Part shown: piece after piece, positions 1-64,000 of the stretch
Layout of the letters: the number at the start of each line of letters is the position of its first letter
Numbering within the stretch: position 1 is the first letter of the stretch
From: Streptomyces tardus
GTDB taxonomy: Bacteria; Actinomycetota; Actinomycetes; Streptomycetales; Streptomycetaceae
Length of the DNA stretch: 64,000 nt
Assembly: GCF_018101125.2 (NCBI RefSeq)
Contig: NZ_JAELVF020000004.1
Coordinates: forward strand, 558,001 to 622,000
Direction of reading: 5' to 3'
Translations under genes and position numbers: made by a program
Notes under the pieces: generated by a model
The model's database searches: none
Told to the model about the DNA's origin: nothing
What the model saw: only the letters and a program-made list of their open reading frames with translations

Positions 1-2344
1 GCGCGTCGGGGCCGGAGCCGAGCTCGTCGTACTCCTCCCAGTAGGCGTCCATCGCGGCGGCCCAGGCGTCGGAGTCCCAGCCCGATTCGCCGTCCAGCGC
101 ACCGAGTTCGTGGACCCGGTCCATCGCGGCCAGCTCGACCCGCCGGAAGAGTGCGTTGCGCACCAGGACCCGGAAGGCGCGGGCGTTTCCCGTGACGGGG
201 CGCACCTGGTCGGCCCGCGCCTGCGCCTCCTCTGCGGTCTCCTCGGCCGGGTTGGCCAGCTGCTCCCACTCGTCGAGCAGGCTGGAGTCGACCTGGCGGA
301 CCATCTCGCCCAGCCACGCCACGATGTCCTGGTAGTCCTCGGACTTCAGATCGTCGGGGACGGTGTTCTCGAGTGCCTTGTACGCGCTGGCGAGGTAGCG
401 CAGCACGATGCCCTCGGTCCGGGCGAGTTCGTAGTGGGAGACGAACTCCGAGAAGGACATGGCATGTTCGTACATGTCCCGCACCACGGACTTCGGCGAG
501 AGCGGGTGATCGCTGACCCACGGGTGCGAGCGGCGGTAGAGGTCGTAGGCGTGCCAGAGCAGTTCGTCCAGCGGCTTGGGGTAGCTGATGTCCATCAGCC
601 GCTCCATCCGCTCCTCGTACTCGATACCGTCCGCCTTCATCTCGCCCACGGCCTCGCCCCTGGCCTTGTTCTGCTGAGCGGCGAGGATCTGGCGCGGATC
701 GTCCAGGGTCGACTCCACGACCGAGACCATGTCCAGTGCGTAGGAGGGGGATTCGGGGTCCAGCAGATCGAAGGCGGCCAGGGCGAAGGTGGAGAGCGGC
801 TGGTTGAGTGCGAAGTTCTCCTGGAGGTCCACGGTCAGTCGCACGGTGCGGCCCTGCGCGTCCGGTTCTGCGAGCCGCTCCACCACGCCGCCGTCGAGCA
901 GGGAGCGGAAGATCGCGATGGCCCGCCGGATGTGGCGGAGCTGGGAGCGCCGGTCCTCGTGGTTGTCCTCCAGCAGCCGGCGCATCGAGACGAACGGATC
1001 GCCGGGCCGCGCGATGACCGACAGCAGCATTGCGTGGGTGACCCGGAAGCGCGAGTTGAGCGGTTCCGGCTCGGCGGCGATCAGCTTCTCGAAGGTGTTC
1101 TGCCCCCAGCCGACGAACCCCTCGGGGGCCTTCTTGCGCACCACCTTCCGGCGCTTCTTCGGGTCGTCGCCCGCCTTCGCCAGCGCCTTCTCGTTCTCCA
1201 CCACGTGCTCGGGGGCCTGGGCGACGACCAAGCCGGAAGTGTCGAAGCCCGCACGCCCCGCGCGCCCCGCGATCTGGTGGAACTCGCGGGCGCGAAGCAC
1301 CCGCACCCGGGTCCCGTCGTACTTCGCAAGCGCGGTGAACAGCACGGTGCGGATGGGGACGTTGACGCCCACGCCGAGCGTGTCGGTGCCGCAGATGACC
1401 TTGAGCAGGCCGGCCTGTGCCAGCCGTTCGACGAGCCTGCGGTACTTCGGGAGCATGCCCGCGTGGTGCACCCCGATGCCGTGCCGGACATAGCGGGAGA
1501 GGTTGCGGCCGAATCGTGTGGTGAAGCGGAAGTTGCCGATCACCTGCGCGATCTCGTCCTTCTCGGCGCGGCTGCACATGTTGATGCTCATCAGCGCCTG
1601 CGCCCGTTCCACCGCCTGCGCCTGGGTGAAGTGGACGATGTAGACCGGGGCCTGGTGGGTCTGGAGGAGTTCTGTCAGCGTCTCGGTGAGCGTCGTGGTG
1701 CGGTACTCGTAGCTCAGCGGCACCGGCCGCGTGGCCGAGCGCACCACCGCGGTGTCGCGCCCGGTGCGCCGGGTGAGGTCGTCCTTGAAACGAGTGACGT
1801 CGCCGAGCGTGGCGGACATCAGCACGAACTGCGCCTGCGGGAGCTCGAGCAGGGGGATCTGCCACGCCCAGCCGCGGTCCGGCTCCGCGTAGAAGTGGAA
1901 TTCGTCCATCACCACCTGGCCGATGTCGGCGTGCCTGCCGTCGCGCAGCGCGATCGAGGCGAGCACCTCCGCGGTGCAGCAGATCACCGGTGCGTCGCTG
2001 TTGACAGAGGCGTCGCCAGTCAGCATGCCGACGTTCTCGGTGCCGAAGATCTTGCAGAGATCGAAGAACTTCTCCGACACCAGGGCCTTGATGGGTGCTG
2101 TGTAGAAGGTGACCTTGTCCTGTGCGAGGGCCGCGAAGTGGGCCCCTGCCGCCACCAGAGACTTCCCCGAGCCGGTCGGGGTCGAGAGGATCACGTTCGC
2201 CCCGGACACGACCTCGATCAGGGCCTCCTCCTGCGCGGGGTAGAGGCTGATGCCCCGCTCTTCGGCCCAGGACGAGAAAGCGTCGAAGAGGGCGTCGGGG
2301 TCTGCGGGCCGGGGGATCTGATCGATAAGGGTCACGGTCCCCAT
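1..2344 (-). CDS. DEAD/DEAH-box helicase, DUF3516 C-terminal family (3' end beyond the window)
   Basis: This is an ATP-dependent superfamily 2 helicase of the actinobacterial DUF3516 type, probably acting on RNA or DNA structure. The translated minus strand shows Walker A (STPTGSGKS, near residue 60), motif II as VMDEFH (near 147), motif III LMSATLG, and motif VI HQIAGRAGRAG, followed by the long helical DUF3516 region. The ATG at 2342-2344 is preceded by GGAGGG at a suitable distance. About 780 codons are present and the reading frame is still open at base 1, so the C-terminal end is missing. The gene is divergent from the hydrolase at 2492. Family assignment is firm; the substrate is unknown. 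Confidence 0.93.
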   Translation of the reverse strand, partial: MGTVTLIDQIPRPADPDALFDAFSSWAEERGISLYPAQEEALIEVVSGANVILSTPTGSGKSLVAAGAHFAALAQDKVTFYTAPIKALVSEKFFDLCKIFGTENVGMLTGDASVNSDAPVICCTAEVLASIALRDGRHADIGQVVMDEFHFYAEPDRGWAWQIPLLELPQAQFVLMSATLGDVTRFKDDLTRRTGRDTAVVRSATRPVPLSYEYRTTTLTETLTELLQTHQAPVYIVHFTQAQAVERAQALMSINMCSRAEKDEIAQVIGNFRFTTRFGRNLSRYVRHGIGVHHAGMLPKYRRLVERLAQAGLLKVICGTDTLGVGVNVPIRTVLFTALAKYDGTRVRVLRAREFHQIAGRAGRAGFDTSGLVVAQAPEHVVENEKALAKAGDDPKKRRKVVRKKAPEGFVGWGQNTFEKLIAAEPEPLNSRFRVTHAMLLSVIARPGDPFVSMRRLLEDNHEDRRSQLRHIRRAIAIFRSLLDGGVVERLAEPDAQGRTVRLTVDLQENFALNQPLSTFALAAFDLLDPESPSYALDMVSVVESTLDDPRQILAAQQNKARGEAVGEMKADGIEYEERMERLMDISYPKPLDELLWHAYDLYRRSHPWVSDHPLSPKSVVRDMYEHAMSFSEFVSHYELARTEGIVLRYLASAYKALENTVPDDLKSEDYQDIVAWLGEMVRQVDSSLLDEWEQLANPAEETAEEAQARADQVRPVTGNARAFRVLVRNALFRRVELAAMDRVHELGALDGESGWDSDAWAAAMDAYWEEYDELGSGPDA

Positions 2345-2491
2345 ACTGCCCTCCCGAAGCTCCGGGACGGGAACCGGCGGGGAAGGCCGAGAGCGGAGGC
2401 GAGGGAGGGGACAAGATCACGCAGCAGTACGCTGTGGCGCCGGCCACGTGTTCGGGGCGGCTCAACTACACAGCGATGGGGTGGAGTACAG

Positions 2492-3286
2492 ATGATGGGA
2501 CCGGCGCACTCTCTGTCAGGGGCAGCGGCCTGGCTGGGAGCGGGGGCAGTGGCGGCGGCGCTCGATCGCCCCATGCCCTGGACCGTGTTGGTGGTCGGCG
2601 CCCTGATCTGTGCCGGTGCGGCTCTCGCGCCCGATCTCGACCACAGGTCGGCGACGATATCCCGGGCGTTCGGGCCCTTCTCGAAGATCCTGTGCGGGGT
2701 GGTCGACAAGCTCTCGTCCGCCGTGTTCAACGCGACCAGGGGCAAGGCCGAGCGGAAGCGGTCCGGCGGCCACCGCACCCTCACCCACACCTGGATATGG
2801 GCGGTGATGGTCGGTGCGGGCTTCTCCGCGGCAGCGGTGACCGGTGGCCGCTGGGCGGTTCTGGTGATCCTCTTCATCCACATGGTGCTCGCTGTGGAGG
2901 GCTTGCTGTGGCGGATGGCGCGGGTCTCCAGCGACGTCCTGGTCTGGCTGCTGGGGGCGGCAACCGCCTGGATTCTGGCGGAGGTTCTGGACCAGCCGGG
3001 GAACGGTTCCAACTGGCTGTTCGGTGCCGAGGGTCAGGAGTACATGTGGCTGGGGCTGCCGATCGTGCTGGGTGCGATCGTGCACACCATCGGTGACTCG
3101 ATCACGATCTCGGGCTGCCCGATGCTGTGGCCGCTGCCCATAGCGCGCAAGCGGTGGTACCCGCTGGGCACTCCGCGCTTCATGCGCTTTCGGGCCGGCA
3201 CCTGGGTCGAGACGCGCGTGCTGATGCCCGCCTTCGGTGTCATAGGCATCGGCAGCACGCTGATAGCTCTCGGCGTGGTCGGCTGA
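2492..3286 (+). CDS. Membrane-bound metal-dependent hydrolase, YdjM/DUF457 family
   Basis: The 264-residue protein has several hydrophobic segments and the polar signature of the YdjM (DUF457) family: an N-terminal GPAHS with His6, the APDLDHR motif near residues 46-52, and GGHRTLTHT near residue 95. These His/Asp residues are the presumed metal ligands of a membrane-embedded hydrolase. The physiological substrate is not known. I chose the ATG at 2492, three bases before a second in-frame ATG, because GGGGTGGAG lies just upstream. The same frame stays open a long way upstream across the helicase gene, but that part is antisense to it and is not coding. Confidence 0.88.
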   Translation: MMGPAHSLSGAAAWLGAGAVAAALDRPMPWTVLVVGALICAGAALAPDLDHRSATISRAFGPFSKILCGVVDKLSSAVFNATRGKAERKRSGGHRTLTHTWIWAVMVGAGFSAAAVTGGRWAVLVILFIHMVLAVEGLLWRMARVSSDVLVWLLGAATAWILAEVLDQPGNGSNWLFGAEGQEYMWLGLPIVLGAIVHTIGDSITISGCPMLWPLPIARKRWYPLGTPRFMRFRAGTWVETRVLMPAFGVIGIGSTLIALGVVG

Positions 3287-3465
3287 GCGAGCCGATCCGA
3301 AGGTCTGCCCGCGCCAGGGTCGCGGGTGCCGAGAGGCGAAGGACAGGCCGCAAGGTACGGCCGAGAGGTGGGACGAGCGCCGGTCGGGCGAGGCTGATCG
3401 ACCGCCGCGGTCTGCCAGACGCCGGCAACTCCGTCCCGCGGCGCCCGGCCCCGGTGGCCTCTGGC

Positions 3466-3921
3466 TCAACGACCGGACGAGGTCGGGGCGTTGGCCGTCC
3501 CGGGCTCGAGTGCGGAGAGCAGCGCGCTCAGCTCTTCCTGCTCGGCTCCGCTGAGCGGGGCGAGCAGTTCCCGCACTGCGGAGCGCCGAGCTTCTCGGAG
3601 CTGCCGCAGCAGCCCCGTCCCTTCCTCGGTGATCTCGATCCGGGTGACCCGCCGGGAGGTCGCGTCCGGGGCCCGGCGTACGGCGCCGTGCTGCTCGAGC
3701 GCGTCCACGAGGCTGGTGATCGCGCGCGGCACGACATCCATCAGTGCGGCGAGGTCGGCCATGCGCGGCGGCGAGCCGCAGCGCTCGAGGGTGCGCAGCA
3801 GCCGGGCCTGGGCCGGGGTCACGCCGAGCGGCTCCAGTCGACGCCGCTGTGCGCGGTGCAACCGACGTGTGAGATCGGCCAGTTGGTCGGCCAGTCGGCC
3901 GGAGGAGTCGACGGAACTCAT
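3466..3921 (-). CDS. MarR family transcriptional regulator
   Basis: This 151-residue winged-helix protein has the MarR layout: an N-terminal dimerisation helix, a recognition helix around MADLAALMDVVPRAITSLVD, and a wing around DATSRRVTRIEIT. It lies head-to-head with the ABC exporter at 4095, the usual arrangement for a MarR repressor of an efflux pump. The frame extends upstream to 4002, but the ATG at 3919-3921 gives the normal family length. A possible -10 (TATGCT) ends only 6 bases before this ATG, so the mRNA may be leaderless. Ligand unknown. Confidence 0.88.
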   Translation of the reverse strand: MSSVDSSGRLADQLADLTRRLHRAQRRRLEPLGVTPAQARLLRTLERCGSPPRMADLAALMDVVPRAITSLVDALEQHGAVRRAPDATSRRVTRIEITEEGTGLLRQLREARRSAVRELLAPLSGAEQEELSALLSALEPGTANAPTSSGR

Positions 3922-3949
3922 GACGGGAGCATAACAGGACTCACTACAT

Positions 3950-3977
3950 TGTGAACATAGGTAACTGTGTCCTATGC
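3950..3977. promoter_or_regulatory. Candidate marR/ABC exporter operator-promoter
   Basis: The 173-bp divergent region contains a perfect inverted repeat, CATAGG (3956-3961) and CCTATG (3971-3976), separated by 9 bases. It sits inside a plausible rightward promoter with TTGTGA at 3950-3955 and CTATGC at 3972-3977, 16 bases apart. A dyad overlapping a promoter between a marR gene and its target is what an autoregulated MarR repressor needs. The binding role is inferred from position only. Confidence 0.45.
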
Positions 3978-4094
3978 TCGGTGACGCGGGAGCGTCCGGC
4001 ACTCTGTCCTGCGTGCGCCTGCCCGAAGGGGCGGGCCGTACGACGGACCGCGTCGTCGACGGAGTGCGTCGTCCCGTACCGAGGAGGTCAACCC

Positions 4095-5948
4095 GTGCAG
4101 AACGACGTGCTGCCCAGCCCGCCGACCACCCCCGCGCCGCAGCAGGCCACCGACCACGACCAGGAGACCCGCCCGGGGCAACTGCGCCGCATCCTGGTGC
4201 TGTTCCGTCCCTACCGGGCCCGGCTCGCGCTCGTCGGGGTACTGGTCGCGGCAGCCTCCCTGGTGTCGGTGGCGACGCCGTTCCTGCTGCGGGAGATCCT
4301 CGACGTGGCGATCCCCGAGCAGCGCACCGGGCTGCTGACGCTCCTCGCGCTCGGCATGATCGCCGCCGCCGTGCTCACGAGCATCTTCGGCGTTCTCCAG
4401 ACCTTGATCTCCACCACCGTTGGGCAGCGTGTCATGCACGATCTGCGCACCGGCGTCTACTCGAAGCTCCAGCGGATGCCGCTGGAGTTCTTCACCAGGA
4501 CGAAGACCGGAGAGGTCCAGTCCCGCATCGCGGGCGACATCGGCAGCATGCAGGCGACCGTCACCTCGACTGCGACCTCCCTGGTCTCCAACGCCACCAG
4601 CGTGATCGCGACGACCGTGGCGATGCTCGCGCTGGACTGGCGACTGACCCTGGTCTCGCTCGCGCTGCTCCCGCTGTTCGTCTGGATCAGCCGCCGGGTC
4701 GGACGTGAGCGCAAGCGGATCACTGCCGAGCGGCAGAAGCAGATGGCCACCATGGCCGCCATGGTCACCGAGTCGCTCTCGGTCAGCGGCATCCTGCTCG
4801 GCCGCACCATGGGCCGCAGCGAGTCGCTCAGCCGGGACTTCGCCGAGGAGTCCCGGCGCCTGGCCGATCTGGAGGTCCGCTCCAGCATGGCCGGGCGGTG
4901 GCGGATGGCCACCATCGGCATCATCATGGCCGCGCTCCCGGCCCTGCTCTACTGGGCGGCGGGCGCGATGCTGCTCATCGGCGGGCCCGCGCTGTCGATC
5001 GGCACACTCGTCGCCTTCGTCACGCTCCAGCAGGGGCTGCTTCGCCCTGCCACCTCGCTGCTCAACACGGGCGTGGACATACAGGCATCCCTCGCCCTCT
5101 TCCACCGGATCTTCGAATACCTGGACCTGCCGGTGACCATCACCGAGTCCGCGGACCCGCACCGCCTGCACCGCGCCCGCGGTGAGGTCCGCTTCGAGAA
5201 CGTCACCTTCGGCTACGAACCCTCCGGACGCCCCACGCTCAGCGAGGTCGAGCTGATCGTTCCGGCCGGCACCAGCCTGGCTGTCGTCGGCGCCACCGGC
5301 GCGGGCAAGAGCACCCTCAGCTACCTGGTGCCCCGGCTCTACGACGTGAGCGACGGCCGCGTCACCCTCGACGGCGTCGACGTGCGCGACCTGGACTTCG
5401 CCTCGCTCGCGGCGGCGGTGGGCGTCGTCTCCCAGGAGACCTACCTCCTGCACGCCTCGGTCGCAGCGAACCTGCGCTTCGCCAAACCCACCGCCACCGA
5501 CGCCGAATTGGTCGCGGCGGCCGAAGCGGCCCAGATCCACGACCACATCGCAGCCCTCCCGGAAGGCTACGAGACCGTGGTCGGAGAGCGCGGCTACCGC
5601 TTCTCCGGCGGTGAGAAGCAGCGCCTCGCCCTGGCCCGGACGATCCTGCGCGATCCGCCCGTCCTCATCCTCGACGAGGCGACCAGCGCGCTGGACACCC
5701 GGACCGAGCACGCGGTGCAGCAGGCGATCGACGCGCTGTCCGCAGGCCGCACCACGCTGACCATCGCGCACCGTCTCTCCACGGTCCGGCAGGCGGACCA
5801 GATCGTCGTCCTGCACGAGGGCCGCATCGTCGAACGCGGCACACACGAGGAGTTGCTGCGCCGCGACGACAGATACGCGGCACTGGTGCGTCGCGAGGCG
5901 GGTGGCCGGGAGCCGGCGGAAGCGACGATCGGCAAGAGCCCGGCGTAG
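4095..5948 (+). CDS. ABC exporter half-transporter (fused membrane and ATPase domains)
   Basis: This 617-residue protein has a six-helix exporter-type membrane domain (about residues 30-320) followed by an ATPase domain with Walker A GATGAGKST, signature SGGEKQR, Walker B LILDEATSALD and the H-loop IAHRLST. It would work as a homodimer or heterodimer exporting a drug, lipid or peptide. The GTG at 4095 is preceded by GAGGAGG at 4081-4087, which fixes this start even though the frame is open back to 3951. A divergent MarR gene suggests inducible multidrug export. Substrate not determinable. Confidence 0.93.
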   Translation: MQNDVLPSPPTTPAPQQATDHDQETRPGQLRRILVLFRPYRARLALVGVLVAAASLVSVATPFLLREILDVAIPEQRTGLLTLLALGMIAAAVLTSIFGVLQTLISTTVGQRVMHDLRTGVYSKLQRMPLEFFTRTKTGEVQSRIAGDIGSMQATVTSTATSLVSNATSVIATTVAMLALDWRLTLVSLALLPLFVWISRRVGRERKRITAERQKQMATMAAMVTESLSVSGILLGRTMGRSESLSRDFAEESRRLADLEVRSSMAGRWRMATIGIIMAALPALLYWAAGAMLLIGGPALSIGTLVAFVTLQQGLLRPATSLLNTGVDIQASLALFHRIFEYLDLPVTITESADPHRLHRARGEVRFENVTFGYEPSGRPTLSEVELIVPAGTSLAVVGATGAGKSTLSYLVPRLYDVSDGRVTLDGVDVRDLDFASLAAAVGVVSQETYLLHASVAANLRFAKPTATDAELVAAAEAAQIHDHIAALPEGYETVVGERGYRFSGGEKQRLALARTILRDPPVLILDEATSALDTRTEHAVQQAIDALSAGRTTLTIAHRLSTVRQADQIVVLHEGRIVERGTHEELLRRDDRYAALVRREAGGREPAEATIGKSPA

Positions 5949-6056
5949 CGGACGTCCCGGGCGGCCTCGCACCATAGGCACGCTCAGCGCCGGGCTCCTT
6001 CTGCGCCTCGGCCCGTGCGCTCCGAGAGCGTCAACCTCGCCCGAGGCTGCGGGCGT

Positions 6057-6461
6057 TCATCTCTCGATCCAGCCGCGAGCCAACAGTTCGTCGAATACCA
6101 GCCGGTCCACGGGCGGGGTGCGGAAGCGTTCCGCGTACCCCAGCCAGGCCATCTCCTCGATCTCCGCCGAGGGTTCCGGCTCCCCGGCGAAGGCCGCCGT
6201 GTAGCAGGCCATCCGTACGCGGGGGACGGGCGAGTGCGGACCTGCCGGGGCTTCGTAGGTGCCGAAGTGGCGTGCGGTGTCCGGGTCCAGTCGCACCGTC
6301 AGCTCTTCGCGGGTCTCCCGGACGAGCGTGTCCAGATCGCTCTCTCCGGGGTTGCGCTTGCCGCCGGGAATGAAGAACAGCTCCTTGCCGTGTGACCTGG
6401 TGCCCAGCACCAGTCCGCCGCGCAGGTGGATCCAGGCGACAGTGTCGATCAACTTGTTCAT
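6057..6461 (-). CDS. Nudix hydrolase
   Basis: The 134-residue protein carries a Nudix box, G-x5-E-x7-R-E-x2-E-E, read here as GKRNPGESDLDTLV then RETREEL, which binds metal and positions the catalytic glutamate. The usual glycine two residues after the last EE is threonine, a minor deviation. Proteins of this type hydrolyse nucleoside diphosphates linked to another moiety. The frame is open to 6620, but the ATG at 6459-6461 gives the standard short Nudix domain starting MNKLIDTVAW. It is isolated, with no operon partner. Confidence 0.9.
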   Translation of the reverse strand: MNKLIDTVAWIHLRGGLVLGTRSHGKELFFIPGGKRNPGESDLDTLVRETREELTVRLDPDTARHFGTYEAPAGPHSPVPRVRMACYTAAFAGEPEPSAEIEEMAWLGYAERFRTPPVDRLVFDELLARGWIER

Positions 6462-6655
6462 TCCAGGTGGCTCCGGTGGCTCGTCGGTCGGCGCGGAGGC
6501 GGTCCGTGCACCGCGGCACGCCGGTTCGCGGGGACGGCGCGTCCCGTTCCCACGGCGCGTCGTGCCTTGGCCCGCCAAATGCCTGCTTTCCCCGGCCTGT
6601 TGGCCGTGACGGGCAGCCATGCTGTCATGTGCGGGGGCCGGGAGAGGGGGCGCAG

Positions 6656-7315
6656 TTGCGCGGAACGCCCGAGGACGGCCGACTCTGGCTGCATCCGGAT
6701 GACGACCTCGCCCCGAACCGGCCCGGAGAGTCGCTCCACCGTCCGGGGGAGTCGGTGCAGCGCGGGGCCCTCGCCCGGTCGATCGCGCGGCTGCTGGGAC
6801 GTCCGCTGCCCGAACGCGACACCGCGAGCGCGCTGCTCGCTGCCGAACGGGTCGCCGACGAGCTGGAGCAACTCGAACTCGGCGGCTGGTACGTCCTGCA
6901 CTCGCTGCCGCTGCCCGACGGCACCGAACTCGGTCATCTGCTGATCGGCCCCGGCGGCACGTACACGGTGTCCTCGCGCTGGTACCCGGCCGCCCGCGCG
7001 GAGGTGCGGGACGGGGACACGGTGCACGGGGCCGCGCTGCCGCTGCCGCTGGTGCGCCACTGCCGCCGCGGCGCGGTCCAGGCCGCCCACGTGCTGTCCC
7101 GCGCGGCGGGAACCGAAGTGCCCGTGACCGCCGTACTGGTGCTGGTCGGCGCGCACCGCGTAGTGCGCTCGGCGGCAGCCGCGGACGATGTCGCGGTCCT
7201 CAGCGACGGCAACGTCCGGGGTCACTTCCTGCGGTGTGGGGGAGTGCTCGGCCCGGCCTGGGCGGCCGGGCTGCACGCGTTGGCCCGCGACCGCCGCACC
7301 TGGCGGGCGGGCTGA
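6656..7315 (+). CDS. NERD-like domain protein, probably catalytically inactive
   Basis: The 219-residue product resembles actinobacterial NERD (nuclease-related) proteins: YVLHSLPLPDG followed by GHLLIGPGGTYTVSSRWY and a later AVLVLVG strand. In active-looking NERD domains the first segment reads DHLvIGPgG and the second contains DSK. Here the aspartate is glycine and DSK is SSR, so nuclease activity is doubtful. I chose a TTG start at 6656 because GGAGAGGGGG (6641-6650) ends 5 bases before it. A GTG at 6629 lacks a ribosome binding site. A strong hairpin follows immediately. Function unknown. Confidence 0.65.
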   Translation: MRGTPEDGRLWLHPDDDLAPNRPGESLHRPGESVQRGALARSIARLLGRPLPERDTASALLAAERVADELEQLELGGWYVLHSLPLPDGTELGHLLIGPGGTYTVSSRWYPAARAEVRDGDTVHGAALPLPLVRHCRRGAVQAAHVLSRAAGTEVPVTAVLVLVGAHRVVRSAAAADDVAVLSDGNVRGHFLRCGGVLGPAWAAGLHALARDRRTWRAG

Positions 7316-7317
7316 GC

Positions 7318-7347
7318 CGGCCCCTGCACGGGCCCGTGCAGGGGCCG
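7318..7347 (+). terminator. GC-rich perfect palindrome, probable terminator
   Basis: A 30-bp perfect palindrome (arms CGGCCCCTGCACGGG and its complement) begins 3 bases after the stop of the NERD-like gene. It would form a very stable hairpin in RNA. No U-tract follows, as is usual for actinobacterial terminators. Confidence 0.7.
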
Positions 7348-7472
7348 CCCCGGTACCGGTTCGTCCTCGCAGGTGCGGCGAACGCAAGTAGGCGGCAGGC
7401 GCCACCCCGTGCACCCCGGGGCAGCCGCCGTGGTGCACGAGTTGCGCCCCGGAGTTGCCGCGAGCCACACCG

Positions 7473-7868
7473 TCAGCGTGGCCGCAGGCGGATGACCGGG
7501 CGGCTCGGCCTGTCGGGTGCGAACACGTGGAACTCGTTGCCCTCGGGGTCGGCCATCACGTCCCAACAGTGCTCGGCGTCCCCGCGGCGGACCATCGTCG
7601 CCCCGAGCTCCAGCAGATCCTCGGTGCGGCCCCACACGTCGAGATGCATACGGTTCTGCGCGGACTTGGCCTCCGACGCCGGGTTGATCCAGATGACCGG
7701 CCCCCGCCCGCGGGGATCGTGGATCGGGACCGGGTACTCCGGCCTCGACTCCTCGCCGCCGGCAGGAGCCTGCCTGCGGGTGTATCCGAGCACGCGGCAC
7801 CACCAGTCGGCGAGCGCCTGGTGGTCCGTCGCATCCAGCGCCAAATCCTTGAATTCCGCTACACCCAT
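7473..7868 (-). CDS. VOC (glyoxalase/bleomycin-resistance fold) family protein
   Basis: The 131-residue protein has the paired beta-alpha-beta-beta-beta pattern of VOC proteins: ALDATDHQALADWWCRVLGY, then NRMHLDVWGRTEDLLELGAT, and a C-terminal WDVMADPEGNEFHVF strand that normally supplies a glutamate ligand. Many actinobacterial members have no known substrate. The ATG at 7866-7868 gives MGVAEFKDLALDA, the common start of this subfamily. The frame is open further upstream but those codons are unlike the family. It converges on the NERD-like gene, with the hairpin at 7318-7347 between them. Confidence 0.87.
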   Translation of the reverse strand: MGVAEFKDLALDATDHQALADWWCRVLGYTRRQAPAGGEESRPEYPVPIHDPRGRGPVIWINPASEAKSAQNRMHLDVWGRTEDLLELGATMVRRGDAEHCWDVMADPEGNEFHVFAPDRPSRPVIRLRPR

Positions 7869-8278
7869 GGGCAAATCGTACGCAGAGTGGGGAGTCCAAT
7901 CGACGGCTGCACGCCGTGAGTCGCAACGGCACCCACCCGAGGCCGCACCGGTGCAGTTCGAAAGGCCTGATGGCTCGTCAACGCAGTCGTGGCCAGGGCC
8001 GGTTGCCACCCTCGGAGTCTCGCCGCTGCTGCGGCCGGCGTCGCGAACCGCCCAGCGCCTCGTATCCTCGCGGGCTGCTGCGGTGCTCCGCTGCCGCCCC
8101 GCAGGTACCCAACTGCCCGCCGACTGCACCGTTCAGCCTGCATCCGCTCGTCCCGCGTCGCTGAATCCGCCCCGACCGGCCCCGTGCGGGTCAGCACCCC
8201 ACCGTTGGGCACCACACCGCACCGCACTGCCCGGGAATGCGCCGACCGGGCGCAGGCACCCCGCCCTATTCTGTTCGT
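7869..8278. other. 410-bp intergenic stretch without a supported gene
   Basis: All open frames here lack a convincing start, codon bias or recognisable family. A TTCGAAA around 7960 recalls a tRNA T-loop but there is no surrounding cloverleaf. The right end carries a TATTCT at 8267-8272 that could be the -10 of a leaderless promoter for the macro-domain gene. Confidence 0.4.
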
Positions 8279-8821
8279 ATGCCAGAGATCCGGATGCTCC
8301 TCGGTGACATCACGGGACAGCACGTCGACGTGATCGTCAAGGCGGCCAACTCCTCGTTGCTCGGCGGAGGGGGCGTGGACGGTGCGATCCACCGCAAGGG
8401 CGGGCCCGAGATCCTCGCCGACTGTCGGGCGCTGCGCGCGGGGCACTACGGCGGCGGGCTGCCGACCGGCCGTGCCGTGGCCACCACCGCAGGACGACTG
8501 CCGGCCCGGTGGGTCGTGCACACGGTCGGGCCGGTGCACGGGCCCGGCGCCGACGGGCGGGAACTCGCTTCCTGCTACCGGGAGTCCCTGCTCGTCGCGG
8601 ACGAGCTGGGTGCCCGGCCCGCACCGTCGCGTTCCCGGCGATCTCCACCGGGGCCTACCGCTGGCCCTTGCAGGAGGCCGCGCGCATCGCGGTACGGACC
8701 GTGAGCACTGCGAGCACCGCGGTGGAACAGGTGAACCTTCGTACTCTTCGACGACCGGGCCCACGACGCATTCGAAGCGGAGCTTGCCGCGGTGCACCGC
8801 GGCAAGCCCGAAGCCCGCTGA
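8279..8821 (+). pseudogene. Macro-domain ADP-ribose hydrolase (O-acetyl-ADP-ribose deacetylase type), two frameshifts
   Basis: The first segment reads [14 protein letters not shown] then [22 protein letters not shown], the ADP-ribose-binding macro signature. The family continuation [21 protein letters not shown] is present but in another frame after about 8614, and the C-terminal FVLFDDRAHDAFEAEL lies in a third frame after about 8731, ending at the TGA at 8819-8821. Two single-base changes would restore a protein of about 180 residues. Either the gene has decayed or the sequence has indel errors. The ATG at 8279 follows TATTCT by 6 bases, so a leaderless transcript is plausible. Confidence 0.85.
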
Positions 8822-8906
8822 CGCCCGCGGTCGTTGGGGCACCGCAGCCCCGCCCGTGGACCGGGCCCGGCCGTACGACCACCTCAGCACTCCAGGCCTG
8901 TCCGGA

Positions 8907-9203
8907 TCAGAGGTTCTTCACATCGAACGGATCGTGCTCACTGATGAGCTTGTCCAGCCGCGCCTTGTCGACGCGGGTGGTCACCTGTGAGTGCTCCTGT
9001 CTGTCCCGCACGCATTTGGCGAGAGTGAAGGACGAGGAGACGAGGAAGAGAACGCCGATGGCGAGGAAGCCGCGCTCCCACGCTCCCATCGGCATATAGG
9101 CGACACCGATCGTGACGGCGGCGAGCGCCACTGCGAAGGAGAGTGCCGCCTGGAGGAAGTAGGCCGCGGTCATCTGGGGTCGTACGGGCGCGTTGTTCGT
9201 CAT
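8907..9203 (-). CDS. YiaA/YiaB family inner membrane protein
   Basis: The 98-residue protein has two transmembrane segments (AAYFLQAALSFAVALAAVTI and ERGFLAIGVLFLVSSSFTLA) separated by a short polar turn containing MPMGAWERG, the pattern of the YiaAB two-helix domain. The C-terminal tail is charged and cytosolic (CVRDRQEHSQVTTRVDKARL). The role of this family is not established. The ATG at 9201-9203 precedes MTNNAPVRPQ; the ribosome binding site is weak. A palindrome at 9238-9253 lies 35 bp upstream. Confidence 0.82.
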   Translation of the reverse strand: MTNNAPVRPQMTAAYFLQAALSFAVALAAVTIGVAYMPMGAWERGFLAIGVLFLVSSSFTLAKCVRDRQEHSQVTTRVDKARLDKLISEHDPFDVKNL

Positions 9204-9237
9204 GGACACAGAGTGCGGCAGCCCGACCGCTGCCGCC

Positions 9238-9253
9238 TGAGTACGGATACTCA
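9238..9253. promoter_or_regulatory. Palindrome TGAGTA-N4-TACTCA upstream of the YiaA/B gene
   Basis: A perfect 6-bp dyad with a 4-bp spacer lies 35 bp ahead of the YiaA/B start codon. It resembles the half-sites of HspR-type HAIR operators (CTTGAGT-N7-ACTCAAG), but the spacing and outer bases differ. I call it only a candidate operator. Confidence 0.4.
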
Positions 9254-9458
9254 ACTCAGCACCTGTCGCGTGCGCGTCGATTGACGAGTACACCTGCGCA
9301 GCTCACCAGCTGCCCCCGTGCACCTCCCACCGCCCGCCTGTCCCGGCCGCTCTTCCTCCGGGGGCCTGCCGCTCCTGGGGGTCGGTGCTCGCCCGCTCAC
9401 CGTCTCGGCCCTACCCACTTCTCGCTCCGCGCCTGCCCCGCGCGGAACGGTCCGCAGG

Positions 9459-10256
9459 TCAGCCGCCGAAGGAGACCCTCGCCAACCACGCCTCCAGCAG
9501 CTCCACATCGCCTCGGACCTCCACCAGCTCGCTTGCCGGGGGCAGTCGGCGGTAGAAGACTCTGAGCACCTCGTCCAGCGGGCCGCTCAGGACCACATCG
9601 GCCTCCTTCCGCCCGCCGCGCTGCCACTGCACCCCGTCCGAGCCCAGCTCGATCAGCCACTCGGCGTCGACCCCCTCCGCGGCGTCGGTGGCGGCCAACC
9701 GCAGTGAGGCGCCGGCCCATTGGGCCAGCTCACGGACTTCCTCGTCCTCCTCCCACGTGGCCCGCGAGCACACCAGGGTGAGCCATTCGTCGATGGTGTC
9801 GGCCGCGACGCTCGGTGCGGTGGTGAAGGGCACCTCGGCGGCGAGGCAGGCGTCAGCGCGGTGCACGACGGTCTCGTGAGTCATCCGGCGCGCCCAGAAG
9901 CCTGCTGTCTGATCGGTGAACCACGACCACACGCGGGCATCCTCGCCCGCCTCCTCCAACGCCCGGGAGAGAAGCGCGGCGCCCTCGGCCAGCCATTCGG
10001 TCAACTCCCGGACGCCGCCGCCCTCCGGGGGCGTGAACGCGGGCACCTCTTCGTCCGCCACCTCCTCGGTGGCACGGGTGCGCACTATTCGGTCCGCCCA
10101 ACGGTGGGCCTGGCCCACATGGACCGCCAACTGCTCCAGCGACCAGTCCGGGCAACTGGGCACCTGCGCGCGGAGATCGGCTGACTCCAGCAGCTCGCAC
10201 AACTCGGCGGTCTCGGAGGTGATGCTCTTTTGATACTCGTGGAATTTCAGGGGCAC
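9459..10256 (-). CDS. Maleylpyruvate isomerase family mycothiol-dependent enzyme
   Basis: The 265-residue protein combines the DinB-like N-terminal helical bundle of mycothiol-dependent maleylpyruvate isomerases (SCPDWSLEQLAVHVGQAHRW, with a metal-binding His) and the middle motif ARRMTHETVVHRADA that supplies the Glu and His ligands. The C-terminal part is the SCP2-like MDMPI_C domain. Such enzymes use mycothiol in isomerisation or detoxification; the actual substrate is unknown. A GTG start (10254-10256) is used. No operon partner. Confidence 0.86.
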   Translation of the reverse strand: MPLKFHEYQKSITSETAELCELLESADLRAQVPSCPDWSLEQLAVHVGQAHRWADRIVRTRATEEVADEEVPAFTPPEGGGVRELTEWLAEGAALLSRALEEAGEDARVWSWFTDQTAGFWARRMTHETVVHRADACLAAEVPFTTAPSVAADTIDEWLTLVCSRATWEEDEEVRELAQWAGASLRLAATDAAEGVDAEWLIELGSDGVQWQRGGRKEADVVLSGPLDEVLRVFYRRLPPASELVEVRGDVELLEAWLARVSFGG

Positions 10257-10310
10257 ATGCGCACCGTACGCAGCAACTGCGACACAGCACCATGCGGTTT
10301 CCCGCAGGAA

Positions 10311-10356
10311 CGCGGCGACGCCGCTCCTCCCTGGGACGAGGAGGAGCGGCGCCGCG
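10311..10356. terminator. Bidirectional hairpin between the MDMPI gene promoter side and micropeptide copy A
   Basis: GCCGCTCCTCC (10320-10330) pairs perfectly with GGAGGAGCGGC (10340-10350) around a 9-base loop, and the outer CGCGGC/GCCGCG can extend the stem. It lies 41 bases beyond the stop of micropeptide copy A and would end its transcript. It contains the short palindrome GCGGCGCCGC (10346-10355) that is also the exact centre of the fold-back repeat at 10792-11231. Confidence 0.65.
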
Positions 10357-10396
10357 ACGAACAGGGTCCGGCCTCAGCGGGCCGACCTGTCGTCCG

Positions 10397-10456
10397 TCAG
10401 ACGAGCCAACCCACGAAGTGGATGACACCGGCGAGCAGGTTGGTGATGAGGTCCAT
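10397..10456 (-). CDS. 19-residue hydrophobic micropeptide, copy A
   Basis: The reading frame encodes [19 protein letters not shown] and a TGA. AAGGAGAA lies 7 bases before the ATG, an excellent ribosome binding site, and a hairpin terminator follows, so this looks like an expressed short gene rather than chance. The peptide is nearly all hydrophobic, long enough for one short membrane or surface helix, with one Asp near the N-terminus. It resembles in size and character type I toxin or modulin-like peptides, but I know of no homologue and assign no function. Copy A has its own upstream region and is probably the parental copy. Confidence 0.6.
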   Translation of the reverse strand: MDLITNLLAGVIHFVGWLV

Positions 10457-10528
10457 CTGTACGTTCTCCTTGTGTGTTGCTCGGGACAGCTCCGTCGTGT
10501 CATGGGATTCGCGACGGAGGTGCGGTCG

Positions 10529-10791
10529 CGGTATGCATCCCGTCGATCGCACAAAGTAATCATCAGCTCTGATGCGGGGTTTCGGCAGCCATATTCCGCA
10601 CCATCACCCCCACGAGCGAGTGCTCGCGCGAGTGTCCACCCAGAACCCCACCCAACCCGCGAGCGGACCTCGACTCCACCCCCGACCTCAACTCCACCCG
10701 TCACGCTCTCGGGCGCCGCAACGTCTCGACGCCGCCCGGTGGCGGGTTCACCTCGAGTCGAGCGCCACCGTCCGCCCCCGAGCAGTCATTT
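10529..10791. other. Non-coding stretch upstream of micropeptide copy A
   Basis: No frame here has a believable start and codon bias. The part next to copy A must contain its promoter. TTTGTGC and CATACC near 10530-10556 on the minus strand are weak candidates. The remainder, rich in CCACCC and CTCGAG-like words, is unassigned. Confidence 0.35.
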
Positions 10792-10905
10792 CGACCCGTC
10801 GATGGTGCAGCCCTCCAGTATCGACGTACGCCTCGACCGCACCTCCGTCGCGAATCCCATGACACGACGGAGCTGTCCCGAGCAACACACAAGGAGAACG
10901 TACAG

Positions 10906-10965
10906 ATGGACCTCATCACCAACCTGCTCGCCGGTGTCATCCACTTCGTGGGTTGGCTCGTCTGA
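10906..10965 (+). CDS. 19-residue hydrophobic micropeptide, copy B (inverted)
   Basis: Identical in sequence and ribosome binding site to copy A but on the opposite strand, within the left arm of the fold-back palindrome. Its upstream sequence is the dcd fragment rather than copy A's promoter region, so expression is uncertain. Confidence 0.45.
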
Positions 10966-11057
10966 CGGACGACAGGTCGGCCCGCTGAGGCCGGACCCTG
11001 TTCGTCGCGGCGCCGCGACGAACAGGGTCCGGCCTCAGCGGGCCGACCTGTCGTCCG

Positions 11058-11117
11058 TCAGACGAGCCAACCCACGAAGTGGATGACACCGGCGAGCAGG
11101 TTGGTGATGAGGTCCAT
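11058..11117 (-). CDS. 19-residue hydrophobic micropeptide, copy C
   Basis: Identical to copy A and offset from it by exactly 661 bases. It lies in the right arm of the fold-back palindrome. Its frame is continuous with the aberrant C-terminal tail of the upstream flavoprotein reading frame, so translation could also occur as a fusion tail, although the AAGGAGAA site before the ATG is retained. Confidence 0.45.
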
Positions 11118-12347
11118 CTGTACGTTCTCCTTGTGTGTTGCTCGGGACAGCTCCGTCGTGTCATGGGATTCGCGACGGAGGTGCGGTCGAGGCGTACGTC
11201 GATACTGGAGGGCTGCACCATCGACGGGTCGTACGGGTCGATCCGCACCCGCCCCGCGTCGATCTCGGCCCGGATGTCCTTGTCTGAGAGAAGCACGGGA
11301 CGAGCGTACGCGCACGACAGCGGCCCGGCCGGCACGGTTCGCCCCGATGGTGCTCGCCGAGGGCCCGTACCCCACCAGGTGCACTCGCGGGTCCCGAACC
11401 GACCGGGTGCCCTCCAGGCGTACGCCGCCCCCGGGCTCCCTGAGCCCCAGCGGGGCCAGATGCCCGATCGCGGGACGGAAACCGGTCGCCCACACGATCG
11501 CGTCCGCCGCGAACGCGCTGCCGTCGGGCCAGCGCACGCCCTCCGCGGTCACCCGCTCGAACATCGGCCTGCGCACCAGCACACCCCGCGCGCGGGCCGC
11601 GCGCATCGCCTCGGTCATCGGCAGGCCCGTCACCGACACCACGCTGCGCGGGGGCAGCCCCTCCCGTACGCGCTCCTCCACCCGCGCCACGGCTGCCCTG
11701 CCCAGCTCCGAGTCGAACGGCCCCGCCCGAAACTCGGGCGGGCGCCGCGTCACCCAGGCTGTTTCGGCAGCAACCTCGGATATCTCCAACAGATGCTGAA
11801 CCGCGGAGGTGCCACCGCCCACGACCACCACACGCCGGCCGCGGAACACCTCCGGGCCCGGATAGCGCGAGGTGTGCCACTGCGACCCCGAGAACCGGCT
11901 TTGGCCGGGCACGCGCGGCCAGAACGGGCGGTCCCAGGTTCCGGTGGCGTTGATCAAGGCCCGGGTGTGCCACACGCCGACGTCGGTCTCCACTCTCAGC
12001 AGCCCGCGCCTCACCTCCCGCTCTTTCCGCACGGCACGCACATCCACCGGCCGACGGATCGGCAGCTCGAAGGTGCTCTCGTAGGACGCGAAGTACTCGC
12101 CGATCACCTCGGAGGACGGCCGGTCCGGGTCGGCGCCCGTCAGCTCCATGCCGGGCAGCGCGTGCATCCCGTGCACCCGCCCGTACGTCAGGGTCGGCCA
12201 GCGGAACTGCCACGCTCCGCCGGGAGCCGGCGAGTGGTCCAGCACCAGGAAGTCCCGCCACGGTACGAACCCGACCCGCCGCAGGTGGTAGGCGGCGGAC
12301 AGGCCCGCCTGGCCCGCGCCGATCACCAGCACCGACACCTCGTTCAT
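11058..12347 (-). CDS. FAD/NAD(P)-dependent flavoprotein monooxygenase, CzcO-like, with aberrant C-terminal tail
   Basis: The N-terminal part begins [18 protein letters not shown] (FAD-binding GxGxxG), has a second dinucleotide site [18 protein letters not shown] and the ATG-motif [19 protein letters not shown], in the order found in class B flavin monooxygenases and CzcO-like oxidoreductases. The family sequence runs to about [10 protein letters not shown] (near 11320). After that the frame passes through the dcd fragment in another frame and ends with micropeptide copy C, so the last 75 or so residues are not native and the true C-terminus was replaced at the rearrangement junction. Start ATG at 12345-12347. 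Substrate unknown. Confidence 0.78.
11183..11296 (-). pseudogene. dcd: dCTP deaminase, first 38 codons only
   Basis: From the GTG at 11294-11296 the translation is [20 protein letters not shown] followed by [14 protein letters not shown], the highly conserved N-terminus of dCTP deaminase (dCTP to dUTP). Beyond RLDR the family sequence should continue with YFRVF, but the frame runs into the micropeptide repeat and the remaining roughly 150 residues are absent. The join shares CGACCGC with the repeat. A complete dcd must exist elsewhere in the genome, or this junction is an assembly error. Confidence 0.85.
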
Positions 12348-12406
12348 GTACGGCTCAACAGCGCCGGTCTCCCGAATCTTCCCGCCGCCGGCGCCACAAT
12401 GGGGGC

Positions 12407-12829
12407 ATGAGCGACCGATTCGACACCTGCATCCTCGACATCACCACGGGCGGCAGCGAGACCGTCGCCGACCTCACCCGCGACTGCGAGACGTACCTCG
12501 GGGACGTCGCCCGCGGACGCGACGGGCTGCTCAACGTCTTCGTCCCGCACGCCACCGCGGGCATCGCGATCCTGGAGACCGGCGCCGGCAGCGACGACGA
12601 TCTGCTCTCCGCGCTGCACGAGCTGCTGCCCGCCGACCACCCCTGGCGCCACCGCCACGGCACTCCCGGCCACGGCCGCGACCATGTGCTCCCCGCCCTC
12701 GTCGCCCCGCACGCCACCCTTCCGGTGGTCAACGGCCGCCTCGAACTCGGCACTTGGCAGTCCGTCTGCCTCGTCGACACGAATGTGGATAATCCAGACC
12801 GTCAGGTGCGGTTGAGCTTCCTGAGCTGA
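12407..12829 (+). CDS. yjbQ: YjbQ/UPF0047 family protein (secondary thiamine-phosphate synthase enzyme)
   Basis: The 140-residue protein has the conserved YjbQ signatures PHATAGIAILE, HRHGTPGHGRDHVLPAL and LELGTWQSVCLVDTN, which form the small metal-binding barrel of this family. Some members show weak thiamine-phosphate synthase activity; the true role is unsettled. The last 18 codons (12776-12829) use AAT, GAT, CCA, CGT and TTG, poorer in G/C than the rest of the gene, and a second diverged copy of exactly this 3' end lies at 23576-23629. This suggests the 3' end was replaced when the island downstream arrived. Confidence 0.9.
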   Translation: MSDRFDTCILDITTGGSETVADLTRDCETYLGDVARGRDGLLNVFVPHATAGIAILETGAGSDDDLLSALHELLPADHPWRHRHGTPGHGRDHVLPALVAPHATLPVVNGRLELGTWQSVCLVDTNVDNPDRQVRLSFLS

Positions 12830-13000
12830 ACAAGGTCGTCCTGGACCGGACCGGCCGGTAGATCTCCGTTCGCCGGACGGTGTCCCGGCCGCCGACGACC
12901 TGCGCTCCCCGGAGGGACCCTGAAGCACCGGAATGGGACGAGGGCGAGGTATGAGCCCGATGTTCGGCAGCTCTGTGGTGCCGGACCGAGTAGTGCCTGG

Positions 13001-13768
13001 CTACTGGGCGGTGTAGCCGCCGTCGACTGGAAGGGCGATGCCGGTGACGTAGCTGGCGCCGTCGCTGCACAGCCACAGGACGGCCTGGGCGATCTCCTCG
13101 GCGGTGCCGAGCCGGTCGATGGCCTGGCCCGCTTCGGCCTGGGAGCGGTCGAGCTCTCCGCCTTCGACCATGGCGTCGACCATCGGGGTGCTGATCGTGC
13201 CGGGGCAGACGGCGTTGATCCGTACCCCGCGGGCGCCGTATTCGAGGGCGACGCTCTTCGTCAGGCCGATCACGCCGTGCTTGGTGGCATGGTAGGCGGC
13301 GCGGCCGGGGTTGCCGACGAGGCCGCCGAGGGAGGAGCAGTTGACGATCGCGCCGCTGCCCTGCTCCCGCATGTGGCGCAGTTCGTGCTTCGTGCTTGCC
13401 CAGATGCCGCGGAGGTTGATGCCTTGGACGCGGTCGAACTGCTCGGCGCTCTCGTCGGCGGCGTCGGTGGGTGGGGGCATGATCCCGGCGTTGTTGTAGG
13501 CCATGTCGAGGCGTCCGAAGGTTTCGACGGTGCGATCGACGGCGGCGGCGACCTGGTCCTCGTCGGTGACGTCGCAGATCAGGGCGAGGGCCTTATGGCC
13601 GGCGTCGGTGAGTTGCTTGGTGGCGGCGTTGACGGCGTCCTCGTTGATGTCGGCGAGGGCGACGGCCGCGCCTGCTTGGGCGAAGGCGCGGGCGGTGGCC
13701 AGGCCCATGCCGGAGGAGGCGCCGGTGACGAAGGCGACGTGGCCGGTGAAGTCGTAGGTGGGGTTCAT
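13001..13768 (-). CDS. SDR family NAD(P)-dependent oxidoreductase (classical)
   Basis: This 255-residue classical short-chain dehydrogenase has the cofactor motif TGASSGMG (near residue 15), NNAG (near 92), catalytic Ser in NCSSLGG, the YxxxK pair in AAYHATKHG and a PGTISTPM segment. The Asp after the second strand (ADINEDA) favours NAD over NADP. It is the last gene of the leftward oxidoreductase series that starts at the alcohol dehydrogenase at 17990. GGGAG precedes the ATG at 13766-13768. Substrate unknown. Confidence 0.9.
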   Translation of the reverse strand: MNPTYDFTGHVAFVTGASSGMGLATARAFAQAGAAVALADINEDAVNAATKQLTDAGHKALALICDVTDEDQVAAAVDRTVETFGRLDMAYNNAGIMPPPTDAADESAEQFDRVQGINLRGIWASTKHELRHMREQGSGAIVNCSSLGGLVGNPGRAAYHATKHGVIGLTKSVALEYGARGVRINAVCPGTISTPMVDAMVEGGELDRSQAEAGQAIDRLGTAEEIAQAVLWLCSDGASYVTGIALPVDGGYTAQ

Positions 13769-13806
13769 GATGGTTGCTCCCAACGAGGTTGTACGGGCGT
13801 GGTGTT

Positions 13807-14904
13807 CAGCGTGCGGTCGCGTCGGAGGCGTCGGCCGTCTCCGGTTCGGCGGCCGTGTCGGTGGGGTGGTGGGCGACGACCCGGGGAAGGGCCGTTGGTG
13901 CCGCGCAGCGCGGGGGCGATCAGGGGCAGCAGGGTGAGCGCGGCGAAGACCGCGCCGACCAGGACCGGGCCGGTCAGGCCGAGCGAGGAGTCCAGGGCCC
14001 GGCCCGCGACGAGGGAGCCGGCGGCGATGCCGGTGTTGTAGCCGGAGGTGGTCAGCGCCGAGGTCAGGGTGGGGGCGTCGCTGGCGAAGCGGACAGCGAG
14101 GGAGGTGGCGACCGGGTTGACGGTCAACCCTGCCAGCGCCGTGCCGAAGACCAGGACCACGGCGGCCACCGGGCTGTTCGAGGCGGGGATCATGGCCAGC
14201 AGGATGAGGGAGGTCGCTGCCGACGCGGTGATCGTGGTGGCCATCGGGCGGTGGTCGCCGAGACGGCAGCCGATCGCGGTGCCGCCCAGCACCCCGACAC
14301 CGAAGGCGATCAGCACCAGCGGTACGGCACCGGCCGGAATGCCCGCCCGGTCGGTCAGCAGCGGCGTGATGAAGGTGTACATCGCCAGGACCCCACCCAT
14401 GATCAGCACGGCCGCGCCGAGGGCCAGCCACAGCCGCCCCTGGCGAAGGGCCCGGACCTCGGCCCGGACGGAGACCTCGGCCCGCCGACCGCGCGGGTGG
14501 GCCGGGCCGGGCCCGCGGTGGTGGTGGCGATGACGAAGCCGACGGCCCAGAAAGCTCCGGTGGCCAGGGCGGTCACCACGCGGGCGGTGAGCACGACGGT
14601 GAAGAAGGGGCTGAGCGCGGCGACGGCGTGGCCGAGGGCGAAGACGGCGAGGGCGCCGATGAGGGTGTGGCGCTGCGGCAGGCGCAGGGTGGCCAGGGCC
14701 ATGGCGGGTCCGCCGACGATCATCCCGACGGCGAACGCGGTGACCAGGAGGCCGGCGTGGGACACGCTGACATTCAGGTCGGCGGCCATCTCGGGCAGCA
14801 GTCCGGCGATGACGAACTCGGTGGTGCCCATCAGGAACGTGCGGCGGCGAGCACCCAGACGACGAGGGCAGCTTGCCGGAGGCGGACCCGGTGGCGGAGG
14901 GCAT
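13807..14904 (-). pseudogene. MFS transporter, frameshifted and internally deleted
   Basis: The pieces of a 12-helix DHA1-type drug transporter are recognisable but spread over frames: MGTTEFVIAGLLPEMAADL with the following helices (about 14835-14520) in one frame, then RAEVRALRQGRLWLALGAA onward (14480-13920) in another, and a natural-looking C-terminus ending HHPTDTAAEP and TGA at 13807 in a third. Between them about 70 residues covering helices 5-6 are missing. At least three single-base shifts are needed. The start ATG is at 14902-14904. The gene sits between the cyclophilin-like lipoprotein and an SDR on the same strand. Confidence 0.8.
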
Positions 14905-14958
14905 GCGAAAACTACTTCCCGTATGAGGAGGCGGGCGGATTTCAGGCGGAGGGCGCGG

Positions 14959-15500
14959 TCAGGGGGCGGCCTCGATGGTGATCCGGTCGGCCCCGGCGAG
15001 CTGGTCGCCATCCGCGTCGATGTGGCCGAGGACCAGCAGGTCTTCCGAGGCGGAGGGGCCGTCCTTGTAGAAGATGGCGAGGTTGCCCCAGGGGGCGTAG
15101 TTGGTGAGGTCACCGGTCTTCGGCGCCTGCGGTTCGGGCGCGTTCTCGGTGGTCAGCTTCCTCGGCGGATCGGCGACCGCTCGGTTCCGTGGAAGTCCTC
15201 CAGGTCCAGGGTGAGCGGGAGCAGGGAGGCCAGGTCGCGTGCGGCGGGGCTGTCGTTCAGGGTCGCCTCGACCTCCTGCCCGTCGATGGTGACGCGGATG
15301 TCCATCGGAGTGCTCCTGTCTGATCCGGACGGGTTCGCGGATGCCGACCTCGGCGGTTCCCCGGATGCCGGGGCGGACGACGAGGCGGTGGTGGTGGGGG
15401 CCCGCTCGGCGGACGAGTCGTCGGAGCAGGCGGTCGCGGCCAGCAGCACGCCGACAACGGCTGAGGTGGTCAGAGCGCGGCGAAGGGTAAGGGCGATCAT
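14959..15500 (-). pseudogene. Cyclophilin-like fold lipoprotein, one frameshift
   Basis: The N-terminus is a lipoprotein signal (hydrophobic VVGVLLAATACS) and a Ser/Thr/Ala/Pro-rich linker. Then MDIRVTIDGQEVEATLND starts a cyclophilin-like domain as found next to oxidoreductase genes in many bacteria. After FHGTER the listed frame stops early, but one base added near 15173 (a GGG read as GG) restores ADPPRKLTTENAPEPQAP, then NYAPWGNLAIFYKD and LLVLGHIDADGDQLAG to a TGA at 14959. Its ATG overlaps the stop of the SDR upstream as ATGA, so the two were translationally coupled. Confidence 0.78.
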
Positions 15501-16174
15501 GAGATGCCGTCCTGCGGGTCGGGCATGGGCTCGGCGTAGCGACGGAAGCCTGTGCGGTCGGTGTGCAGGCCGTACAGCAGCTCGGCCAGCTTCTCAGGGC
15601 TGGGGGTCGTGGAGTCGGGGCTGATCGCCCCGGGCACGATGAGCTGGGCTGCGTGGATGTTCTCCTCGGCGAGCGCGGTGTGGAGCATCTGCGCGTACGC
15701 GCACTCGGCGGCGAACGCGATCGAGGTACCGGCGACCTTGGGGTTCGGGCGTACCGCGCTGCCGCCGTTGACGAACAGCAGGCTGCCCCGGCCCAGCTCC
15801 CGCATCCCGGGCAGGACCGCGTTCACGCAGGTGAGCGGGCCCTTGACCGAGAACGCCAGCGGGTCGTCCAGATCGGCCGCCGAGGTGTCCAGGACCGGCT
15901 TCATGAAGTCGCTCCGGGGCACCGGGCTGAACTGGAGGATCTCGACAGGCCCCAGAGTGTCCGCAGCTTCGTGCAGGGCCGTGGTGAGGGAGGCGGGGTC
16001 GAGGACATCGGCGGTGAACCCGCGAGCCTGGATGTCCTCCTGCGCCAGCTCGTACACCAGGTTGTCCTGGTGCTGGATGCTGCGCGAGAGAAGGGCGACG
16101 GTGTGGCCCGCCTTGCCGAAGCGGCGGGCGGCGGCCAGGCCCAAACCGGGGCCGGCGCCGACGAGAGCGGGTGC
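15497..16174 (-). pseudogene. SDR family oxidoreductase lacking its start (5' end replaced)
   Basis: The frame reads ALVGAGPGLGLAAARRFGKA, an atypical SDR glycine motif, then SRSIQHQDNLVYEL and VNGGSAVRPNPKVAGTS. This subgroup lacks the usual YxxxK at the expected place, so catalysis is doubtful. Upstream of ALVGAG there is no start codon: the sequence changes at about 16170 into the upstream region of a glycerophosphodiesterase gene. An inverted 171-bp copy of its middle part lies at 16318-16488. The intact ancestor probably followed the cupin gene in the same operon. Confidence 0.75.
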
Positions 16175-16525
16175 ACGAAAGTGGCACGATGACGCAGTGC
16201 GCCCCCTTTCCGTCATCGCCCATCGAGGGGCGTCCGAGGACGCTCCCGAGCACACTCTGGCCGCCTACCGCAAAGCCATCGAGGATGGCGCCCACGCGCT
16301 GGAGTGCGACGTCCGCCTCACCGCCGATGTCCTCGACCCCGCCTCCCTCACCACGGCCCTGCACGAAGCTGCGGACACTCTGGGGCCTGTCGAGATCCTC
16401 CAGTTCAGCCCGGTGCCCCGGAGCGACTTCATGAAGCCGGTCCTGGACACCTCGGCGGCCGATCTGGACGACCCGCTGGCGTTCTCGGACGCCCCTCGAT
16501 GGGCGATGACGGAAAGGGGGCGCAC
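15847..16525. repeat. Nested fold-back: SDR piece and GDPD start each present in inverted copy
   Basis: Bases 15847-16017 (inside the SDR) recur inverted at 16318-16488 (171 bp), and 16197-16238 (GDPD start) recur inverted at 16484-16525 (42 bp). The two inverted blocks overlap by the 5 bases CTCGG. The first join shares CACCGCCGATG. The order is native SDR, GDPD start, inverted SDR, inverted GDPD start, cupin. This is the pattern of repeated template switching at short homologies. Confidence 0.85.
16197..16328 (+). pseudogene. Glycerophosphodiester phosphodiesterase, first 44 codons only
   Basis: From a GTG at 16197 the translation is RPLSVIAHRGASEDAPEHTL then AAYRKAIEDGAHALECDVRL, the conserved N-terminal catalytic region of the GDPD family (HRG, and the E/D pair of ECDVRLTAD that binds metal). 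After TAD the family continuation is lost: the sequence switches to an inverted copy of the neighbouring SDR. Both partners share CACCGCCGATG at the join. It is in the opposite orientation to the surrounding operon and is probably foreign to it. Confidence 0.85.
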
Positions 16526-16930
16526 CGGTGGCCGGGGCGATGGCGTACTCCTCGTCGGTGACGGGATTCAGCCAGTGCACGACGTCGTGGTCGTCGTCGC
16601 CCTCGTTGATGGCCAGGTGGACCATCAGCCGGTTCGGCGCGGCACCGTGCCAGTGCTCCTCGTCGACCTCGAACAGGACGCGGTCGCCGGGCCGGATGAC
16701 CTCCACCGGCCCGCCCCGCCGCTGGCACAGGCCGATCCCTTCGGTGACGAAGACGGTCTGACCGAGCGGGTGGCGGTGCCAGTGGGTCCGGGCGCCCGGC
16801 ATGAATGCACCAGGTTCGCGGTGACCCTCGACGGGGCAGGGGCTGCGGCGACGGCGTCGATGTAGACGTCGCCGGTGAACCAGTCGGCCGGCCCCTTGGC
16901 GGTGTCGATCGAGCTGCGGGTGATCTGCAC
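16526..16930 (-). pseudogene. Cupin-domain protein, one frameshift, C-terminus replaced
   Basis: Translation from the GTG at 16928-16930 (GAGGAG upstream) gives QITRSSIDTAKGPADWFTGD then VTANLVH. The cupin core follows in another frame: MPGARTHWHRHPLGQTVFVT with the HxH metal ligands, GDRVLFEVDEEHWHGAAP with the later His, and EYAIAPAT. One missing T in the run GCATTCATG (about 16805) explains the shift. The C-terminus is cut at 16526 by the fold-back junction. Related small cupins accompany SDR and alcohol dehydrogenase genes; function unknown. It follows the alcohol dehydrogenase by 43 bp. Confidence 0.78.
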
Positions 16931-16973
16931 GGAGAATCTCCTCGTACGAGAAGGGGATGGGGCGGGGCTGGGC

Positions 16974-17990
16974 TCAGGGGGTGAGGAGCGTCTTGATGGC
17001 GCGGCGTTCGTCCATGGCCTTGTAGCCCTCGGCGACCTGGTCCAGGGGGAGGGTGAGGTCGAAGACCTTGCCCGGGTCGATCGCACCCGCAAGGACGCGG
17101 TCGATGAGGTCGGGCAGGTAGCGGCGAACGGGGGCGGGGCCGCCGCGCAGGCCGATGTGGGAGAAGAACAGTTCCTGCCCGTCGACGGCGACCTCGTGCG
17201 GGACGCCGACGAAGCCGACGTTGCCGCCGGGGCGGGTGGAGTGCAGGGCCTGGCTCATCGACTCCTGGGTGCCGACGCACTCCAGGACGCTGTCCGCGCC
17301 GATCCCGCCGGTCAGCTCCTTGATCCGCGCCGCACCTTCCTCGCCGCGTTCGGTGACGATGTCGGTCGCGCCGAACTCGCGGGCGAGGTTCTGCCGGCTC
17401 TCGTGGCGGGACATGGCGATGATCCGCTCCGCCCCAAGTTCCTTCGCGGCGATGACCGCGCACAGGCCGACCGCGCCGTCACCGACGACCACGGCGGTGG
17501 AGCCGGGCTTGACCTCGGCGGCCTCGGCGGCCCACCAGCCGGTGCCCATCACATCGGAGACGGCCAGCAGCCCCGGCCAGAACTTCTCGTCCGGCACGCC
17601 GTCCGTGGCGACCAGGGTGCCCTGGGCGTTGGGGATGCGGACGTAGTCGGCCTGGCAGGTGGTCATGAACTCGACGTTCAGGCAGCTCGACTGGAACCCG
17701 TTGCGGCAGTTCGCACAGGTGTTGTCGGAGGTCGCGAACGAGCCGACGACCAGCTGGCCGGGCTTGACCGCCGTCACGTCGGAGCCGACTTCCTCGACGA
17801 AGCCGACGTACTCGTGGCCCATCGGGTGCGCGTGATCGGTGGGCTCCACGCCGCGGTAGGGCCACAGGTCCGACCCGCACACGCAGGTCACGGCCGTGCG
17901 GATGATCGCGTCGGTCGGCTTGAGGATCTTCGGATCCTGAAGGGTCTCGAAGCGGATGTCGCCGGGGGCGTGAATCACTGCGCCGCGCAT
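16974..17990 (-). CDS. Zinc-dependent alcohol dehydrogenase (MDR family)
   Basis: The 338-residue protein has the catalytic zinc region CVCGSDLWPYRG and GHEYVGFVEEVG, the structural-zinc cysteine cluster around CANC, and the Rossmann motif VVVGDGAVGLCAVIAA. It is a medium-chain NAD(P)-dependent alcohol or aldehyde dehydrogenase. It is the first gene of the leftward oxidoreductase operon and is divergent from the MLTR regulator at 18214; their shared 223-bp region carries the 24-bp motif at 18159-18182. Start ATG at 17988-17990. Substrate unknown. Confidence 0.92.
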   Translation of the reverse strand: MRGAVIHAPGDIRFETLQDPKILKPTDAIIRTAVTCVCGSDLWPYRGVEPTDHAHPMGHEYVGFVEEVGSDVTAVKPGQLVVGSFATSDNTCANCRNGFQSSCLNVEFMTTCQADYVRIPNAQGTLVATDGVPDEKFWPGLLAVSDVMGTGWWAAEAAEVKPGSTAVVVGDGAVGLCAVIAAKELGAERIIAMSRHESRQNLAREFGATDIVTERGEEGAARIKELTGGIGADSVLECVGTQESMSQALHSTRPGGNVGFVGVPHEVAVDGQELFFSHIGLRGGPAPVRRYLPDLIDRVLAGAIDPGKVFDLTLPLDQVAEGYKAMDERRAIKTLLTP

Positions 17991-18158
17991 GAGAGAGGTT
18001 CCTTTGCGTTACCGGGTACAGGGTGCGAACCCCGGAACACGGACGGCGGATCGCCCGGGGCCGGGTGCGGGCCCCTCCTCCGCCTGTCAGGGGCCGGAAG
18101 AGAAGCACCACGTATCCCAGGCAACCGCCCCTTCACGCGCGTAGCGAGTCACTGACGA

Positions 18159-18182
18159 AGGGTGTACCAGCAGTACATCCCT
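18159..18182. promoter_or_regulatory. 24-bp island motif, copy 1
   Basis: The site begins AGGGTGTACCAGCAG and ends TACATCCCT. The outer parts form an imperfect dyad (AGGGTGTAC against GTACATCCCT). It lies 31 bp before the MLTR regulator and 168 bp before the divergent alcohol dehydrogenase. Two further copies with the same spacing occur at 20347 and 21908. MLTR regulators are typically encoded next to the SDR genes they control, so I infer this is the operator of the regulator at 18214. Confidence 0.6.
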
Positions 18183-18213
18183 ATGGCGGCGTGCGGGACG
18201 TACCGTCGATGGC

Positions 18214-19095
18214 ATGGACAACCGTGAGGAGGTCCGCGAGTTCCTGACCTCGCGGCGCGCCAAGATCACCCCCGACCAGGTCGGACTGCCAGGAGGTTCC
18301 CGTCGCCGTGTGCCGGGCCTGCGCCGCAGCGAGGTCGCCGCCCTGGCGGACATGAGCGTGGAGTACTACTCGAAACTGGAGCGCGGCGACCTCGCCGGAG
18401 TCTCCCCGGGGGTTCTCGAAGCCCTCGCCCGCGCGCTGCGGCTCGATGACGCCGAGCGCTCCCACCTGGTGAACCTCGCCCAGGCCGCCGACGGCTCCGA
18501 CGCCCTCAGCCGCCCCCGCCGGCGCACCGCGACCCAGCAGTGGACACCGCACCGCAGTTTGCAGTGGACGCTGGACGCGGTCACCGCCGGACCGGCGTTC
18601 GTCCGCAACGGCCGGATGGACGTCCTCGCCGCCAACCAGCTCTTCCGCGCGTTCTACACCGACCTCTACGCCACCCCGGGCAACCAGGAGAACCTGGCCC
18701 GCTTCACCTTCCTGGACTCCGCCGCCCGCCGCTTCTACCCCGACTGGGACTCCTTCGCCGACATCACCGTCGCCATCGTGCGGACGGAAGCCGGACGCAA
18801 CCCCCACGACAAGGACCTCCACGACCTCGTCGGAGAACTGTCCACCCGCAGCGACGAATTCCGCACCCGGTGGGGTGCGCACAACGTCCGCCACCACAGC
18901 ACCGGCACCAAGCACTTCCACCATCACGCCGTCGGCGACCTCTCCCTCGCCTTCGAGGGCCTGGACATGGCCTCCGCCCCCGGCCTGAACCTCACCATCT
19001 ATACCGCCGAACCCGGCTCACCCTCGGAAGAGGGACTGCGGCTCCTTGCCACCTGGGCCGCCACCCAGGACACCGAGCGGTCGGCAGCCAGCTGA
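18214..19095 (+). CDS. XRE-type regulator with MmyB-like (MLTR) ligand-binding domain
   Basis: The 293-residue protein has an N-terminal helix-turn-helix (PGLRRSEVAALADMSVEYYS then KLERGDLAGVSPGVLEALAR, residues about 33-72) and the PAS-like MLTR domain from about residue 105, with the conserved GPAFVRNGRMDVLAANQLFR and HHHAVGDLSLAFEGLDMA segments. Members of this family bind a small hydrophobic ligand and repress neighbouring SDR or hydrolase genes. It is divergent from the alcohol dehydrogenase operon. A strong hairpin follows at 19114. Confidence 0.93.
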   Translation: MDNREEVREFLTSRRAKITPDQVGLPGGSRRRVPGLRRSEVAALADMSVEYYSKLERGDLAGVSPGVLEALARALRLDDAERSHLVNLAQAADGSDALSRPRRRTATQQWTPHRSLQWTLDAVTAGPAFVRNGRMDVLAANQLFRAFYTDLYATPGNQENLARFTFLDSAARRFYPDWDSFADITVAIVRTEAGRNPHDKDLHDLVGELSTRSDEFRTRWGAHNVRHHSTGTKHFHHHAVGDLSLAFEGLDMASAPGLNLTIYTAEPGSPSEEGLRLLATWAATQDTERSAAS

Positions 19096-19113
19096 ACTGC
19101 GGCTACCCAAAAG

Positions 19114-19145
19114 GGGGCGCCGAACCGCGATCGGTTCGGCGCCCC
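19114..19145. terminator. Strong bidirectional hairpin terminator
   Basis: GGGGCGCCGAACCG (19114-19127) pairs perfectly with 19132-19145 around the loop CGAT. It is preceded by AAAA and lies between the convergent MLTR and SDR genes, so it can end both transcripts. Confidence 0.8.
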
Positions 19146-19214
19146 TCTGGCTGGACATCTCGTTCCCAGCGTCACCGAACCTGGCGGCCGGCTCCCGGGC
19201 ACCGTGCACCGGGC

Positions 19215-20183
19215 CTATCGCAGGGTGACTCCGGTGCGCTGTGCGTAGGCGTCGAGCAGGTCGCCCTGCGCGCGGGTGTCGCCCGCCGAGGCGTGGACGT
19301 CGTTCTCCGGCTCTTGGTGGAAGAAGAACCCGGCGGTTCCCCGGCTCGCCCGCTCGGTGGCCTCGGCCAGCCAGACCTGGGTCTGGTAGCCGGCACGGAG
19401 GTCGTCGGGGGCGTAGGGGCCGTTGGCGAACCCCATCATGGTCGGCACCCAGCCCGGTGCGACGGCGTTGACACGGGTACCGGGCCGGTGCCGGGCGACG
19501 GCCATGGCGAGGGTGAGGAACTGGAGCTTGCTGTCCTCGTAGGTGACGTCCGTGCCGCCCTCACGCAGCTCGTCGAGCTTGAGGTCGCCGCCCAGGTGCA
19601 GGTCGGAGGTCAGGTAGACCGACTGCCGGGGAGGATCGACCAGGCTCGTCAACAGGTACGGGGAGAGTGAGTTGACGTTCAGGATCTCCTCGTTGCTCAC
19701 GCCGTACTCGCCGGCGTTGTGGACGATGACGTCGAACGACCCCAGCTCGTTGATCCGGGCGGCGAGCCTGCGCGTCTCGTCCAGGTTCTTCAAGTCCCCG
19801 GTGACCACGGCCTCCAGCCCTGGCAGGTCCCGCCGTACGTCCGCCGCGCGCTGGTCGTTGCGGGCGTGCGCGACGACGCGGTGCCCGCGGGCCAGAAGGT
19901 GGGCGGCAGTGAGCTGGCCCAGGCCGCCGGTGGAACCGGTCACCAGGATGCGCTGGGTGTCCTTCCCGGGGAGCGGGCGGACTTTCTCCTGGATGTGGCC
20001 CAGCTCGTCGGCGACTTCCTGCGTGTTGTAGTCCCCTATCCCGAACCTGCCCCCGTGGCCCGATGCCAGGTCGCTGGCGACCGGTCTGCCATCGGGCTTC
20101 TGAGCCGTGGAGCAGGCGGCCAGGGCTCCCACGCCAAGCGCGGCAGCGGAGAACAGGAGGGTACGGCGGGTCATATCGGCCAT
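19215..20183 (-). CDS. Exported SDR family oxidoreductase with Tat/lipoprotein-like signal
   Basis: The 322-residue protein starts MADMTRRTLLFSAAALGVGA, a twin-arginine signal, followed by ALAACS, a lipobox-like cleavage site, so it appears to be exported folded and possibly lipidated. The mature part is an SDR: ILVTGSTGGLGQLTAAHLLA (cofactor loop), VIVHNAGEYG, and a YEDSK segment with the YxxxK pair, then VNAVAPGWVPT. SDRs are normally cytosolic; Tat export would carry a pre-bound cofactor. Copy 2 of the 24-bp island motif lies 164 bp upstream of the ATG at 20181-20183. Confidence 0.85.
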   Translation of the reverse strand: MADMTRRTLLFSAAALGVGALAACSTAQKPDGRPVASDLASGHGGRFGIGDYNTQEVADELGHIQEKVRPLPGKDTQRILVTGSTGGLGQLTAAHLLARGHRVVAHARNDQRAADVRRDLPGLEAVVTGDLKNLDETRRLAARINELGSFDVIVHNAGEYGVSNEEILNVNSLSPYLLTSLVDPPRQSVYLTSDLHLGGDLKLDELREGGTDVTYEDSKLQFLTLAMAVARHRPGTRVNAVAPGWVPTMMGFANGPYAPDDLRAGYQTQVWLAEATERASRGTAGFFFHQEPENDVHASAGDTRAQGDLLDAYAQRTGVTLR

Positions 20184-20346
20184 GACGGAGTGCTGCTTTC
20201 TCTTCCAGGGGCGGCGCTGATGCGCCGGGGCCAGTGCGGAAATGCGGCGTACGGGAGCCGCGGCACCAGAGCAGCCGTCCCGGCCGCCCGCGCTTGCGCG
20301 TGGGAAAGCCAACCGGCCGGGGGCAGGGTGAGGAAGACCCGGTCGA

Positions 20347-20370
20347 TGGGTGTACTGGCAGGCTCTCCCT
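20347..20370. promoter_or_regulatory. 24-bp island motif, copy 2
   Basis: The site begins TGGGTGTACTGGCAG and ends GCTCTCCCT, matching copy 1 at GGGTGTAC, GCAG and CCCT with identical spacing. It lies upstream of the exported SDR and is the only motif of this kind in that region. Confidence 0.6.
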
Positions 20371-20611
20371 CCCGTGCTGACTGGCCGCGGAGCGCGGCAT
20401 CACGCCGCTGACCGCCGTTATCAGCACCGGTGCGAGACCCGGTCAGGCAGTCGTGCGGAACCCGGCTCCCCGGCTTGTGGCCGTGGTCCCGCAGAAGCAG
20501 AGCGCCCTTGACCGACTCGGAGGCGGCGACCTGCAGCGTGCTGCGCTGTGTCGCCGCCTCCGAGTCACATCCCGCTGTCCGTGCAGGGACGGACTGGTCT
20601 GTCCTGCCGGG

Positions 20612-21721
20612 TCAGAGGTGCTTGTCGAAGAAGCCGGTGAGCTTCTTCCACGGGATCAGGTCGACCTTGTCGTAGAGGTCGACGTGCCCGGCACCGGGGA
20701 CTATATGGAGCTCCCTCGGCTCGGGGGCCTGGGCGTAGGCGTCCTCGCTGTAGTACCTGGAGTGCGCCCTCTCGCCCGCGATGAACAGCAGCGGGCGCGG
20801 GGCGGTCAGCTCGATCTGGGCGAGCGGCATGAAGTTCGCGATCGCGCCGAGGCTGGTCAAGGTCAGCGGGTGGGAGCGAGGGTGCTGGCCACGCGGTGTC
20901 GCGTAGTACTCGGCGAACTCGTCGGCCGCTGCCTGCTGGGACGGCTTCAACGGCACCGCGCTCCCGCCGCCGTAGCGCACCTCGCCGCCGTCGAACTCGG
21001 CCCACCGCTGCTCGGCCGCCTCGGCCAGAGCCCGCTTGCGCTCCCCGACCGTGTTCTTCTCGCTGGGGGCCGGGGCGTAGCCCTGGCCGTCTCGGTAGGC
21101 GCGGCCCATGTCGTACATGCTCACCGTCGCCACCGCCTTCAGGCGCGGGTCGATCTGCGCGGCGCTGAGGGAGAAGCCGCCGCTGGCGCACACCCCGATC
21201 ACGCCGATCCTCTCCCGCGCCACGAAGCGGCGGGTGCCGAGGTAGTCCACGGCGGCGCTGAAGTCCTCGACGAACGTCTCCAGGGAGGCGATGTGCCGGG
21301 GCCGTCCGCCGCTCTCGCCGTTGTAGGAGGCGTCGAACGCCAGCGTCACGAAGCCGCGCTCGGCCATGGTCTGCGCGTACAGCCCCGAGGTCTGTTCCTT
21401 CACACCACCGAACGGATGGCCCACGATCAACGCGCGGGCACGGCCGCGCAGCCGCTTGGGGCTGTACAGGTCGGCCACCAGCTCGATCCCGAGCCGGTTA
21501 CGGAAGGACACCTTCGTGTGGTCGACCTTGCGGCTGCGGGGAAAGGTCTTGTCCCACGTCGATCCTCGCCGAGCCGTCTGCGCGTAAGCCGTCGTGCTGC
21601 CGCCAACAGCCAGCGACCCGGCCGCGACGGCAGCACCGCCCATCATCAGGAGCTGACGCCGCTGCGGACCGCGCCCGCTCCCCGGCGCGGTCATCGATTC
21701 ACGTGACTCGTCGGAAGTCAT
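20612..21721 (-). CDS. Tat-exported alpha/beta hydrolase with Cys nucleophile (dienelactone hydrolase-like)
   Basis: The 369-residue precursor has a Tat signal (RRQLLMMGGAAVAAGSLAVG, then AYA). The mature enzyme has the alpha/beta-hydrolase pattern VGHPFGGVKEQTSG (oxyanion region), nucleophile elbow GVIGVCASGGF with Cys in place of Ser, and a late GAGHVDLYDKV with the catalytic His. A Cys nucleophile is normal for dienelactone hydrolases and their relatives. It is divergent from the DUF6152 gene, with copy 3 of the 24-bp motif between them, so it probably belongs to the MLTR regulon. The start ATG is at 21719-21721; a second ATG lies 9 codons later. Confidence 0.88.
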   Translation of the reverse strand: MTSDESRESMTAPGSGRGPQRRQLLMMGGAAVAAGSLAVGGSTTAYAQTARRGSTWDKTFPRSRKVDHTKVSFRNRLGIELVADLYSPKRLRGRARALIVGHPFGGVKEQTSGLYAQTMAERGFVTLAFDASYNGESGGRPRHIASLETFVEDFSAAVDYLGTRRFVARERIGVIGVCASGGFSLSAAQIDPRLKAVATVSMYDMGRAYRDGQGYAPAPSEKNTVGERKRALAEAAEQRWAEFDGGEVRYGGGSAVPLKPSQQAAADEFAEYYATPRGQHPRSHPLTLTSLGAIANFMPLAQIELTAPRPLLFIAGERAHSRYYSEDAYAQAPEPRELHIVPGAGHVDLYDKVDLIPWKKLTGFFDKHL

Positions 21722-21907
21722 CTACTGGCCTTTCCGGATTTCATGCATCTGGACGGATTGGGTGCCACTGATACTTCCGACCCTGACCAGGGCAACTCGC
21801 AACGAAAGAGCAGGGGTTGCCGGATTCCTGGCTCAGGCGGCAGCGGCGGGATGGCTCATGAACGGACAGCAAACCGCGATCCCCGGCCGTGAGGGAGACC
21901 CTCCTGA

Positions 21908-21931
21908 AAGGTGTACTGCCAGGGCATCCCT
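21908..21931. promoter_or_regulatory. 24-bp island motif, copy 3
   Basis: The site begins AAGGTGTACTGCCAG and ends GGCATCCCT. It shares GGTGTAC, CAG and CCCT with the other copies at the same spacing. It lies 81 bp before the DUF6152 gene and 186 bp before the divergent Tat-exported hydrolase. Confidence 0.6.
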
Positions 21932-22012
21932 CAGCAGGGGCTCCCTCCCGCCCGCGGGAAAGGGTTCGCTGGATGCCCGACACCCCAGGCCGCCCGGAAG
22001 GACCGACTCGGC

Positions 22013-22723
22013 ATGCGCTCCAACCCGACCGCGATACCGCTCGCCCGCACCCGAACCACGAGGCTGGCCACGGCCTCCCTGCTCTCAGCGACGATGCTCC
22101 TCGCCTACTCGGCGGGCACCGCACGAGCGCACCACGGATTCGACGACTTCGACACCGACCGCCTCTACTACATCGCCGGCACCGTCTCACAGGTCCGCTG
22201 GGGCGAGCCGCACTCCTACTTCACGGTGACCGTCGAAGACGGCCTACCCGCCGACACTCCCGAGCATGAACTGCCCGAAGGACTGCGGGACGCATCCGAC
22301 CGTGACCCGATCAACGCCGCACCGTCCTACGACGGTTCGCACGACGAGCTGGCCGTCACGATCGCCCCGCCGAGCTTCACCTCGACGTGGGGACTGGACC
22401 GCGAACTCGACGACGGCGAGCGGGTCGAAGCCGTCGGCTACATCGGCAAGAGCCACGACGACGAGTTCCGCCCAGTGGTGTTCTGGGTCGACGGGCAGCC
22501 CGTCAACCAGGTACTCAACGAAGAACTCCCCGCACAACCGCTCCCGGTCCCCTACCCCCAGGGCGACCAGTCCTCCTCCGGCGCCGACCAGGACGCGCCG
22601 TCAGCCTCAGCAGAATCCGAGGGCACATCACCGGTGGCGGTGTGGGCCGGGCTCGGCGCCATCCTGATCGCCGTCGTGACCGGCGGAGCCTTCTACCTGC
22701 GCGCCCGCTCGCGCCGGACATGA
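22013..22723 (+). CDS. DUF6152-like exported protein with C-terminal membrane anchor
   Basis: The 236-residue protein has an N-terminal signal peptide (LATASLLSATMLLAYSAGTA, then RAHHGF), a beta-rich domain starting AHHGFDDFDTDRLYYIAGTV, and a C-terminal helix (VAVWAGLGAILIAVVTGGAF) followed by RARSRRT, a cytosolic stop. The AHH start right after signal cleavage and the single-strand layout match DUF6152 proteins that pair with a small DUF6644 membrane protein. Its stop overlaps that gene as ATGA. Function unknown; a mature N-terminal AHH could bind a metal. Confidence 0.75.
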   Translation: MRSNPTAIPLARTRTTRLATASLLSATMLLAYSAGTARAHHGFDDFDTDRLYYIAGTVSQVRWGEPHSYFTVTVEDGLPADTPEHELPEGLRDASDRDPINAAPSYDGSHDELAVTIAPPSFTSTWGLDRELDDGERVEAVGYIGKSHDDEFRPVVFWVDGQPVNQVLNEELPAQPLPVPYPQGDQSSSGADQDAPSASAESEGTSPVAVWAGLGAILIAVVTGGAFYLRARSRRT

Positions 22724-23217
22724 CGGAGCCCGCCATGGACACCGTCTTCTCCTGGCTGGAGAACACCTGGCTCGCCGAAACCATCCGCAGCACGGCCTAC
22801 CTGTACCCGATGCTCGAAAGCATCCACATCATCGGCATCGCCCTCCTCATCGGCCCGGCCGCCGCCTTCGACCTCCGCCTCCTCGGCGTCGGCCGGCGAA
22901 CGCTGAGGGTGACCACCGCAGCCAACTATCTCCTGCGCCTGTCCCACCTCGGCTTCGTCATCGCCGCCGCCACCGGCATAGCCATGTTCCTGCCCGGCGC
23001 GAACCTCCTCGCCGACCGGGGCAGCGCCCCATGGAAACTCGGCCTCATCCTCCTCGCCGGAATTAACATCCTGATCTTCCACCGACGCACCTACCGCAGC
23101 GTGGCCGACTGGGACGCGGACCAGCCAACACCCGTCGCCGCCCGCTGCGCCGCGGTCGTCTCCCTCACCTCATGGACGGGAGTCACGATCGCCGGGCGAC
23201 TCCTGGCCTACACCTGA
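22720..23217 (+). CDS. DUF6644-like four-helix membrane protein
   Basis: The 165-residue protein has four predicted membrane helices. The second, LESIHIIGIALLIGPAAAFD, has an intramembrane His, and LRLSHLGFVIAAATGIAMFL has another, as in haem- or metal-binding membrane proteins of the DUF6644/DUF2214 type. It overlaps the DUF6152 gene by ATGA and is surely co-translated. The pair may form a membrane redox or sensing module; that role is inference. Confidence 0.72.
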   Translation: MTEPAMDTVFSWLENTWLAETIRSTAYLYPMLESIHIIGIALLIGPAAAFDLRLLGVGRRTLRVTTAANYLLRLSHLGFVIAAATGIAMFLPGANLLADRGSAPWKLGLILLAGINILIFHRRTYRSVADWDADQPTPVAARCAAVVSLTSWTGVTIAGRLLAYT

Positions 23218-23311
23218 CAGTGAGGCCCGCTGGAGCCCTCCACGACGGCGAAGGCGGGGATTCCAGCACGGCGGCATCGTCCGGCGCCGAGCGCGCGAGG
23301 CAAAATCGCCG

Positions 23312-23431
23312 ACGTCTGCCGAGCACCTGGCACGTTGGATCTTCGACCGCTGGGCCGGCGAGTTCCCGGAACTGACCGTTGTACGGGTCTCCGAGACGCC
23401 AAAGACCTGGGCCGTGTACCAACCCGAGTAG
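23312..23431 (+). pseudogene. 6-pyruvoyl-tetrahydropterin synthase/QueD, C-terminal 39 codons
   Basis: The frame reads TSAEHLARWIFDRWAGEFPE then LTVVRVSETPKTWAVYQPE and TAG. PTSAEHLA...VSETP.TWA.Y is the C-terminal signature of QueD-type 6-carboxy-tetrahydropterin synthases. The upstream two-thirds, including the zinc histidines, are absent. It lies at the right end of the island, 145 bp from the detached yjbQ 3' end, and marks a deletion or recombination boundary. Confidence 0.8.
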
Positions 23432-23575
23432 CAGGAACCGGCCTACCCTCTCTTGGCTGAGCACGATGTTCGTTAGGGCGTCTCCGATGCTCACAGGCAT
23501 CCTGTTGAAGCAGCTGGGGGTGGTGCCGCCCGGTTTCAGATCGGTACCGTGGGGTTGCCTTTGCGAAGGTTGGCG

Positions 23576-23629
23576 GATACGAACGTCGACAACCCCAACC
23601 GCCAGGTGCGGCTCAGTTTCCTGGGCTGA
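23576..23629 (+). pseudogene. Detached 3' end of yjbQ (18 codons)
   Basis: The translation DTNVDNPNRQVRLSFLG and TGA matches the C-terminus of the yjbQ gene at 12407 (DTNVDNPDRQVRLSFLS). Downstream sequence is also similar (GTCCT, GGCCGG, ATCTCCGT). There is no upstream yjbQ coding sequence. Its codons are GC-rich like the body of yjbQ, so this may be the original 3' end, displaced by insertion of the 12.8-23.6 kb island. Confidence 0.8.
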
Positions 23630-24296
23630 ACCCGTCCTCGCCCGGCCGGATCTCCGTACCGTGCCTGTTCGACCGCAGATGTCTGCGCGGTACGGACCTG
23701 AACGGACTCGAGCGCCCCTGTGACGTCCGCGGCAGATGCCTGCCCGGCGTCCGGCGACTCTCCCGGGTTGAGCGGGACCTCGTCGCCGCTGTGGCCACCG
23801 ACTCGATGGCTCGGCCCAAGCCGGGGCCGTAGCCGCGCCGCGAGAACGGGCCCGTACGACGATTCTGTGCCATGCCGGCTTCGCCTGCGTCAGGCGCGTC
23901 AGGGTGCTGATCTGCTTCTGCCCGGCGTCGCTGGTTGTGCGCTGGTCGCCCGGGCGAGGGGCGTTCCAGGCGGTAGGCCAGGTTTCGGGTGTCGCGTCAC
24001 GAGCCTGGGCGGAGCGGTGGAAGCCACGAGCCGTTTCTTCTGCGTGAGTTGGGTCGGAACGAGCTTTACCGGTTCGGTCAAGAGGATCTCGTCGTGGAGG
24101 AAGCCGGGGCTCGGCTTTTGCTGCCGGGTGGTGGCGGTGTCGGGTCTGTTGGGGTGGGGCTTTCTGCTCGTCCGTCAGGATCGGGCCGGCCGTTGGGGGC
24201 CTTCCGCTGCGCCCGACCCTGGTCGTGGTGACCCGGGTCGGGCGTCGGCCGGACGAGGCCGCAGGACCTGCGCGTGCGACGAAGGGCTGCTCGAAC
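23630..24296. other. 667-bp stretch without a supported gene
   Basis: Several open frames cross this stretch on both strands but none has a good start, ribosome binding site or recognisable family. Base composition is less biased than in the genes. It probably contains remnants associated with the right boundary of the island. Confidence 0.4.
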
Positions 24297-25214
24297 TCAG
24301 CTCTGCGGGGTGTTGGCCAGAACCCGGCGGAGTACCTCCCACGAGAGGTCGGACTCGGTGGCGAAGGCGCGCTTCTCCTTGGTCTCCTCGTCGATGTAGT
24401 CGAAGGAGTCGCGGTTGTAGCTGTCGCCGTCGTGGTCGTGGGCGGCGGTCTGGTCCGGGTTGAGGTAGACGTGGAAGCTCGCGCCGAAGTCGGCGGTGGA
24501 GTTCATGTAGCCGGGGCCGGTGGTACCGCCGCCGCCGTCCATGGGGCAGTACACGCGGTGTACGGCGTAGTTGTCGCGGGAGAGCCAGGCGCACTGGCCG
24601 GGGGTGAGGGTGAGGAGGCCGAGCTTGCGGGCGTCCCGGTCGAGGTGTTCGTAGACCATGACGTCGAGCTGGCCGGCGAGGCAGAAGACGATGCCGGTGG
24701 TGTGGCCGTGGGAGTGGATGGGCGAGTAGTGCTGTGCCGGCCAGATCTCCAGGACGACGGGTGAGCCGATGTCGCCCTTCGGGTGGTCGTCGGGATCGAG
24801 GTGGCCGTGCTCCGTGGCCAGGTGGTCGTAGTCGCCCCGGCCGGAGCAGGCGACTCGGATGTACGGCGGGTGGGACTGGTCGTGCCTGTACTTTTCCGCG
24901 AGGATCTGGCGCAGCAGACCCACCTTGTCGCCGGGTGCGGCGGCGGGGGCGAGGTGGGCGCGGAGCGCTTCGACCTCCCACGCGGACAGGCGCAGGTCCT
25001 CGGCCTTGCGCGCGAGGTCCATGACGGCCGGCGGGATCATCAGCTGGCGGGCGTACTCGTCGAAGGTGGTGGCCTGTCCGATCACCAGGGACGGTACGGC
25101 CTTGGCGCCCGCGAGGCGCAACTGCCGTTCCTCTTCCCCGGTGACGTGGAAGGGGTGCCTCGCCTTGCCGTACTCCTGGCCATCGGCGGGAGGCTGGGTG
25201 GTGGTCAGGCTCAT
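24297..25214 (-). CDS. Cysteine dioxygenase-like cupin protein
   Basis: The 305-residue protein has a C-terminal cupin with the cysteine-dioxygenase-type iron motif HYSPIHSHGHTTGIVFCLAG (HxH) and a later VHRVY His, in a thiol dioxygenase-like arrangement. The N-terminal 120 residues form a helical extension (DLARKAEDLRLSAWEVEALR). It may oxidise a thiol or another small substrate with iron and oxygen. AAAGGAG lies 8 bases before the ATG at 25212-25214. No partner gene is adjacent, and nearly 1 kb upstream is empty. Confidence 0.82.
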   Translation of the reverse strand: MSLTTTQPPADGQEYGKARHPFHVTGEEERQLRLAGAKAVPSLVIGQATTFDEYARQLMIPPAVMDLARKAEDLRLSAWEVEALRAHLAPAAAPGDKVGLLRQILAEKYRHDQSHPPYIRVACSGRGDYDHLATEHGHLDPDDHPKGDIGSPVVLEIWPAQHYSPIHSHGHTTGIVFCLAGQLDVMVYEHLDRDARKLGLLTLTPGQCAWLSRDNYAVHRVYCPMDGGGGTTGPGYMNSTADFGASFHVYLNPDQTAAHDHDGDSYNRDSFDYIDEETKEKRAFATESDLSWEVLRRVLANTPQS

Positions 25215-26139
25215 GAGCCGGCTCCTTTGTCTCTCTCCCCAGGAGCGCACGTGGGAATGCGTACCCCTGGCGACGGTCGGTCCTGTGTGGAGATGGTCAA
25301 TTGCTGGGCAGACGCATGGCTTTGAGGCCTGCGCGGGGCAACTCACGTGGTGGGCGAGCGGGTTCGCCCCGGACGGTGATCTGCGCGGCGATGGGACGGA
25401 ACGTGCCTGCGGCCGGGAAGCGGTTGGCTTCGGAGCCCAAGCAGTCCTGTCGTCCTGGTTGAGGGGCCGTACGCCCGATGGCTCGGCTCTCGCGCCCGGC
25501 GCTGTCAGCGGGTTGAGGAGGATCTGCCGAGTCCGCCCCGACCCGCTGTGCGTGGTCGGGGGTCGGTGGATCCGGGTGTGGGTCCTGCCGACGCGAGATA
25601 CACCTTGCGATGAGCCATGCTCGGACGTCCTTCCACGGAACTGCGGAAGCCCCCATGGTCGACTCACGGAAGCCCACACGCAAACCCTGCGTGGTCGTTC
25701 GAATGCAATGAGCCACCATGGTTCGGGTCGTCCTCGGCGCACATCGAACGAGGGGGGCGATCTGCGCACGCGTGCCGGTGGTTGGAAGTCCGCTTGTGGT
25801 TCCGTGCGGCGAGAGGTGCGGTCATGGGTGCGCGATGCGAATGCGTCTGGTCGTGCGCCGAGCGGTGTGACGTTGGCGGCGACAAGGCCGGTCCCCTCCA
25901 AGAGGGCCCGAGGCCTGACGACCTGTCAAGTGACTGACTGAGCAGCGTACTTGAGGGGCGCAGCGGCATTCGACTGCCAGGCTCGGGACGCCGGCGTCGC
26001 CCGGTGGTTTCCATCGGTGGTGGCACCGGGTCCTGCGCTCGTTCCGGGCCGCCGGTCGGGGGAGCGGGGTGGCGTCGTGGTGGTGATTCCTCCGTGCACA
26101 CCCCTTGACCGGCGTTCGAGAGGTCCCCCAGAGTGCGGG
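25215..26139. other. 925-bp stretch without a supported gene
   Basis: Open frames on both strands lack family resemblance and codon bias. I see no tRNA, hairpin terminator with clear context, or riboswitch. The right end contains TTGACC at 26105-26110, a possible -35 for the LacI gene. Confidence 0.4.
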
Positions 26140-26140
26140 C

Positions 26141-26165
26141 TAATGCGCATCACTAATGCGCATTA
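26141..26165. promoter_or_regulatory. Tandem LacI-type operator
   Basis: TAATGCGCATTA (26154-26165) is a perfect 12-bp palindrome with the central CG typical of LacI/GalR operators. A near copy, TAATGCGCATCA (26141-26152), precedes it by 13 bases. Both lie 20-45 bp before the LacI-family gene, as expected for autoregulation of the operon. Confidence 0.7.
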
Positions 26166-26184
26166 GCCGAGAGATGGGGTCGTT

Positions 26185-27363
26185 GTGAGGGAAGCCGGTA
26201 AGCGGACGCGTGGCCGTGGGACGACGGCGCGTCCGGGGCGGCCGCGGCAGGCGGAGGTCGCACGGCTGGCCGGTGTCTCGCAGACCACGGTCTCGCTGGT
26301 GCTCGGCAAAAAGACGGGCGGCGCGGCGATCTCCGAGGAGACCCGGCAGAAGGTGGTCGGGGCGGCCGAGAGTCTTGGCTACGTACCGGACCCGGCGGCT
26401 CGTCGACTGGCGGCGGCGCGCAACAACCTGCTGGGCGTGTTCAGCTTCACGGCGACCTTTCCCACGGATGTGCAGCACTCGTACTACCCGTTCCTGGTGG
26501 GTGTGGAGCAGGAGGCGGCGGCACAGGGGTACGACCTGGTGCTGTTCACCGGTTCCAGTCCGGGTGGCACCGGTGGGGGGACGCACGCGCTGCACCGGGC
26601 CCGGCTGGCCGACGGCTGTCTGATTCTGGGTCGCCACGCACCGACTGCCGAGTTGTGCAGGCTGGTGGCGGAGGGGTTTCCCGTTGTCCACCTCGGACGG
26701 CGGGACGAACCGGAGGGTCCTGCCTGGGTCGGCGCCGACTACGTCAGCGCGAGCCGGGGTGTCGTGGAACGGCTGGTGGCACTCGGGCATCGCCGGATCG
26801 TCCTGGTTCGCGAGGACGACGAGGCGCCGGCGTCCACCGACCGTGAACAGGGGGTCCGGGAGGGGCTCGAGGAGGCCGGGTTGCCGGTGGGGCCCGAGGC
26901 GGTGTTCCGCAGTGCCGATCCGGCGCGGGAGCTGACGTCGGATCGGGTACGCGAGTGGGTGGCGGACGGGGTCACCGCGTTCGTCGCGGAGGAGACCGAC
27001 ACCTCGGCGGCCTGGCGGGCGCTGAACGCGGCGCTCGCCGAAGCGGGGCTCAACTGCCCCGGCGATGTGTCGCTCGCGCTCCTCGGCAGCCCGCCGCCGG
27101 ACGCGGCGGACGGTCCGACACCGGCCGGCTTCGACATTCCCCGGGCCCAACTCGGCGCGGCCGCCGTCCGGTTGCTCGCGGCCCTGGTCGCCGGGGAGCA
27201 GGCGAGCGAACCGCTTGTGGCGTGCACCTTCCGGCCGGGCGACACCCTGGCGCCACCACGGCGGACGTCACCGCAACCACCCGATCCGTTGCCGGGGCCT
27301 CGTGTCCCGGGGCGCGGTCGGAACCGCAACACCCGTACCGAACAAGGAGAACCAACGCAGTGA
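26185..27363 (+). CDS. LacI family transcriptional regulator
   Basis: The 392-residue protein has a LacI helix-turn-helix (AEVARLAGVSQTTVSLVLGK), hinge helix (PDPAARRLAAARNNLLGVF) and periplasmic-binding-protein-like effector domain, with the C-terminal CTFRPGDTLAPP segment. It heads an operon: its TGA overlaps the GTG of the FAD oxidoreductase (GTGA). The paired palindromes just upstream are its likely operator. The effector is presumably a sugar or related catabolite. A proline/arginine-rich tail extends past the usual end. Confidence 0.92.
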   Translation: MREAGKRTRGRGTTARPGRPRQAEVARLAGVSQTTVSLVLGKKTGGAAISEETRQKVVGAAESLGYVPDPAARRLAAARNNLLGVFSFTATFPTDVQHSYYPFLVGVEQEAAAQGYDLVLFTGSSPGGTGGGTHALHRARLADGCLILGRHAPTAELCRLVAEGFPVVHLGRRDEPEGPAWVGADYVSASRGVVERLVALGHRRIVLVREDDEAPASTDREQGVREGLEEAGLPVGPEAVFRSADPARELTSDRVREWVADGVTAFVAEETDTSAAWRALNAALAEAGLNCPGDVSLALLGSPPPDAADGPTPAGFDIPRAQLGAAAVRLLAALVAGEQASEPLVACTFRPGDTLAPPRRTSPQPPDPLPGPRVPGRGRNRNTRTEQGEPTQ

Positions 27364-28970
27364 CACCCGAACCTGACATCCTCATCGTCGGCGGCGGCCT
27401 GGGCGGCGTGGCAGCCGCGCTCGCGGCCTGCCGGGCCGGACGGACCGTCGTCCTCACCGAGGAGACGGACTGGATCGGTGGCCAGCTCACCTCGCAGGCG
27501 GTGCCGCCGGACGAGCACCCGTGGGTCGAGCAGTTCGGTACGACCGCGTCGTACCGGGGGATGCGCGAGTCGATCCGCGACTACTACCGGCAGTGGTATC
27601 CACTGCGTTCCGAGGCGCGCGACCTTCCCCGGCTGAACCCGGGCGCTGGGCGGGTCAGCAAGCTCTGCCACGAGCCGCGCGTCGCGCTCGCGGTGCTGGA
27701 GGGGCTGCTCGCGCCGCACCGGTCGGCGGGTCGGCTGACCGTCCTGACCGAACACGTTCCGGTCGCCGCCGCGACGGACAACGATGTCATCACCTCGGTC
27801 ACCGTCGAGGACCGGCGTGCGGGCGTTCGCCGTACGCTCCACGCCCCCTACGTCATCGACGCCACCGAGACCGGCGAACTGCTCGAACTCGCCGATGTGG
27901 AACACGGGTTGGGCGCCGAGGCGCGCGCCGAGTTCGACGAGCCGAACGCGCCCGAGCAGGCACAGCCGCTCAACCAGCAGGGCATCACCGTCTGTTTCGC
28001 GCTCTCCCACCACGAGGGCGAGAACCACGTCATCGACCGCCCCGCCGACTACGACTTCTGGCGCACCTACCAGCCGGACTTCTGGCCCGGCCCGCTGCTC
28101 GGTTTCCTCGCCCCCGACCCGCGTTCGCTGGAGGCGGTGCCCCGGACGTTCCTGCCGAACCCCTCGACCGACCCGCTCGCCGTCAGCGCCGACCAGAGCG
28201 CGGACGCCGGCGACAAGGAGCTGTGGGGGTTCCGCCGTATCCTCGCCCGCAAGCTGCACCGCCCGGGGGCCTTCGACTCCGACATCACCCTGGTGAACTG
28301 GCCGCTCAACGACTACTGGCTCAAACCGCTGATCGGCGCGGGCGAGCAGACGTCGGCCGAAGCGGTTGCCGAGGCACGGCAGTTGTCTCTCTCGGTCCTG
28401 TACTGGTTGCAGACCGAGGCGCCCCGTGAGGACGGCGGTACCGGCTTCCCGGGGCTGCGCATCCGCCCCGACATCACCGGCACCGAGGACGGTCTGGCCA
28501 AGGCGCCCTACATCCGTGAGTCGCGCCGGATCAAGGCCGTCACCACCGTGACCGAGCAGGACGTCGCGATCGACGTGGTCGGGCCGTACGGGCGGACCCG
28601 CTACCGGGACTCGGTCGGCGTCGGCAACTACCGCATCGATCTGCACCCCTCCACCGGCGGCGACAACTACATCGACGTCGGCTCGGTGCCGTTCGAGATC
28701 CCGCTGGGGGCGCTGATACCCCGCCGCGTCCGCAACCTGCTGCCGGCCGGCAAGAACATCGGCACCACCCACATCACCAACGGCTGCTACCGACTCCACC
28801 CGGTCGAGTGGAACATCGGCGAGGTCGCCGGCGCGCTGGCCGCGCACTGCCTCGACCAGGGCGCCGAACCGCACCAGGTGCAGGCCGAGGACCAGCGGTT
28901 CGCCGAGTTCGCCCGGCAGTTGGACCGGGAGGGAGTACAGCGTCACTGGCCCGACGTACGGGGCTACTGA
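27360..28970 (+). CDS. FAD-dependent oxidoreductase (FAD_oxidored, PF12831-like)
   Basis: The 536-residue protein begins DILIVGGGLGGVAAALAACR with an FAD-binding GxGxxG, followed by TEETDWIGGQLTSQAVP, typical of the PF12831 family, and ends with LPAGKNIGTTHITNGCYRLH, the C-terminal FAD contact. Such enzymes are found in sugar or organic-acid catabolic operons; substrate unknown. The GTG start at 27360 overlaps the LacI stop. Its 3' end is intact to the TGA at 28970, but the last 175 bases are duplicated inverted just downstream. Confidence 0.88.
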   Translation: MTPEPDILIVGGGLGGVAAALAACRAGRTVVLTEETDWIGGQLTSQAVPPDEHPWVEQFGTTASYRGMRESIRDYYRQWYPLRSEARDLPRLNPGAGRVSKLCHEPRVALAVLEGLLAPHRSAGRLTVLTEHVPVAAATDNDVITSVTVEDRRAGVRRTLHAPYVIDATETGELLELADVEHGLGAEARAEFDEPNAPEQAQPLNQQGITVCFALSHHEGENHVIDRPADYDFWRTYQPDFWPGPLLGFLAPDPRSLEAVPRTFLPNPSTDPLAVSADQSADAGDKELWGFRRILARKLHRPGAFDSDITLVNWPLNDYWLKPLIGAGEQTSAEAVAEARQLSLSVLYWLQTEAPREDGGTGFPGLRIRPDITGTEDGLAKAPYIRESRRIKAVTTVTEQDVAIDVVGPYGRTRYRDSVGVGNYRIDLHPSTGGDNYIDVGSVPFEIPLGALIPRRVRNLLPAGKNIGTTHITNGCYRLHPVEWNIGEVAGALAAHCLDQGAEPHQVQAEDQRFAEFARQLDREGVQRHWPDVRGY

Positions 28971-29209
28971 CATCTCCCGGCAGCGCACCCGCTTCCCGAA
29001 CGCGTTCGGGAAGCGGGTGCGCTGCCGGGAGATGTCAGTAGCCCCGTACGTCGGGCCAGTGACGCTGTACTCCCTCCCGGTCCAACTGCCGGGCGAACTC
29101 GGCGAACCGCTGGTCCTCGGCCTGCACCTGGTGCGGTTCGGCGCCCTGGTCGAGGCAGTGCGCGGCCAGCGCGCCGGCGACCTCGCCGATGTTCCACTCG
29201 ACCGGGTGG
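28796..29209. repeat. 414-bp fold-back palindrome at the end of the FAD oxidoreductase gene
   Basis: Bases 28796-29002 and 29003-29209 are reverse complements (207-bp arms, no spacer) centred on AACG/CGTT. In addition 28808-28875 is repeated directly at 29206-29273 (68 bp). The centre lies 32 bp after the stop of the oxidoreductase. The structure separates this gene from hyuA, which it should adjoin. Confidence 0.85.
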
Positions 29210-29265
29210 AACATCGGCGAGGTCGCCGGCGCGCTGGCCGCGCACTGCCTCGACCAGGGCGCCGA

Positions 29266-29387
29266 ACCGCACCGGCCACGCCCGGAAAAGTTATCCACAG
29301 GACGACAGGCGCGCTGTGCACAAGTCGACTTGTGCACAGCGCGCCTGTCGTCCTGTGGATAACTTTTCCGGGCGTGGCCGGTGCGGT
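29266..29387. repeat. 122-bp perfect palindrome carrying DnaA-box-like 9-mers
   Basis: The 61-bp arms meet at CAAGTC/GACTTG (29326/29327). The sequence holds TTATCCACA at 29291-29299 with its complement at 29354-29362, and TTGTGCACA at 29330-29338 with its complement at 29315-29323. These are DnaA-box consensus or near-consensus 9-mers, unrelated to the flanking catabolic genes. They suggest a piece of an origin or dnaA/dnaN-type region was captured here. Confidence 0.8.
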
Positions 29388-29436
29388 CCTCACCCGCCGA
29401 CTCGCCGCCCTCGGCCGACGGTCCTGGATGTGGCCC

Positions 29437-29666
29437 TCGCAGTCGATCTCCTCCAGCAACCTGCCGAGTGCTTCCACGATGCCGTGTGCGACACCGTCTT
29501 CGTGGTGGTGGCTGGTGGGGACCTTCACCGACGCCGTGGCCGTCGACGCCGCAACGCTCGAACTGCTGGGCCAGGTGAAGGTCCCCACCAGCCACCACCA
29601 CGAAGACGGTGTCGCACACGGCATCGTGGAAGCACTCGGCAGGTTGCTGGAGGAGATCGACTGCGA
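29437..29666. repeat. Inverted repeat replacing the start of hyuA (93-bp arms, 44-bp spacer)
   Basis: Bases 29437-29529 are the reverse complement of 29574-29666. The inner end reads GGTGGGGACCTTCACC, which also fits the GGTFT motif expected at the start of hyuA, so an inverted microhomology could have driven the switch. A further 38-bp direct repeat links 29378-29415 to 29771-29808. Confidence 0.82.
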
Positions 29667-31617
29667 CCCGCAGGATGTCGCCTTCCTCGCCCACGGAACG
29701 ACCCAGGCGACCAACGCCCTGCTGGAGGGGGACGTCGCCACCACCGGTCTGATCGGCATCGGCACCGGACCCGGTGCGGTCCTCACCCGCCGACTCGCCG
29801 CCCTCGGCAAGCTCGAACTCACCCCGGGCAAACGGCTGCCGCTGGTCTACGCCCACGTTCCCGACCACCGCGACCGGGACGCGGTGGGGCAGGCGGCGGA
29901 CTCGCTGGTGCGGCAGGGCGCCGAAGTCCTGGTCGCCAGCGAACCGTTCAGCGTGGACCGGCCCGAGGGCGAGGAGGCCGTACTGGAGGCCGCACGCGGG
30001 CACGGGCTGCCGATGACCGCCGGGCACGAGATCACCTCGCTCTACGGGCTGCACAAGCGCACCCGCACCGCCGTCGTCAACGCGGCGATCCTGCCCCGGA
30101 TGCTCGCGACCGCCGATCTGGTGGACGCCTCCATCACCAGGGCCGGGGTGACCGCCCCGCTGATGGTGATGCGCTGCGACGGTGGCGTGATGTCGCTGGA
30201 CGAGATGCGTCGCCGTCCGCTGCTGACGATCCTGTCCGGCCCGGCGGCCGGGGTGGCGGGCGCGCTCATGCAGGAACGCATCAGCGAGGGGGTGTTCCTG
30301 GAGACGGGCGGGACGTCCACCGACATCAGCGTGGTACGCCGCGGCAAGGTCGCCGTCCAGCACGCCACGGTGCTGGGCAAGAAGTCCTACCTCAACGCGC
30401 TGGACGTCCGTACGGTCGGCGTCGGCGGTGGCTCCATGGTCCGCATCGGTGACGGCGCCAACCGCACTGTCACCGGCGTCGGACCGCGGAGCGCCCACAT
30501 CGCCGGACTGCCGTACGCCTGCTTCGCCTCCGTCGAGGAGCTGCGGGACGCCACGGTCGGCACCATCAGGCCGATGGCCGACGACCCGGCCGACTACGCC
30601 GTGCTCGACGCCGCCGGCGGCAGGTTCGCCATCACCATGACCTGCGCCGCCAACGCGCTCGGACTGGTCCCCGAGGGGGACTTCGCCCGCTGCGACCCGC
30701 AGGTGGCCAGGGCCGCGCTCGCACCGCTCGCCGCTCTGCTCGGTACGGACGTCGACGGGGCCGCGACGCAGCTGCTCGACGCGGGCGTCGAGCAGGTGAA
30801 GACGGTCGTCGACGCGATGGTCGGCGACTACCGGCTGGACGAGGACACCGCCGTACTCGTCGGCGGGGGCGGCGGTGCCGCCTCGGTCACCCCTCATCTG
30901 GCCCGGCTCACCGGCTTCGAGGGCCGTATCGCCCGGCACAGCGAGGTGATCAGCCCGATCGGTGTCGCCCTGGCGCTGGTCCGTGAGCAGATCGAGCGGA
31001 TCATCCCGGGCGCCGGCCAGGAACAGATCCTCGCGGTACGGGCCGAGGCGGAGGCCGCGGTCGTCGCCCAGGGAGCGGCGGCCGAGGGCGTCGAGGTCGA
31101 GGTCACCGTGGACCCGCAGACCAGCAAGGTCCGCGCGGTCGCCACCGGCGCCACGGAGTTGCGCACCCAGGACCGGGCACACCGGACGGACGACGGCGAG
31201 CGGTTGCGCAACGCCGCCGCCAGCCTCAAGACCGACGCCTCCGCCGTCGAGGTCCTCGCCGCCGCCGGGGCCCACACCGTGTACGGGACCGAGGTGCGCC
31301 GCCGACTGCGCGCCACCCGCCGCCCGGTACGGGTCGTGGACGCCGACGGAGTGGTGCGGCTGCATGTGGCGGACGCCCATGTGGAGTCCACCACGGTCGC
31401 CGACGCCCCGGGCGTACTGGCCCGGCTGGTGAAGGAGAAGACCTCCTACGGCGACGGCGGGGTACGGGCGCCGGCAGTACGGCTGTTGCTCGGCTCCCGG
31501 ATAGCGGACCTCTCCGGCGTACTGGAGCCCGAGCCGCTACTGGCCCTGGCGCGTGGGGAGTTGCGCTCGCGCGGCGGCGCCGAACCGGTGGTGGCGGTCG
31601 TGGAGGTGCGGTCGTGA
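29521..31617 (+). pseudogene. Hydantoinase/oxoprolinase subunit A (HyuA family), native 5' end missing
   Basis: From TFTDAVAVDAATLELLGQVK onward the frame encodes a full HyuA: HGTTQATNALLEG, HKRTRTAVVNAAILPRM, the ATP-binding-like SGPAAGVAGA and ETGGTSTDISVV, and a C-terminal GGGGGAASVTPHLARLTG. The expected first 10-15 residues (hydrophobic strand plus DVGG) are replaced by inverted-repeat sequence. The frame stays open upstream to 29017, so a fusion could be translated, but it would be artificial. HyuA enzymes hydrolyse lactams with ATP. If the junction is an assembly error the gene is intact. It overlaps the next gene by GTGA. Confidence 0.82.
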
Positions 31618-32210
31618 GCCCCGCGGGTCGGCCCGCCGGGCCGGCGCTGGAGGCCACCGCCGATCTGGACTTCGCGGTACGGCTGCTGGCCGCCACCCCG
31701 ACGCACGAGAGCCGTGACCCGCAGCTGCTCCGTCAATGGGCCCGGTGTGCCGACGGGTTCGGGGCCTCGCTGCCGAGGGTGGAGTTCACCTCCACGGTGG
31801 TGGAACGCGCCGACGGTCTCCAGCAGGGCCTGCTCGCGAGGTACCGCTCCCGCCCCACGCCCACCGTCGAACTGTTCACCGACACCCTGGCCGCCGCCGA
31901 GGAGCTGGTCGACCGGCGCGGCTGGCGGCACTGGTACCCACCGGGCTCGCTCCGCGCAGCCGCGCTCGCCCACGAGACCGTCCACGAGCGACTCCACCAC
32001 GGGCCCGAACGGCTCGCGCTCAAGCGGGAGTTGGGACATGTGCTGCTGCGCTGCGGCCGACTCCGGTGGTACGGCCATGTCGCGGGCGCCGAGGAGGTCG
32101 CCGCGCACGCGTACGCCCGCACCGTCTGCGGCCTGGGACGCAGCCCGCTGCTGCTGACCGCCGCGCTCGCCGAAGTCTTCACCCAGAAGGACACCCACAG
32201 AGAGAAGTAA
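31614..32210 (+). CDS. Hypothetical protein with HExxH motif
   Basis: I do not recognise this 198-residue protein as a named family. It contains HETVH at residues 120-124 inside AALAHETVHERLHHG, and about 36 residues later GAEEVAAHAYARTV, whose Glu160/161 could be the third ligand of a gluzincin-type zinc site, as in ImmA/IrrE-like peptidases. No signal peptide, so cytosolic. It starts with GTG overlapping the hyuA stop and is followed within 5 bases by the permease gene, so it is part of the operon. It might process a peptide or an N-acyl/amide substrate; that is speculation. Confidence 0.72.
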   Translation: MSPAGRPAGPALEATADLDFAVRLLAATPTHESRDPQLLRQWARCADGFGASLPRVEFTSTVVERADGLQQGLLARYRSRPTPTVELFTDTLAAAEELVDRRGWRHWYPPGSLRAAALAHETVHERLHHGPERLALKRELGHVLLRCGRLRWYGHVAGAEEVAAHAYARTVCGLGRSPLLLTAALAEVFTQKDTHREK

Positions 32211-32214
32211 CGTC

Positions 32215-33495
32215 ATGGGCGTTGTCATCCTGCTCATCATGGCGGTCGGAGTGGCCGCGATGCTGAGCCGCAAACTCCCCACCGCCTTCGCTCTGGTGGG
32301 TATGGCCGTCGCCATCGCGGTGGCCGCCGGAGCCGCGTTCTCCGGCGAGGAGAGCGTGCTGGACACGGTGCTCCAGGAGGGCGCGCCGATGCTCGCCTCG
32401 ACGATGATCGCGGTACTGCTCGGCTCCTGGCTCGGCAAACTGCTGGACGAGACGGGCGTCGCCTCGACCATCGTCCGCAAGATCGTCGAGTTCGGCGGTG
32501 ACCGGCCGACCGTGGTGGCCCTCGGTGTACTCGGCGTCTCCGCGCTCATCGGTACGGTGACGGGCTCGGCGCCGGCGGCGATGATGGCGGGCATCATCGG
32601 TATCCCCGCGATGATCGCGGTGGGCATCCCCAAGGTCACCGCGGCCGGCACCATCCTGATGGGCATCGCCGTCGGTGTGCCGTTCGAGCTGCCGATCTGG
32701 CAGTTCTTCTCCTCCGCACTGGATCTGTCGGTGCCGCAGGTCCGGTCGTTCATGGTGAAGCTGTTCCCGTTCGCGCTGGTCGCGGCGGTCGGTTACGTGC
32801 TGATCGAGACCCGGCGGCGCGGCGTCGAGCACGCCTGGGCCTTCAAGTCGGCCTCCGCCAAGCCGAGTTCGCGCCGCGAGCGGCTCGGTGACGCGCCCTG
32901 GTACGCGCTGCTCACCCCGGTCGTACCGCTGGTGCTGGCGCTCGGCTTCGAACTCGCGATCATCCCCTCGCTGCTCGCCGGCGTGCTGTACGGACTGGTC
33001 ACCACCACCAGGCCCCGGGACATGAACAAGCGGCTGCTGCGCACCCTCTACGGGGGCTTCAACGTGGCCGCGCCGCCGATCGCCCTGTTCATCGCGATCG
33101 GGATGCTGCTCGCGGCGGTCCAACTGCCCGGCGCCGTGGCGGCGTTGGAACCGCTGGTGAAGGCGGTCAGCCCGCAGAACCCGATCGTGTTCGTGCTGGT
33201 CTTCACCCTGCTGGTGCCGCTCTGCCTCTATCGCGGCCCGCTCAACATCTACGGCCTCGGGGCGGGTATAGCGGGCGTGCTGATCGCCGCCCAGATCTAT
33301 CCCGCGATGGCGGTGCTCGGCATCGCCGCCTCGTACAACCAGGTCTTCGGTGTGTCGGACCCGACCAGTACCCAGACGGTGTGGAGCGCCCAGTACGCGG
33401 GGGTGAGTCCGCAGCAGGTGATGGTGCGCACCCTGCCGTACGTCTGGACCGTCGCCCTGGGCGGCTTCGTCGTCACCGCCGCCACCTATCTGTGA
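32215..33495 (+). CDS. GntP/DcuC-like organic-acid permease
   Basis: The 426-residue protein has about 11-12 hydrophobic segments, beginning VVILLIMAVGVAAML. It has a re-entrant-looking SALIGTVTGSAPAAMMAGII and a second half with LFIAIGMLLAAVQLPGAV, the two-fold layout of ion-transporter superfamily permeases (GntP, DcuC, CitM). It probably imports the substrate of the LacI operon, with protons or sodium. It follows the HExxH gene by 4 bases. The exact family is uncertain. Confidence 0.78.
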   Translation: MGVVILLIMAVGVAAMLSRKLPTAFALVGMAVAIAVAAGAAFSGEESVLDTVLQEGAPMLASTMIAVLLGSWLGKLLDETGVASTIVRKIVEFGGDRPTVVALGVLGVSALIGTVTGSAPAAMMAGIIGIPAMIAVGIPKVTAAGTILMGIAVGVPFELPIWQFFSSALDLSVPQVRSFMVKLFPFALVAAVGYVLIETRRRGVEHAWAFKSASAKPSSRRERLGDAPWYALLTPVVPLVLALGFELAIIPSLLAGVLYGLVTTTRPRDMNKRLLRTLYGGFNVAAPPIALFIAIGMLLAAVQLPGAVAALEPLVKAVSPQNPIVFVLVFTLLVPLCLYRGPLNIYGLGAGIAGVLIAAQIYPAMAVLGIAASYNQVFGVSDPTSTQTVWSAQYAGVSPQQVMVRTLPYVWTVALGGFVVTAATYL

Positions 33496-33534
33496 GCCAC
33501 GTAGATCAACCAACTCCCGGAACGGAGAGATCAG

Positions 33535-34584
33535 TTGAACGAGCCGCGGCACCACCACACCGAGCAGTCCCCGCCCATGGCCGGCGTCAACCGCAGGAGC
33601 TTCCTGCGGGGGGCCGCCGCCACCGGCACCGTCCTCGCGGTCGGTACGGCGGTCGGCACCGCCATGACGTCCACAGCCGCCGCCGCGCCGGGCGGCTTCC
33701 CCGACTACAGGTACGCGAAGACGCTGCTGATCCCGTCGGAGCTGAAGTACCGGCCCACCGGCGAGATCATCTTCCCGTGTATCCGGGGCGTGTACGACCG
33801 GCTGTCCAACCCGCTGGGTCGCTACTACCTCTACTACGCGCCGCACGATCCGCCCGGCGGCATCTGCCTCGCCTACGGAGACTCCCTGGAAGGGCCGTTC
33901 ACCGAGTACCCGCACAACCCGATCGTCTCGAAGGACTGGCAGCCGCACTACAACGTCTCCCATGTCTCCTCGCCGCACGTGTTGTGGAACGAGGACGCGG
34001 GGGAGATGTGGCTCTACTTCCACGGCGAGAACCACACCACCCGTCTCGCCCGCTCCAAGGACGGCATCGACTTCACCTATGACCGGGTGGTGCTGGACAA
34101 GTCGATGCTCCCGAGCGGAACGCAGGAGACCTCCTACGCCCGGGTCTTCCGGTACGACCTGCCGGATCGCGGGGCGCGCTACGTCATGCTCTTCATGCGC
34201 AGACCCCAAGCCGACAACCGTGACATCGGCTGGGGTTGGTCCGCCGACGGACGGTCCTGGTCCTTCGCCCAGGAACCCCTCGTCCGGCACTCGGACGTCG
34301 GGATGCGGGACCTGAGCGGCCCGCATCTGCTGACCCGCAACGGCAGCGCGTATGTCGTCTACCACACCGACAAGGGCAGCGGCGGCAACCTGTTGATCAC
34401 CGAGGTCGGCCGTGACTTCTCCCGTCGCGAGCATCTCGGTGTCTTCCACGCCTCGATGGACGGCGGGCCCGACAACGGTCGCGTTGCCGCGCCGAGTTTC
34501 GGCACCGACAAGGGCGTGCCGTACATGGTGTACGAGGCGGGCGACCGGCTGAACGGGTCGATCGCGGTGGCCCGGGGGAGCTGA
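33535..34584 (+). CDS. Tat-exported beta-propeller protein (glycosidase-like fold)
   Basis: The 349-residue precursor has a Tat signal (NRRSFLRGAAATGTVLAVGT, cleavage after AAAA). The mature part repeats short Trp/Tyr-rich blades such as YYLYYAPHDPPGGICLAYGD, MWLYFHGENHTTRLARSKDG and IGWGWSADGRSWSF, the pattern of five-bladed GH43/GH32-like propellers. No definite catalytic triad is identified. The TTG start at 33535 follows GGAGAG. As the last gene of the LacI operon it may release or bind an extracellular carbohydrate. Confidence 0.8.
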   Translation: MNEPRHHHTEQSPPMAGVNRRSFLRGAAATGTVLAVGTAVGTAMTSTAAAAPGGFPDYRYAKTLLIPSELKYRPTGEIIFPCIRGVYDRLSNPLGRYYLYYAPHDPPGGICLAYGDSLEGPFTEYPHNPIVSKDWQPHYNVSHVSSPHVLWNEDAGEMWLYFHGENHTTRLARSKDGIDFTYDRVVLDKSMLPSGTQETSYARVFRYDLPDRGARYVMLFMRRPQADNRDIGWGWSADGRSWSFAQEPLVRHSDVGMRDLSGPHLLTRNGSAYVVYHTDKGSGGNLLITEVGRDFSRREHLGVFHASMDGGPDNGRVAAPSFGTDKGVPYMVYEAGDRLNGSIAVARGS

Positions 34585-34600
34585 GCAACGCCGTCGGAGG

Positions 34601-34692
34601 CGGCCGTCCACCTGCCGGGGAGGCGAGGGGACGGCCGCCCCCGTGCGCTGAGCGGCTCCGGGGCTCGCGGCCCTCTCAGGACCGCGAGCCCC
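34601..34692. terminator. Two hairpins between convergent genes
   Basis: CGGCCGTCC (34601-34609) pairs with 34629-34637, and GGGGCTCGCGG (34660-34670) pairs perfectly with 34682-34692. They separate the beta-propeller gene from the convergent papain-like gene and can terminate both. Confidence 0.65.
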
Positions 34693-34701
34693 GCGGTCGC
34701 C

Positions 34702-36732
34702 TCAGGACCGCGGGCCTTCGAGGGCTTGCAGCGATCCGGCCGGCAGCCGGTCGTTGCCCCAGCTGCGCTCGATGTAGCCGATGATCCGGGTGATGTCCTC
34801 GGCGGGCACCCGTTCCGGCTCACCGCGCTCCAGCGGGTCGGCGTGGAATATGTAGAGGCGGGAGGCGAACTGGTCGAACGGCAGCGACGCCTCGCCGAAC
34901 CGTTCGCCGTTGCCCGCCGTGGAGACGACGACACCGTCGCCCCAGTCCTGGCCGCTGTCGTTGTTCGGATTGAAGAAGTAGACCCGCATCACGTCCTGCG
35001 GGTCGGGTGCCGCCCGCAGGATCGTGATCGCGTGCCAGCCGACGTACCGGGCCGCACTGTCGGTGACGGCGACGCCGGCCGGCTGCGGATGGATCAGCGG
35101 CTGCTCGCCGTTGTACGACGGGTGGTAGCTGGCGTGGAACTGCCGCAGGAAGTCGTCGAGTTCGACCAGGTTCCCGGTCTCGACATCGACGTTGATGTGG
35201 AAACCGCGGCCCGTCCACCAGCCGTGGAACTCGGGGTTGACCCACCGGTGCGGGTCCCCGGGCCGCCCCGCGCAGCGGCGCCCCATTTCGGCGTATATCC
35301 GGTCCAGATGCGGTACCACCAGGAGCGACACCGGATCCAGGTCCGTCGGCAGCGTGCTCGCGACTCCGGAGGCGCTCTCCTTCGACGAGATCGGCTGGCC
35401 CTCGAAGTGCATGATGACCTCGTCGTCGCGGGCCGCCCAGACCACCATCTGGAGCAGATAGTCCGGGTCGTTGTACGACCACATCGACAGCGCCCGGGCC
35501 GACTGGCAGGTCGGGTTGTCGCCCTGGCCGACGCCGAGCGGCTGACCCAGCATCGAGAGCACCCCCGCGACCAGCCTCGCCCGCGGGTCCGGAACGTCGC
35601 CGAAGGCCGCTGTCAGCCGGTCCCGAGCGACGGGGGAGAGATCGAGCGCCAGCTGGCGCCAGAGCGCGGGCACGATCGGCGGCTCGTGCAGGATGCCGCG
35701 GTCGAGGAGCAGCGCGAGCCCGTAGACGCTCTGCGCGGTCTGCGGGTGTACGGAGACCTCGATGAGCCGGTGCACCAGCTCGCTGTAGCGCAGCAGACAG
35801 TTCCGGCCGGTGTCGGACAGGCCGAGGGCTTCAGCGAGGAGGTAGTCGCTCTCGCGCAGGAGGAACCGGAGCAGCTGCGCGTGGTACGGCGACACCAGGC
35901 CGGTGTCGTGCATCGCCCGGGCGAACCCCGACGCCTCGTACTGCAGACCGCCGGCGTCCATGGCCTCGAGCCGGGAGTGGAAGACGTCGAAGCCGGGGTC
36001 CTCCCGGCACGCCTCGGTGGTCCCGAAGAGGCTGGTGATCAGCCGGTCGATGCCCTGCCCCGACGAGACGCCGAGCGCGACGTCCGGGTCGTTGCGGTAG
36101 ACCGCGATACGGGTGATCAGGGACTGCACGTCCTCGACCTGGATCGGGCGCTGCCGCAGGATCCGCCAGATCTCGTCGACCAGGTTGTCCAGGATGCTGT
36201 CGTAGCCGATCTCGTCGGCGAGGTGGCGGAACAGGTCACGGACGAGCTCCGCGGTCCGGCCGTCCCGGGCCCGCTCCGCCTCGCTGATCGGAGCGAAGAG
36301 CAGCTCCAGGTTGGTCGCCAGCACCTGGGACAGGAAGAGGCGGGCGTCCTCGGCGGAGAGTGTCGGGTGCGCGAAGTCGCCACGGGCGACGGCCAGCATG
36401 CGAAGCTCGCTGGCCGCCTCCATGACGACGGTGTCCGCGTCCCCGCTGTGCAGACTCGGCCCCACCAGCGAAGGTATGAGGATCTCCGGAGAGGCCCAGT
36501 CGGTCTCGAGGAAGACTCCGGCTTCCTCGAGGGCCTGCGCCCTGCTCTGGACTGCGGCGGCGCCGCCCTGCTGCAGGAGTACCCGCCGCAGGGCTTCCAG
36601 GACCCGTCGCAGCTTCGTGTGCTTGCCGAAGTCGCGGGTTTCGGCCATGGCCCGGATGGCGTCGTCGAGTGAGGCCACGCGCTTGCCGAGTCGCGCAGCC
36701 TCACTGTTGACGTTGTCGACGGTCGGTTCCAA
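34702..36732 (-). CDS. Large uncharacterised protein with papain-like cysteine peptidase signature
   Basis: I do not recognise the full-length family. Residues 1-380 are mostly helical with no known motif. The C-terminal third carries an ordered papain-type signature: Gln403 and Cys409 in VGQGDNPTCQSARALSMW (Gln six residues before Cys, as the oxyanion Gln19/Cys25 of papain), His567 in YVGWHAITIL, and Asn588 in YFFNPNNDSGQDWGDG, which recalls the NSWG..WG box. It may therefore be a cysteine peptidase, transpeptidase or amidase. No signal peptide, so cytosolic. It lies 42 bp after the ATP-grasp gene in a two-gene operon, pairing a ligase with a putative amide-cleaving enzyme. Confidence 0.75.
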   Translation of the reverse strand: MEPTVDNVNSEAARLGKRVASLDDAIRAMAETRDFGKHTKLRRVLEALRRVLLQQGGAAAVQSRAQALEEAGVFLETDWASPEILIPSLVGPSLHSGDADTVVMEAASELRMLAVARGDFAHPTLSAEDARLFLSQVLATNLELLFAPISEAERARDGRTAELVRDLFRHLADEIGYDSILDNLVDEIWRILRQRPIQVEDVQSLITRIAVYRNDPDVALGVSSGQGIDRLITSLFGTTEACREDPGFDVFHSRLEAMDAGGLQYEASGFARAMHDTGLVSPYHAQLLRFLLRESDYLLAEALGLSDTGRNCLLRYSELVHRLIEVSVHPQTAQSVYGLALLLDRGILHEPPIVPALWRQLALDLSPVARDRLTAAFGDVPDPRARLVAGVLSMLGQPLGVGQGDNPTCQSARALSMWSYNDPDYLLQMVVWAARDDEVIMHFEGQPISSKESASGVASTLPTDLDPVSLLVVPHLDRIYAEMGRRCAGRPGDPHRWVNPEFHGWWTGRGFHINVDVETGNLVELDDFLRQFHASYHPSYNGEQPLIHPQPAGVAVTDSAARYVGWHAITILRAAPDPQDVMRVYFFNPNNDSGQDWGDGVVVSTAGNGERFGEASLPFDQFASRLYIFHADPLERGEPERVPAEDITRIIGYIERSWGNDRLPAGSLQALEGPRS

Positions 36733-36774
36733 AAGGGGCTTCCCTCGATCAGGTCTTCTGCGTCCGCGAGGTCG

Positions 36775-38016
36775 TCAGACGTAGAAGTCGAGCTCTTCCT
36801 GCTGCTTCAACAGGTCGCGCATGCGGTAGGGGTCCTCACCGAAGAAGTACACCAGACCCCAGTGGGTGCCGAACGCAGTCCTCTTGGTGACAGTCTCCTC
36901 CACCGGCTTCGAGAGGTCGTGCGACTCGTAGTAGTCGTCGTCCTCCGTCTGCTCCGGGATCCGCAGGTCGCTGACGACGCGGCGGCGCGGGTAGACACCG
37001 AAGCAGCCGGCGACTCCGGACGCGTCGACGACCTCGCGGGGGAAGAAGGCGTCGATCTCCTCCTCCGTCGTCTTCGGGTCGAAGGCCAGCACGAGGCCAT
37101 GGTAGGCGTTGAATCCGTACGCCCGCTCCAGGAGCTCGAACACCTTGAAGCCCGGTGGCCGGTAGGCGACTTCGCCGAAGTACATCTCTCCGTCACTGGT
37201 GACGAAATACTCCGGGTGCACGAATCCGAACTCGATGTCGAACGCCTTGATGAGCTTTTCGATCTGAGCGGTGATCTGCGGGCGGTACCGCTCCAGCTCC
37301 GGGGTCGCGGGTACGAAGACCGAGTACCCCAGCGTGACGTACTCGGAGATGTTGAGGAACTTGATTTTTCCGTTGTGCACCCACGCCTCGACTGCGAACT
37401 CCCAGCCGTCGAGGTGGGACTCCATGAGGACCGGGAACTCTTCTTCCGGGATCGTGTCGACCTCGTCCGGTGTGCGGATGACGCGGTGCCCGAGGCATCC
37501 TGCTTTGTCGAACGCCTTGAGATGGATGGGGTCGTTCGGGTCACCGTCGAGCTTGAGCAGCGTCTGATTGACGCGCTTGAGGAAGCGGATGACGTCGTCC
37601 CGGTCGTGCGCCTCCTCGAAGATCCCGACACGGATGCCGCCGAGCTGTGCGCGGCGTTTCATCAGCGCCTTGTCCCGCAGCAGCATGGCCTGTCCGTACA
37701 GGCGGGGATCTTCCAACAGCACCGAGTTGATCGCCCCGGCCCATTCCACGGTTTCCTCGAACAACGGGATCGCGACGTCGACGCCCTCCTTCTGGAGGGT
37801 TTCGGCAATCTCCATGGAGCGGTCATTGAGCCGTTCGAAATTCCACGGGACGTAGGGGATGTCGTGCTCAACGCAGTACTCCTCGGCCCATTCCGGCGCC
37901 ACGACGATGTATCTGCGGTCGAACCGGTCGAGCGCTTCCACTGCGGCGAGGCTCCAGCCGAGAAGCGCCACGTATCCTTTGTCGGGATTTCTGGTGCCCA
38001 GTTCGCGCTCCGGCAT
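36775..38016 (-). CDS. ATP-grasp family ligase
   Basis: The 413-residue protein has a Rossmann-like N-terminal domain (YVALLGWSLAAVEALDRFDR) and an ATP-grasp core with EFPVLMESHLDGWEFAVEAW, HNGKIKFLNISEYVTLG, and the metal-binding FGEVAYRPPGFKVFELLERA near residue 285, as in carboxylate-amine ligases of the carnosine-synthase or BL00235 type. It should join an acid to an amine through an acyl-phosphate. AGGAGAA precedes the ATG at 38014-38016. The downstream partner is the papain-like protein. No obvious precursor peptide is adjacent, so the substrate may be a small molecule or a diffusible peptide. Confidence 0.9.
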   Translation of the reverse strand: MPERELGTRNPDKGYVALLGWSLAAVEALDRFDRRYIVVAPEWAEEYCVEHDIPYVPWNFERLNDRSMEIAETLQKEGVDVAIPLFEETVEWAGAINSVLLEDPRLYGQAMLLRDKALMKRRAQLGGIRVGIFEEAHDRDDVIRFLKRVNQTLLKLDGDPNDPIHLKAFDKAGCLGHRVIRTPDEVDTIPEEEFPVLMESHLDGWEFAVEAWVHNGKIKFLNISEYVTLGYSVFVPATPELERYRPQITAQIEKLIKAFDIEFGFVHPEYFVTSDGEMYFGEVAYRPPGFKVFELLERAYGFNAYHGLVLAFDPKTTEEEIDAFFPREVVDASGVAGCFGVYPRRRVVSDLRIPEQTEDDDYYESHDLSKPVEETVTKRTAFGTHWGLVYFFGEDPYRMRDLLKQQEELDFYV

Positions 38017-38433
38017 AGATTCTTCTCCTTCGGCGCTTGCGCGCATCGATGACGTGACTGACTCGCGTACCCGGCGGTCCCGCGCACAAACGATGAGACT
38101 TTCGGGGCCGTGGCTGTGGAAGGCGGGCCGACGTGTCCCGCGTTCTGCGGCGTTCGGAATGCCCGAAGGGCGGCGGGCGGCGCCGTGTTGGCCTTGCCCG
38201 CCTGCCGAAGGAGCGCGGACGCGGGCGTGGGGTTGAAGATGCCGGCACCCGGCCACGTCACCGTCTTCCTCTTCCAACTCACCATGATCTGGAACAAGTT
38301 CTTCCTCCCGCCGGTGATGCTCTCCGACGAGGTTCTGTTTTCGCTGAGCCTGGCGCTCGGGGCTGGCCGCCGGCAGCGTCAAGTAGCTGCTCCACCGCGT
38401 GACGCGACCCCGGTACGGCCGCCGCGCGGCGGC
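38017..38433. other. 417-bp stretch upstream of the ATP-grasp gene
   Basis: This must hold the promoter of the ATP-grasp operon but no clean -35/-10 pair is evident. A minus-strand frame from the ATG at 38295-38297, or one at 38283-38285 (MVSWKRKTVTWPGAGIFNPT), has good third-position G/C for about 40 codons and then loses it without a stop. It lacks a ribosome binding site, so I do not call it a gene, but it is the best place to look for a small peptide partner. Confidence 0.35.
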
Positions 38434-39591
38434 TCAGGCACCCGCCGGACGGCCGGGGGAGCACAGCACGAGAAGAGTGATCTCGCTGGGGGCCAGCACA
38501 CGGAACGGCGGCCCCCAGAAGCCGGTGCCGCGGCTGGTGTAGAGCTGGGTGCGGTCGCCGTGGCGGCTGAGCCCGGCCACGGCCGGCTGGTCGAGACGGA
38601 CCAGATAGTGGAAGGGCCAGATCTGGCCGCCGTGGGTGTGGCCGGAGAGCTGCAGGTCGACACCGTGGGCCGCGGCGCGGTCGACGAACGTCGGCTGATG
38701 GGCGAGGAGCAGCACGGGAAGGTCCGGGTCGGCGCCCTCCAGAGCGCCGTCGAGGTGGGCGCGGTGGCCCGGCAGCCCGGAGGACTCGGCGGTGACGTCG
38801 TCGACACCGGCGACGACGAGGGTGTCGCCGCCGCGCTCCAGCAGCAGATGGCGGTTGCGCAGCGGCTCCCAGCCCAGCTCGTTCATCAGGTCCACCCAGC
38901 CCTGGGCCTCGCTGTAGTACTCGTGGTTGCCGGTGACGTAGACACGGCCGCGGGTCGCCTGCACGGTGCCGAGCGGTGCCGCCTGGGCCTGTCGGCGCTC
39001 GGCGGTGCCGTCCGCGATGTCGCCGGTGTGGCAGACGAGGTCGGCGTCCAGGCTGTTGACCGTCTCGCAGACCCGCGCCGACCAGCTTGCGCGGTCGAGC
39101 GGACCGTAGTGGGTGTCGGTGATCAGGACGACCCTGGTGTTGTCCAACCCCGAGCCCAGGCGCGGGAGTTCGACCTCCAGGCGGCGCACCCGGGGCACGC
39201 GTCGTGCCTCGGCGTACCCCCAGGCGAGCAGCACGGCGGTCGTGCCGAGGACGGCCCAGGTCACGATGCGCGCCCGGTCCTGCCCGTCGCCGACGTCGGC
39301 CGCGACCAGCGCGAGCCGCAGCAGCGTGCCGAGCAGCACCGACCAGGTGAACAGGACCCAGACGGCGCCCAGCAGTGTGTCGCCCACGATCGCCGCACCG
39401 TCCTGCTGACGCCGCCCGTGTCCGCGCACCATCGCCAGCGGCATACCGGCCAGACCCAGTACGAAGAGCGCGGTGCCGATCAGCGTGACGGGCAGCGGCC
39501 AGCCCTGCCCCGTGTACAGCAGCACCCAGCACGGCACCGCCCACAGCAGGACCGGGGCGACCAGCGGGACGTAGCGCATGAGGAGCTGCAT
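38434..39591 (-). CDS. Membrane-anchored calcineurin-like metallophosphoesterase
   Basis: The 385-residue protein has four N-terminal hydrophobic segments (to about residue 135) and a metallophosphoesterase domain with all five metal motifs in order: LITDTHYG, HTGDIADG, TGNHEYY, LAHQP and LSGHTHGGQ. It resembles YkuE/YaeI-type enzymes acting on phospholipid-linked substrates at the membrane. The start ATG at 39589-39591 is followed by another ATG 4 codons later. A 31-bp piece of its coding sequence is duplicated just before the start, so the upstream region is disturbed. Confidence 0.92.
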   Translation of the reverse strand: MQLLMRYVPLVAPVLLWAVPCWVLLYTGQGWPLPVTLIGTALFVLGLAGMPLAMVRGHGRRQQDGAAIVGDTLLGAVWVLFTWSVLLGTLLRLALVAADVGDGQDRARIVTWAVLGTTAVLLAWGYAEARRVPRVRRLEVELPRLGSGLDNTRVVLITDTHYGPLDRASWSARVCETVNSLDADLVCHTGDIADGTAERRQAQAAPLGTVQATRGRVYVTGNHEYYSEAQGWVDLMNELGWEPLRNRHLLLERGGDTLVVAGVDDVTAESSGLPGHRAHLDGALEGADPDLPVLLLAHQPTFVDRAAAHGVDLQLSGHTHGGQIWPFHYLVRLDQPAVAGLSRHGDRTQLYTSRGTGFWGPPFRVLAPSEITLLVLCSPGRPAGA

Positions 39592-39832
39592 CCGGCGGCG
39601 CGGTGCCGATCAGCGTGACGGGCAGCGGTACGGGGCGCGCCCGCGGACCCGGGCCGGTCGGACGTCCGACCGGCCCGGCCGCCCGCGCCCCGAACCCGCT
39701 CGGGCCTTTCGGCCGACGGTCCCGGCACTGCTGCCGTTCCCATTGTCCGCCGTCGCACCGACAACCGGCTCCGAGGGGGCGAGAGGCCGGCCACCGGCCC
39801 GGGTCCGCGGGCGCGCCCCGTACCGCTGCCCG
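39468..39832. repeat. Short direct and inverted duplications upstream of the metallophosphoesterase
   Basis: A 31-bp stretch inside the gene (39468-39498) is copied directly at 39598-39628. From there 39619-39658 is inverted at 39793-39832 (40 bp). Between them lies a 30-bp perfect palindrome, 39649-39678. CGTGACGGGCAG occurs again near 39918. The arrangement is like the other fold-back sites but smaller. It leaves the region from 39592 to 40011 without a recognisable gene. Confidence 0.72.
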
Positions 39833-40011
39833 GTGCCGGGAAACCGTGGTGCGCGCTGCCGTCGGGAACGGGTAACGTCCCGCCCATGTTCTCCCAGACG
39901 CCTGTTGACGAGTGAGAGCGTGACGGGCAGCCGCTGACGTGCTCGAACGTCGCCGCTCCGCCCGCCGGCGAAGAACCCGCAGAATCACTTCACATCACTC
40001 CGGGAGGACCC

Positions 40012-40224
40012 GTGAGCAAGAACATCAACAACCCCGTGGGCATGGGCGGTGGCCAGCGCAAGAGGCTGTCGCGCACCGAACGCCAGAACAACGGCCCGCA
40101 CCGCAACCTCGACCGACAGAGCGCCGCCGACCGCAAGGCCGAACTGCTGCGCAAGATGCGGGAGAAGACCGGCGCGGCCGAGAGCGCCGAGCAGCCGTCG
40201 GGCGAGGACGCGGCACAGAGCTGA
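40012..40224 (+). CDS. DUF6243 family small basic protein
   Basis: The 70-residue protein is highly charged and starts SKNINNPVGMGGGQRKRLSR then TERQNNGPHRNLDRQSAADR, the conserved part of a small Streptomyces family (DUF6243). It has no membrane segment and is probably disordered or nucleic-acid binding. The GTG at 40012 is preceded by GGGAGGAC. A hairpin terminator follows, so it is monocistronic. Function unknown. Confidence 0.85.
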   Translation: MSKNINNPVGMGGGQRKRLSRTERQNNGPHRNLDRQSAADRKAELLRKMREKTGAAESAEQPSGEDAAQS

Positions 40225-40245
40225 CGCGCCGCAGCACCGCAGTGG

Positions 40246-40282
40246 GCCGGGCCCGTACCGCATCGCGCGGTGCGGGCCCGGC
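40246..40282 (+). terminator. Hairpin terminator after the DUF6243 gene
   Basis: GCCGGGCCCGTACCGC (40246-40261) pairs with 40267-40282 around the loop ATCGC, with a single A-to-G difference that still allows G-U pairing in RNA. It starts 21 bases after the stop. Confidence 0.72.
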
Positions 40283-40310
40283 TGCCGTACGGCTGCGACT
40301 CGCGCCCGGG

Positions 40311-40379
40311 TGTCCGATCCGGTACGGGCGCGGTGTCCGATCCGGTACGGGCCGGACGCCGGATCCGGTAGGGGCCCGG
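40311..40379. repeat. 23-bp tandem repeat, three units
   Basis: Units at 40311-40333, 40334-40356 and 40357-40379 share CCGATCCGGTACGGG-type sequence; the third is more diverged (CCGGATCCGGTAGGGG). They lie just before the LacI-family gene and could be a repeated protein site or simple slippage. Confidence 0.65.
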
Positions 40380-40452
40380 GTGTTCGCGCCCCGGCCGCCA
40401 GGGGTGAGGATGGGTCTGCCACGTCCTGCCGAGCGAGGAGCGGTCCGCGCAG

Positions 40453-41508
40453 ATGCCCACTTCCGGTTCAGGTCCCAAGCCGCCGACGATCGCCGATGTC
40501 GCACGCGCCGCCGGGGTGTCGCGTACGACGGTCTCGCACGCTCTGAACGGGCTCGGCAAGGTCGACCCGCGGACCAGGGCGCGGATCAAGGACGTGGCCG
40601 CCGAGCTCGGTTATCGGCCCAATCTGCGTGCGCAGCGGCTGCGGCGCGGAGAGGCCAGGGCCATCGCGCTGGCCTCCTCGATGCCGTTCGCGGTCGCCGG
40701 CGGGCCGTCGCGGCTCGGGTTCTACATGGAGGTGGCCGCAGCCGCCGCCGAGAGCGCCCTGCTGCACGACTACGCGCTGGTGCTGGTCCCGCCGGTGGAG
40801 TCCGGTTCCGCCCTGTACTCGGTGGACATCGACGGCGCGATCGTCGTCGAGCCGGACGTGGCGGACGCCGCGGTGGCGCAGCTGCGCGAGCGCGGACTGC
40901 CCTACGTGGCGCTGGGTCGGCCGGTCGCCGCCGAGGAGGAGTGCCCGTACATCGATCTGCGCGGTGGCGCGGTGACCGAGGCGCTGCTCGCGCATCTGCG
41001 GGAGCAGGGCGCGCGGCACCCGGCGCTGATCGTCGGCGCCAACTCCCGCCACTCCGCGGTGGATGCGCGCGCCGCGTACGAGCGGGCGGCCGAGGAGCAC
41101 GGCTGGGAGCCGATCGTGGCGGCGGAACCGGAGTCCGGGGGCGAACAGGCCGGCTACGACCGGTGTGCGGCGCTGCTCGCCGAGCATCCCGAGATCGACG
41201 CGGTCTGCGCGATGGTGGACGCCTTCGCGGTGGGCGCAGTGCGGGCGATCCACGACAGCGGTCGCAGGATCCCGGCCGACGTCATGGTCGTCACCCGGTA
41301 CGACGGGCTGCGCGCGCGCACCAGCCGGCCGCCGCTGACCGCCGTCGACCTGCAACTGGACCGGGCCGCCTTCGCCGCGGTGGAGCTGCTGCTCGGACGG
41401 CTGCGCGGGAACCCGGTTCCGGCGCCGGAACCGTCCGCCTCCAGTCGGCCGCGGGTCATCGCGCGCGAGTCCTCCTCGCGCACCCCTGCCGGCGACCGCG
41501 CGCACTGA
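40453..41508 (+). CDS. LacI family transcriptional regulator
   Basis: The 351-residue protein has a LacI helix-turn-helix (PTIADVARAAGVSRTTVSHA), hinge (YRPNLRAQRLRRGEARAIAL) and a sugar-binding-protein-like effector domain. It is convergent with the TauE/amidohydrolase/permease operon, whose promoter at 45135-45183 contains a perfect LacI-type palindrome. I infer it regulates that operon, with a purine- or pyrimidine-like effector. Start ATG at 40453. Confidence 0.92.
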   Translation: MPTSGSGPKPPTIADVARAAGVSRTTVSHALNGLGKVDPRTRARIKDVAAELGYRPNLRAQRLRRGEARAIALASSMPFAVAGGPSRLGFYMEVAAAAAESALLHDYALVLVPPVESGSALYSVDIDGAIVVEPDVADAAVAQLRERGLPYVALGRPVAAEEECPYIDLRGGAVTEALLAHLREQGARHPALIVGANSRHSAVDARAAYERAAEEHGWEPIVAAEPESGGEQAGYDRCAALLAEHPEIDAVCAMVDAFAVGAVRAIHDSGRRIPADVMVVTRYDGLRARTSRPPLTAVDLQLDRAAFAAVELLLGRLRGNPVPAPEPSASSRPRVIARESSSRTPAGDRAH

Positions 41509-41596
41509 CGCCCCCCACCGCCCGCGCCCGTGCGCCCGGCCGTTTTGGCCACGTCGCACAGGCGCGACCACCTGGCCACGTCCTCTTCCGGAGGAG

Positions 41597-42307
41597 TCAC
41601 ATGCCCAGGATGAGGGCGGCCCCCGAGACCAGCGCGAAGACGAGCACGAACAGGCGCATCCGGCGCGCGTCCAGCCGGTGGTGCACCAGACGGCTCAGCC
41701 ACGCTCCCAACGCGATCGCCGGGAGCACCGCCACGACCGTCCCGAGGTCCGCGGTGCTGCCCATCCCGGTGCCGAACAGCAGCGCCAGCGAGGCGACTTC
41801 GCCCACCAGGAAGCAGGCCGCGACGGTGGCGCGAAGCTCCGACGGCGGCCGGTGCTGGTACACCAGCGCGAGCGGCGGCCCGCCGACACCGGTGGCAGTC
41901 TCCGTCAGCCCCGTCACCACGCCCGCCCCCAGGTAGGCCGCGCGGCCCGGAGTGAAGGCGGGGGCCGCCAGGCTCACCACCGCCGCCAGCACGGTGGCGA
42001 CACCCACGAAAAGGCCCAGCCCCCGTTCGGGGATCAGCCACAGCAGGGCGAGCCCGCCGGGTGTGGCGGCCAGCCGCGCCGCGGAGATCCAGGACGCGCC
42101 GCGCAGGTCCAGGGCTGAGCGTTCCCGCCAGGCGACGTAGGCGTTGAGCGGGATCATCGCGGCCAGCACGAACACCGGAAGCAGCTCCGGCGCGAGCATT
42201 CCCGTCACCGGCGCGACGATCAGTGCGAAGCCGAGACCGCTGCTTCCCTGGACGAAGGCGGCGAGCGCGACGGCGCAGGCCAGCAGCGAAAGCGTCATGA
42301 CCGTCAC
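41597..42307 (-). CDS. TauE/SafE-like (UPF0721) membrane transporter
   Basis: The 236-residue protein has about eight hydrophobic helices with the duplicated TauE/SafE signature GSSGLGFALIVAPVTGMLAP and TGLTETATGVGGPPLALVY. Family members export sulfite, sulfoacetate or other small organosulfur or carboxylate anions. I chose the GTG at 42305-42307, which overlaps the amidohydrolase stop as GTGA and has GGAG in front; an ATG at 42298 is an alternative. It is the last gene of the permease/amidohydrolase operon and may export a product of nucleobase deamination. Confidence 0.85.
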   Translation of the reverse strand: MTVMTLSLLACAVALAAFVQGSSGLGFALIVAPVTGMLAPELLPVFVLAAMIPLNAYVAWRERSALDLRGASWISAARLAATPGGLALLWLIPERGLGLFVGVATVLAAVVSLAAPAFTPGRAAYLGAGVVTGLTETATGVGGPPLALVYQHRPPSELRATVAACFLVGEVASLALLFGTGMGSTADLGTVVAVLPAIALGAWLSRLVHHRLDARRMRLFVLVFALVSGAALILGM

Positions 42308-43695
42308 TGTGCTCCGCTCCGCTCCCGGGCCGCCGTGGAGGTGGGGTGTGCCCGGGTGATCCGGGCGCGGCGGACCGTCTCCCGGGAGCGTGCAACGGCC
42401 TCCCGCACCAGCGCGTCGGCGTCCCAACCGGTGGGCCTGCCGCGCCACATGCGCAGCAGGCCGTCGACGTGGACGGAGGTGATCTGGTCGCGGTTGCCGC
42501 GTCGCAGCAGCTCCCACGGCACGTCCCAGGAGAGCGCGAGCTCGGGGGTGGAGATGTCGACCAGGAGGAAGTCGGCCGCCATCCCCGGTGCGACCGCGCC
42601 GGTGCGGGCGCCGAGGCCGAGGGCGTCGGCGCCACCGCGTGCGGCGTGGTCCAGCCAGGTCCAGCCGGCGCCGCAGGAGGAGTCACCGGTGGCCAGGCCG
42701 TGGGTCAGCCGCTGGGCGAACTCCGCCGCCTCGACGAGCCGGAAGCCGTCCGCCCGGGTGCCGTCGGTGCCCAGCCCGAAGCGGATGCCGCGTTCGGCCA
42801 TGGCGGCGGCGGGGGCGACGGCGTTGCCCTTCCAGGCGCTGGCGACCGGGTTGTAGCTGACGGCGGCCCCGGTCTCCGCGAGCAGGGACAGCTCGCGCGG
42901 GGTGAGCAGGGTGGCGTGCGCGGCGAGCAGCTGCGGACCGAGCGCGCCGACGTGGTGCAGGTACTCCAGAGGGCGCAACCCGTGCTGGACGAGGGAGCGT
43001 TCGACCCCGGCCAGATGCTCGTTCACATGGATCTGGACGACCGCTCCGGCGTCGGCGGCGAGTGCGGCGGTGGCGCGCAGCACCCCGGCCGAGGCGGCCT
43101 CGGGCACCGGAACGGCCAACGAGGGGTGGACCAGCGGGTCCGAGGCGTACCGTGCCAGATGGGCCTCCGCGCGGGACAGCGCCCCGTCGGCGTCCCCGCT
43201 CTCCGCGTCGCCGCAGACGAGCCCGAGGATGCAGCGTATGCCCGCCTCACGGGTGGCGGCTGCCAGTACGCCGTGGTCCACCGAGGCACGGGTACCGGCG
43301 TCGGCGACGGTGGTGAAACCGCCGCGCAGCGCCTCCAGCGCCGCCAACTTGGCCGCCACGTACGCCGATTCCTCGTCCAGCGCGCCTTCCAGCGGCACCC
43401 ACACCCGGCGGAAGATCTCCGAGGGCTCGCCGAAGGCGAGGGCCGAGCCGAAGCTCTGGGTGAGGTGGTGGTGCGCGTCGACGAAGCCGGGCATCAGCAG
43501 ATGGCCGGGCAGGTGTACGGGGGTGAGGTGCGGGTGGGCGGTGGCGAGCGCGTCGGCCGGACCGACGTCGCCGAAGACGCCGTCGCGCACCAGGACCGCG
43601 TGCCCCTCGACGAGGCCCTCGGGGAGGAACACGGCGTCGGGGACCAGGAGATGGGGGCCTGGGCCCTGGAGGCGTTCGGGGGAGAGAGGGTTCAT
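42304..43695 (-). CDS. Amidohydrolase/deaminase (cytosine/guanine deaminase-like, TrzA/ATZ group)
   Basis: The 463-residue protein is a TIM-barrel amidohydrolase: MPGFVDAHHHLTQSFGSA supplies the first metal histidines, VQIHVNEHLAGVERSLV a third, LLAAHATLLTPRE a fourth, and GLGTDGTRADGF the catalytic Asp. The order matches S-adenosylhomocysteine/guanine/cytosine deaminases. Its ATG overlaps the stop of the NCS2 permease as ATGA. Together they suggest uptake and deamination of a purine, pyrimidine or triazine-like base. Confidence 0.9.
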   Translation of the reverse strand: MNPLSPERLQGPGPHLLVPDAVFLPEGLVEGHAVLVRDGVFGDVGPADALATAHPHLTPVHLPGHLLMPGFVDAHHHLTQSFGSALAFGEPSEIFRRVWVPLEGALDEESAYVAAKLAALEALRGGFTTVADAGTRASVDHGVLAAATREAGIRCILGLVCGDAESGDADGALSRAEAHLARYASDPLVHPSLAVPVPEAASAGVLRATAALAADAGAVVQIHVNEHLAGVERSLVQHGLRPLEYLHHVGALGPQLLAAHATLLTPRELSLLAETGAAVSYNPVASAWKGNAVAPAAAMAERGIRFGLGTDGTRADGFRLVEAAEFAQRLTHGLATGDSSCGAGWTWLDHAARGGADALGLGARTGAVAPGMAADFLLVDISTPELALSWDVPWELLRRGNRDQITSVHVDGLLRMWRGRPTGWDADALVREAVARSRETVRRARITRAHPTSTAARERSGAQ

Positions 43696-45074
43696 CGGTC
43701 GCTTTCGGTGCGGGAGGTGAAACGGGCCACCACGGCCGGCCGCACATGGTGGAAGAGGATGTTCAGGACCGCGGCGACGAACGCGCCGACGGCGACGCCG
43801 CTTTCGAGCAGGATCCGCACGTTCGGCGGGAAGCCCTGGTAGACGCCGGGAATCAGGATCGGCAGCAGGCCGAGCGCGAGCGCGACGGCGCAGATGAACG
43901 TGTTGGTGTGCTGGCTCAGATCGCAGCGGGCCAGCATCTGCACCCCGAGCACGGTGATCACCGCGAAGACGACCATGGCGGTGCCTCCGACCACGGCCGA
44001 GGGGATCACGCTGATGGCCTCGGTCACCGGCGCCAGGAATCCGATCACGATCAGCACCACGCCGGCCGCCGCGGTGACGAAACGGCTGCGCACGCCGGTC
44101 ACCCGGACGATGCCGATGTTCTCGCCGCTGGTCACCATCAGCGGCAGTCCGAAGAAGCCGCCGAAGAGCGAGGTGACCGCGTCGCCGCGCACCGTTTTGG
44201 GCACGTCGGCGCGCTGGTCGATCTCCTTGCCGACTGCCTCGGCGTTGATGACGGTCTGGCCTGTGGCCTCCGCCATCGAGGCCAGGCTGTAGAGCATCAG
44301 CGGCAGAGCGGCGATCAGGTTGAACTCCGGCGAGCCGAACGGCATCGGCTGCGGAACGCTGAACAGCGCGTCTCCGGTGGCCCCGCCGAAGTCGGCCTTT
44401 CCGATCAGGACGGCCAGCACCGTGCCCGCCAACAGCCCGAGCATCACGGCGAGTTGGCGCACGATACCGCTGGACAGGAGGTAGAAGGCGACGGTGAAAC
44501 CGATCGTCGCCGCGCCGAGCGCGAGATTAGTGGTGTCGGCGAACCCGGGCTCACCGGGCCGCCCGGTGACCAGCACGGCGCCCACCTTCACCAGGTTGAC
44601 GCCGACGATCACGATCATCGTGCCGATGACCAGCGCGGGGAAGAAGCGCAGCAGCCGGGAGAAGACCGGCAGCACGACGAAGTAGAAGACGGCCGTGATG
44701 ATGACCGCGCCGGTGGCGGTGCGCACCCCGTGCTGTTCGGCGATGGCGAGGAAGAGGATGAGCGGCGCGCCGCCCGGCAGCATCACGAAGGGCAGCCGCG
44801 GCCCGAACTTCCACGGGCCGAGCGACTGGATCAGCGAGCCGACGCCGGACAGCACGAAGGCGGCGGACAGAAGGTCCACGGTGAGGCCGGGGTCCAGCTT
44901 CAGGGTCGCGCTCATCAGGAAGATGGCCGAGATGGGGGTGGCGGCCATGACGAGGACGTGCTGGATGCCGAAGAGGATGATCCGCCCCAGCGGGCGGGAC
45001 TCGTCGACGGGGTGCACCGGCTTGGGCTCCGGTGGTTGCTCCGTGTGACGCATGGGTTGGCGGGGATCGGGCAT
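43692..45074 (-). CDS. NCS2 family nucleobase permease (uracil/xanthine type)
   Basis: The 460-residue protein has 14 hydrophobic segments and the NCS2 signature TVINAEAVGKEIDQRADVPK, with the preceding MLYSLASMAEATGQ carrying the substrate/proton Glu. It resembles UraA/UacT-type proton-coupled permeases. It heads an operon with amidohydrolase and TauE-like genes. A textbook promoter lies about 80 bases before the ATG (45072-45074), overlapped by a LacI-type operator. Confidence 0.92.
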   Translation of the reverse strand: MPDPRQPMRHTEQPPEPKPVHPVDESRPLGRIILFGIQHVLVMAATPISAIFLMSATLKLDPGLTVDLLSAAFVLSGVGSLIQSLGPWKFGPRLPFVMLPGGAPLILFLAIAEQHGVRTATGAVIITAVFYFVVLPVFSRLLRFFPALVIGTMIVIVGVNLVKVGAVLVTGRPGEPGFADTTNLALGAATIGFTVAFYLLSSGIVRQLAVMLGLLAGTVLAVLIGKADFGGATGDALFSVPQPMPFGSPEFNLIAALPLMLYSLASMAEATGQTVINAEAVGKEIDQRADVPKTVRGDAVTSLFGGFFGLPLMVTSGENIGIVRVTGVRSRFVTAAAGVVLIVIGFLAPVTEAISVIPSAVVGGTAMVVFAVITVLGVQMLARCDLSQHTNTFICAVALALGLLPILIPGVYQGFPPNVRILLESGVAVGAFVAAVLNILFHHVRPAVVARFTSRTESDR

Positions 45075-45134
45075 GGCGAGCTCCGTTCGGTTCGGTGCGC
45101 TCGAGATTCCGGCCGATCCAGCCCCGAACGGGGA

Positions 45135-45183
45135 GCCAAATCGATTTGGCCGCCAATATAGGAACGCCCGCAGGCCCCGTCAA
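45135..45183 (-). promoter_or_regulatory. Promoter and LacI-type operator of the permease operon
   Basis: On the minus strand TTGACG (45178-45183) and TATATT (45155-45160) are 17 bases apart, an ideal housekeeping promoter. GCCAAATCGATTTGGC (45135-45150) is a perfect 16-bp palindrome with central CG, as in LacI/GalR operators, and covers the expected transcription start. Binding there would block initiation. Confidence 0.82.
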
Positions 45184-45723
45184 CACTTTCGGCAGTTACG
45201 GAGCGTCAGATCCACGGCGCTCGAAGCGGCGTCGACCGCGGCTCCTGGACGGGACGGGTTCCGGCCGAAAGCTGCCCGGCCTCCCGAGGTGCGCCCGTCC
45301 TGGGTCGGTAGCGACGAGTCAGGCGCCGGCGCGAGCGTCGAGGCGGGCTGGTCGCGAGCGCCGCGGCCCGCCTCGACGGCAGGGGGTGCGAGAGGAGCGG
45401 GGCCAGTTCCAGTCGCCCGCGAAGCGGGCTCCGCTGGTTCCCCGGCGGGCGGGTGCGCGCCGAGAACCTCCGGCCGGCCGCCGGTGACCCGGTCGAAGGC
45501 GCCCCTGGTGACACGTCCGGTTGAGCCGCCCGCGGAGTGGGTGGGTGGCTCCTCGAAGAGTGTCGGCTGCGCGGGTTTCCGCGGAAGGCTCGCAGGGGGC
45601 AGGCCCGACGGAGCCGCGGAGTCGGCCCGGAGCATGTGCCTTTCCGGCGTCTCGGCAGGTGGGGCACCGGGGCGGTGTCGGCCGTCTGGTGTGCCGGGTG
45701 GGCGGCGCCGGGAACGAAGGGGT
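45184..45723. other. 540-bp stretch without a supported gene
   Basis: No frame has a credible start and family. The minus strand continues from the AraC remnant with proline/arginine-rich nonsense translation, so it is probably degraded regulator sequence. Confidence 0.4.
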
Positions 45724-45933
45724 TCGCGCGACCTCGTCCACCTTCCCGCCGTGCACCAGTAGTTCCACCGCGCGCTGGGCGCGCACCGTCGCCACCCACC
45801 GCGCGATGCCCGCCCCGGTGGTGAAGGTGCGGGTGATCGTGCGCGGGCCGGTGTCGAGTTCGTCCGCCCAGTCGGAGAGGGTGCGCGGATCGGCGGGGTG
45901 GGGCGCGCACGGGTGGCTGCGCCTGTCGACCAC
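45724..45933 (-). pseudogene. AraC family regulator, helix-turn-helix fragment
   Basis: The translation HPADPRTLSDWADELDTGPR then TITRTFTTGAGIARWVATVR and AQRAVELLVHGGKVDEVAR is the first helix-turn-helix of an AraC regulator. After EVAR the expected second helix-turn-helix (normally IGY.S.SAF..AFRR) is absent and the frame degenerates. The N-terminal sensor domain is also missing. It is divergent from the metal-uptake operon and may once have regulated it. Confidence 0.75.
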
Positions 45934-45982
45934 CGGTACACGGCCCGGGGTGTGTGCAGCGGTGTGCAGGGGCGCACCGGAT

Positions 45983-46030
45983 TTGGCCCGAAGGGGCGAA
46001 CGTGATATCTACATGGTAATCGTTTTCATG
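45983..46030 (+). promoter_or_regulatory. Promoter with Zur/Fur-type box for the metal-uptake operon
   Basis: TTGGCC (45983-45988) and TATCTA (46006-46011) are 17 bases apart. CATGGTAATCGTTTTCATG (46012-46030) follows. Its inner 15 bases TGGTAATCGTTTTCA differ from an ideal TGAAAATCATTTTCA box at three positions. This covers the expected start site, 9 bp before the ATG at 46039. Given the YcgR/YcgQ genes in the operon I favour Zur over Fur-type control. Confidence 0.65.
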
Positions 46031-46038
46031 TTCGTGCG

Positions 46039-47208
46039 ATGTCGGGGGTTCGAATGGCGGGGTGGAGCGTGGGCCGGGCGGGCGCCGCCACGGCAGAGAA
46101 GGCCGGCGGACACGCGCCCGCCTCCGCTGCCGAGGACACCGGGCCGCCCGGCGCCGGGAGTTCGGTCCGGCAGAATGCGGCCCCGCTTCTGCTCTGCGCC
46201 GCGCTGCTCCTGGCCCTGGCCCTCTCGGTCCTGCTGGCCATCGGGCTCGGCCCGGCGGCAGTGCCGCCCGGCGAAACCGCGCGGCTGCTCTGGGCAGCGG
46301 TGACCGGAGGGAGCGTGTCGGCCGACACCGGCCCGACGTACCAGATCGTCTGGGAGATCCGCACCCCGCGCGTCCTGCTCGCCGCCTTCGTCGGGGCCGG
46401 ACTGAGTGCGGTCGGCGTGGCGATGCAGTCGATGGTGCGCAACGCCCTTGCCGATCCGTACGTGTTGGGCGTCTCCTCGGGCGCCGGCGTGGGCGCGGTG
46501 AGCGTGTCCCTGGTCGGCGGTCTGGCGGGGCTCGGCATCTACGCGATGTCGGCCGGCGCGTTCGTCGGCGCGCTCGCGGCGGCGCTGCTGGTGTACGCCG
46601 CCTCCGTCGCACGAGGAGGCGGACTGGCGCCGTTGCGGCTGGTGTTGACCGGCGTGAGCCTGTCGTTCGCGCTCCAGGCGGTGATGGGCGTGCTCATCTA
46701 CTTCGCGCCCAACAGCGAGGCGACGGCCACCCTTCTGTACTGGACGATGGGCGGCTTCGGTGCGGCGAGCTGGGGAACGCTGCCGCTGGTCGCCGCAGTG
46801 GTGGTGCTGGGTTGTGCGCTGCTGCACCGCTGGAGCCGGTCGATGGACGTGATGGCGCTGGGCGACGAGACCGCCGCCAGCCTGGGAGTCCACCCCGACC
46901 GGCAGCGGCAGCGTCTGCTGCTGCTCGCCGGCCTGGTCACCGGGGTGATGGTCGCCGCCAGCGGCGCGATCAGCTTCGTCGGACTGGTGATGCCGCACGT
47001 GGTGCGGCTGGTTGTGGGGGCGAGCCACCGGCGCGTGCTGCTGGTGGCGCCCCTGGCCGGTGCCGTCCTGATGGTCTGGGTCGATCTGCTCGCCCGGACG
47101 GTCGTCGCGCCCCGCGAGCTGCCGCTCGGGGTGATCACCGCACTTGTCGGGGTCCCGGTGTTCATGGTGCTGATGAGGCGTCGCGCCTACGTCTTCGGGG
47201 GGCGCTGA
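46039..47208 (+). CDS. FecCD-type metal/siderophore ABC transporter permease
   Basis: The 389-residue protein has a 50-residue polar N-terminus and then about nine helices with the FecCD signatures RTPRVLLAAFVGAGLSAVGV, MVRNALADPYVLGVSSGAGV and SGAISFVGLVMPHVVRL (coupling to the ATPase). It imports a metal chelate across the membrane with the ATPase and binding lipoprotein that follow. A second ATG at 46054 is possible. The Zur-like box lies immediately upstream. Confidence 0.9.
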   Translation: MSGVRMAGWSVGRAGAATAEKAGGHAPASAAEDTGPPGAGSSVRQNAAPLLLCAALLLALALSVLLAIGLGPAAVPPGETARLLWAAVTGGSVSADTGPTYQIVWEIRTPRVLLAAFVGAGLSAVGVAMQSMVRNALADPYVLGVSSGAGVGAVSVSLVGGLAGLGIYAMSAGAFVGALAAALLVYAASVARGGGLAPLRLVLTGVSLSFALQAVMGVLIYFAPNSEATATLLYWTMGGFGAASWGTLPLVAAVVVLGCALLHRWSRSMDVMALGDETAASLGVHPDRQRQRLLLLAGLVTGVMVAASGAISFVGLVMPHVVRLVVGASHRRVLLVAPLAGAVLMVWVDLLARTVVAPRELPLGVITALVGVPVFMVLMRRRAYVFGGR

Positions 47209-47209
47209 G

Positions 47210-47983
47210 ATGGAACTCGAACTCACGGAACTCACCGTTCGGATCAAGGGCCGGGCCCTGGTCGACCGCTTGTCGCTGCGGGCAGGCGCGGGCGAGGTCG
47301 TCGGTCTGGTCGGGCCCAACGGCAGCGGCAAGTCCACGGCGCTGCGCTGCGTCTACGGCGCGTTGCGGCCGATCTCGGGAACGGTGCTGGCCGGTGGCGA
47401 GGATCTGCGGGCGCTCCCGCTGCGGGAGCGCGCCCGCAGGGTGGCCGCCCTCACCCAGGACGGTTCGGTGGACCTCGACTTCACCGTCGAGGAGGTGGTC
47501 GCCCTGGGACGGGCACCGCACCAGCGCGGCACCCAGGCGCTGAGCGTGCGCGAGCAGGGCCTGGTGCGCGCGGCGATGCGGCGGCTGGACCTGCTCGCGC
47601 TGGCGGACCGGGGAGTGCTCACCCTCTCCGGCGGCGAACGTCAACGGGTGCTGGTCGCAAGGGCGTTGGTCCAGGAGCCGGAGATCATCGTGCTCGACGA
47701 GCCGACCAACCACCTCGACATCCGCCACCAGATCGAGTTGCTGTCGCTGCTGCGCGGAACGCGGGCGACCGTGCTGGTCGTCCTGCACGACCTCAACCTC
47801 GCCGCTGCCGCCTGCGACCGCATCGGAGTCCTGCGCGGCGGCGCGCTGGTGGCCGCCGGCACTCCGCGCGAGGTGCTCACGGCCGAGCTGGTCGCCGACG
47901 TCTTCAAAGTCGCGGCGCGGATCGTGCCGCACCCGGAGACGGGCGGACCGCAGTTGCTCTACACCCTCAACCCCTCTGTGTGA
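47210..47983 (+). CDS. ABC transporter ATPase (FepC/FecE type)
   Basis: The 257-residue ATPase has Walker A GPNGSGKST, signature LSGGERQRV, Walker B IIVLDEPTNHLD and the H-loop VVLHDLN, typical of siderophore and metal importers. Its ATG lies one base after the permease stop. The D-loop and A-loop residues are intact, so the enzyme should be active. Confidence 0.93.
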   Translation: MELELTELTVRIKGRALVDRLSLRAGAGEVVGLVGPNGSGKSTALRCVYGALRPISGTVLAGGEDLRALPLRERARRVAALTQDGSVDLDFTVEEVVALGRAPHQRGTQALSVREQGLVRAAMRRLDLLALADRGVLTLSGGERQRVLVARALVQEPEIIVLDEPTNHLDIRHQIELLSLLRGTRATVLVVLHDLNLAAAACDRIGVLRGGALVAAGTPREVLTAELVADVFKVAARIVPHPETGGPQLLYTLNPSV

Positions 47984-47996
47984 ACTGGAGACAACC

Positions 47997-48992
47997 ATGC
48001 GCACACCCCTTTCCCGCGGGCGGGCCGCAACCGCCGCCTCCCTGGCGGGAGCCCTGCTGTTGACCGGCTGCGGAGCCGACGTGGAGGAACGCGACGACGA
48101 CAAGAGCAGCGCCACGGTAGAGCGCTGCGGCGAGAAGGTCGCCTACACGGTGCCCGAGCGCGTGGTGGCGTACGAGGGCGGGAGCGCGGACAAGCTCTTC
48201 AGCCTCGGCCTCACCGAGCACGTGCTCGGCTACGTCATGCCGCCGGCCAACCCGCCGGTCTCGCAGTCGCCCTGGGCCAAGGAGTACGCCGAGGTCGAGA
48301 AGCTGGGCGAGGACCTGCTCAACAAGGAGCTGGTCGTCTCGCAGAAGGCGGATCTGGTCGTCGCCGGCTGGAACTCCGGTTTCAGCGACCAGCGCGGCAT
48401 CACTCCGAAGATCCTCGACAAGCTCGGCATCCAGAGCTTCATGCACACCGAGAGCTGCTACAACTACCCGGGCCACCCGGTGCGTTCGGCCCCCTTGGAG
48501 GCGCTCTACGAGGATCTGGAACGGCTGGGGGCGATCTTCCGCGTGGAGGACCGCGCCGAGAAGGTGGTCGCCGACCTCAGGAAGCGGGTCGATGCGGTCT
48601 CGGACGACGCGGTGGAGAACGGACCGCCGGTCTTCCTCTACGACTCCGGCACCGACCAGCCGTTCACCGCCGGCAACCAGGTCCCGCCCAACGACATCAT
48701 CCGCCTCGCCGGCGGGCGCAACATCTTCGCCGGCCTCGATGAACGCTGGACGCAGGTCAGCTGGGAGGCGGTGGCCAAGGGGGCGCCGGAGGTCGTCATC
48801 ATCCTCGACTACGGCGACAAGCCCGCCGCCGAGAAGATCGACTTCCTGAAGAAGTCGCCCCGCACCCGGGACCTGCCCGCGGTCAAGAACGACCGCTTCT
48901 TCGTCCTCGACTACAACGAGGGCATCTCCGGCCCGCGCAACGTCGACGGGCTGGAGAAGTTCGGCGCGTACCTGAAGAAGACCTACGGCTGA
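47997..48992 (+). CDS. Metal/siderophore-binding lipoprotein (periplasmic binding protein 2)
   Basis: The 331-residue protein has a lipoprotein signal (AATAASLAGALLLTGCGAD, lipobox LTGC) and a BtuF/FepB-type two-lobe fold with VPERVVAYEGGSADKLFSLG and DLVVAGWNSGF. It delivers a metal chelate to the FecCD permease. ACTGGAG precedes the ATG at 47997. Given the Zur-like box, zinc or a zinc chelator is the preferred ligand, but an iron siderophore is not excluded. Confidence 0.9.
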   Translation: MRTPLSRGRAATAASLAGALLLTGCGADVEERDDDKSSATVERCGEKVAYTVPERVVAYEGGSADKLFSLGLTEHVLGYVMPPANPPVSQSPWAKEYAEVEKLGEDLLNKELVVSQKADLVVAGWNSGFSDQRGITPKILDKLGIQSFMHTESCYNYPGHPVRSAPLEALYEDLERLGAIFRVEDRAEKVVADLRKRVDAVSDDAVENGPPVFLYDSGTDQPFTAGNQVPPNDIIRLAGGRNIFAGLDERWTQVSWEAVAKGAPEVVIILDYGDKPAAEKIDFLKKSPRTRDLPAVKNDRFFVLDYNEGISGPRNVDGLEKFGAYLKKTYG

Positions 48993-49086
48993 CACCCGCG
49001 GACGGGCCGTGCGCTCCGGTTGTTGTCCGGGGCGCACCGGCCGTCGCGGCCGCCGACGAGGCACGGGGTGGAGGGGAGTTGTCCCG

Positions 49087-50124
49087 ATGAGTGACGGCAC
49101 GGCCCGCGGAGGCACGGCCCGCGGAGGCGCGGCCCGCGGGGGCACGGCCCGCGGCGGCGCGGCGCCCGTCCGGGCGATGTCCCGGCCGGTGCTGGTCGGG
49201 GGCGCGGTGGCAGGCTGTGCAGCCGGGGCCGCGCTGCTGACTCCGCAGGCGTTCGGGACCTGGCAGACGGTCGCGGTGTCCCTGTGCCTCCAGGCGGTTC
49301 CGTTCCTGCTGCTGGGCACCCTGCTGTCGGCCGCGGTCGCGGTGTTCCTGCCGCCTTCGTTCTTCCGCAGGGCGCTGCCGCGCAGACCCGCCCTGGCGGT
49401 TCCCGCGGCGGGGGCCTCGGGCCTGCTCCTGCCGGGGTGCGAGTGCGCCTCCGTTCCGGTCGCGAGCGCGCTCATCCGCCAAGGAGTGCCGCAGAGCGCG
49501 GCGTTCACCTTCCTGCTCGCGGCGCCTGCGGTCAATCCGGTGGTGCTCGTCTCCACCGCGGTGGCGTTCCCGGACACGCCCGAGATGGTGGCGGCCAGGC
49601 TCCTCGCCTCGCTCGGGGCAGCGATCCTGATGGGCTGGCTCTGGCTCTTCCGGGGCCGTGAGAGGTGGCTGACGGCCCGCCCGGCACCTTCCTGCGCGGC
49701 GGCAGCGGGCGGCGGTGCCGCGGTGCGGCTGGAAGCCTTCCGGCAGGCGTTCCTGCACGACTTCCTGCACGCCGGCGGGTACCTCGTGGCGGGGGCGATG
49801 GCCGCCGCGACGTTCCAGGTGGCAGTGGACCGGGCCGTGTTGGACACCGTCTCGGCGAGCGTGTGGGCCGCGGTGCTGCTCCTCGCCGGCCTGGCGATCC
49901 TCCTCTCGGTCTGCTCGGAGGCCGACGCCTTCGTCGCCGCCTCGATGACCGCCTTCCCCGCGACGGCGCAGCTCGCCTTCATGGTCGTCGGCCCGATGGT
50001 GGACGTGAAGCTGATCGCCCTCCAGTCGGGCACCTTCGGACGTTCCTTCGCCGTACGGTTCGGCGCCGCCACCGCGGTCGTCGCGGTCGGCTGGGCCTCC
50101 GCGGTGGGGTGGTGGCTGCTGTGA
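49087..50124 (+). CDS. YcgR/DUF318-type permease with N-terminal TARGG repeats
   Basis: The 345-residue membrane protein has the DUF318 permease signature GLLLPGCECASVPVASALIR and, in the second half, SVCSEADAFVAASMTAFPA. The paired Cys/Glu-rich loops are presumed metal sites. In Bacillus the homologue YcgR and its partner YcgQ are Zur-regulated and implicated in zinc uptake. Residues 5-24 are four TARGG-like repeats. The stop overlaps the next gene as GTGA. It is 94 bp after the binding lipoprotein and probably in the same operon. Confidence 0.85.
   Translation: MSDGTARGGTARGGAARGGTARGGAAPVRAMSRPVLVGGAVAGCAAGAALLTPQAFGTWQTVAVSLCLQAVPFLLLGTLLSAAVAVFLPPSFFRRALPRRPALAVPAAGASGLLLPGCECASVPVASALIRQGVPQSAAFTFLLAAPAVNPVVLVSTAVAFPDTPEMVAARLLASLGAAILMGWLWLFRGRERWLTARPAPSCAAAAGGGAAVRLEAFRQAFLHDFLHAGGYLVAGAMAAATFQVAVDRAVLDTVSASVWAAVLLLAGLAILLSVCSEADAFVAASMTAFPATAQLAFMVVGPMVDVKLIALQSGTFGRSFAVRFGAATAVVAVGWASAVGWWLL
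49099..49158 (+). repeat. 15-bp tandem repeat encoding TARGG/AARGG
   Basis: Four in-frame 15-bp units (ACGGCCCGCGGAGGC and variants) encode a flexible basic N-terminal extension of the permease. Such in-frame repeats can change copy number without a frameshift. Confidence 0.75.
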
Positions 50125-50852
50125 GGGCGACGACCCGTACGCTCCTGCTCCTGCTGGCCGGCTCCGCGCTGCTGCACACGACGGTCCTGACCGATCTGTA
50201 CCTGCGCTACGTCAAGCCCGGTCTGCAACCGCTGCTGGTCGCCTCCGCGGTGCTGCTGCTCGCCGCGGGAACGCTCTCGGCGGTCCGCGACGGCTTCCCG
50301 TTCCTCTCTCGCGGGGCGGGCCGGCCGGGCCCTGCGGACGGCCGGGCCCCGGCGGTAGCACTGCTGCTCTTCGTGCCGGTGCTGCTCCTGCTCTTCGCCC
50401 CGCCTGCGCCGTTGGGCGTCTACAGCGCGACCCGGGCGGCGCCGCAGGAGGTTCCGGACCAATCGCCGTCGGCCTTCCTGCCGCTGCCCGAAGCCGACCC
50501 GCTGCCGCTCTCGCTCACCCAGTTCACCGCGCGCGTCACACGGGACAGCACCGGCGCGGTGGCGGGACGGAACGTGCGACTGCACGGCTTCACCGTTCCG
50601 GGCGACGACGGAGCGGACTACCTCGCCCGCCATGTGGTCACCTGCTGCGCGGCCGACGCGCGTACGCTGCGGGTCGTCCTGCACGGGGCCCGGGGCCTGG
50701 TGCCGGGGCGTTGGGTCGAGGTCGAGGGGCGCTGGCGTCCCGAGGGCGTGCCCGGGACCTCCTCGGCCGGGGTCGGTCTGGACGTGAGTCGCGTACGCAC
50801 GGTGCCCGCGCCCGCGCAGCCATACCTCGACGTGCCGCCGGCCGGTCGCTGA
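50121..50852 (+). CDS. TIGR03943/YcgQ family membrane protein
   Basis: The 243-residue protein starts with GTG overlapping the permease stop. It has two or three N-terminal helices (LLLLLAGSALLHTTVLTDLY, PLLVASAVLLLAAGTLSAV, VALLLFVPVLLLLFAPPAP) and a soluble C-terminal domain with VRLHGFTVPGDDG and VTCCAADARTLRVVLHG, the conserved double Cys of this family. It partners the DUF318 permease and probably helps metal delivery. Confidence 0.88.
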   Translation: MRATTRTLLLLLAGSALLHTTVLTDLYLRYVKPGLQPLLVASAVLLLAAGTLSAVRDGFPFLSRGAGRPGPADGRAPAVALLLFVPVLLLLFAPPAPLGVYSATRAAPQEVPDQSPSAFLPLPEADPLPLSLTQFTARVTRDSTGAVAGRNVRLHGFTVPGDDGADYLARHVVTCCAADARTLRVVLHGARGLVPGRWVEVEGRWRPEGVPGTSSAGVGLDVSRVRTVPAPAQPYLDVPPAGR

Positions 50853-51180
50853 GAGCGCGACCGGTCCCGGCACCGCCGCGCCGGTGAACCGCGCCGCCTT
50901 CGGTCGCGATCCGCCCGGCGCCGAGCGCACACCTCTGCCCTTGGGCGGAGGCCCGACCGTGCCTGGGTGCGCAGCAGCAACTCCGGGGTGCGCCACACCT
51001 GTTCGCTGCGGGCGGCGTCCGCCGGGATGCGCGGTGTCCGTCCCGGCCGTCCTCGGGGTTCCGTCGCGCTGTCGCGTCGACGCTGTGGGGACTTCGGGCT
51101 GTCGTCCCGCGGGTCCGGCGGTCCGGTCGGGCGGCCGAACCCGGCGCGTCCGACTCCGGCGCGCCCGGCGGGTGTTCGGG
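50853..51180. other. 328-bp stretch without a gene
   Basis: No convincing frame. It separates the convergent metal-uptake operon and S33 peptidase gene; a strong hairpin lies at its right edge. Confidence 0.4.
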
Positions 51181-51218
51181 GCCGGGCTCCGCGACCGTGG
51201 TGGGTCGCGGAGCCCGGC
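51181..51218 (-). terminator. Strong hairpin terminator after the S33 peptidase gene
   Basis: GCCGGGCTCCGCGACC (51181-51196) pairs perfectly with 51203-51218 around a 6-base loop, 16 bases beyond the stop codon of the peptidase gene. Confidence 0.82.
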
Positions 51219-51234
51219 CGGGACTACCGGACCG

Positions 51235-52728
51235 TCACTTGTCGGCCGGGGCGTCGGCCTCGCAGGCGACGTCGTCCGACGGGAACTCGCCGTCGACCAG
51301 GTAGGAGGTCACCCGGTCGTCGGCGCAGGCGTTGCCGGCCAGCACGTACGTGCCGTGGCCGCCCACGTCGGCGGTGACGAGCGCCGCCCGGTCACCGAGC
51401 GCGCGCCGCATCTTCTGCGCACCGGCCAGCGGGGTGGCGGGGTCGCGGTCGTTCTGCGCGATGAGGATGTTGCGCTTGCCCTCGTCGGTTATCTCCACCG
51501 GCTTCTCGACCGGGTCCTGCCAGAAGGCGCAGGGCTGGATGTTGGCGGCTGCCGCACCGTAGAGCGGGTAGCGCTCGCGGTCGGTGGCGACGTTGCGCTT
51601 GTAGTAGTCCACCGAGGTGGGCCAGCGCGAGTCGGCGCACACCACGTGGAGCCGGCCGGCGATGGCGTTCTCCAGGTTCATCGCGGGGGGCGCGGGGGGC
51701 GGGGGCAGCTCGGTGTCGGTGTCCAGTGCCTGCCAGTTCTTGGCCAGCAGGGTGAGGGACGCCTCGTTGTCGGCGTAGAGCTGGGCGAAGGTCGTGTGGC
51801 GGAAGCCGACGCCGTCGACGTCCTGCACAGGAGCCTCGTCGAGTCGCTCCGCGAGGTCGAAGTACTTGGCGCGCACCTGCTTCGAGGTGGTGCCGAGTCC
51901 GAACTCGGGTCGTTCAGCCACCCACTTGGCGAAGTCCGGGAACCTGTCCTCCATCCCGAGCCCGAAGTCGCGGCCGGCCTCGGAGTCCCAGCCGTTGGGG
52001 CCCAGGCTGCTGTCGAGCACGACGCGGTCGGTGGTCTCCGGGAAGAGCGAGGAGTACACCGCGCCCAGGTGGGTGCCGTAGGAGTACCCGAGGAAGGACG
52101 CGGTGCGCTCACCGAGTGCGGCGCGGATCCGGTCCAGATCGCGTGCGGTGTTGGCGGTGGTGGTGTGCGGAAGCATGTGTGCGGTCTCGGAGTTGGCGCA
52201 CTGCTCGGCGATCTTCTCGGTCTCCGCGGCCCACTCGTCCACGTCGGCCTCGGTGGCCGCGTACGGCGGGATATTGCCCTTGGCCTGCTGCTCGTCGGTG
52301 AGGTCGCAGGTCACCGGGGTGCTGCGGCCCACACCCCGCGGGTCGACGCCGATGACGTCGTAGGAGTCGAGAACGTCCTGGGGCAGACCCAGCGCCTTGA
52401 GCTGCGCGGGGAAGGAGATCCCCGCCCCGCCGGGACCGCCCGGGTTGGTGAGCAGCACGCCGCGGCGCTTGTCCGGGTTCTTGCTCGCCAGCCGACTGAT
52501 CATCACCTCGATGGTGCGGCCCTCGGGCTTCTTGTAGTCCAGGGGCACCTCGAGGGTGCCGCACTCCACGCCGTCGGCGGCGACGTCCTCCGGGCAGTCG
52601 GCCCACTTGATCGAGCCCGCGGCTCCGGGGGAGCCCGGAGCGGACGTTGCGGCCGATGAGGCGGGGACCGCGGTGAGTGTCGCCGTGGAGGCGGCCATCA
52701 CCACGGCGAGGGACAACAGCTTTCGCAT
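51235..52728 (-). CDS. Secreted S33 family alpha/beta hydrolase peptidase (tripeptidyl aminopeptidase-like)
   Basis: The 497-residue precursor has a Sec signal (LLSLAVVMAASTATLTAVPA, then SSA). The mature enzyme matches Streptomyces tripeptidyl aminopeptidase-like proteins: LTNPGGPGGAGISFP (oxyanion region), DPRGVGRSTPVTC, nucleophile elbow SFLGYSYGTHLG, ILIAQNDRDPATPLAGA with the Asp, and DVGGHGTYVLAG with the His, followed by the C-terminal TAP domain. It removes short peptides from protein N-termini outside the cell. I chose the ATG at 52726-52728 over an upstream GTG because AGGAAGG is better spaced. Confidence 0.93.
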   Translation of the reverse strand: MRKLLSLAVVMAASTATLTAVPASSAATSAPGSPGAAGSIKWADCPEDVAADGVECGTLEVPLDYKKPEGRTIEVMISRLASKNPDKRRGVLLTNPGGPGGAGISFPAQLKALGLPQDVLDSYDVIGVDPRGVGRSTPVTCDLTDEQQAKGNIPPYAATEADVDEWAAETEKIAEQCANSETAHMLPHTTTANTARDLDRIRAALGERTASFLGYSYGTHLGAVYSSLFPETTDRVVLDSSLGPNGWDSEAGRDFGLGMEDRFPDFAKWVAERPEFGLGTTSKQVRAKYFDLAERLDEAPVQDVDGVGFRHTTFAQLYADNEASLTLLAKNWQALDTDTELPPPPAPPAMNLENAIAGRLHVVCADSRWPTSVDYYKRNVATDRERYPLYGAAAANIQPCAFWQDPVEKPVEITDEGKRNILIAQNDRDPATPLAGAQKMRRALGDRAALVTADVGGHGTYVLAGNACADDRVTSYLVDGEFPSDDVACEADAPADK

Positions 52729-52790
52729 GTGCACATGCCTTCCTGGTGGCGCGGGTGAGCGCCACCCCATGGGGTCGGACGAGGGTCGGT

Positions 52791-53507
52791 TCAGACGGTC
52801 ATGCGGCGCAGCACGTCAAGCTGGGCGTTGCTGTAGAGCTCGGTGATGACCTCGACCAGGGCTCGCTGGGTGAACTTCTCGCCGCGCGGTGCGTCGGCGC
52901 ACACCCCGGCGGGTGCCGGGAAGGTCTCCCTCAGCTCCTTGGCCACGGGCAGTGCGTGCAGACGGGCGGCCAGATCCCGGCGGGTCGGTTCGTCCGCGTC
53001 CGGCGGGAGCTCGTCGAACTCCAGCAGCACCGGGTCCTCTGCGTGGTCCCGCACCGACTCGGCGTACCGGGAGAGCACTTCGGGTGCGAGGAGGTGGGCG
53101 AGCACCACGTTCAGCGAACGGTCCGCCTCCGAGACCCGGACCCCGTCGAAGGCCGCCGCCAGTTCGGGCGGCAGCTCCACCGGAGTCTTCTGGTGGAGGA
53201 TCACCGACAGCTCCGCGCGGGTGCGCTGCATCCGCTCGATGGCCGCGGCGAGTTCCGCGTCCAGCTCGTGCAGTGCCTCGCCGGGATGCTCGGTGTCCTC
53301 CTCCAGAGTGCCGATCTGCGGCAGCGACAGGCCGAGGTCGACGAGACGTCTGATGCGCAGTACCCGTACGAGATGCGGTACGCCGTAGCTCTTGTAGCCG
53401 TTGGCGCGGCGGTCGGGCTCCTTGAGCAGCCCGACGTCGTGGTAGTGCCGGACCGTCCGCAGCGTGGTCCCGGCCAGGTCGGCCAGTTGGTTGGTGCTCC
53501 ACCCCAC
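52791..53507 (-). CDS. MerR family transcriptional regulator
   Basis: The 238-residue protein starts with GTG and the MerR helix-turn-helix STNQLADLAGTTLRTVRHYH, then the wing YKSYGVPHLVRVLRIRRLVD and the long dimerisation helix. The C-terminal 120 residues form a ligand domain resembling TipA-like/antibiotic-sensing MerR proteins. The gene lies 62 bp upstream of the S33 peptidase on the same strand and may be co-transcribed with or regulate it. Confidence 0.9.
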   Translation of the reverse strand: MGWSTNQLADLAGTTLRTVRHYHDVGLLKEPDRRANGYKSYGVPHLVRVLRIRRLVDLGLSLPQIGTLEEDTEHPGEALHELDAELAAAIERMQRTRAELSVILHQKTPVELPPELAAAFDGVRVSEADRSLNVVLAHLLAPEVLSRYAESVRDHAEDPVLLEFDELPPDADEPTRRDLAARLHALPVAKELRETFPAPAGVCADAPRGEKFTQRALVEVITELYSNAQLDVLRRMTV

Positions 53508-53833
53508 GACGATTCCCCGCCCCTCGATCCACCGGAGACGCGGATGCGCCGCCGGAGCACTCAGTGGAAACCGTGCCGTTGCGGCACGGTCAAGCGGAAC
53601 GACCTCAAGTGGCCTGCGCAGAACGGGAGTTGAGCTCTGCGCGGCCCGTCCGCGGCTGTTCCGGTGCCGGTTCGGCGCGGCGCACGACGGGGTGCCGGGC
53701 GCTTGCTTCGACGATGTGGAGGACGCGAATCCGCTCGCCGGTAGTTGAGCCCGGCACCGAATTGGTGTGCACCGGCGGCGAGTCGGGCCGGAAGCGAACG
53801 AGATCTTGTGCGTACGCGGTCACTGTGGCATGA
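53508..53833. other. Intergenic stretch, MerR to FnIII lipoprotein
   Basis: No supported gene. It holds the divergent promoters of the MerR gene and the fibronectin-III lipoprotein; a palindrome lies at its right end. Confidence 0.4.
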
Positions 53834-53847
53834 ATGTCTAGACCATT
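53834..53847. promoter_or_regulatory. DasR-like palindrome upstream of the FnIII lipoprotein gene
   Basis: ATGTCTAGACCATT contains TGTCTAGACCA, close to the TGGTCTAGACCA core of DasR-responsive elements in Streptomyces, which control chitin and N-acetylglucosamine genes. It lies 24 bp before the GTG start. The left half-site deviates at two positions, so binding is uncertain. Confidence 0.4.
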
Positions 53848-53871
53848 ACTCGTACGACGAGAGGTGTCCTC

Positions 53872-54888
53872 GTGAGGCCCACCCCAAGGCTCTCCGCGCT
53901 GAGCACCGCCGCCTGCCTCCTGGCCCTCACCGCCTGCGGCGGTTCCGAGGACAGCGGTGCCGACAAGCCGAAACTGCCTCCGGTGCCGACCGGCGTGACC
54001 GCCCACACCAGCAGCTCCACCACGGTGCACGTGATGTGGAACCGGTCGGACGCCGACAAGGTCCGGCGCTACGAGGTCTACCGCGACGGCGAGAAGGTCG
54101 AGACCGTGCCGGGCAAGCGCCACATGGTGGACATCGAGGGGCTCAAGCCCTCCTCCGCCTACACCTTCTCGGTGCGCGCCCGCGACGCCGAGGGCAAACT
54201 CTCCAAGCCGGGAGAGGCCGAGCGCGTCACCACCCCCTCCGCGGCCGAGGACGACAGCGAAGCACCCACCGCGCCCACCGGGTTGAAGGCCCGGGCGGAC
54301 GGCCCGCACTCCGCCACTCTGACCTGGGGAAAGTCGACCGACAACAAGAAGGTGACCAGCTACGACATCTACCAGGCCGGCACCCGTATCCACAGTGTCG
54401 ACGGCGCGAGCACCACGGCGTCGGTGACCACACTGCGCCCCGAGACCCGCTACACCTTCACGGTCAGGGCCCGCGACGCCGCCGACAACGCCTCCGAGGA
54501 CAGTCCGTCGGCCCGCGTCACCACCGAGGCCGGCGCCGACGACTCCGGCTCCGAGGTGCCCACCGACCTCCAGGCCACCGTCCGCCACGCCAAGGACGGC
54601 CACCACCTCGAACTGACCTGGAACGCGCCGAGCGTCGACGGTGAGGTCACCGAGTACGAGATCCATGTGGACGGAAAGTTCCGCTCCAAGCTCACGCTCG
54701 GGGAGTCGGCGCCCAAGTCGACCGCCAACTTCGGCCTCCCGGTGGGCAAGTCGGCGAAGACCTACGCCGTGAAGGTGCGCGGAAAGCTGCTGGACGGAAA
54801 CTGGGGCGGCTTCAGCAAGGAGGTCGAGATCTCCACCGGCAAGGCGGGCGACGGGGACGGCGGAGGCTCCTCCGACCACGAGCACTGA
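53872..54888 (+). CDS. Lipoprotein with three fibronectin type III domains
   Basis: The 338-residue precursor has a lipoprotein signal (LSALSTAACLLALTACGG, lipobox LTAC). Three FnIII domains follow: about residues 37-120 (PPVPTGVTAHTSSSTTVHVM), 128-215 (APTGLKARADGPHSATLTWG) and 225-320 (PTDLQATVRHAKDG), each ending in a Y.F.VRA-type strand. The C-terminus is a Gly/Asp/His tail. No catalytic domain is present. FnIII modules in Streptomyces usually space or anchor polysaccharide-active proteins. GAGAGGTG precedes the GTG. Confidence 0.88.
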   Translation: MRPTPRLSALSTAACLLALTACGGSEDSGADKPKLPPVPTGVTAHTSSSTTVHVMWNRSDADKVRRYEVYRDGEKVETVPGKRHMVDIEGLKPSSAYTFSVRARDAEGKLSKPGEAERVTTPSAAEDDSEAPTAPTGLKARADGPHSATLTWGKSTDNKKVTSYDIYQAGTRIHSVDGASTTASVTTLRPETRYTFTVRARDAADNASEDSPSARVTTEAGADDSGSEVPTDLQATVRHAKDGHHLELTWNAPSVDGEVTEYEIHVDGKFRSKLTLGESAPKSTANFGLPVGKSAKTYAVKVRGKLLDGNWGGFSKEVEISTGKAGDGDGGGSSDHEH

Positions 54889-55049
54889 GGTCCGTCCGGC
54901 CGGGACGCGGCCGGGGTACCGCCCTCGTTCCGACGCCGCGTGCCTCGGGCGAGGCGCGCGGCGCCGTGCCTTTCGTGACAGCCGCGCGGACCGTCAACCG
55001 GCCGCAGAAGCGTGGTGGTTGGGCTGCGGACCGGCAGCGCCTCGGCGGC

Positions 55050-55937
55050 TCACAGTCGGGTGCGGATGGTCCGCAGCTCACTCAGTGCCTCCTCGGCCAG
55101 GGCCGTGGCGCGCTCCACCCGCTCGGCGAGCGAACCGCCCGCCGGCGCCCGCGCGGCGCCCGCGACGTCCCTGCGCACGGCCGGAGCCGCAGAGCCGGGT
55201 GAACGCACTGCGGGCCCGGCCGGGATCGCCGGCCCGGTGGGCTGGAGCGTCAGGTCGAAGGCGATGAGGTCGGAGCGGTGCCAGGTCGAGAACACCTCGA
55301 CCGGCCGGCCCTCCTGATCCGTGCTCGTGCCCTCCAGCAGCAGCAGCGGCGTCCCGGGGGCCACCGCGAGTGCGGAGTCCAGCGGCGGCGCTGCCGCGAC
55401 CGCGCGGATGGTCCGCCGGCCGTCGGCGATCCTGCGGCCGGTGGCCTCGGTGACCAGTTGGTGCAGCGAGCCGTGGGTCAGCGCCTCGCGGTCCAGAACG
55501 GCCGCCACCTCTGCGGGCAGATGGGTACGGATGAACGCCGCCGGCTGGTCGTCGACGCTGCGCAGCCGCTCCAACACCCAGACCTCGCTGCCGAGTTCGC
55601 TCACGTGGCCCGGCGCCGGGGCCGGCTCCAGCCGCAGCACCCGGGTGGTGGTGCGGGCGCCGCGCTGCTGCAACTGCGCCATCAGCCCGGAGGAGAGGTC
55701 GACGTCGCGGTGCATCTCGGCGCGCGGTGCCACGACGGTTCCGCGCCCGCGCGCCCGGCGCACCAGCCCCTCGGACTCCAGCGTCGCCAGCGCCTGCCGC
55801 ACCACCGAGCGCGAGACGGAGAACCGCTCCTGGAGCTCGCTCTCGCTGGGCAGCAGATCACCCGGAGTCAGCTCGCGGTCGTGGATGCGCCCGCGCAGAT
55901 CCGCGGCGATCCGGGTGTGCAACGGCGTCCTGGCCAC
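55050..55937 (-). CDS. GntR family regulator with UTRA domain
   Basis: The 295-residue protein has a GntR winged helix (IAADLRGRIHDRELTPGDLL then SVSRSVVRQALATLESEGLV) and a UTRA effector domain ending PVEVFSTWHRSDLIAFDLTL. An Ala/Pro-rich extension and a C-terminal coiled-coil-like helix follow (ERVERATALAEEALSELRTI), which is unusual. It lies 65 bp downstream of pdxA2 in the same direction and probably represses the acid-sugar operon, with an acid-sugar phosphate as effector. GTG start at 55935-55937. Confidence 0.9.
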   Translation of the reverse strand: MARTPLHTRIAADLRGRIHDRELTPGDLLPSESELQERFSVSRSVVRQALATLESEGLVRRARGRGTVVAPRAEMHRDVDLSSGLMAQLQQRGARTTTRVLRLEPAPAPGHVSELGSEVWVLERLRSVDDQPAAFIRTHLPAEVAAVLDREALTHGSLHQLVTEATGRRIADGRRTIRAVAAAPPLDSALAVAPGTPLLLLEGTSTDQEGRPVEVFSTWHRSDLIAFDLTLQPTGPAIPAGPAVRSPGSAAPAVRRDVAGAARAPAGGSLAERVERATALAEEALSELRTIRTRL

Positions 55938-56002
55938 GTAGCCCTCTTCTGTCCCGTGCGTCCGCTGCGTCGAACACGCGGCCCGCTCTCGTACCGGCAG
56001 GC

Positions 56003-57043
56003 TCAGGTTAGGGCACGCTCGGCCTCCTGGGCCGCGTCCCACACATGGCCCCAGCCCGGTGCCAACTCCGCGGCCCGCTCCGCCGCCAGGACGAGGCTGG
56101 CCTCGCGCGCCTGTCCGCTGCCGGCGATGTCGAAGGCGGTGCCGTGGTCGACGGAGACCCGCACCACCGGAAGACCGACGGTGATGTTGACGCCGTCGTC
56201 GCCGTACACGGCCTTGAAGGGGGCATGGCCCTGGTCGTGGTAGCAGACCACCACGAGGTTCCAACGTCCGCGCACCGCCTGGGGGATGAGGGCGTCGGCG
56301 GGCAGCGGCCCGTGTGCGTCCAGCCCCGCGGCCCGGGCGCGTTCGACGGCGGGGGCCAGTACGTCGGCGTCCTCGTTCCCGAAGATCCGGTTCTCCCCGG
56401 CGTGCGGGTTGAGCCCGGCCACGCCGATGCGTTCGTCGGGGCGGCCCAGCGCCCTGGTGAACGCCCCGACCAGCGCGAGCACCGAATCGGTCCGCTGGGG
56501 CGTCACTCCGGAGATCGCCTCGCGCAGGGAGACGTGCGTCGTCAGATGGAAGACGTAGAGGTCGCCCGCGGACAGGACGAGCGAGAAGTTCCGTACGCCG
56601 AACTCGTGCGCCAGCAGCTCGGTGTGGCCGGGGAACTGGTGGCCCGCCGCGTGCATGGCGGCCTTGTTGAGCGGCGCGGTCACGATGCCCTGCACCGCGC
56701 CCTGCTTGGCGAGGTCGACGGCTGCCACGACGTAGCGGTGCGCGGCGTCGCCCGCGTCGGGATGGAGCCGGCCGAAGGGTACGTGGTGCAGTTCCGGCCC
56801 CGTCTGCACGACCTCGACCAGCCCCGGGTCGTTGGTCGCCTCGCGGGGGTGACTGAGGACCCGCACCACCGAGGGATCGGCACCGACCGCTTCGCAGCCG
56901 CGCCGCAGGGCGTCCGCGGTGCCGATCACCACGGGCACGCAACGCTCGCGCAGCTGCGGGTGGTTGAGCAGCGTGCGCACGGTGATCTCGGGGCCGATCC
57001 CGGCGACATCGCCGAGGGTGAGTGCGAGCACGGGCCTGGTCAT
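56003..57043 (-). CDS. pdxA2: PdxA2-type 4-phosphoerythronate/4-hydroxythreonine-4-phosphate dehydrogenase
   Basis: The 346-residue protein has PdxA signatures: LTLGDVAGIGPEIT, VTAPLNKAAMHAAGHQFPGH (substrate and metal), GLNPHAGENRIFGNED and VCYHDQGHAPFKAV with the second metal His. Next to a DUF1537 kinase this is the PdxA2 form, which oxidises and decarboxylates 4-phospho-D-threonate or 4-phospho-D-erythronate to dihydroxyacetone phosphate, rather than vitamin B6 synthesis. ATGA overlap with the kinase gene. Confidence 0.93.
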   Translation of the reverse strand: MTRPVLALTLGDVAGIGPEITVRTLLNHPQLRERCVPVVIGTADALRRGCEAVGADPSVVRVLSHPREATNDPGLVEVVQTGPELHHVPFGRLHPDAGDAAHRYVVAAVDLAKQGAVQGIVTAPLNKAAMHAAGHQFPGHTELLAHEFGVRNFSLVLSAGDLYVFHLTTHVSLREAISGVTPQRTDSVLALVGAFTRALGRPDERIGVAGLNPHAGENRIFGNEDADVLAPAVERARAAGLDAHGPLPADALIPQAVRGRWNLVVVCYHDQGHAPFKAVYGDDGVNITVGLPVVRVSVDHGTAFDIAGSGQAREASLVLAAERAAELAPGWGHVWDAAQEAERALT

Positions 57044-58413
57044 CGAGGATTCTCCGAATCGGTCGGGGTGCGCAGTGCGCGCAGGAGCAGCGAGAGTGTC
57101 GTGCGGTCGCCGAAGCCGCCGGCCTTGGTGACCACGGGCAGCCCGTGCAGCGGGCCGCCGGCGATGTGTCCGTGGGGCACGCCTTCGGCGACGAGCCCGT
57201 GGACGGCGACGCCGCGGGCGCCCACCGCGGCGAGGAACGCCGCGGCGCCGTCCCCGCCGACCAGTACGACGGCGTCGAAGCCGTGGTCGGGCAGGGTCAG
57301 TGCGTGCGCGGCCCGGCGGGCGAGGGCGGTCGCCAGCCGGGAGCCGGGCAGCGAGTCGGTGCGCTCCTCCGGCGAGAGCAGGACCACCGCGCCGCCGTCG
57401 GCCGGCAGTGGGCGGGCGATGTCCTCGGGCAGCTCGTCGGCGTCGGTGTGCACGACCGTGACCGCGCCGTCCGGCGGGGCGTCCGCGCCGTGCGGGGCGT
57501 CTGCGGGACCGCCGTACGGCGTCTCGGCGTACGGGCTTCCGTTGGGCGCGACCTCGCCGGAGGTGAGCGCCGCCACCTGCTCCCTGGCCACCGCGTGGTG
57601 CGAGGAGACCAGGACCAGCGGACGGCGTGCGTACGGAGGTGAGTCGGCCGCGCGCCGGGGCGCAGCCGTCCCGTCCGCCGACCGTGCCCACCGTTCGGCC
57701 AGCGGGGCGGCGAGTCCGGCCGATCCCGCGGGAACGGCGCGCGGGCCCAGGAGGTCGACGGCTTCGGCGAGGCGGGCCAACTCCTCGTCGGTACAGGCGT
57801 CCACGGCGACGACCGGAGCGCGGCGGCCGGCCTCGTCGAGGGCTGCGGCCCACTGCGCCGCGGTCGGGAAGGTGCCCAACCCGACCGCGCCGGGCACCAG
57901 TTCGGTCAGCGCGTCGCGGGTCACCGGGGTGACCGGATCGCGTCCGGCCGGGGACTCGGAAACGGGAGAGCCCCGTACCAGCAGCCGGCCACGGACCACC
58001 GTGCGGTGCATCGCGGGGTAGGCCGGGCAGAGCACGACCAGGGCGTCGGGGAAGGCGGCGCGGCGTGCGTCCAGGGCCCCGGCCAGCTGGCCGGCGACCG
58101 AGCCGCGCAGTGTGGAGTCGACCTTGAGGTAGAGCCGGTCGTCCGCGGCGAGGCCCTCGTGCTCGGCCGCCGCCGAGGTCGCCCGCCGCGCCTCCTCGTG
58201 GCCCAGGGCGCGGGCGTCGGTGGAGACCGCCGTCGCTCCCCGGGCGGTGTCCTCGCGCGTGGGGTCGTGACGCGTCGGGTCGGGACCGGAGCCGGGGTGG
58301 CCGGAGGCGCCCGGGAGTCGGAGAACGGTCTGCCAACCGGCCCGGGCGAACTGGACACCGGTGTCGTTGGCGCCGGTCAGATCGTCGGCGACCACCAGTA
58401 CCCGCCCGCTCAT
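57040..58413 (-). CDS. Four-carbon acid sugar kinase (DUF1537)
   Basis: The 457-residue kinase has the N-terminal substrate domain LVVADDLTGANDTGVQFARA, LYLKVDSTLRGSVAGQLAGA and CPAYPAMHRTVVRGRLLV, and the C-terminal nucleotide domain VVLVGGDGAAAFLAAVGARG then KAGGFGDRTTL. DUF1537 kinases phosphorylate D-threonate, L-threonate or D-erythronate at C4. A Pro/Asp/Thr-rich insertion (about residues 40-60) is longer than usual. Its stop overlaps pdxA2 and its ATG overlaps the permease stop. Confidence 0.92.
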   Translation of the reverse strand: MSGRVLVVADDLTGANDTGVQFARAGWQTVLRLPGASGHPGSGPDPTRHDPTREDTARGATAVSTDARALGHEEARRATSAAAEHEGLAADDRLYLKVDSTLRGSVAGQLAGALDARRAAFPDALVVLCPAYPAMHRTVVRGRLLVRGSPVSESPAGRDPVTPVTRDALTELVPGAVGLGTFPTAAQWAAALDEAGRRAPVVAVDACTDEELARLAEAVDLLGPRAVPAGSAGLAAPLAERWARSADGTAAPRRAADSPPYARRPLVLVSSHHAVAREQVAALTSGEVAPNGSPYAETPYGGPADAPHGADAPPDGAVTVVHTDADELPEDIARPLPADGGAVVLLSPEERTDSLPGSRLATALARRAAHALTLPDHGFDAVVLVGGDGAAAFLAAVGARGVAVHGLVAEGVPHGHIAGGPLHGLPVVTKAGGFGDRTTLSLLLRALRTPTDSENPR

Positions 58414-59639
58414 GCGCGCGCCTCCCCGTCCGGTTCGCCGGAGTCCCGCGACGACGGCGCCGCGCTCGAGCCGCCGGAGCCGCCGCCCTGCGCGGTGTCC
58501 GTGGCGGTGTCCGTGGTGGCGTTCGGCGCAGTGTCCGGCGCGGCCCTGTTGGGCGCAGCTGCGGCGCCGTCCCGCGAGGCGCCGGCTCCGCCCTCCGGCA
58601 CGCCGCCGGCAGCCGGATCCGCGCCGGACTCCTCGTCGAGGAGGTTGCCGTCCTCGTCGACGACGGTGAGTCCGCCCTCGCGCTTGAGTACCCAGGAGGC
58701 GAGCAGCGGGGCCAGCACGGCGGTGATCAGGGCGGAGGCCGCCACCTGGGCGGTGGCCGTCTCCACGTAGGGCGCGAACTTGGGGTCGGCAGCCCCGACG
58801 ATCGCCGGGGTGGCGATGGCGTTGCCGGCCGTGGTGGCGGCGGCGAAACCGAGGCCGCTCTTGTCGCCGCGGCGCAGTACGCAGCGGTAGCCGAAGTAGA
58901 CCAGCGCGCCGGTGAACGGGGTGACGACGGCGCCGACGACCAGCCCAGAGGCGCCGCCCTTGACGACCGCGCCCAGGTCGATGCCGGTGCCGAGGCCGAA
59001 GGCGAAGAAGGGGATGACGATGTTCGGGGTGGACCGCATGATGTCGCGCCACTTGGGGTCGAGGTTGCCGACCAGCATGCCGAGCAGGAACGGAACGACC
59101 GCCGCGAGCAGCAGGGTCCCGGGGATGGCGGCGAGACCGGACATGCCCAGGAAGAGCATGGAGAAGAACGGGCCGTCGTTGATCGCGGAGGCCAGGTAGG
59201 CGCCCCTGTCCCGCTTGTCGCCGTAGCGCCCGGTGAAGGCGAGCCACAGGCCGCCGTTGGAGTTGTCGACGGCCACCAGCAGCGCCAGGATCGAGACCCC
59301 GGCGATGCCGTCGATCCCCACGGCGAGGCCGAGCAGCACCACCGCGCCCGCCGGGATCAGCGACTTCGCGGTGAGGATCACCGCGGCGTGGGCGAGTACG
59401 GGTCCGCTGGTGCGGGCGGTGACGTGGGTGCCGGTGGCGAAGATCAGCAGCGCGATCAGCGCCATGGCGCCGTCCTTGAACAGCGCCGTGGTGAAGCTGC
59501 CGATCTCCAGGGCCGGCATGGCGAAGGTGCCCATGATCGAGCCGAGGATGAGGGGCACCAGCATCAGGCCGCCCGGAAGCCGGTTCATGGCGTCGAAGAG
59601 CGGGACGATCGTGCGGTCCTCGTGGGGTGAATGTTTCAT
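58410..59639 (-). CDS. KdgT-type 2-keto-3-deoxygluconate/acid-sugar permease
   Basis: The 409-residue membrane protein has about ten helices with the KdgT pattern GSIMGTFAMPALEIGSFTTA, ALLVAVDNSNGGLWLAFTGR and GNAIATPAIVGAADPKFAPY. It would import threonate or erythronate for the kinase and PdxA2. The C-terminal 80 residues are a hydrophilic Ala/Thr/Gly-rich tail absent from enterobacterial KdgT. It is the first gene of the operon, with palindromes at 59668-59698 upstream. Confidence 0.9.
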   Translation of the reverse strand: MKHSPHEDRTIVPLFDAMNRLPGGLMLVPLILGSIMGTFAMPALEIGSFTTALFKDGAMALIALLIFATGTHVTARTSGPVLAHAAVILTAKSLIPAGAVVLLGLAVGIDGIAGVSILALLVAVDNSNGGLWLAFTGRYGDKRDRGAYLASAINDGPFFSMLFLGMSGLAAIPGTLLLAAVVPFLLGMLVGNLDPKWRDIMRSTPNIVIPFFAFGLGTGIDLGAVVKGGASGLVVGAVVTPFTGALVYFGYRCVLRRGDKSGLGFAAATTAGNAIATPAIVGAADPKFAPYVETATAQVAASALITAVLAPLLASWVLKREGGLTVVDEDGNLLDEESGADPAAGGVPEGGAGASRDGAAAAPNRAAPDTAPNATTDTATDTAQGGGSGGSSAAPSSRDSGEPDGEARA

Positions 59640-59667
59640 GGGCTCTCCGTGATCACGCCAGGAAGTC

Positions 59668-59698
59668 GGACAACCTGTCCGTACGTTATGTATGTACG
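59668..59698. promoter_or_regulatory. Candidate GntR operator of the acid-sugar operon
   Basis: GGACAACCTGTCC (59668-59680) is a perfect dyad with a 3-bp centre, and CGTACGTTATGTATGTACG (59680-59698) is a second dyad sharing its first base. They lie 29-59 bp before the permease ATG. GntR regulators bind such AT-centred palindromes; which one is used is unknown. Confidence 0.5.
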
Positions 59699-59700
59699 TT

Positions 59701-60015
59701 CGCGGTGTCCCGTCACCTTGTCAACCCCTCGGCCGCGCGTCCCCGCGACCGGCCGGAACCCCGCCGACATCGGTCTTCGGCAGCGCGAACGTACGCACGG
59801 CTCCGTCGCCGGATGCGCGATCCGGCGTCCGCGGACCGTTCGGTGCCACCCGCATTTCCGGCAGCCGGCCGGCCCCGGGAGGTGGGGGAGCGGCGTGCGG
59901 AAGACGGGTGGTGAGCACTCATGTGCCCAGCGCCCGGGGCGCGTTGACTCACTCCTGTCGGCCCGACCACACCACCCGGTGTGCCGAGGCACCCGACCAC
60001 ACGAGAGGAACCGCC
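59701..60015. other. Intergenic stretch, acid-sugar operon to lanthipeptide locus
   Basis: No supported gene. TTGACA on the minus strand near 59720 and TTGACT on the plus strand near 59942 are possible -35 elements, but neither has a good -10 at 17 bp. Confidence 0.4.
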
Positions 60016-60129
60016 ATGAGCGGTCCAGCACCTCGAGCCCGAGATCAACGCCTTCACGCCGCCTCCTGGAGCGTCACCAGCAGCTCCAGCGACTGCTGCA
60101 AGAACGAGCCGGAGCTCGAGCAGCAGTGA
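60016..60129 (+). CDS. Candidate class III lanthipeptide precursor peptide
   Basis: The 37-residue frame starts at an ATG preceded by GAGAGGAA and ends in a Ser/Cys-rich core, SWSVTSSSSDCC, followed by KNEPELEQQ. TxxSxxxC is present and fits a labionin/lanthionine motif. It lies 91 bp before LanKC, the normal precursor position. The leader in this frame (SGPAPRARDQRLH) is not leader-like. Shifting one base gives VQHLEPEINAF, far more like a class III leader, so two compensating indels near 60022 and 60055 are suspected. Core is the same either way. Confidence 0.62.
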   Translation: MSGPAPRARDQRLHAASWSVTSSSSDCCKNEPELEQQ

Positions 60130-60220
60130 TCCACCGGCTCGTGCGGAGGTGCGTCTCGCCTCCGCGCGAGCCGTCCCCGCGCCGGCCACCAGACCGCTCC
60201 CGGACTCACAGAGGCTTCAG

Positions 60221-62920
60221 ATGCGCAACGAACGCTGGGTCAACCGCTTCCACTACGCCTGGAACAACACCCTGTTCTTCGACCCGCTCGATGTGTACTA
60301 CGAGCCTCGGGCGGACCACTTCCTGGCCTCCCTGGACCAGCGGACGCGCGCACTGTTCGAGCGCAGCGGCATCTGGTGGAGCCACCGGCACAACGGCGAA
60401 CTCCCCGCGCAGGGCTGGAAGATCCATGTGTCCGCGGAGCCCGGCCGGGTGCGCGAGGTGGCCGCGAAGGTGATCGAGTACCTCACGGCGCGACGGGTGG
60501 ACTTCAAGATCGCGCTCGACGTCAACATCTACGAGATCCTCAACTCCAAGGCCGTGGCGCGCGGCGGTGGCGGCAAGCTCGTCACGATCTACCCGCGCGA
60601 CGACGACGAGTTCCGCACCTGCCTGGCGGACCTCGCCGAGCGGCTGGAGGGCATCGAGGGCCCCTACGTCCTCTCGGACCTGCGGTACAAGGACCACCGG
60701 ACGCTGTACTTCCGCTACGGGCAGTTCCTGAACACCCACGAGATCGACGTGCTCGGGCGCAGGGTGCCGCACATCCAGGGCCCCGACGGGCCCGTCCAGG
60801 ACGTCCGACGCCCCGGCAGCGCGCATCCGGACTGGGTCGCCTGGCCGTTCGACGACTGGAAGCCCGAGGAGGAGCCCGAGGGCGACGGACTGCTCGGCGG
60901 GCGGTTCTGGGTGACCGGGGCGATCCGGTTCTCCAACAGCGGCGGCGTCTACACGGCGCAGGACACCCTCGACGGCGACCGCAAGGTGGTGCTGAAGGAG
61001 GCTCGTCCGCACACCAACCCCAACCTCCGCCAGGCGCACGACGCGGTGGAGATCCAGGCCCGCGAGTGGCAGTTCCTGAACCGGCTGGCGGACGAGGGCT
61101 CCTTCCCGGTGCCCATCGCCCGGTTCCAGCAGTGGGAACACCACTTCATCGCGATGGAGTTCCTGCCCGGCGCCGACATCCGGGCGGTGCTGCTGGACAA
61201 GAACCCGCTCACCCGGCCCGGTTCGGACCCCGAGCGCTCGGTGGAGTTCCTGGGGCTCTATCTGGACGTCTTTCGCGAGCTGGCCGCCACGATCCACGCG
61301 GCCCACCAACGCGGCGTCGTCCTCGGTGACTTCACTCCCGCCAACGTACTCATCGACACCGAGACCCACCGGGTGAGCATCGTCGACCTCGAGGCGTGCC
61401 GGCTCCTGGAGCCCGAACACGCCGCCGCCGAGCAGGCGCTGAGCCGGCCGGTGGAGCTCTTCACGCCGGGCTTCAGACTCTCCCGGAACAAGTACCGGCT
61501 CACCGGCCCCGAGAGCGACCTCTTCGGCCTGGCCACCTCGATGGCGCACTTCGTCTTCCCGATCGCCGCCATGTCCTCTCTGCGCGAGAACGTCCTGGAG
61601 AACTTCGGGGTCTTCTTCGAGGCGCTGGGCTGGCCGGACACCGTCCACCGGCTCATCACCGACCTCGCCTCGGCCCGCGTCAGCCTGCCCGAGGTGCTGG
61701 AGGCGCTGGCCGACGAGGAAGCGCTGCTCGGCGCAGTGCGCACCCCCGGTGCTCCCGCGGTCGACGAGGCGCGGATGGGAATGGCGCGGACCGAGACCGA
61801 GGTGGCGGCGTTCGTCGCGGCCGTCGCCGACGCCGAGCGCGCCACCCTCTTCCCCGTCGACCCCTTCACCCACATCAGCAACCCCCTCAGTCTCGGATTC
61901 GGGGCGAGCGGTGTGCTCTGGGCGCTGAACGCGAGCGGCGTGCCGGTCGAGCCGCAGTGGCGCGACTGGCTGGAGCGGGGCATCGACGGGATGCGCACCG
62001 AGGCATACCCGGACGGGCTGATGACCGGACTGGCCGGGATCGCCTGGGCGGCCGACTCGCTCGGACTGAAGGAGCAGGCCCGCGGGCTGCTGGCCCGGGC
62101 CAACGAGCGCGCCCCAGAGGTGGGCGACCACTCCTTCTACTACGGACTTGCCGGCGTCGGCATGACCAATCTTCGCTTCCATCTGAGCGACGGCGAGCCG
62201 CGCCATCTGGAGGCCGCCCGCGAATGCGCCCGCGCGCTGCGGGAGTCGGCGGTGTGCGAGGACGGAACGGCCCACTGGCGCAACGCCTTCACCCGCGAGG
62301 AGCCGCTCGGCGGGCTGGGCTACGGCCAGGCCGGCGTGGCGCTCTTCCTCCTGCGGATGCACCAGGTCACCGGTGAGGACGGCTTTCTGCGGCTCGGCCG
62401 CGAGGCGCTCGCCTTCGAGATGTCCCGGGCCGGCGCGGGCGGCGACGCCTCCGACGACCGGGAGATGGTGACCTTCGCCCAGGGCGGCACCGTCGAGCCC
62501 TACGTCGAGGTGGGCGCCGCCGGCGTGCTCCAGGTCCTGCTGCGCTACGGCGACCTGGACCGGGCGCGGGCGGTGGCACGCGGACTGGACTTCCGGTTCT
62601 CGGTTCTCCCGGCGTACGGCTTCGGCATCAGCGGCGTCGCCGACGCCCTGCTGGACGCCGCCGACTTCACCGGGGACCCCTCCTACCGCACGATCGCGCT
62701 GCGCCAACTCGACTACGTGCGCACGACGTTCCTCTTCGAACCCGACCCGCGCTTCGGGATGCCGCGCGAGGACGGCCGGCGGCTGCTGGGCGTGCCGGGC
62801 GAGGGGATGACGCGCTGCGCCACCGACTACCTCACCGGCTCCGCGGGGGTGCTGCGCGTACTGCACCGGGTGAACCACGGAGGAGGGGCGGACTTCCTGC
62901 TGGACGAGGCGGCGCCGTGA
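60221..62920 (+). CDS. Class III lanthipeptide synthetase LanKC
   Basis: The 899-residue protein has three parts: an N-terminal lyase domain (about 1-210), a Ser/Thr-kinase-like domain with Lys259 in KVVLKEARPH, Asp370 and Asn375 in VVLGDFTPANVLID and Asp389 in SIVDLEAC, and a LanC-like cyclase (about 580-899). The cyclase lacks the zinc Cys/Cys/His of classes I, II and IV (GGLGYGQAG and YGFGISGVAD stand where CHG is expected), which defines class III. It phosphorylates and eliminates Ser/Thr in the precursor and forms (methyl)lanthionine or labionin. ATG 60221 follows GAGG. Overlaps the exporter as GTGA. Confidence 0.95.
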   Translation: MRNERWVNRFHYAWNNTLFFDPLDVYYEPRADHFLASLDQRTRALFERSGIWWSHRHNGELPAQGWKIHVSAEPGRVREVAAKVIEYLTARRVDFKIALDVNIYEILNSKAVARGGGGKLVTIYPRDDDEFRTCLADLAERLEGIEGPYVLSDLRYKDHRTLYFRYGQFLNTHEIDVLGRRVPHIQGPDGPVQDVRRPGSAHPDWVAWPFDDWKPEEEPEGDGLLGGRFWVTGAIRFSNSGGVYTAQDTLDGDRKVVLKEARPHTNPNLRQAHDAVEIQAREWQFLNRLADEGSFPVPIARFQQWEHHFIAMEFLPGADIRAVLLDKNPLTRPGSDPERSVEFLGLYLDVFRELAATIHAAHQRGVVLGDFTPANVLIDTETHRVSIVDLEACRLLEPEHAAAEQALSRPVELFTPGFRLSRNKYRLTGPESDLFGLATSMAHFVFPIAAMSSLRENVLENFGVFFEALGWPDTVHRLITDLASARVSLPEVLEALADEEALLGAVRTPGAPAVDEARMGMARTETEVAAFVAAVADAERATLFPVDPFTHISNPLSLGFGASGVLWALNASGVPVEPQWRDWLERGIDGMRTEAYPDGLMTGLAGIAWAADSLGLKEQARGLLARANERAPEVGDHSFYYGLAGVGMTNLRFHLSDGEPRHLEAARECARALRESAVCEDGTAHWRNAFTREEPLGGLGYGQAGVALFLLRMHQVTGEDGFLRLGREALAFEMSRAGAGGDASDDREMVTFAQGGTVEPYVEVGAAGVLQVLLRYGDLDRARAVARGLDFRFSVLPAYGFGISGVADALLDAADFTGDPSYRTIALRQLDYVRTTFLFEPDPRFGMPREDGRRLLGVPGEGMTRCATDYLTGSAGVLRVLHRVNHGGGADFLLDEAAP

Positions 62921-64000
62921 AGGAGCTGTGGCAGACGCTGCGGGGCCACCGCCCCAGGTTCCTCACGCTGATGATCGCCGAGGCGGGCACCGTCGGCATC
63001 GCTGCTGCACCCGCTGCAGCTGAAGGCGATCTTCGACCAGGCCGTCCTGGCCGGCGACTTCCACCGGTTCGCGCTGCTCGGCGGCTGCAACCTGGTGCTC
63101 GGACTGACCCTGAACATCGCCGCGTTCTGGATCTCCACCTGGCGCAAGCGCTTCGAGAACACGGTCGTGCTCGGCCTGGAGGCCGAACTCCTCGACCGCA
63201 CCCTGGCCCTGGACGGCCGCAGACTCTCCGGTCCCGGACACGCCTCCTGCGTCAGCCGCATCCACAACGACGTCAAGGAAGGCGTGCTGCCCTCCATCGA
63301 CGTGTGCGTACGCGTCGGCAAACTGCTGGTGACCTCCCTGGTCTTCCTCGGTGTGCTGCTCTGGCTCTCCTGGCAGGCCAGCCTCGTCCTGCTGCTGGTC
63401 GTCCCGCCGCTGGTCCTGGTCAGCAACCGGCTCGCCAAGCAGATCGAGAAGAACACCGGGCCCGAACGCGAGGCGGAGGCCGGCTGCGTCAACCGCCAGA
63501 GCGCCACCCTCGGCGCCTTCCACGCGCTGCGCGGAATGCCCGCCCTGATGCCCGGCACCCGGGAGACCAACCGCCGCGGACTCGGCGGCTTCCTCGACCT
63601 CACCTGCGTCAACTACCGGCTGACGGTCAAACAACGCACCCCGAGCAGCGTGACGATGAACCTCTCGGACACCGCTTCCATGGTCGTCGGCGCGTTCTTC
63701 GTCTTCAGCGGCAGGATGACGTTCGGCAGCTTGCCGGCCTTCGTCAACTCGCTCTGGCGGGCGGTGACCGGCATCTTCGACCTGACCAACCTGATCCCGC
63801 AGGTCCGCCGCAACACCGCCGTGCTCCAACGCGTCCACACCCTCCGCGAAAGCAGCCAGCAGCCGTACCACCAGGAGGGCGCGCAGGTGCGGCTGCGCGG
63901 GGTGACCGTGTGCCACGACCCGCGCTCCGCCGCCGAGGTGCGGGTGCCGGACTTCGAACCGGCTGCCGGCGAGAGGGTGTTGCTCCGCGGCCCGAACGGC
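62917..64000 (+). CDS. ABC exporter of the lanthipeptide locus (frameshift, cut by window edge)
   Basis: Starting with GTG overlapping the LanKC stop, the frame reads KELWQTLRGHRPRFLTLMIA then EAGTVG. The exporter sequence continues one frame later from about 62996 as ASLLHPLQLKAIFDQAVLAG and runs through an exporter-type membrane domain to VLLRGPNG, the beginning of Walker A, at the window end. One base is missing or two are extra near 62995. It is an exporter-family half-transporter, presumably for the modified peptide. No leader peptidase domain is seen. Confidence 0.82.
   Translation, partial: MKELWQTLRGHRPRFLTLMIAEAGTVGIAAAPAAAEGDLRPGRPGRRLPPVRAARRLQPGARTDPEHRRVLDLHLAQALREHGRARPGGRTPRPHPGPGRPQTLRSRTRLLRQPHPQRRQGRRAALHRRVRTRRQTAGDLPGLPRCAALALLAGQPRPAAGRPAAGPGQQPARQADREEHRARTRGGGRLRQPPERHPRRLPRAARNARPDARHPGDQPPRTRRLPRPHLRQLPADGQTTHPEQRDDEPLGHRFHGRRRVLRLQRQDDVRQLAGLRQLALAGGDRHLRPDQPDPAGPPQHRRAPTRPHPPRKQPAAVPPGGRAGAAARGDRVPRPALRRRGAGAGLRTGCRREGVAPRPER

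Follow-up and report, generated by a model that had tools for sequence, protein, structure and literature searches.

What would a cell do with a two-gene operon that sets an ATP-grasp ligase beside a papain-like protein? The question is raised by a locus of Streptomyces tardus in the window (the whole 64,000-nucleotide stretch of DNA that was analysed, positions 558,001 to 622,000 of contig NZ_JAELVF020000004.1). The operon lies on the minus strand, with the ligase gene first and the gene for the 676-residue papain-like protein 42 bp after it. The answer that we favour, at a probability of roughly 40%, is a two-enzyme cytosolic module in which the ligase would make an amide that the papain-like enzyme would then transfer or cleave through a cysteine thioester.

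A preliminary description of this DNA had reported a tight two-gene operon with a 42-bp gap at 34702-38016. Both open reading frames were found there on the minus strand, one of 676 residues (34702-36732) and one of 413 residues (36775-38016), and the gap is 42 bp. The TTG start of the longer protein aligns with the MKPT... start of several relatives. A terminator had also been placed beside the operon. Two GC-rich inverted repeats do follow the stop codon of the 676-residue gene (arms 34652-34674 with 34678-34700, and 34595-34616 with 34622-34643), but a scan past that stop codon for a terminator with a T-run found none. The features are as follows.

34595..34700, no strand: two GC-rich inverted repeats between convergent genes, no T-run
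34702..36732, minus: papain-like protein, 676 residues (P0001), TTG start
34705..35610, minus: C-terminal papain-like domain, residues 375-676, AF2 model with pLDDT 82.9 and pTM 0.81
35593..36732, minus: helical N-terminal part, about residues 1-380, from the secondary structure of the AF2 model
36775..38016, minus: ATP-grasp ligase, 413 residues (P0002), ATG start, ATP-grasp_4 match with invariant Lys167, Glu282 and Arg286
36778..36789, minus: codons of the invariant C-terminal DFYV tail of the ligase

Predicted fold and catalytic residues of the papain-like protein

The 676-residue protein has no Pfam or NCBIfam match up to an E value of 1. The preliminary description had recognised no family for it either. 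PDB sequences searched with the protein alone and with a profile of 20 homologues returned chance-level matches only. The highest mean hydropathy over 19 residues is 1.38, and the protein is probably cytosolic. The full-length AF2 model (pLDDT 73, pTM 0.59) gave no clear Foldseek match. Helical proteins make up most of its VIA list, in which calpain-3 stands at Z 5.2, and for that reason the C-terminal domain was modelled separately.

The domain model covers the C-terminal 302 residues and was built from 89 sequences. Forty-nine of the best 50 Foldseek rows (305 rows have an E of 10 or less) and all of the best 50 VIA rows (286 rows have a Z of at least 2) are proteins that we assign to the papain superfamily. 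The best Foldseek match is calpain-3 at E 3.6e-3, and none reaches 0.001. VIA aligned calpain 3bow at Z 8.0 (208 residues, 4.8 A), staphopain 1y4h at Z 7.0 (136 residues, 3.8 A), and phytochelatin synthase 2bu3 at Z 6.8 (145 residues, rmsd 3.8 A). The VIA scores are computed on the list that Foldseek supplies, and a common arrangement can reach Z values of 7 to 8. The predicted fold is convincing because the match list is so uniform. The best E and Z values place the kinship inside the superfamily at a distance. As judged from the predicted structure, the C-terminal domain has the papain-superfamily fold and the N-terminal 380 or so residues are helical, as had been supposed for both parts. 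Mean identity to the window protein is 78% in the C-terminal part and 63% in the helical part.

In papain the order is Gln, Cys, His, Asn with Gln-x5-Cys spacing; the Cys stands at a helix start, the His in a strand, and the Asn after the next strand. The window protein contains Gln403-x5-Cys409, His567, and Asn588 followed by GQDWGDG, just as first described. The codons of the four residues are listed with their conservation.

35524..35526, minus: Gln403, presumed oxyanion-hole position, 138/138
35506..35508, minus: Cys409, presumed nucleophile, helix start, 138/138
35032..35034, minus: His567, central strand, 138/138
34969..34971, minus: Asn588, right after the following strand, 138/138

Cys409 is residue 35 of the domain model, where a helix begins, His567 lies inside model strand 189-202 (563-576), and Asn588 directly follows model strand 208-213 (582-587). 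With an ungapped start assumed for the structure alignments, Cys409 falls on residue 25 of ficin and residue 24 of staphopain, and one residue before Cys70 of 2bu3; we take these three to be the catalytic cysteines. The calpain alignment rows begin further upstream, and a gap is required for Cys409 to correspond.

The expectation that homologues would keep Cys409, His567 and Asn588 was borne out, and Gln403 is kept likewise. Among distinct papain-like homologues of at least 600 residues (n = 138), Q403, C409, H567, N588 and G598 are identical in all and W597 in 137, a test that spans moderate rather than extreme divergence because the lowest C-terminal identity is 58%. The invariant tetrad extends to copies that have no adjoining ligase gene. 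The remaining cysteines of the window protein (C242, C312, C487) vary among homologues.

Identity of the ligase and its C-terminal tail

The ligase matches Pfam ATP-grasp_4 at E 1.5e-5 with 25.2 bits, slightly below the curated cut-off of 27, and PRK07206 at E 5e-6, far below the cut-off of that model. By profile match it is a member of the ATP-grasp superfamily. It may be nearest to the ATP-grasp_4 or L-amino acid ligase type, and amide-bond formation is predicted. A ligase profile run against PDB sequences found 3vot (E 0.0017) and 4wd3 (E 0.0058), both of them L-amino acid ligases, with phosphoribosylglycinamide synthetase 4dim almost as close as 3vot (E 0.0025). Lys167, Glu282 and Arg286 show no variation among the aligned homologues, which are 73-99% identical to the window ligase at the loci examined. 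The ATP-grasp metal site usually has the form E-x-N-x-R. It reads E-V-A-Y-R in the window ligase, E-V-G-A-R in 3vot and E-I-A-M-R in 4wd3. The missing Asn is no sign of a dead ligase, because the aligned 3vot is without it too.

The C-terminal end of the ligase is DFYV in 99 of 116 rows and DFYI in 16, and nothing extends beyond it in any row. The one exception is truncated at the edge of its locus, and its sequence lies wholly within another row, so every one of the 115 complete distinct ligases has a flush end in one of these two forms. Ragged ends are seen at the ligase N-terminus and at both termini of its partner. The tail may possibly serve in docking to the partner, in closing the active site, or as a substrate. 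One alternative to our reading builds on this pattern. The papain-like protein would act on or with the ligase itself, whose tail would be docked, clipped or conjugated in a regulated complex. The flush, invariant end among otherwise ragged termini argues for this idea, but a conserved tail might just close the ligase's own active site, and we regard the idea as unlikely. Still a little less likely is a miniature conjugation system, in which the tail would be the recognised or conjugated element and the operon-borne and dispersed papain-like enzymes would link it to various partners or free it from them.

Pairing, paralogues and gene neighbourhood

The pairing with an ATP-grasp gene, initially proposed from one locus, is conserved. 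A complete or partial ligase gene is present in 84 of the 84 loci first collected. This set combines the 80 top-scoring of at least 568 confirmed genome matches with four loci from sampled genomes, that of the window among them. In 151 Halomonadaceae genomes, with a ligase threshold of E 1e-60 or better, the ligase is found in 98 and the papain-like gene in 100: both genes occur in 98, neither in 51, a papain-like remnant only in two, and the ligase only in none. The two exceptions (G428, G513) hold short remnants without a ligase. The identical four of 396 Actinomycetota genomes carry the papain-like gene and the ligase. The module is rare in Streptomyces, the genus of the window (3 of 199, the window genome included). 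The papain-like gene was found in 11 of 398 genomes of a Pseudomonadota sample, six of which are also in the Halomonadaceae sample. It occurs in 3 of 148 genomes of the order of G284, where the copies are 49-50% identical to the window protein and the adjoining ligase is 76-79% identical to the window ligase.

At least five of the 98 genomes (G459, G481, G497, G529, G535) have the two genes on different contigs or more than 1 megabase apart. Linkage alone is thus no explanation of their joint retention. Two others among the 98 count against the favoured reading, as one partner looks broken next to the other: in G412 a ligase with stop codons adjoins an open papain-like gene, and in G537 an open ligase adjoins a papain-like gene that is split into four pieces.

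Of the 156 matches to the papain-like protein, 138 were retained as distinct rows, and of the 133 ligase matches, 116; four ligases were dropped as too short, and all other dropped matches were identical copies. For 111 of the 138 papain-like rows a ligase lies no more than 800 bp away on the same strand (ligase first in 107, second in 4). Another arrangement holds for five, and 22 are without a full ligase row in the stretch. The ligase is partial or broken in four of these 22 (L003, L041, L075, L128), and one (L071) has a ligase dropped as a duplicate, which leaves 17 without any ligase in the fetched stretch. Ligase and papain-like distances correlate with r 0.89, a value that gives no special support since co-inheritance alone predicts such a correlation.

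A midpoint-rooted tree of 62 of the 138 papain-like rows, in which the longest rows (L004, L120) cannot be placed with certainty, has a supported group of 36 that joins the window copy, other actinobacterial copies and gammaproteobacterial operon copies. With this rooting the tree suggests transfer between phyla. A separate supported group holds 23 paralogues. A second type of ligase, 73-76% identical to the window ligase, is in the stretch for five of the seven members of one subgroup and two of the 16 members of the other; the remaining 16 paralogues have no ligase in the fetched stretch. Several genomes have more papain-like than ligase copies. Given the distribution of ligases among the paralogues, a genome thus has one or two ligases for as many as three full papain-like genes. 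This excess suits a set of enzymes that de-conjugate or have different targets no less than it suits a metabolite pathway.

The copy numbers bear on two further explanations. In the first, protein tagging would be reversible: the ATP-grasp enzyme would attach either an amino acid or a small acyl group to a cellular protein and the papain-like paralogues would remove it, each from its own target. Tubulin tyrosine ligase and vasohibin are the model for such a system. Several of the surplus papain-like copies have no ligase nearby, the ligase changes about half as fast as its partner, as though a conserved target constrained it, and the helical N-terminal part is also in keeping with tagging. Tagging accounts for the paralogues about as well as ligation followed by transfer or cleavage does. 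Sporadic occurrence, as in Streptomyces, speaks against a house-keeping target, and overall we consider tagging doubtful. In the second, the papain-like protein would be a glutaminase that supplies ammonia for the ATP-grasp enzyme to amidate a carboxylate. Papain-fold glutamine deamidases are described in passages of PMC10318531, and the strict gene pairing would suit such a division of labour. A channel between subunits would be required, yet papain-like copies occur far from ligase genes, and the 380-residue helical part is left unexplained. We judge a glutaminase very unlikely.

There is no third conserved gene: the commonest neighbour families reach 9 of the 84 first loci each. In 40 loci from Halomonadaceae and other Pseudomonadota the commonest neighbour group reaches seven; it includes, at L141, an ABC ATPase with CBS domains, and was possibly lumped by single linkage. 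Gene calls in the neighbourhoods came from a crude ORF script. A Pfam scan of 30 neighbours revealed no common pathway. Conservation extends to no carrier, transporter or biosynthetic gene nearby, a point against the favoured reading. With no further conserved neighbour, two enzymes seem to suffice. The lack of a third gene also weighs on the proposal that the ligase makes a small cysteine-protease inhibitor with the papain-like protein as target, sink or resistance factor. In fungi, E-64 is made by a pathway with ATP-grasp enzymes. An NRPS-independent E-64 pathway is reported to be conserved there (PMC12568646), and the papain-like nature of the partner here also suits the proposal. E-64 requires an epoxidised acid, and with two conserved genes we find an inhibitor pathway highly improbable.

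A conserved small ORF had been suggested as a possible companion. Open reading frames of 15-120 residues were scanned up to 1.2 kb upstream and 1 kb downstream with both genes excluded, and the 12 largest groups listed are confined to Halomonadaceae, with at most 12 loci each. Their similarity looks like shared flanking DNA, and the suggestion was not upheld. The same scan revealed no conserved precursor by the ligase of the kind that defines graspetides and other RiPPs.

Several separate observations concern the surroundings. A stretch that recurs upstream at 11 halomonad loci has a common GCACTATAACAG-like motif within variable DNA, which looks like a candidate regulatory element. A glycine-betaine-type ABC operon lies near one papain-like paralogue, and the carriers presumably include many halophiles; together these suggest a candidate salt link, which we do not claim. 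Neither protein matches PADLOC models of anti-phage defence at E 0.1. A phage origin was considered and set aside: phage records gave no match, and 83 pattern hits in viral contigs yielded none that was confirmed. The literature searched holds no description of the ligase and papain-like pair, a result that does not establish absence from print.

Proposed chemistry and comparison with known systems

The reading that we prefer, ligation followed by transfer or cleavage, draws on the predicted fold, the invariant catalytic set, and the conserved pairing in two phyla; we infer the chemistry, the order of steps, and the acceptor. By analogy with its family, the ATP-grasp protein would use ATP to activate a carboxylate and couple it to an amine in the manner of L-amino acid ligases. 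The helical part of the papain-like protein may recognise the ligase product or a partner that carries it. Cys409 would then attack the new amide, with His567 as base, Asn588 orienting it, and Gln403 in the oxyanion hole, and the thioester would hand on its acyl group, either to water or to a second acceptor. The system matters as an uncharacterised papain-like family closely partnered with an amide ligase in Actinomycetota and Pseudomonadota, in about two thirds of the Halomonadaceae genomes sampled. The outcome would be either a peptide-derived metabolite or a protein modification, new in both cases, and there are just two genes to express.

The papain-like protein shares its predicted fold, the Gln-Cys-His-Asn order and the Gln-x5-Cys spacing with the calpain core, staphopain and bleomycin hydrolase. 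It differs from papain peptidases in having no PDB or Pfam sequence match, an extra 380-residue helical part, and an ATP-grasp partner. The L-amino acid ligases BL00235 (3vot) and 4wd3 resemble the window ligase in their ATP-grasp match and in the absent metal-site Asn, whereas the E values that connect them are weak and the window-type ligase has a papain-like partner. If the tail is conjugated, the logic would be analogous to ubiquitin-type ligation and de-ubiquitination, with unrelated ligase folds.

The butirosin synthesis pathway uses BtrJ and BtrH. Passages of PMC10318531 and PMC4431377 identify BtrJ as an ATP-grasp enzyme and BtrH as a papain-like acyltransferase, a combination within one pathway that resembles the operon. 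The operon differs in having no conserved acyl-carrier gene, and neither the window protein nor the domain sequences match PF14399, the BtrH-type acyltransferase family. Local hhalign comparison with eight BtrH_N-type proteins gave probabilities of 0.2-0.3% from thin alignments run without a positive control.

Glutathione synthetase is an ATP-grasp ligase whose product is used by phytochelatin synthase, an enzyme with Asp at the position of the papain-like Asn. The window protein differs from phytochelatin synthase (Alr0975, 2bu3) in having Asn in place of that Asp, in its size and context, and in lacking a PF05023 match (up to E 1 for the window protein and up to E 10 for 89 domain sequences). 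The two are alike in their papain-like domain and, if our reading holds, in taking a ligase product into a thioester-forming enzyme. The operon would then follow the logic by which phytochelatin synthase takes over from glutathione synthetase, but on a different substrate.

Ligase C terminus and upstream motif

The ATP-grasp ligase of the module, which pairs it in an operon with the papain-like protein, ends in a DFYV/DFYI tail (window 36778-36789, - strand). This tail is a strictly conserved, flush C-terminus that was found in all complete distinct homologues (115/115). A GCACTATAACAG-like motif recurs approximately 100-200 bp upstream of the ligase start in L064, L076, L090, L092, and other halomonad loci, where it is perhaps a promoter.

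Unlinked, damaged, and solitary copies

Five sampled Halomonadaceae-family genomes (G459, G481, G497, G529, and G535) retain both module genes though these are unlinked, and the ligase in each is of a lower-scoring type. The module copies of G412, G428, G513, G518, and G537 are fragmented, split, or remnant, reflecting either loss or assembly error. At the homologue-bearing loci L118, L132, L136-L143, L145, L146, L148, L150, L152, L153, and L155, the papain-like copy keeps its catalytic residues intact, yet the fetched 7-18 kb contain no gene for the ligase. The papain-like paralogues of L141, L148, and L150 lie at most a few kb from genes placed in the same group as a glycine-betaine-type ABC transporter, an assignment based on Pfam for L141 and on grouping for L148 and L150.

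Neighbors of the module in the window

The following features were recorded beside the module.

29017-33495, + strand: hydantoinase/oxoprolinase-like ORF and permease-like ORF, both named by eye from sequence
33535-34584, + strand: convergent neighbor of the module, with a twin-arginine-like start (NRRSFLRGAAATG)

Judged by eye, the product of the convergent gene looks like a secreted beta-propeller glycoside hydrolase.
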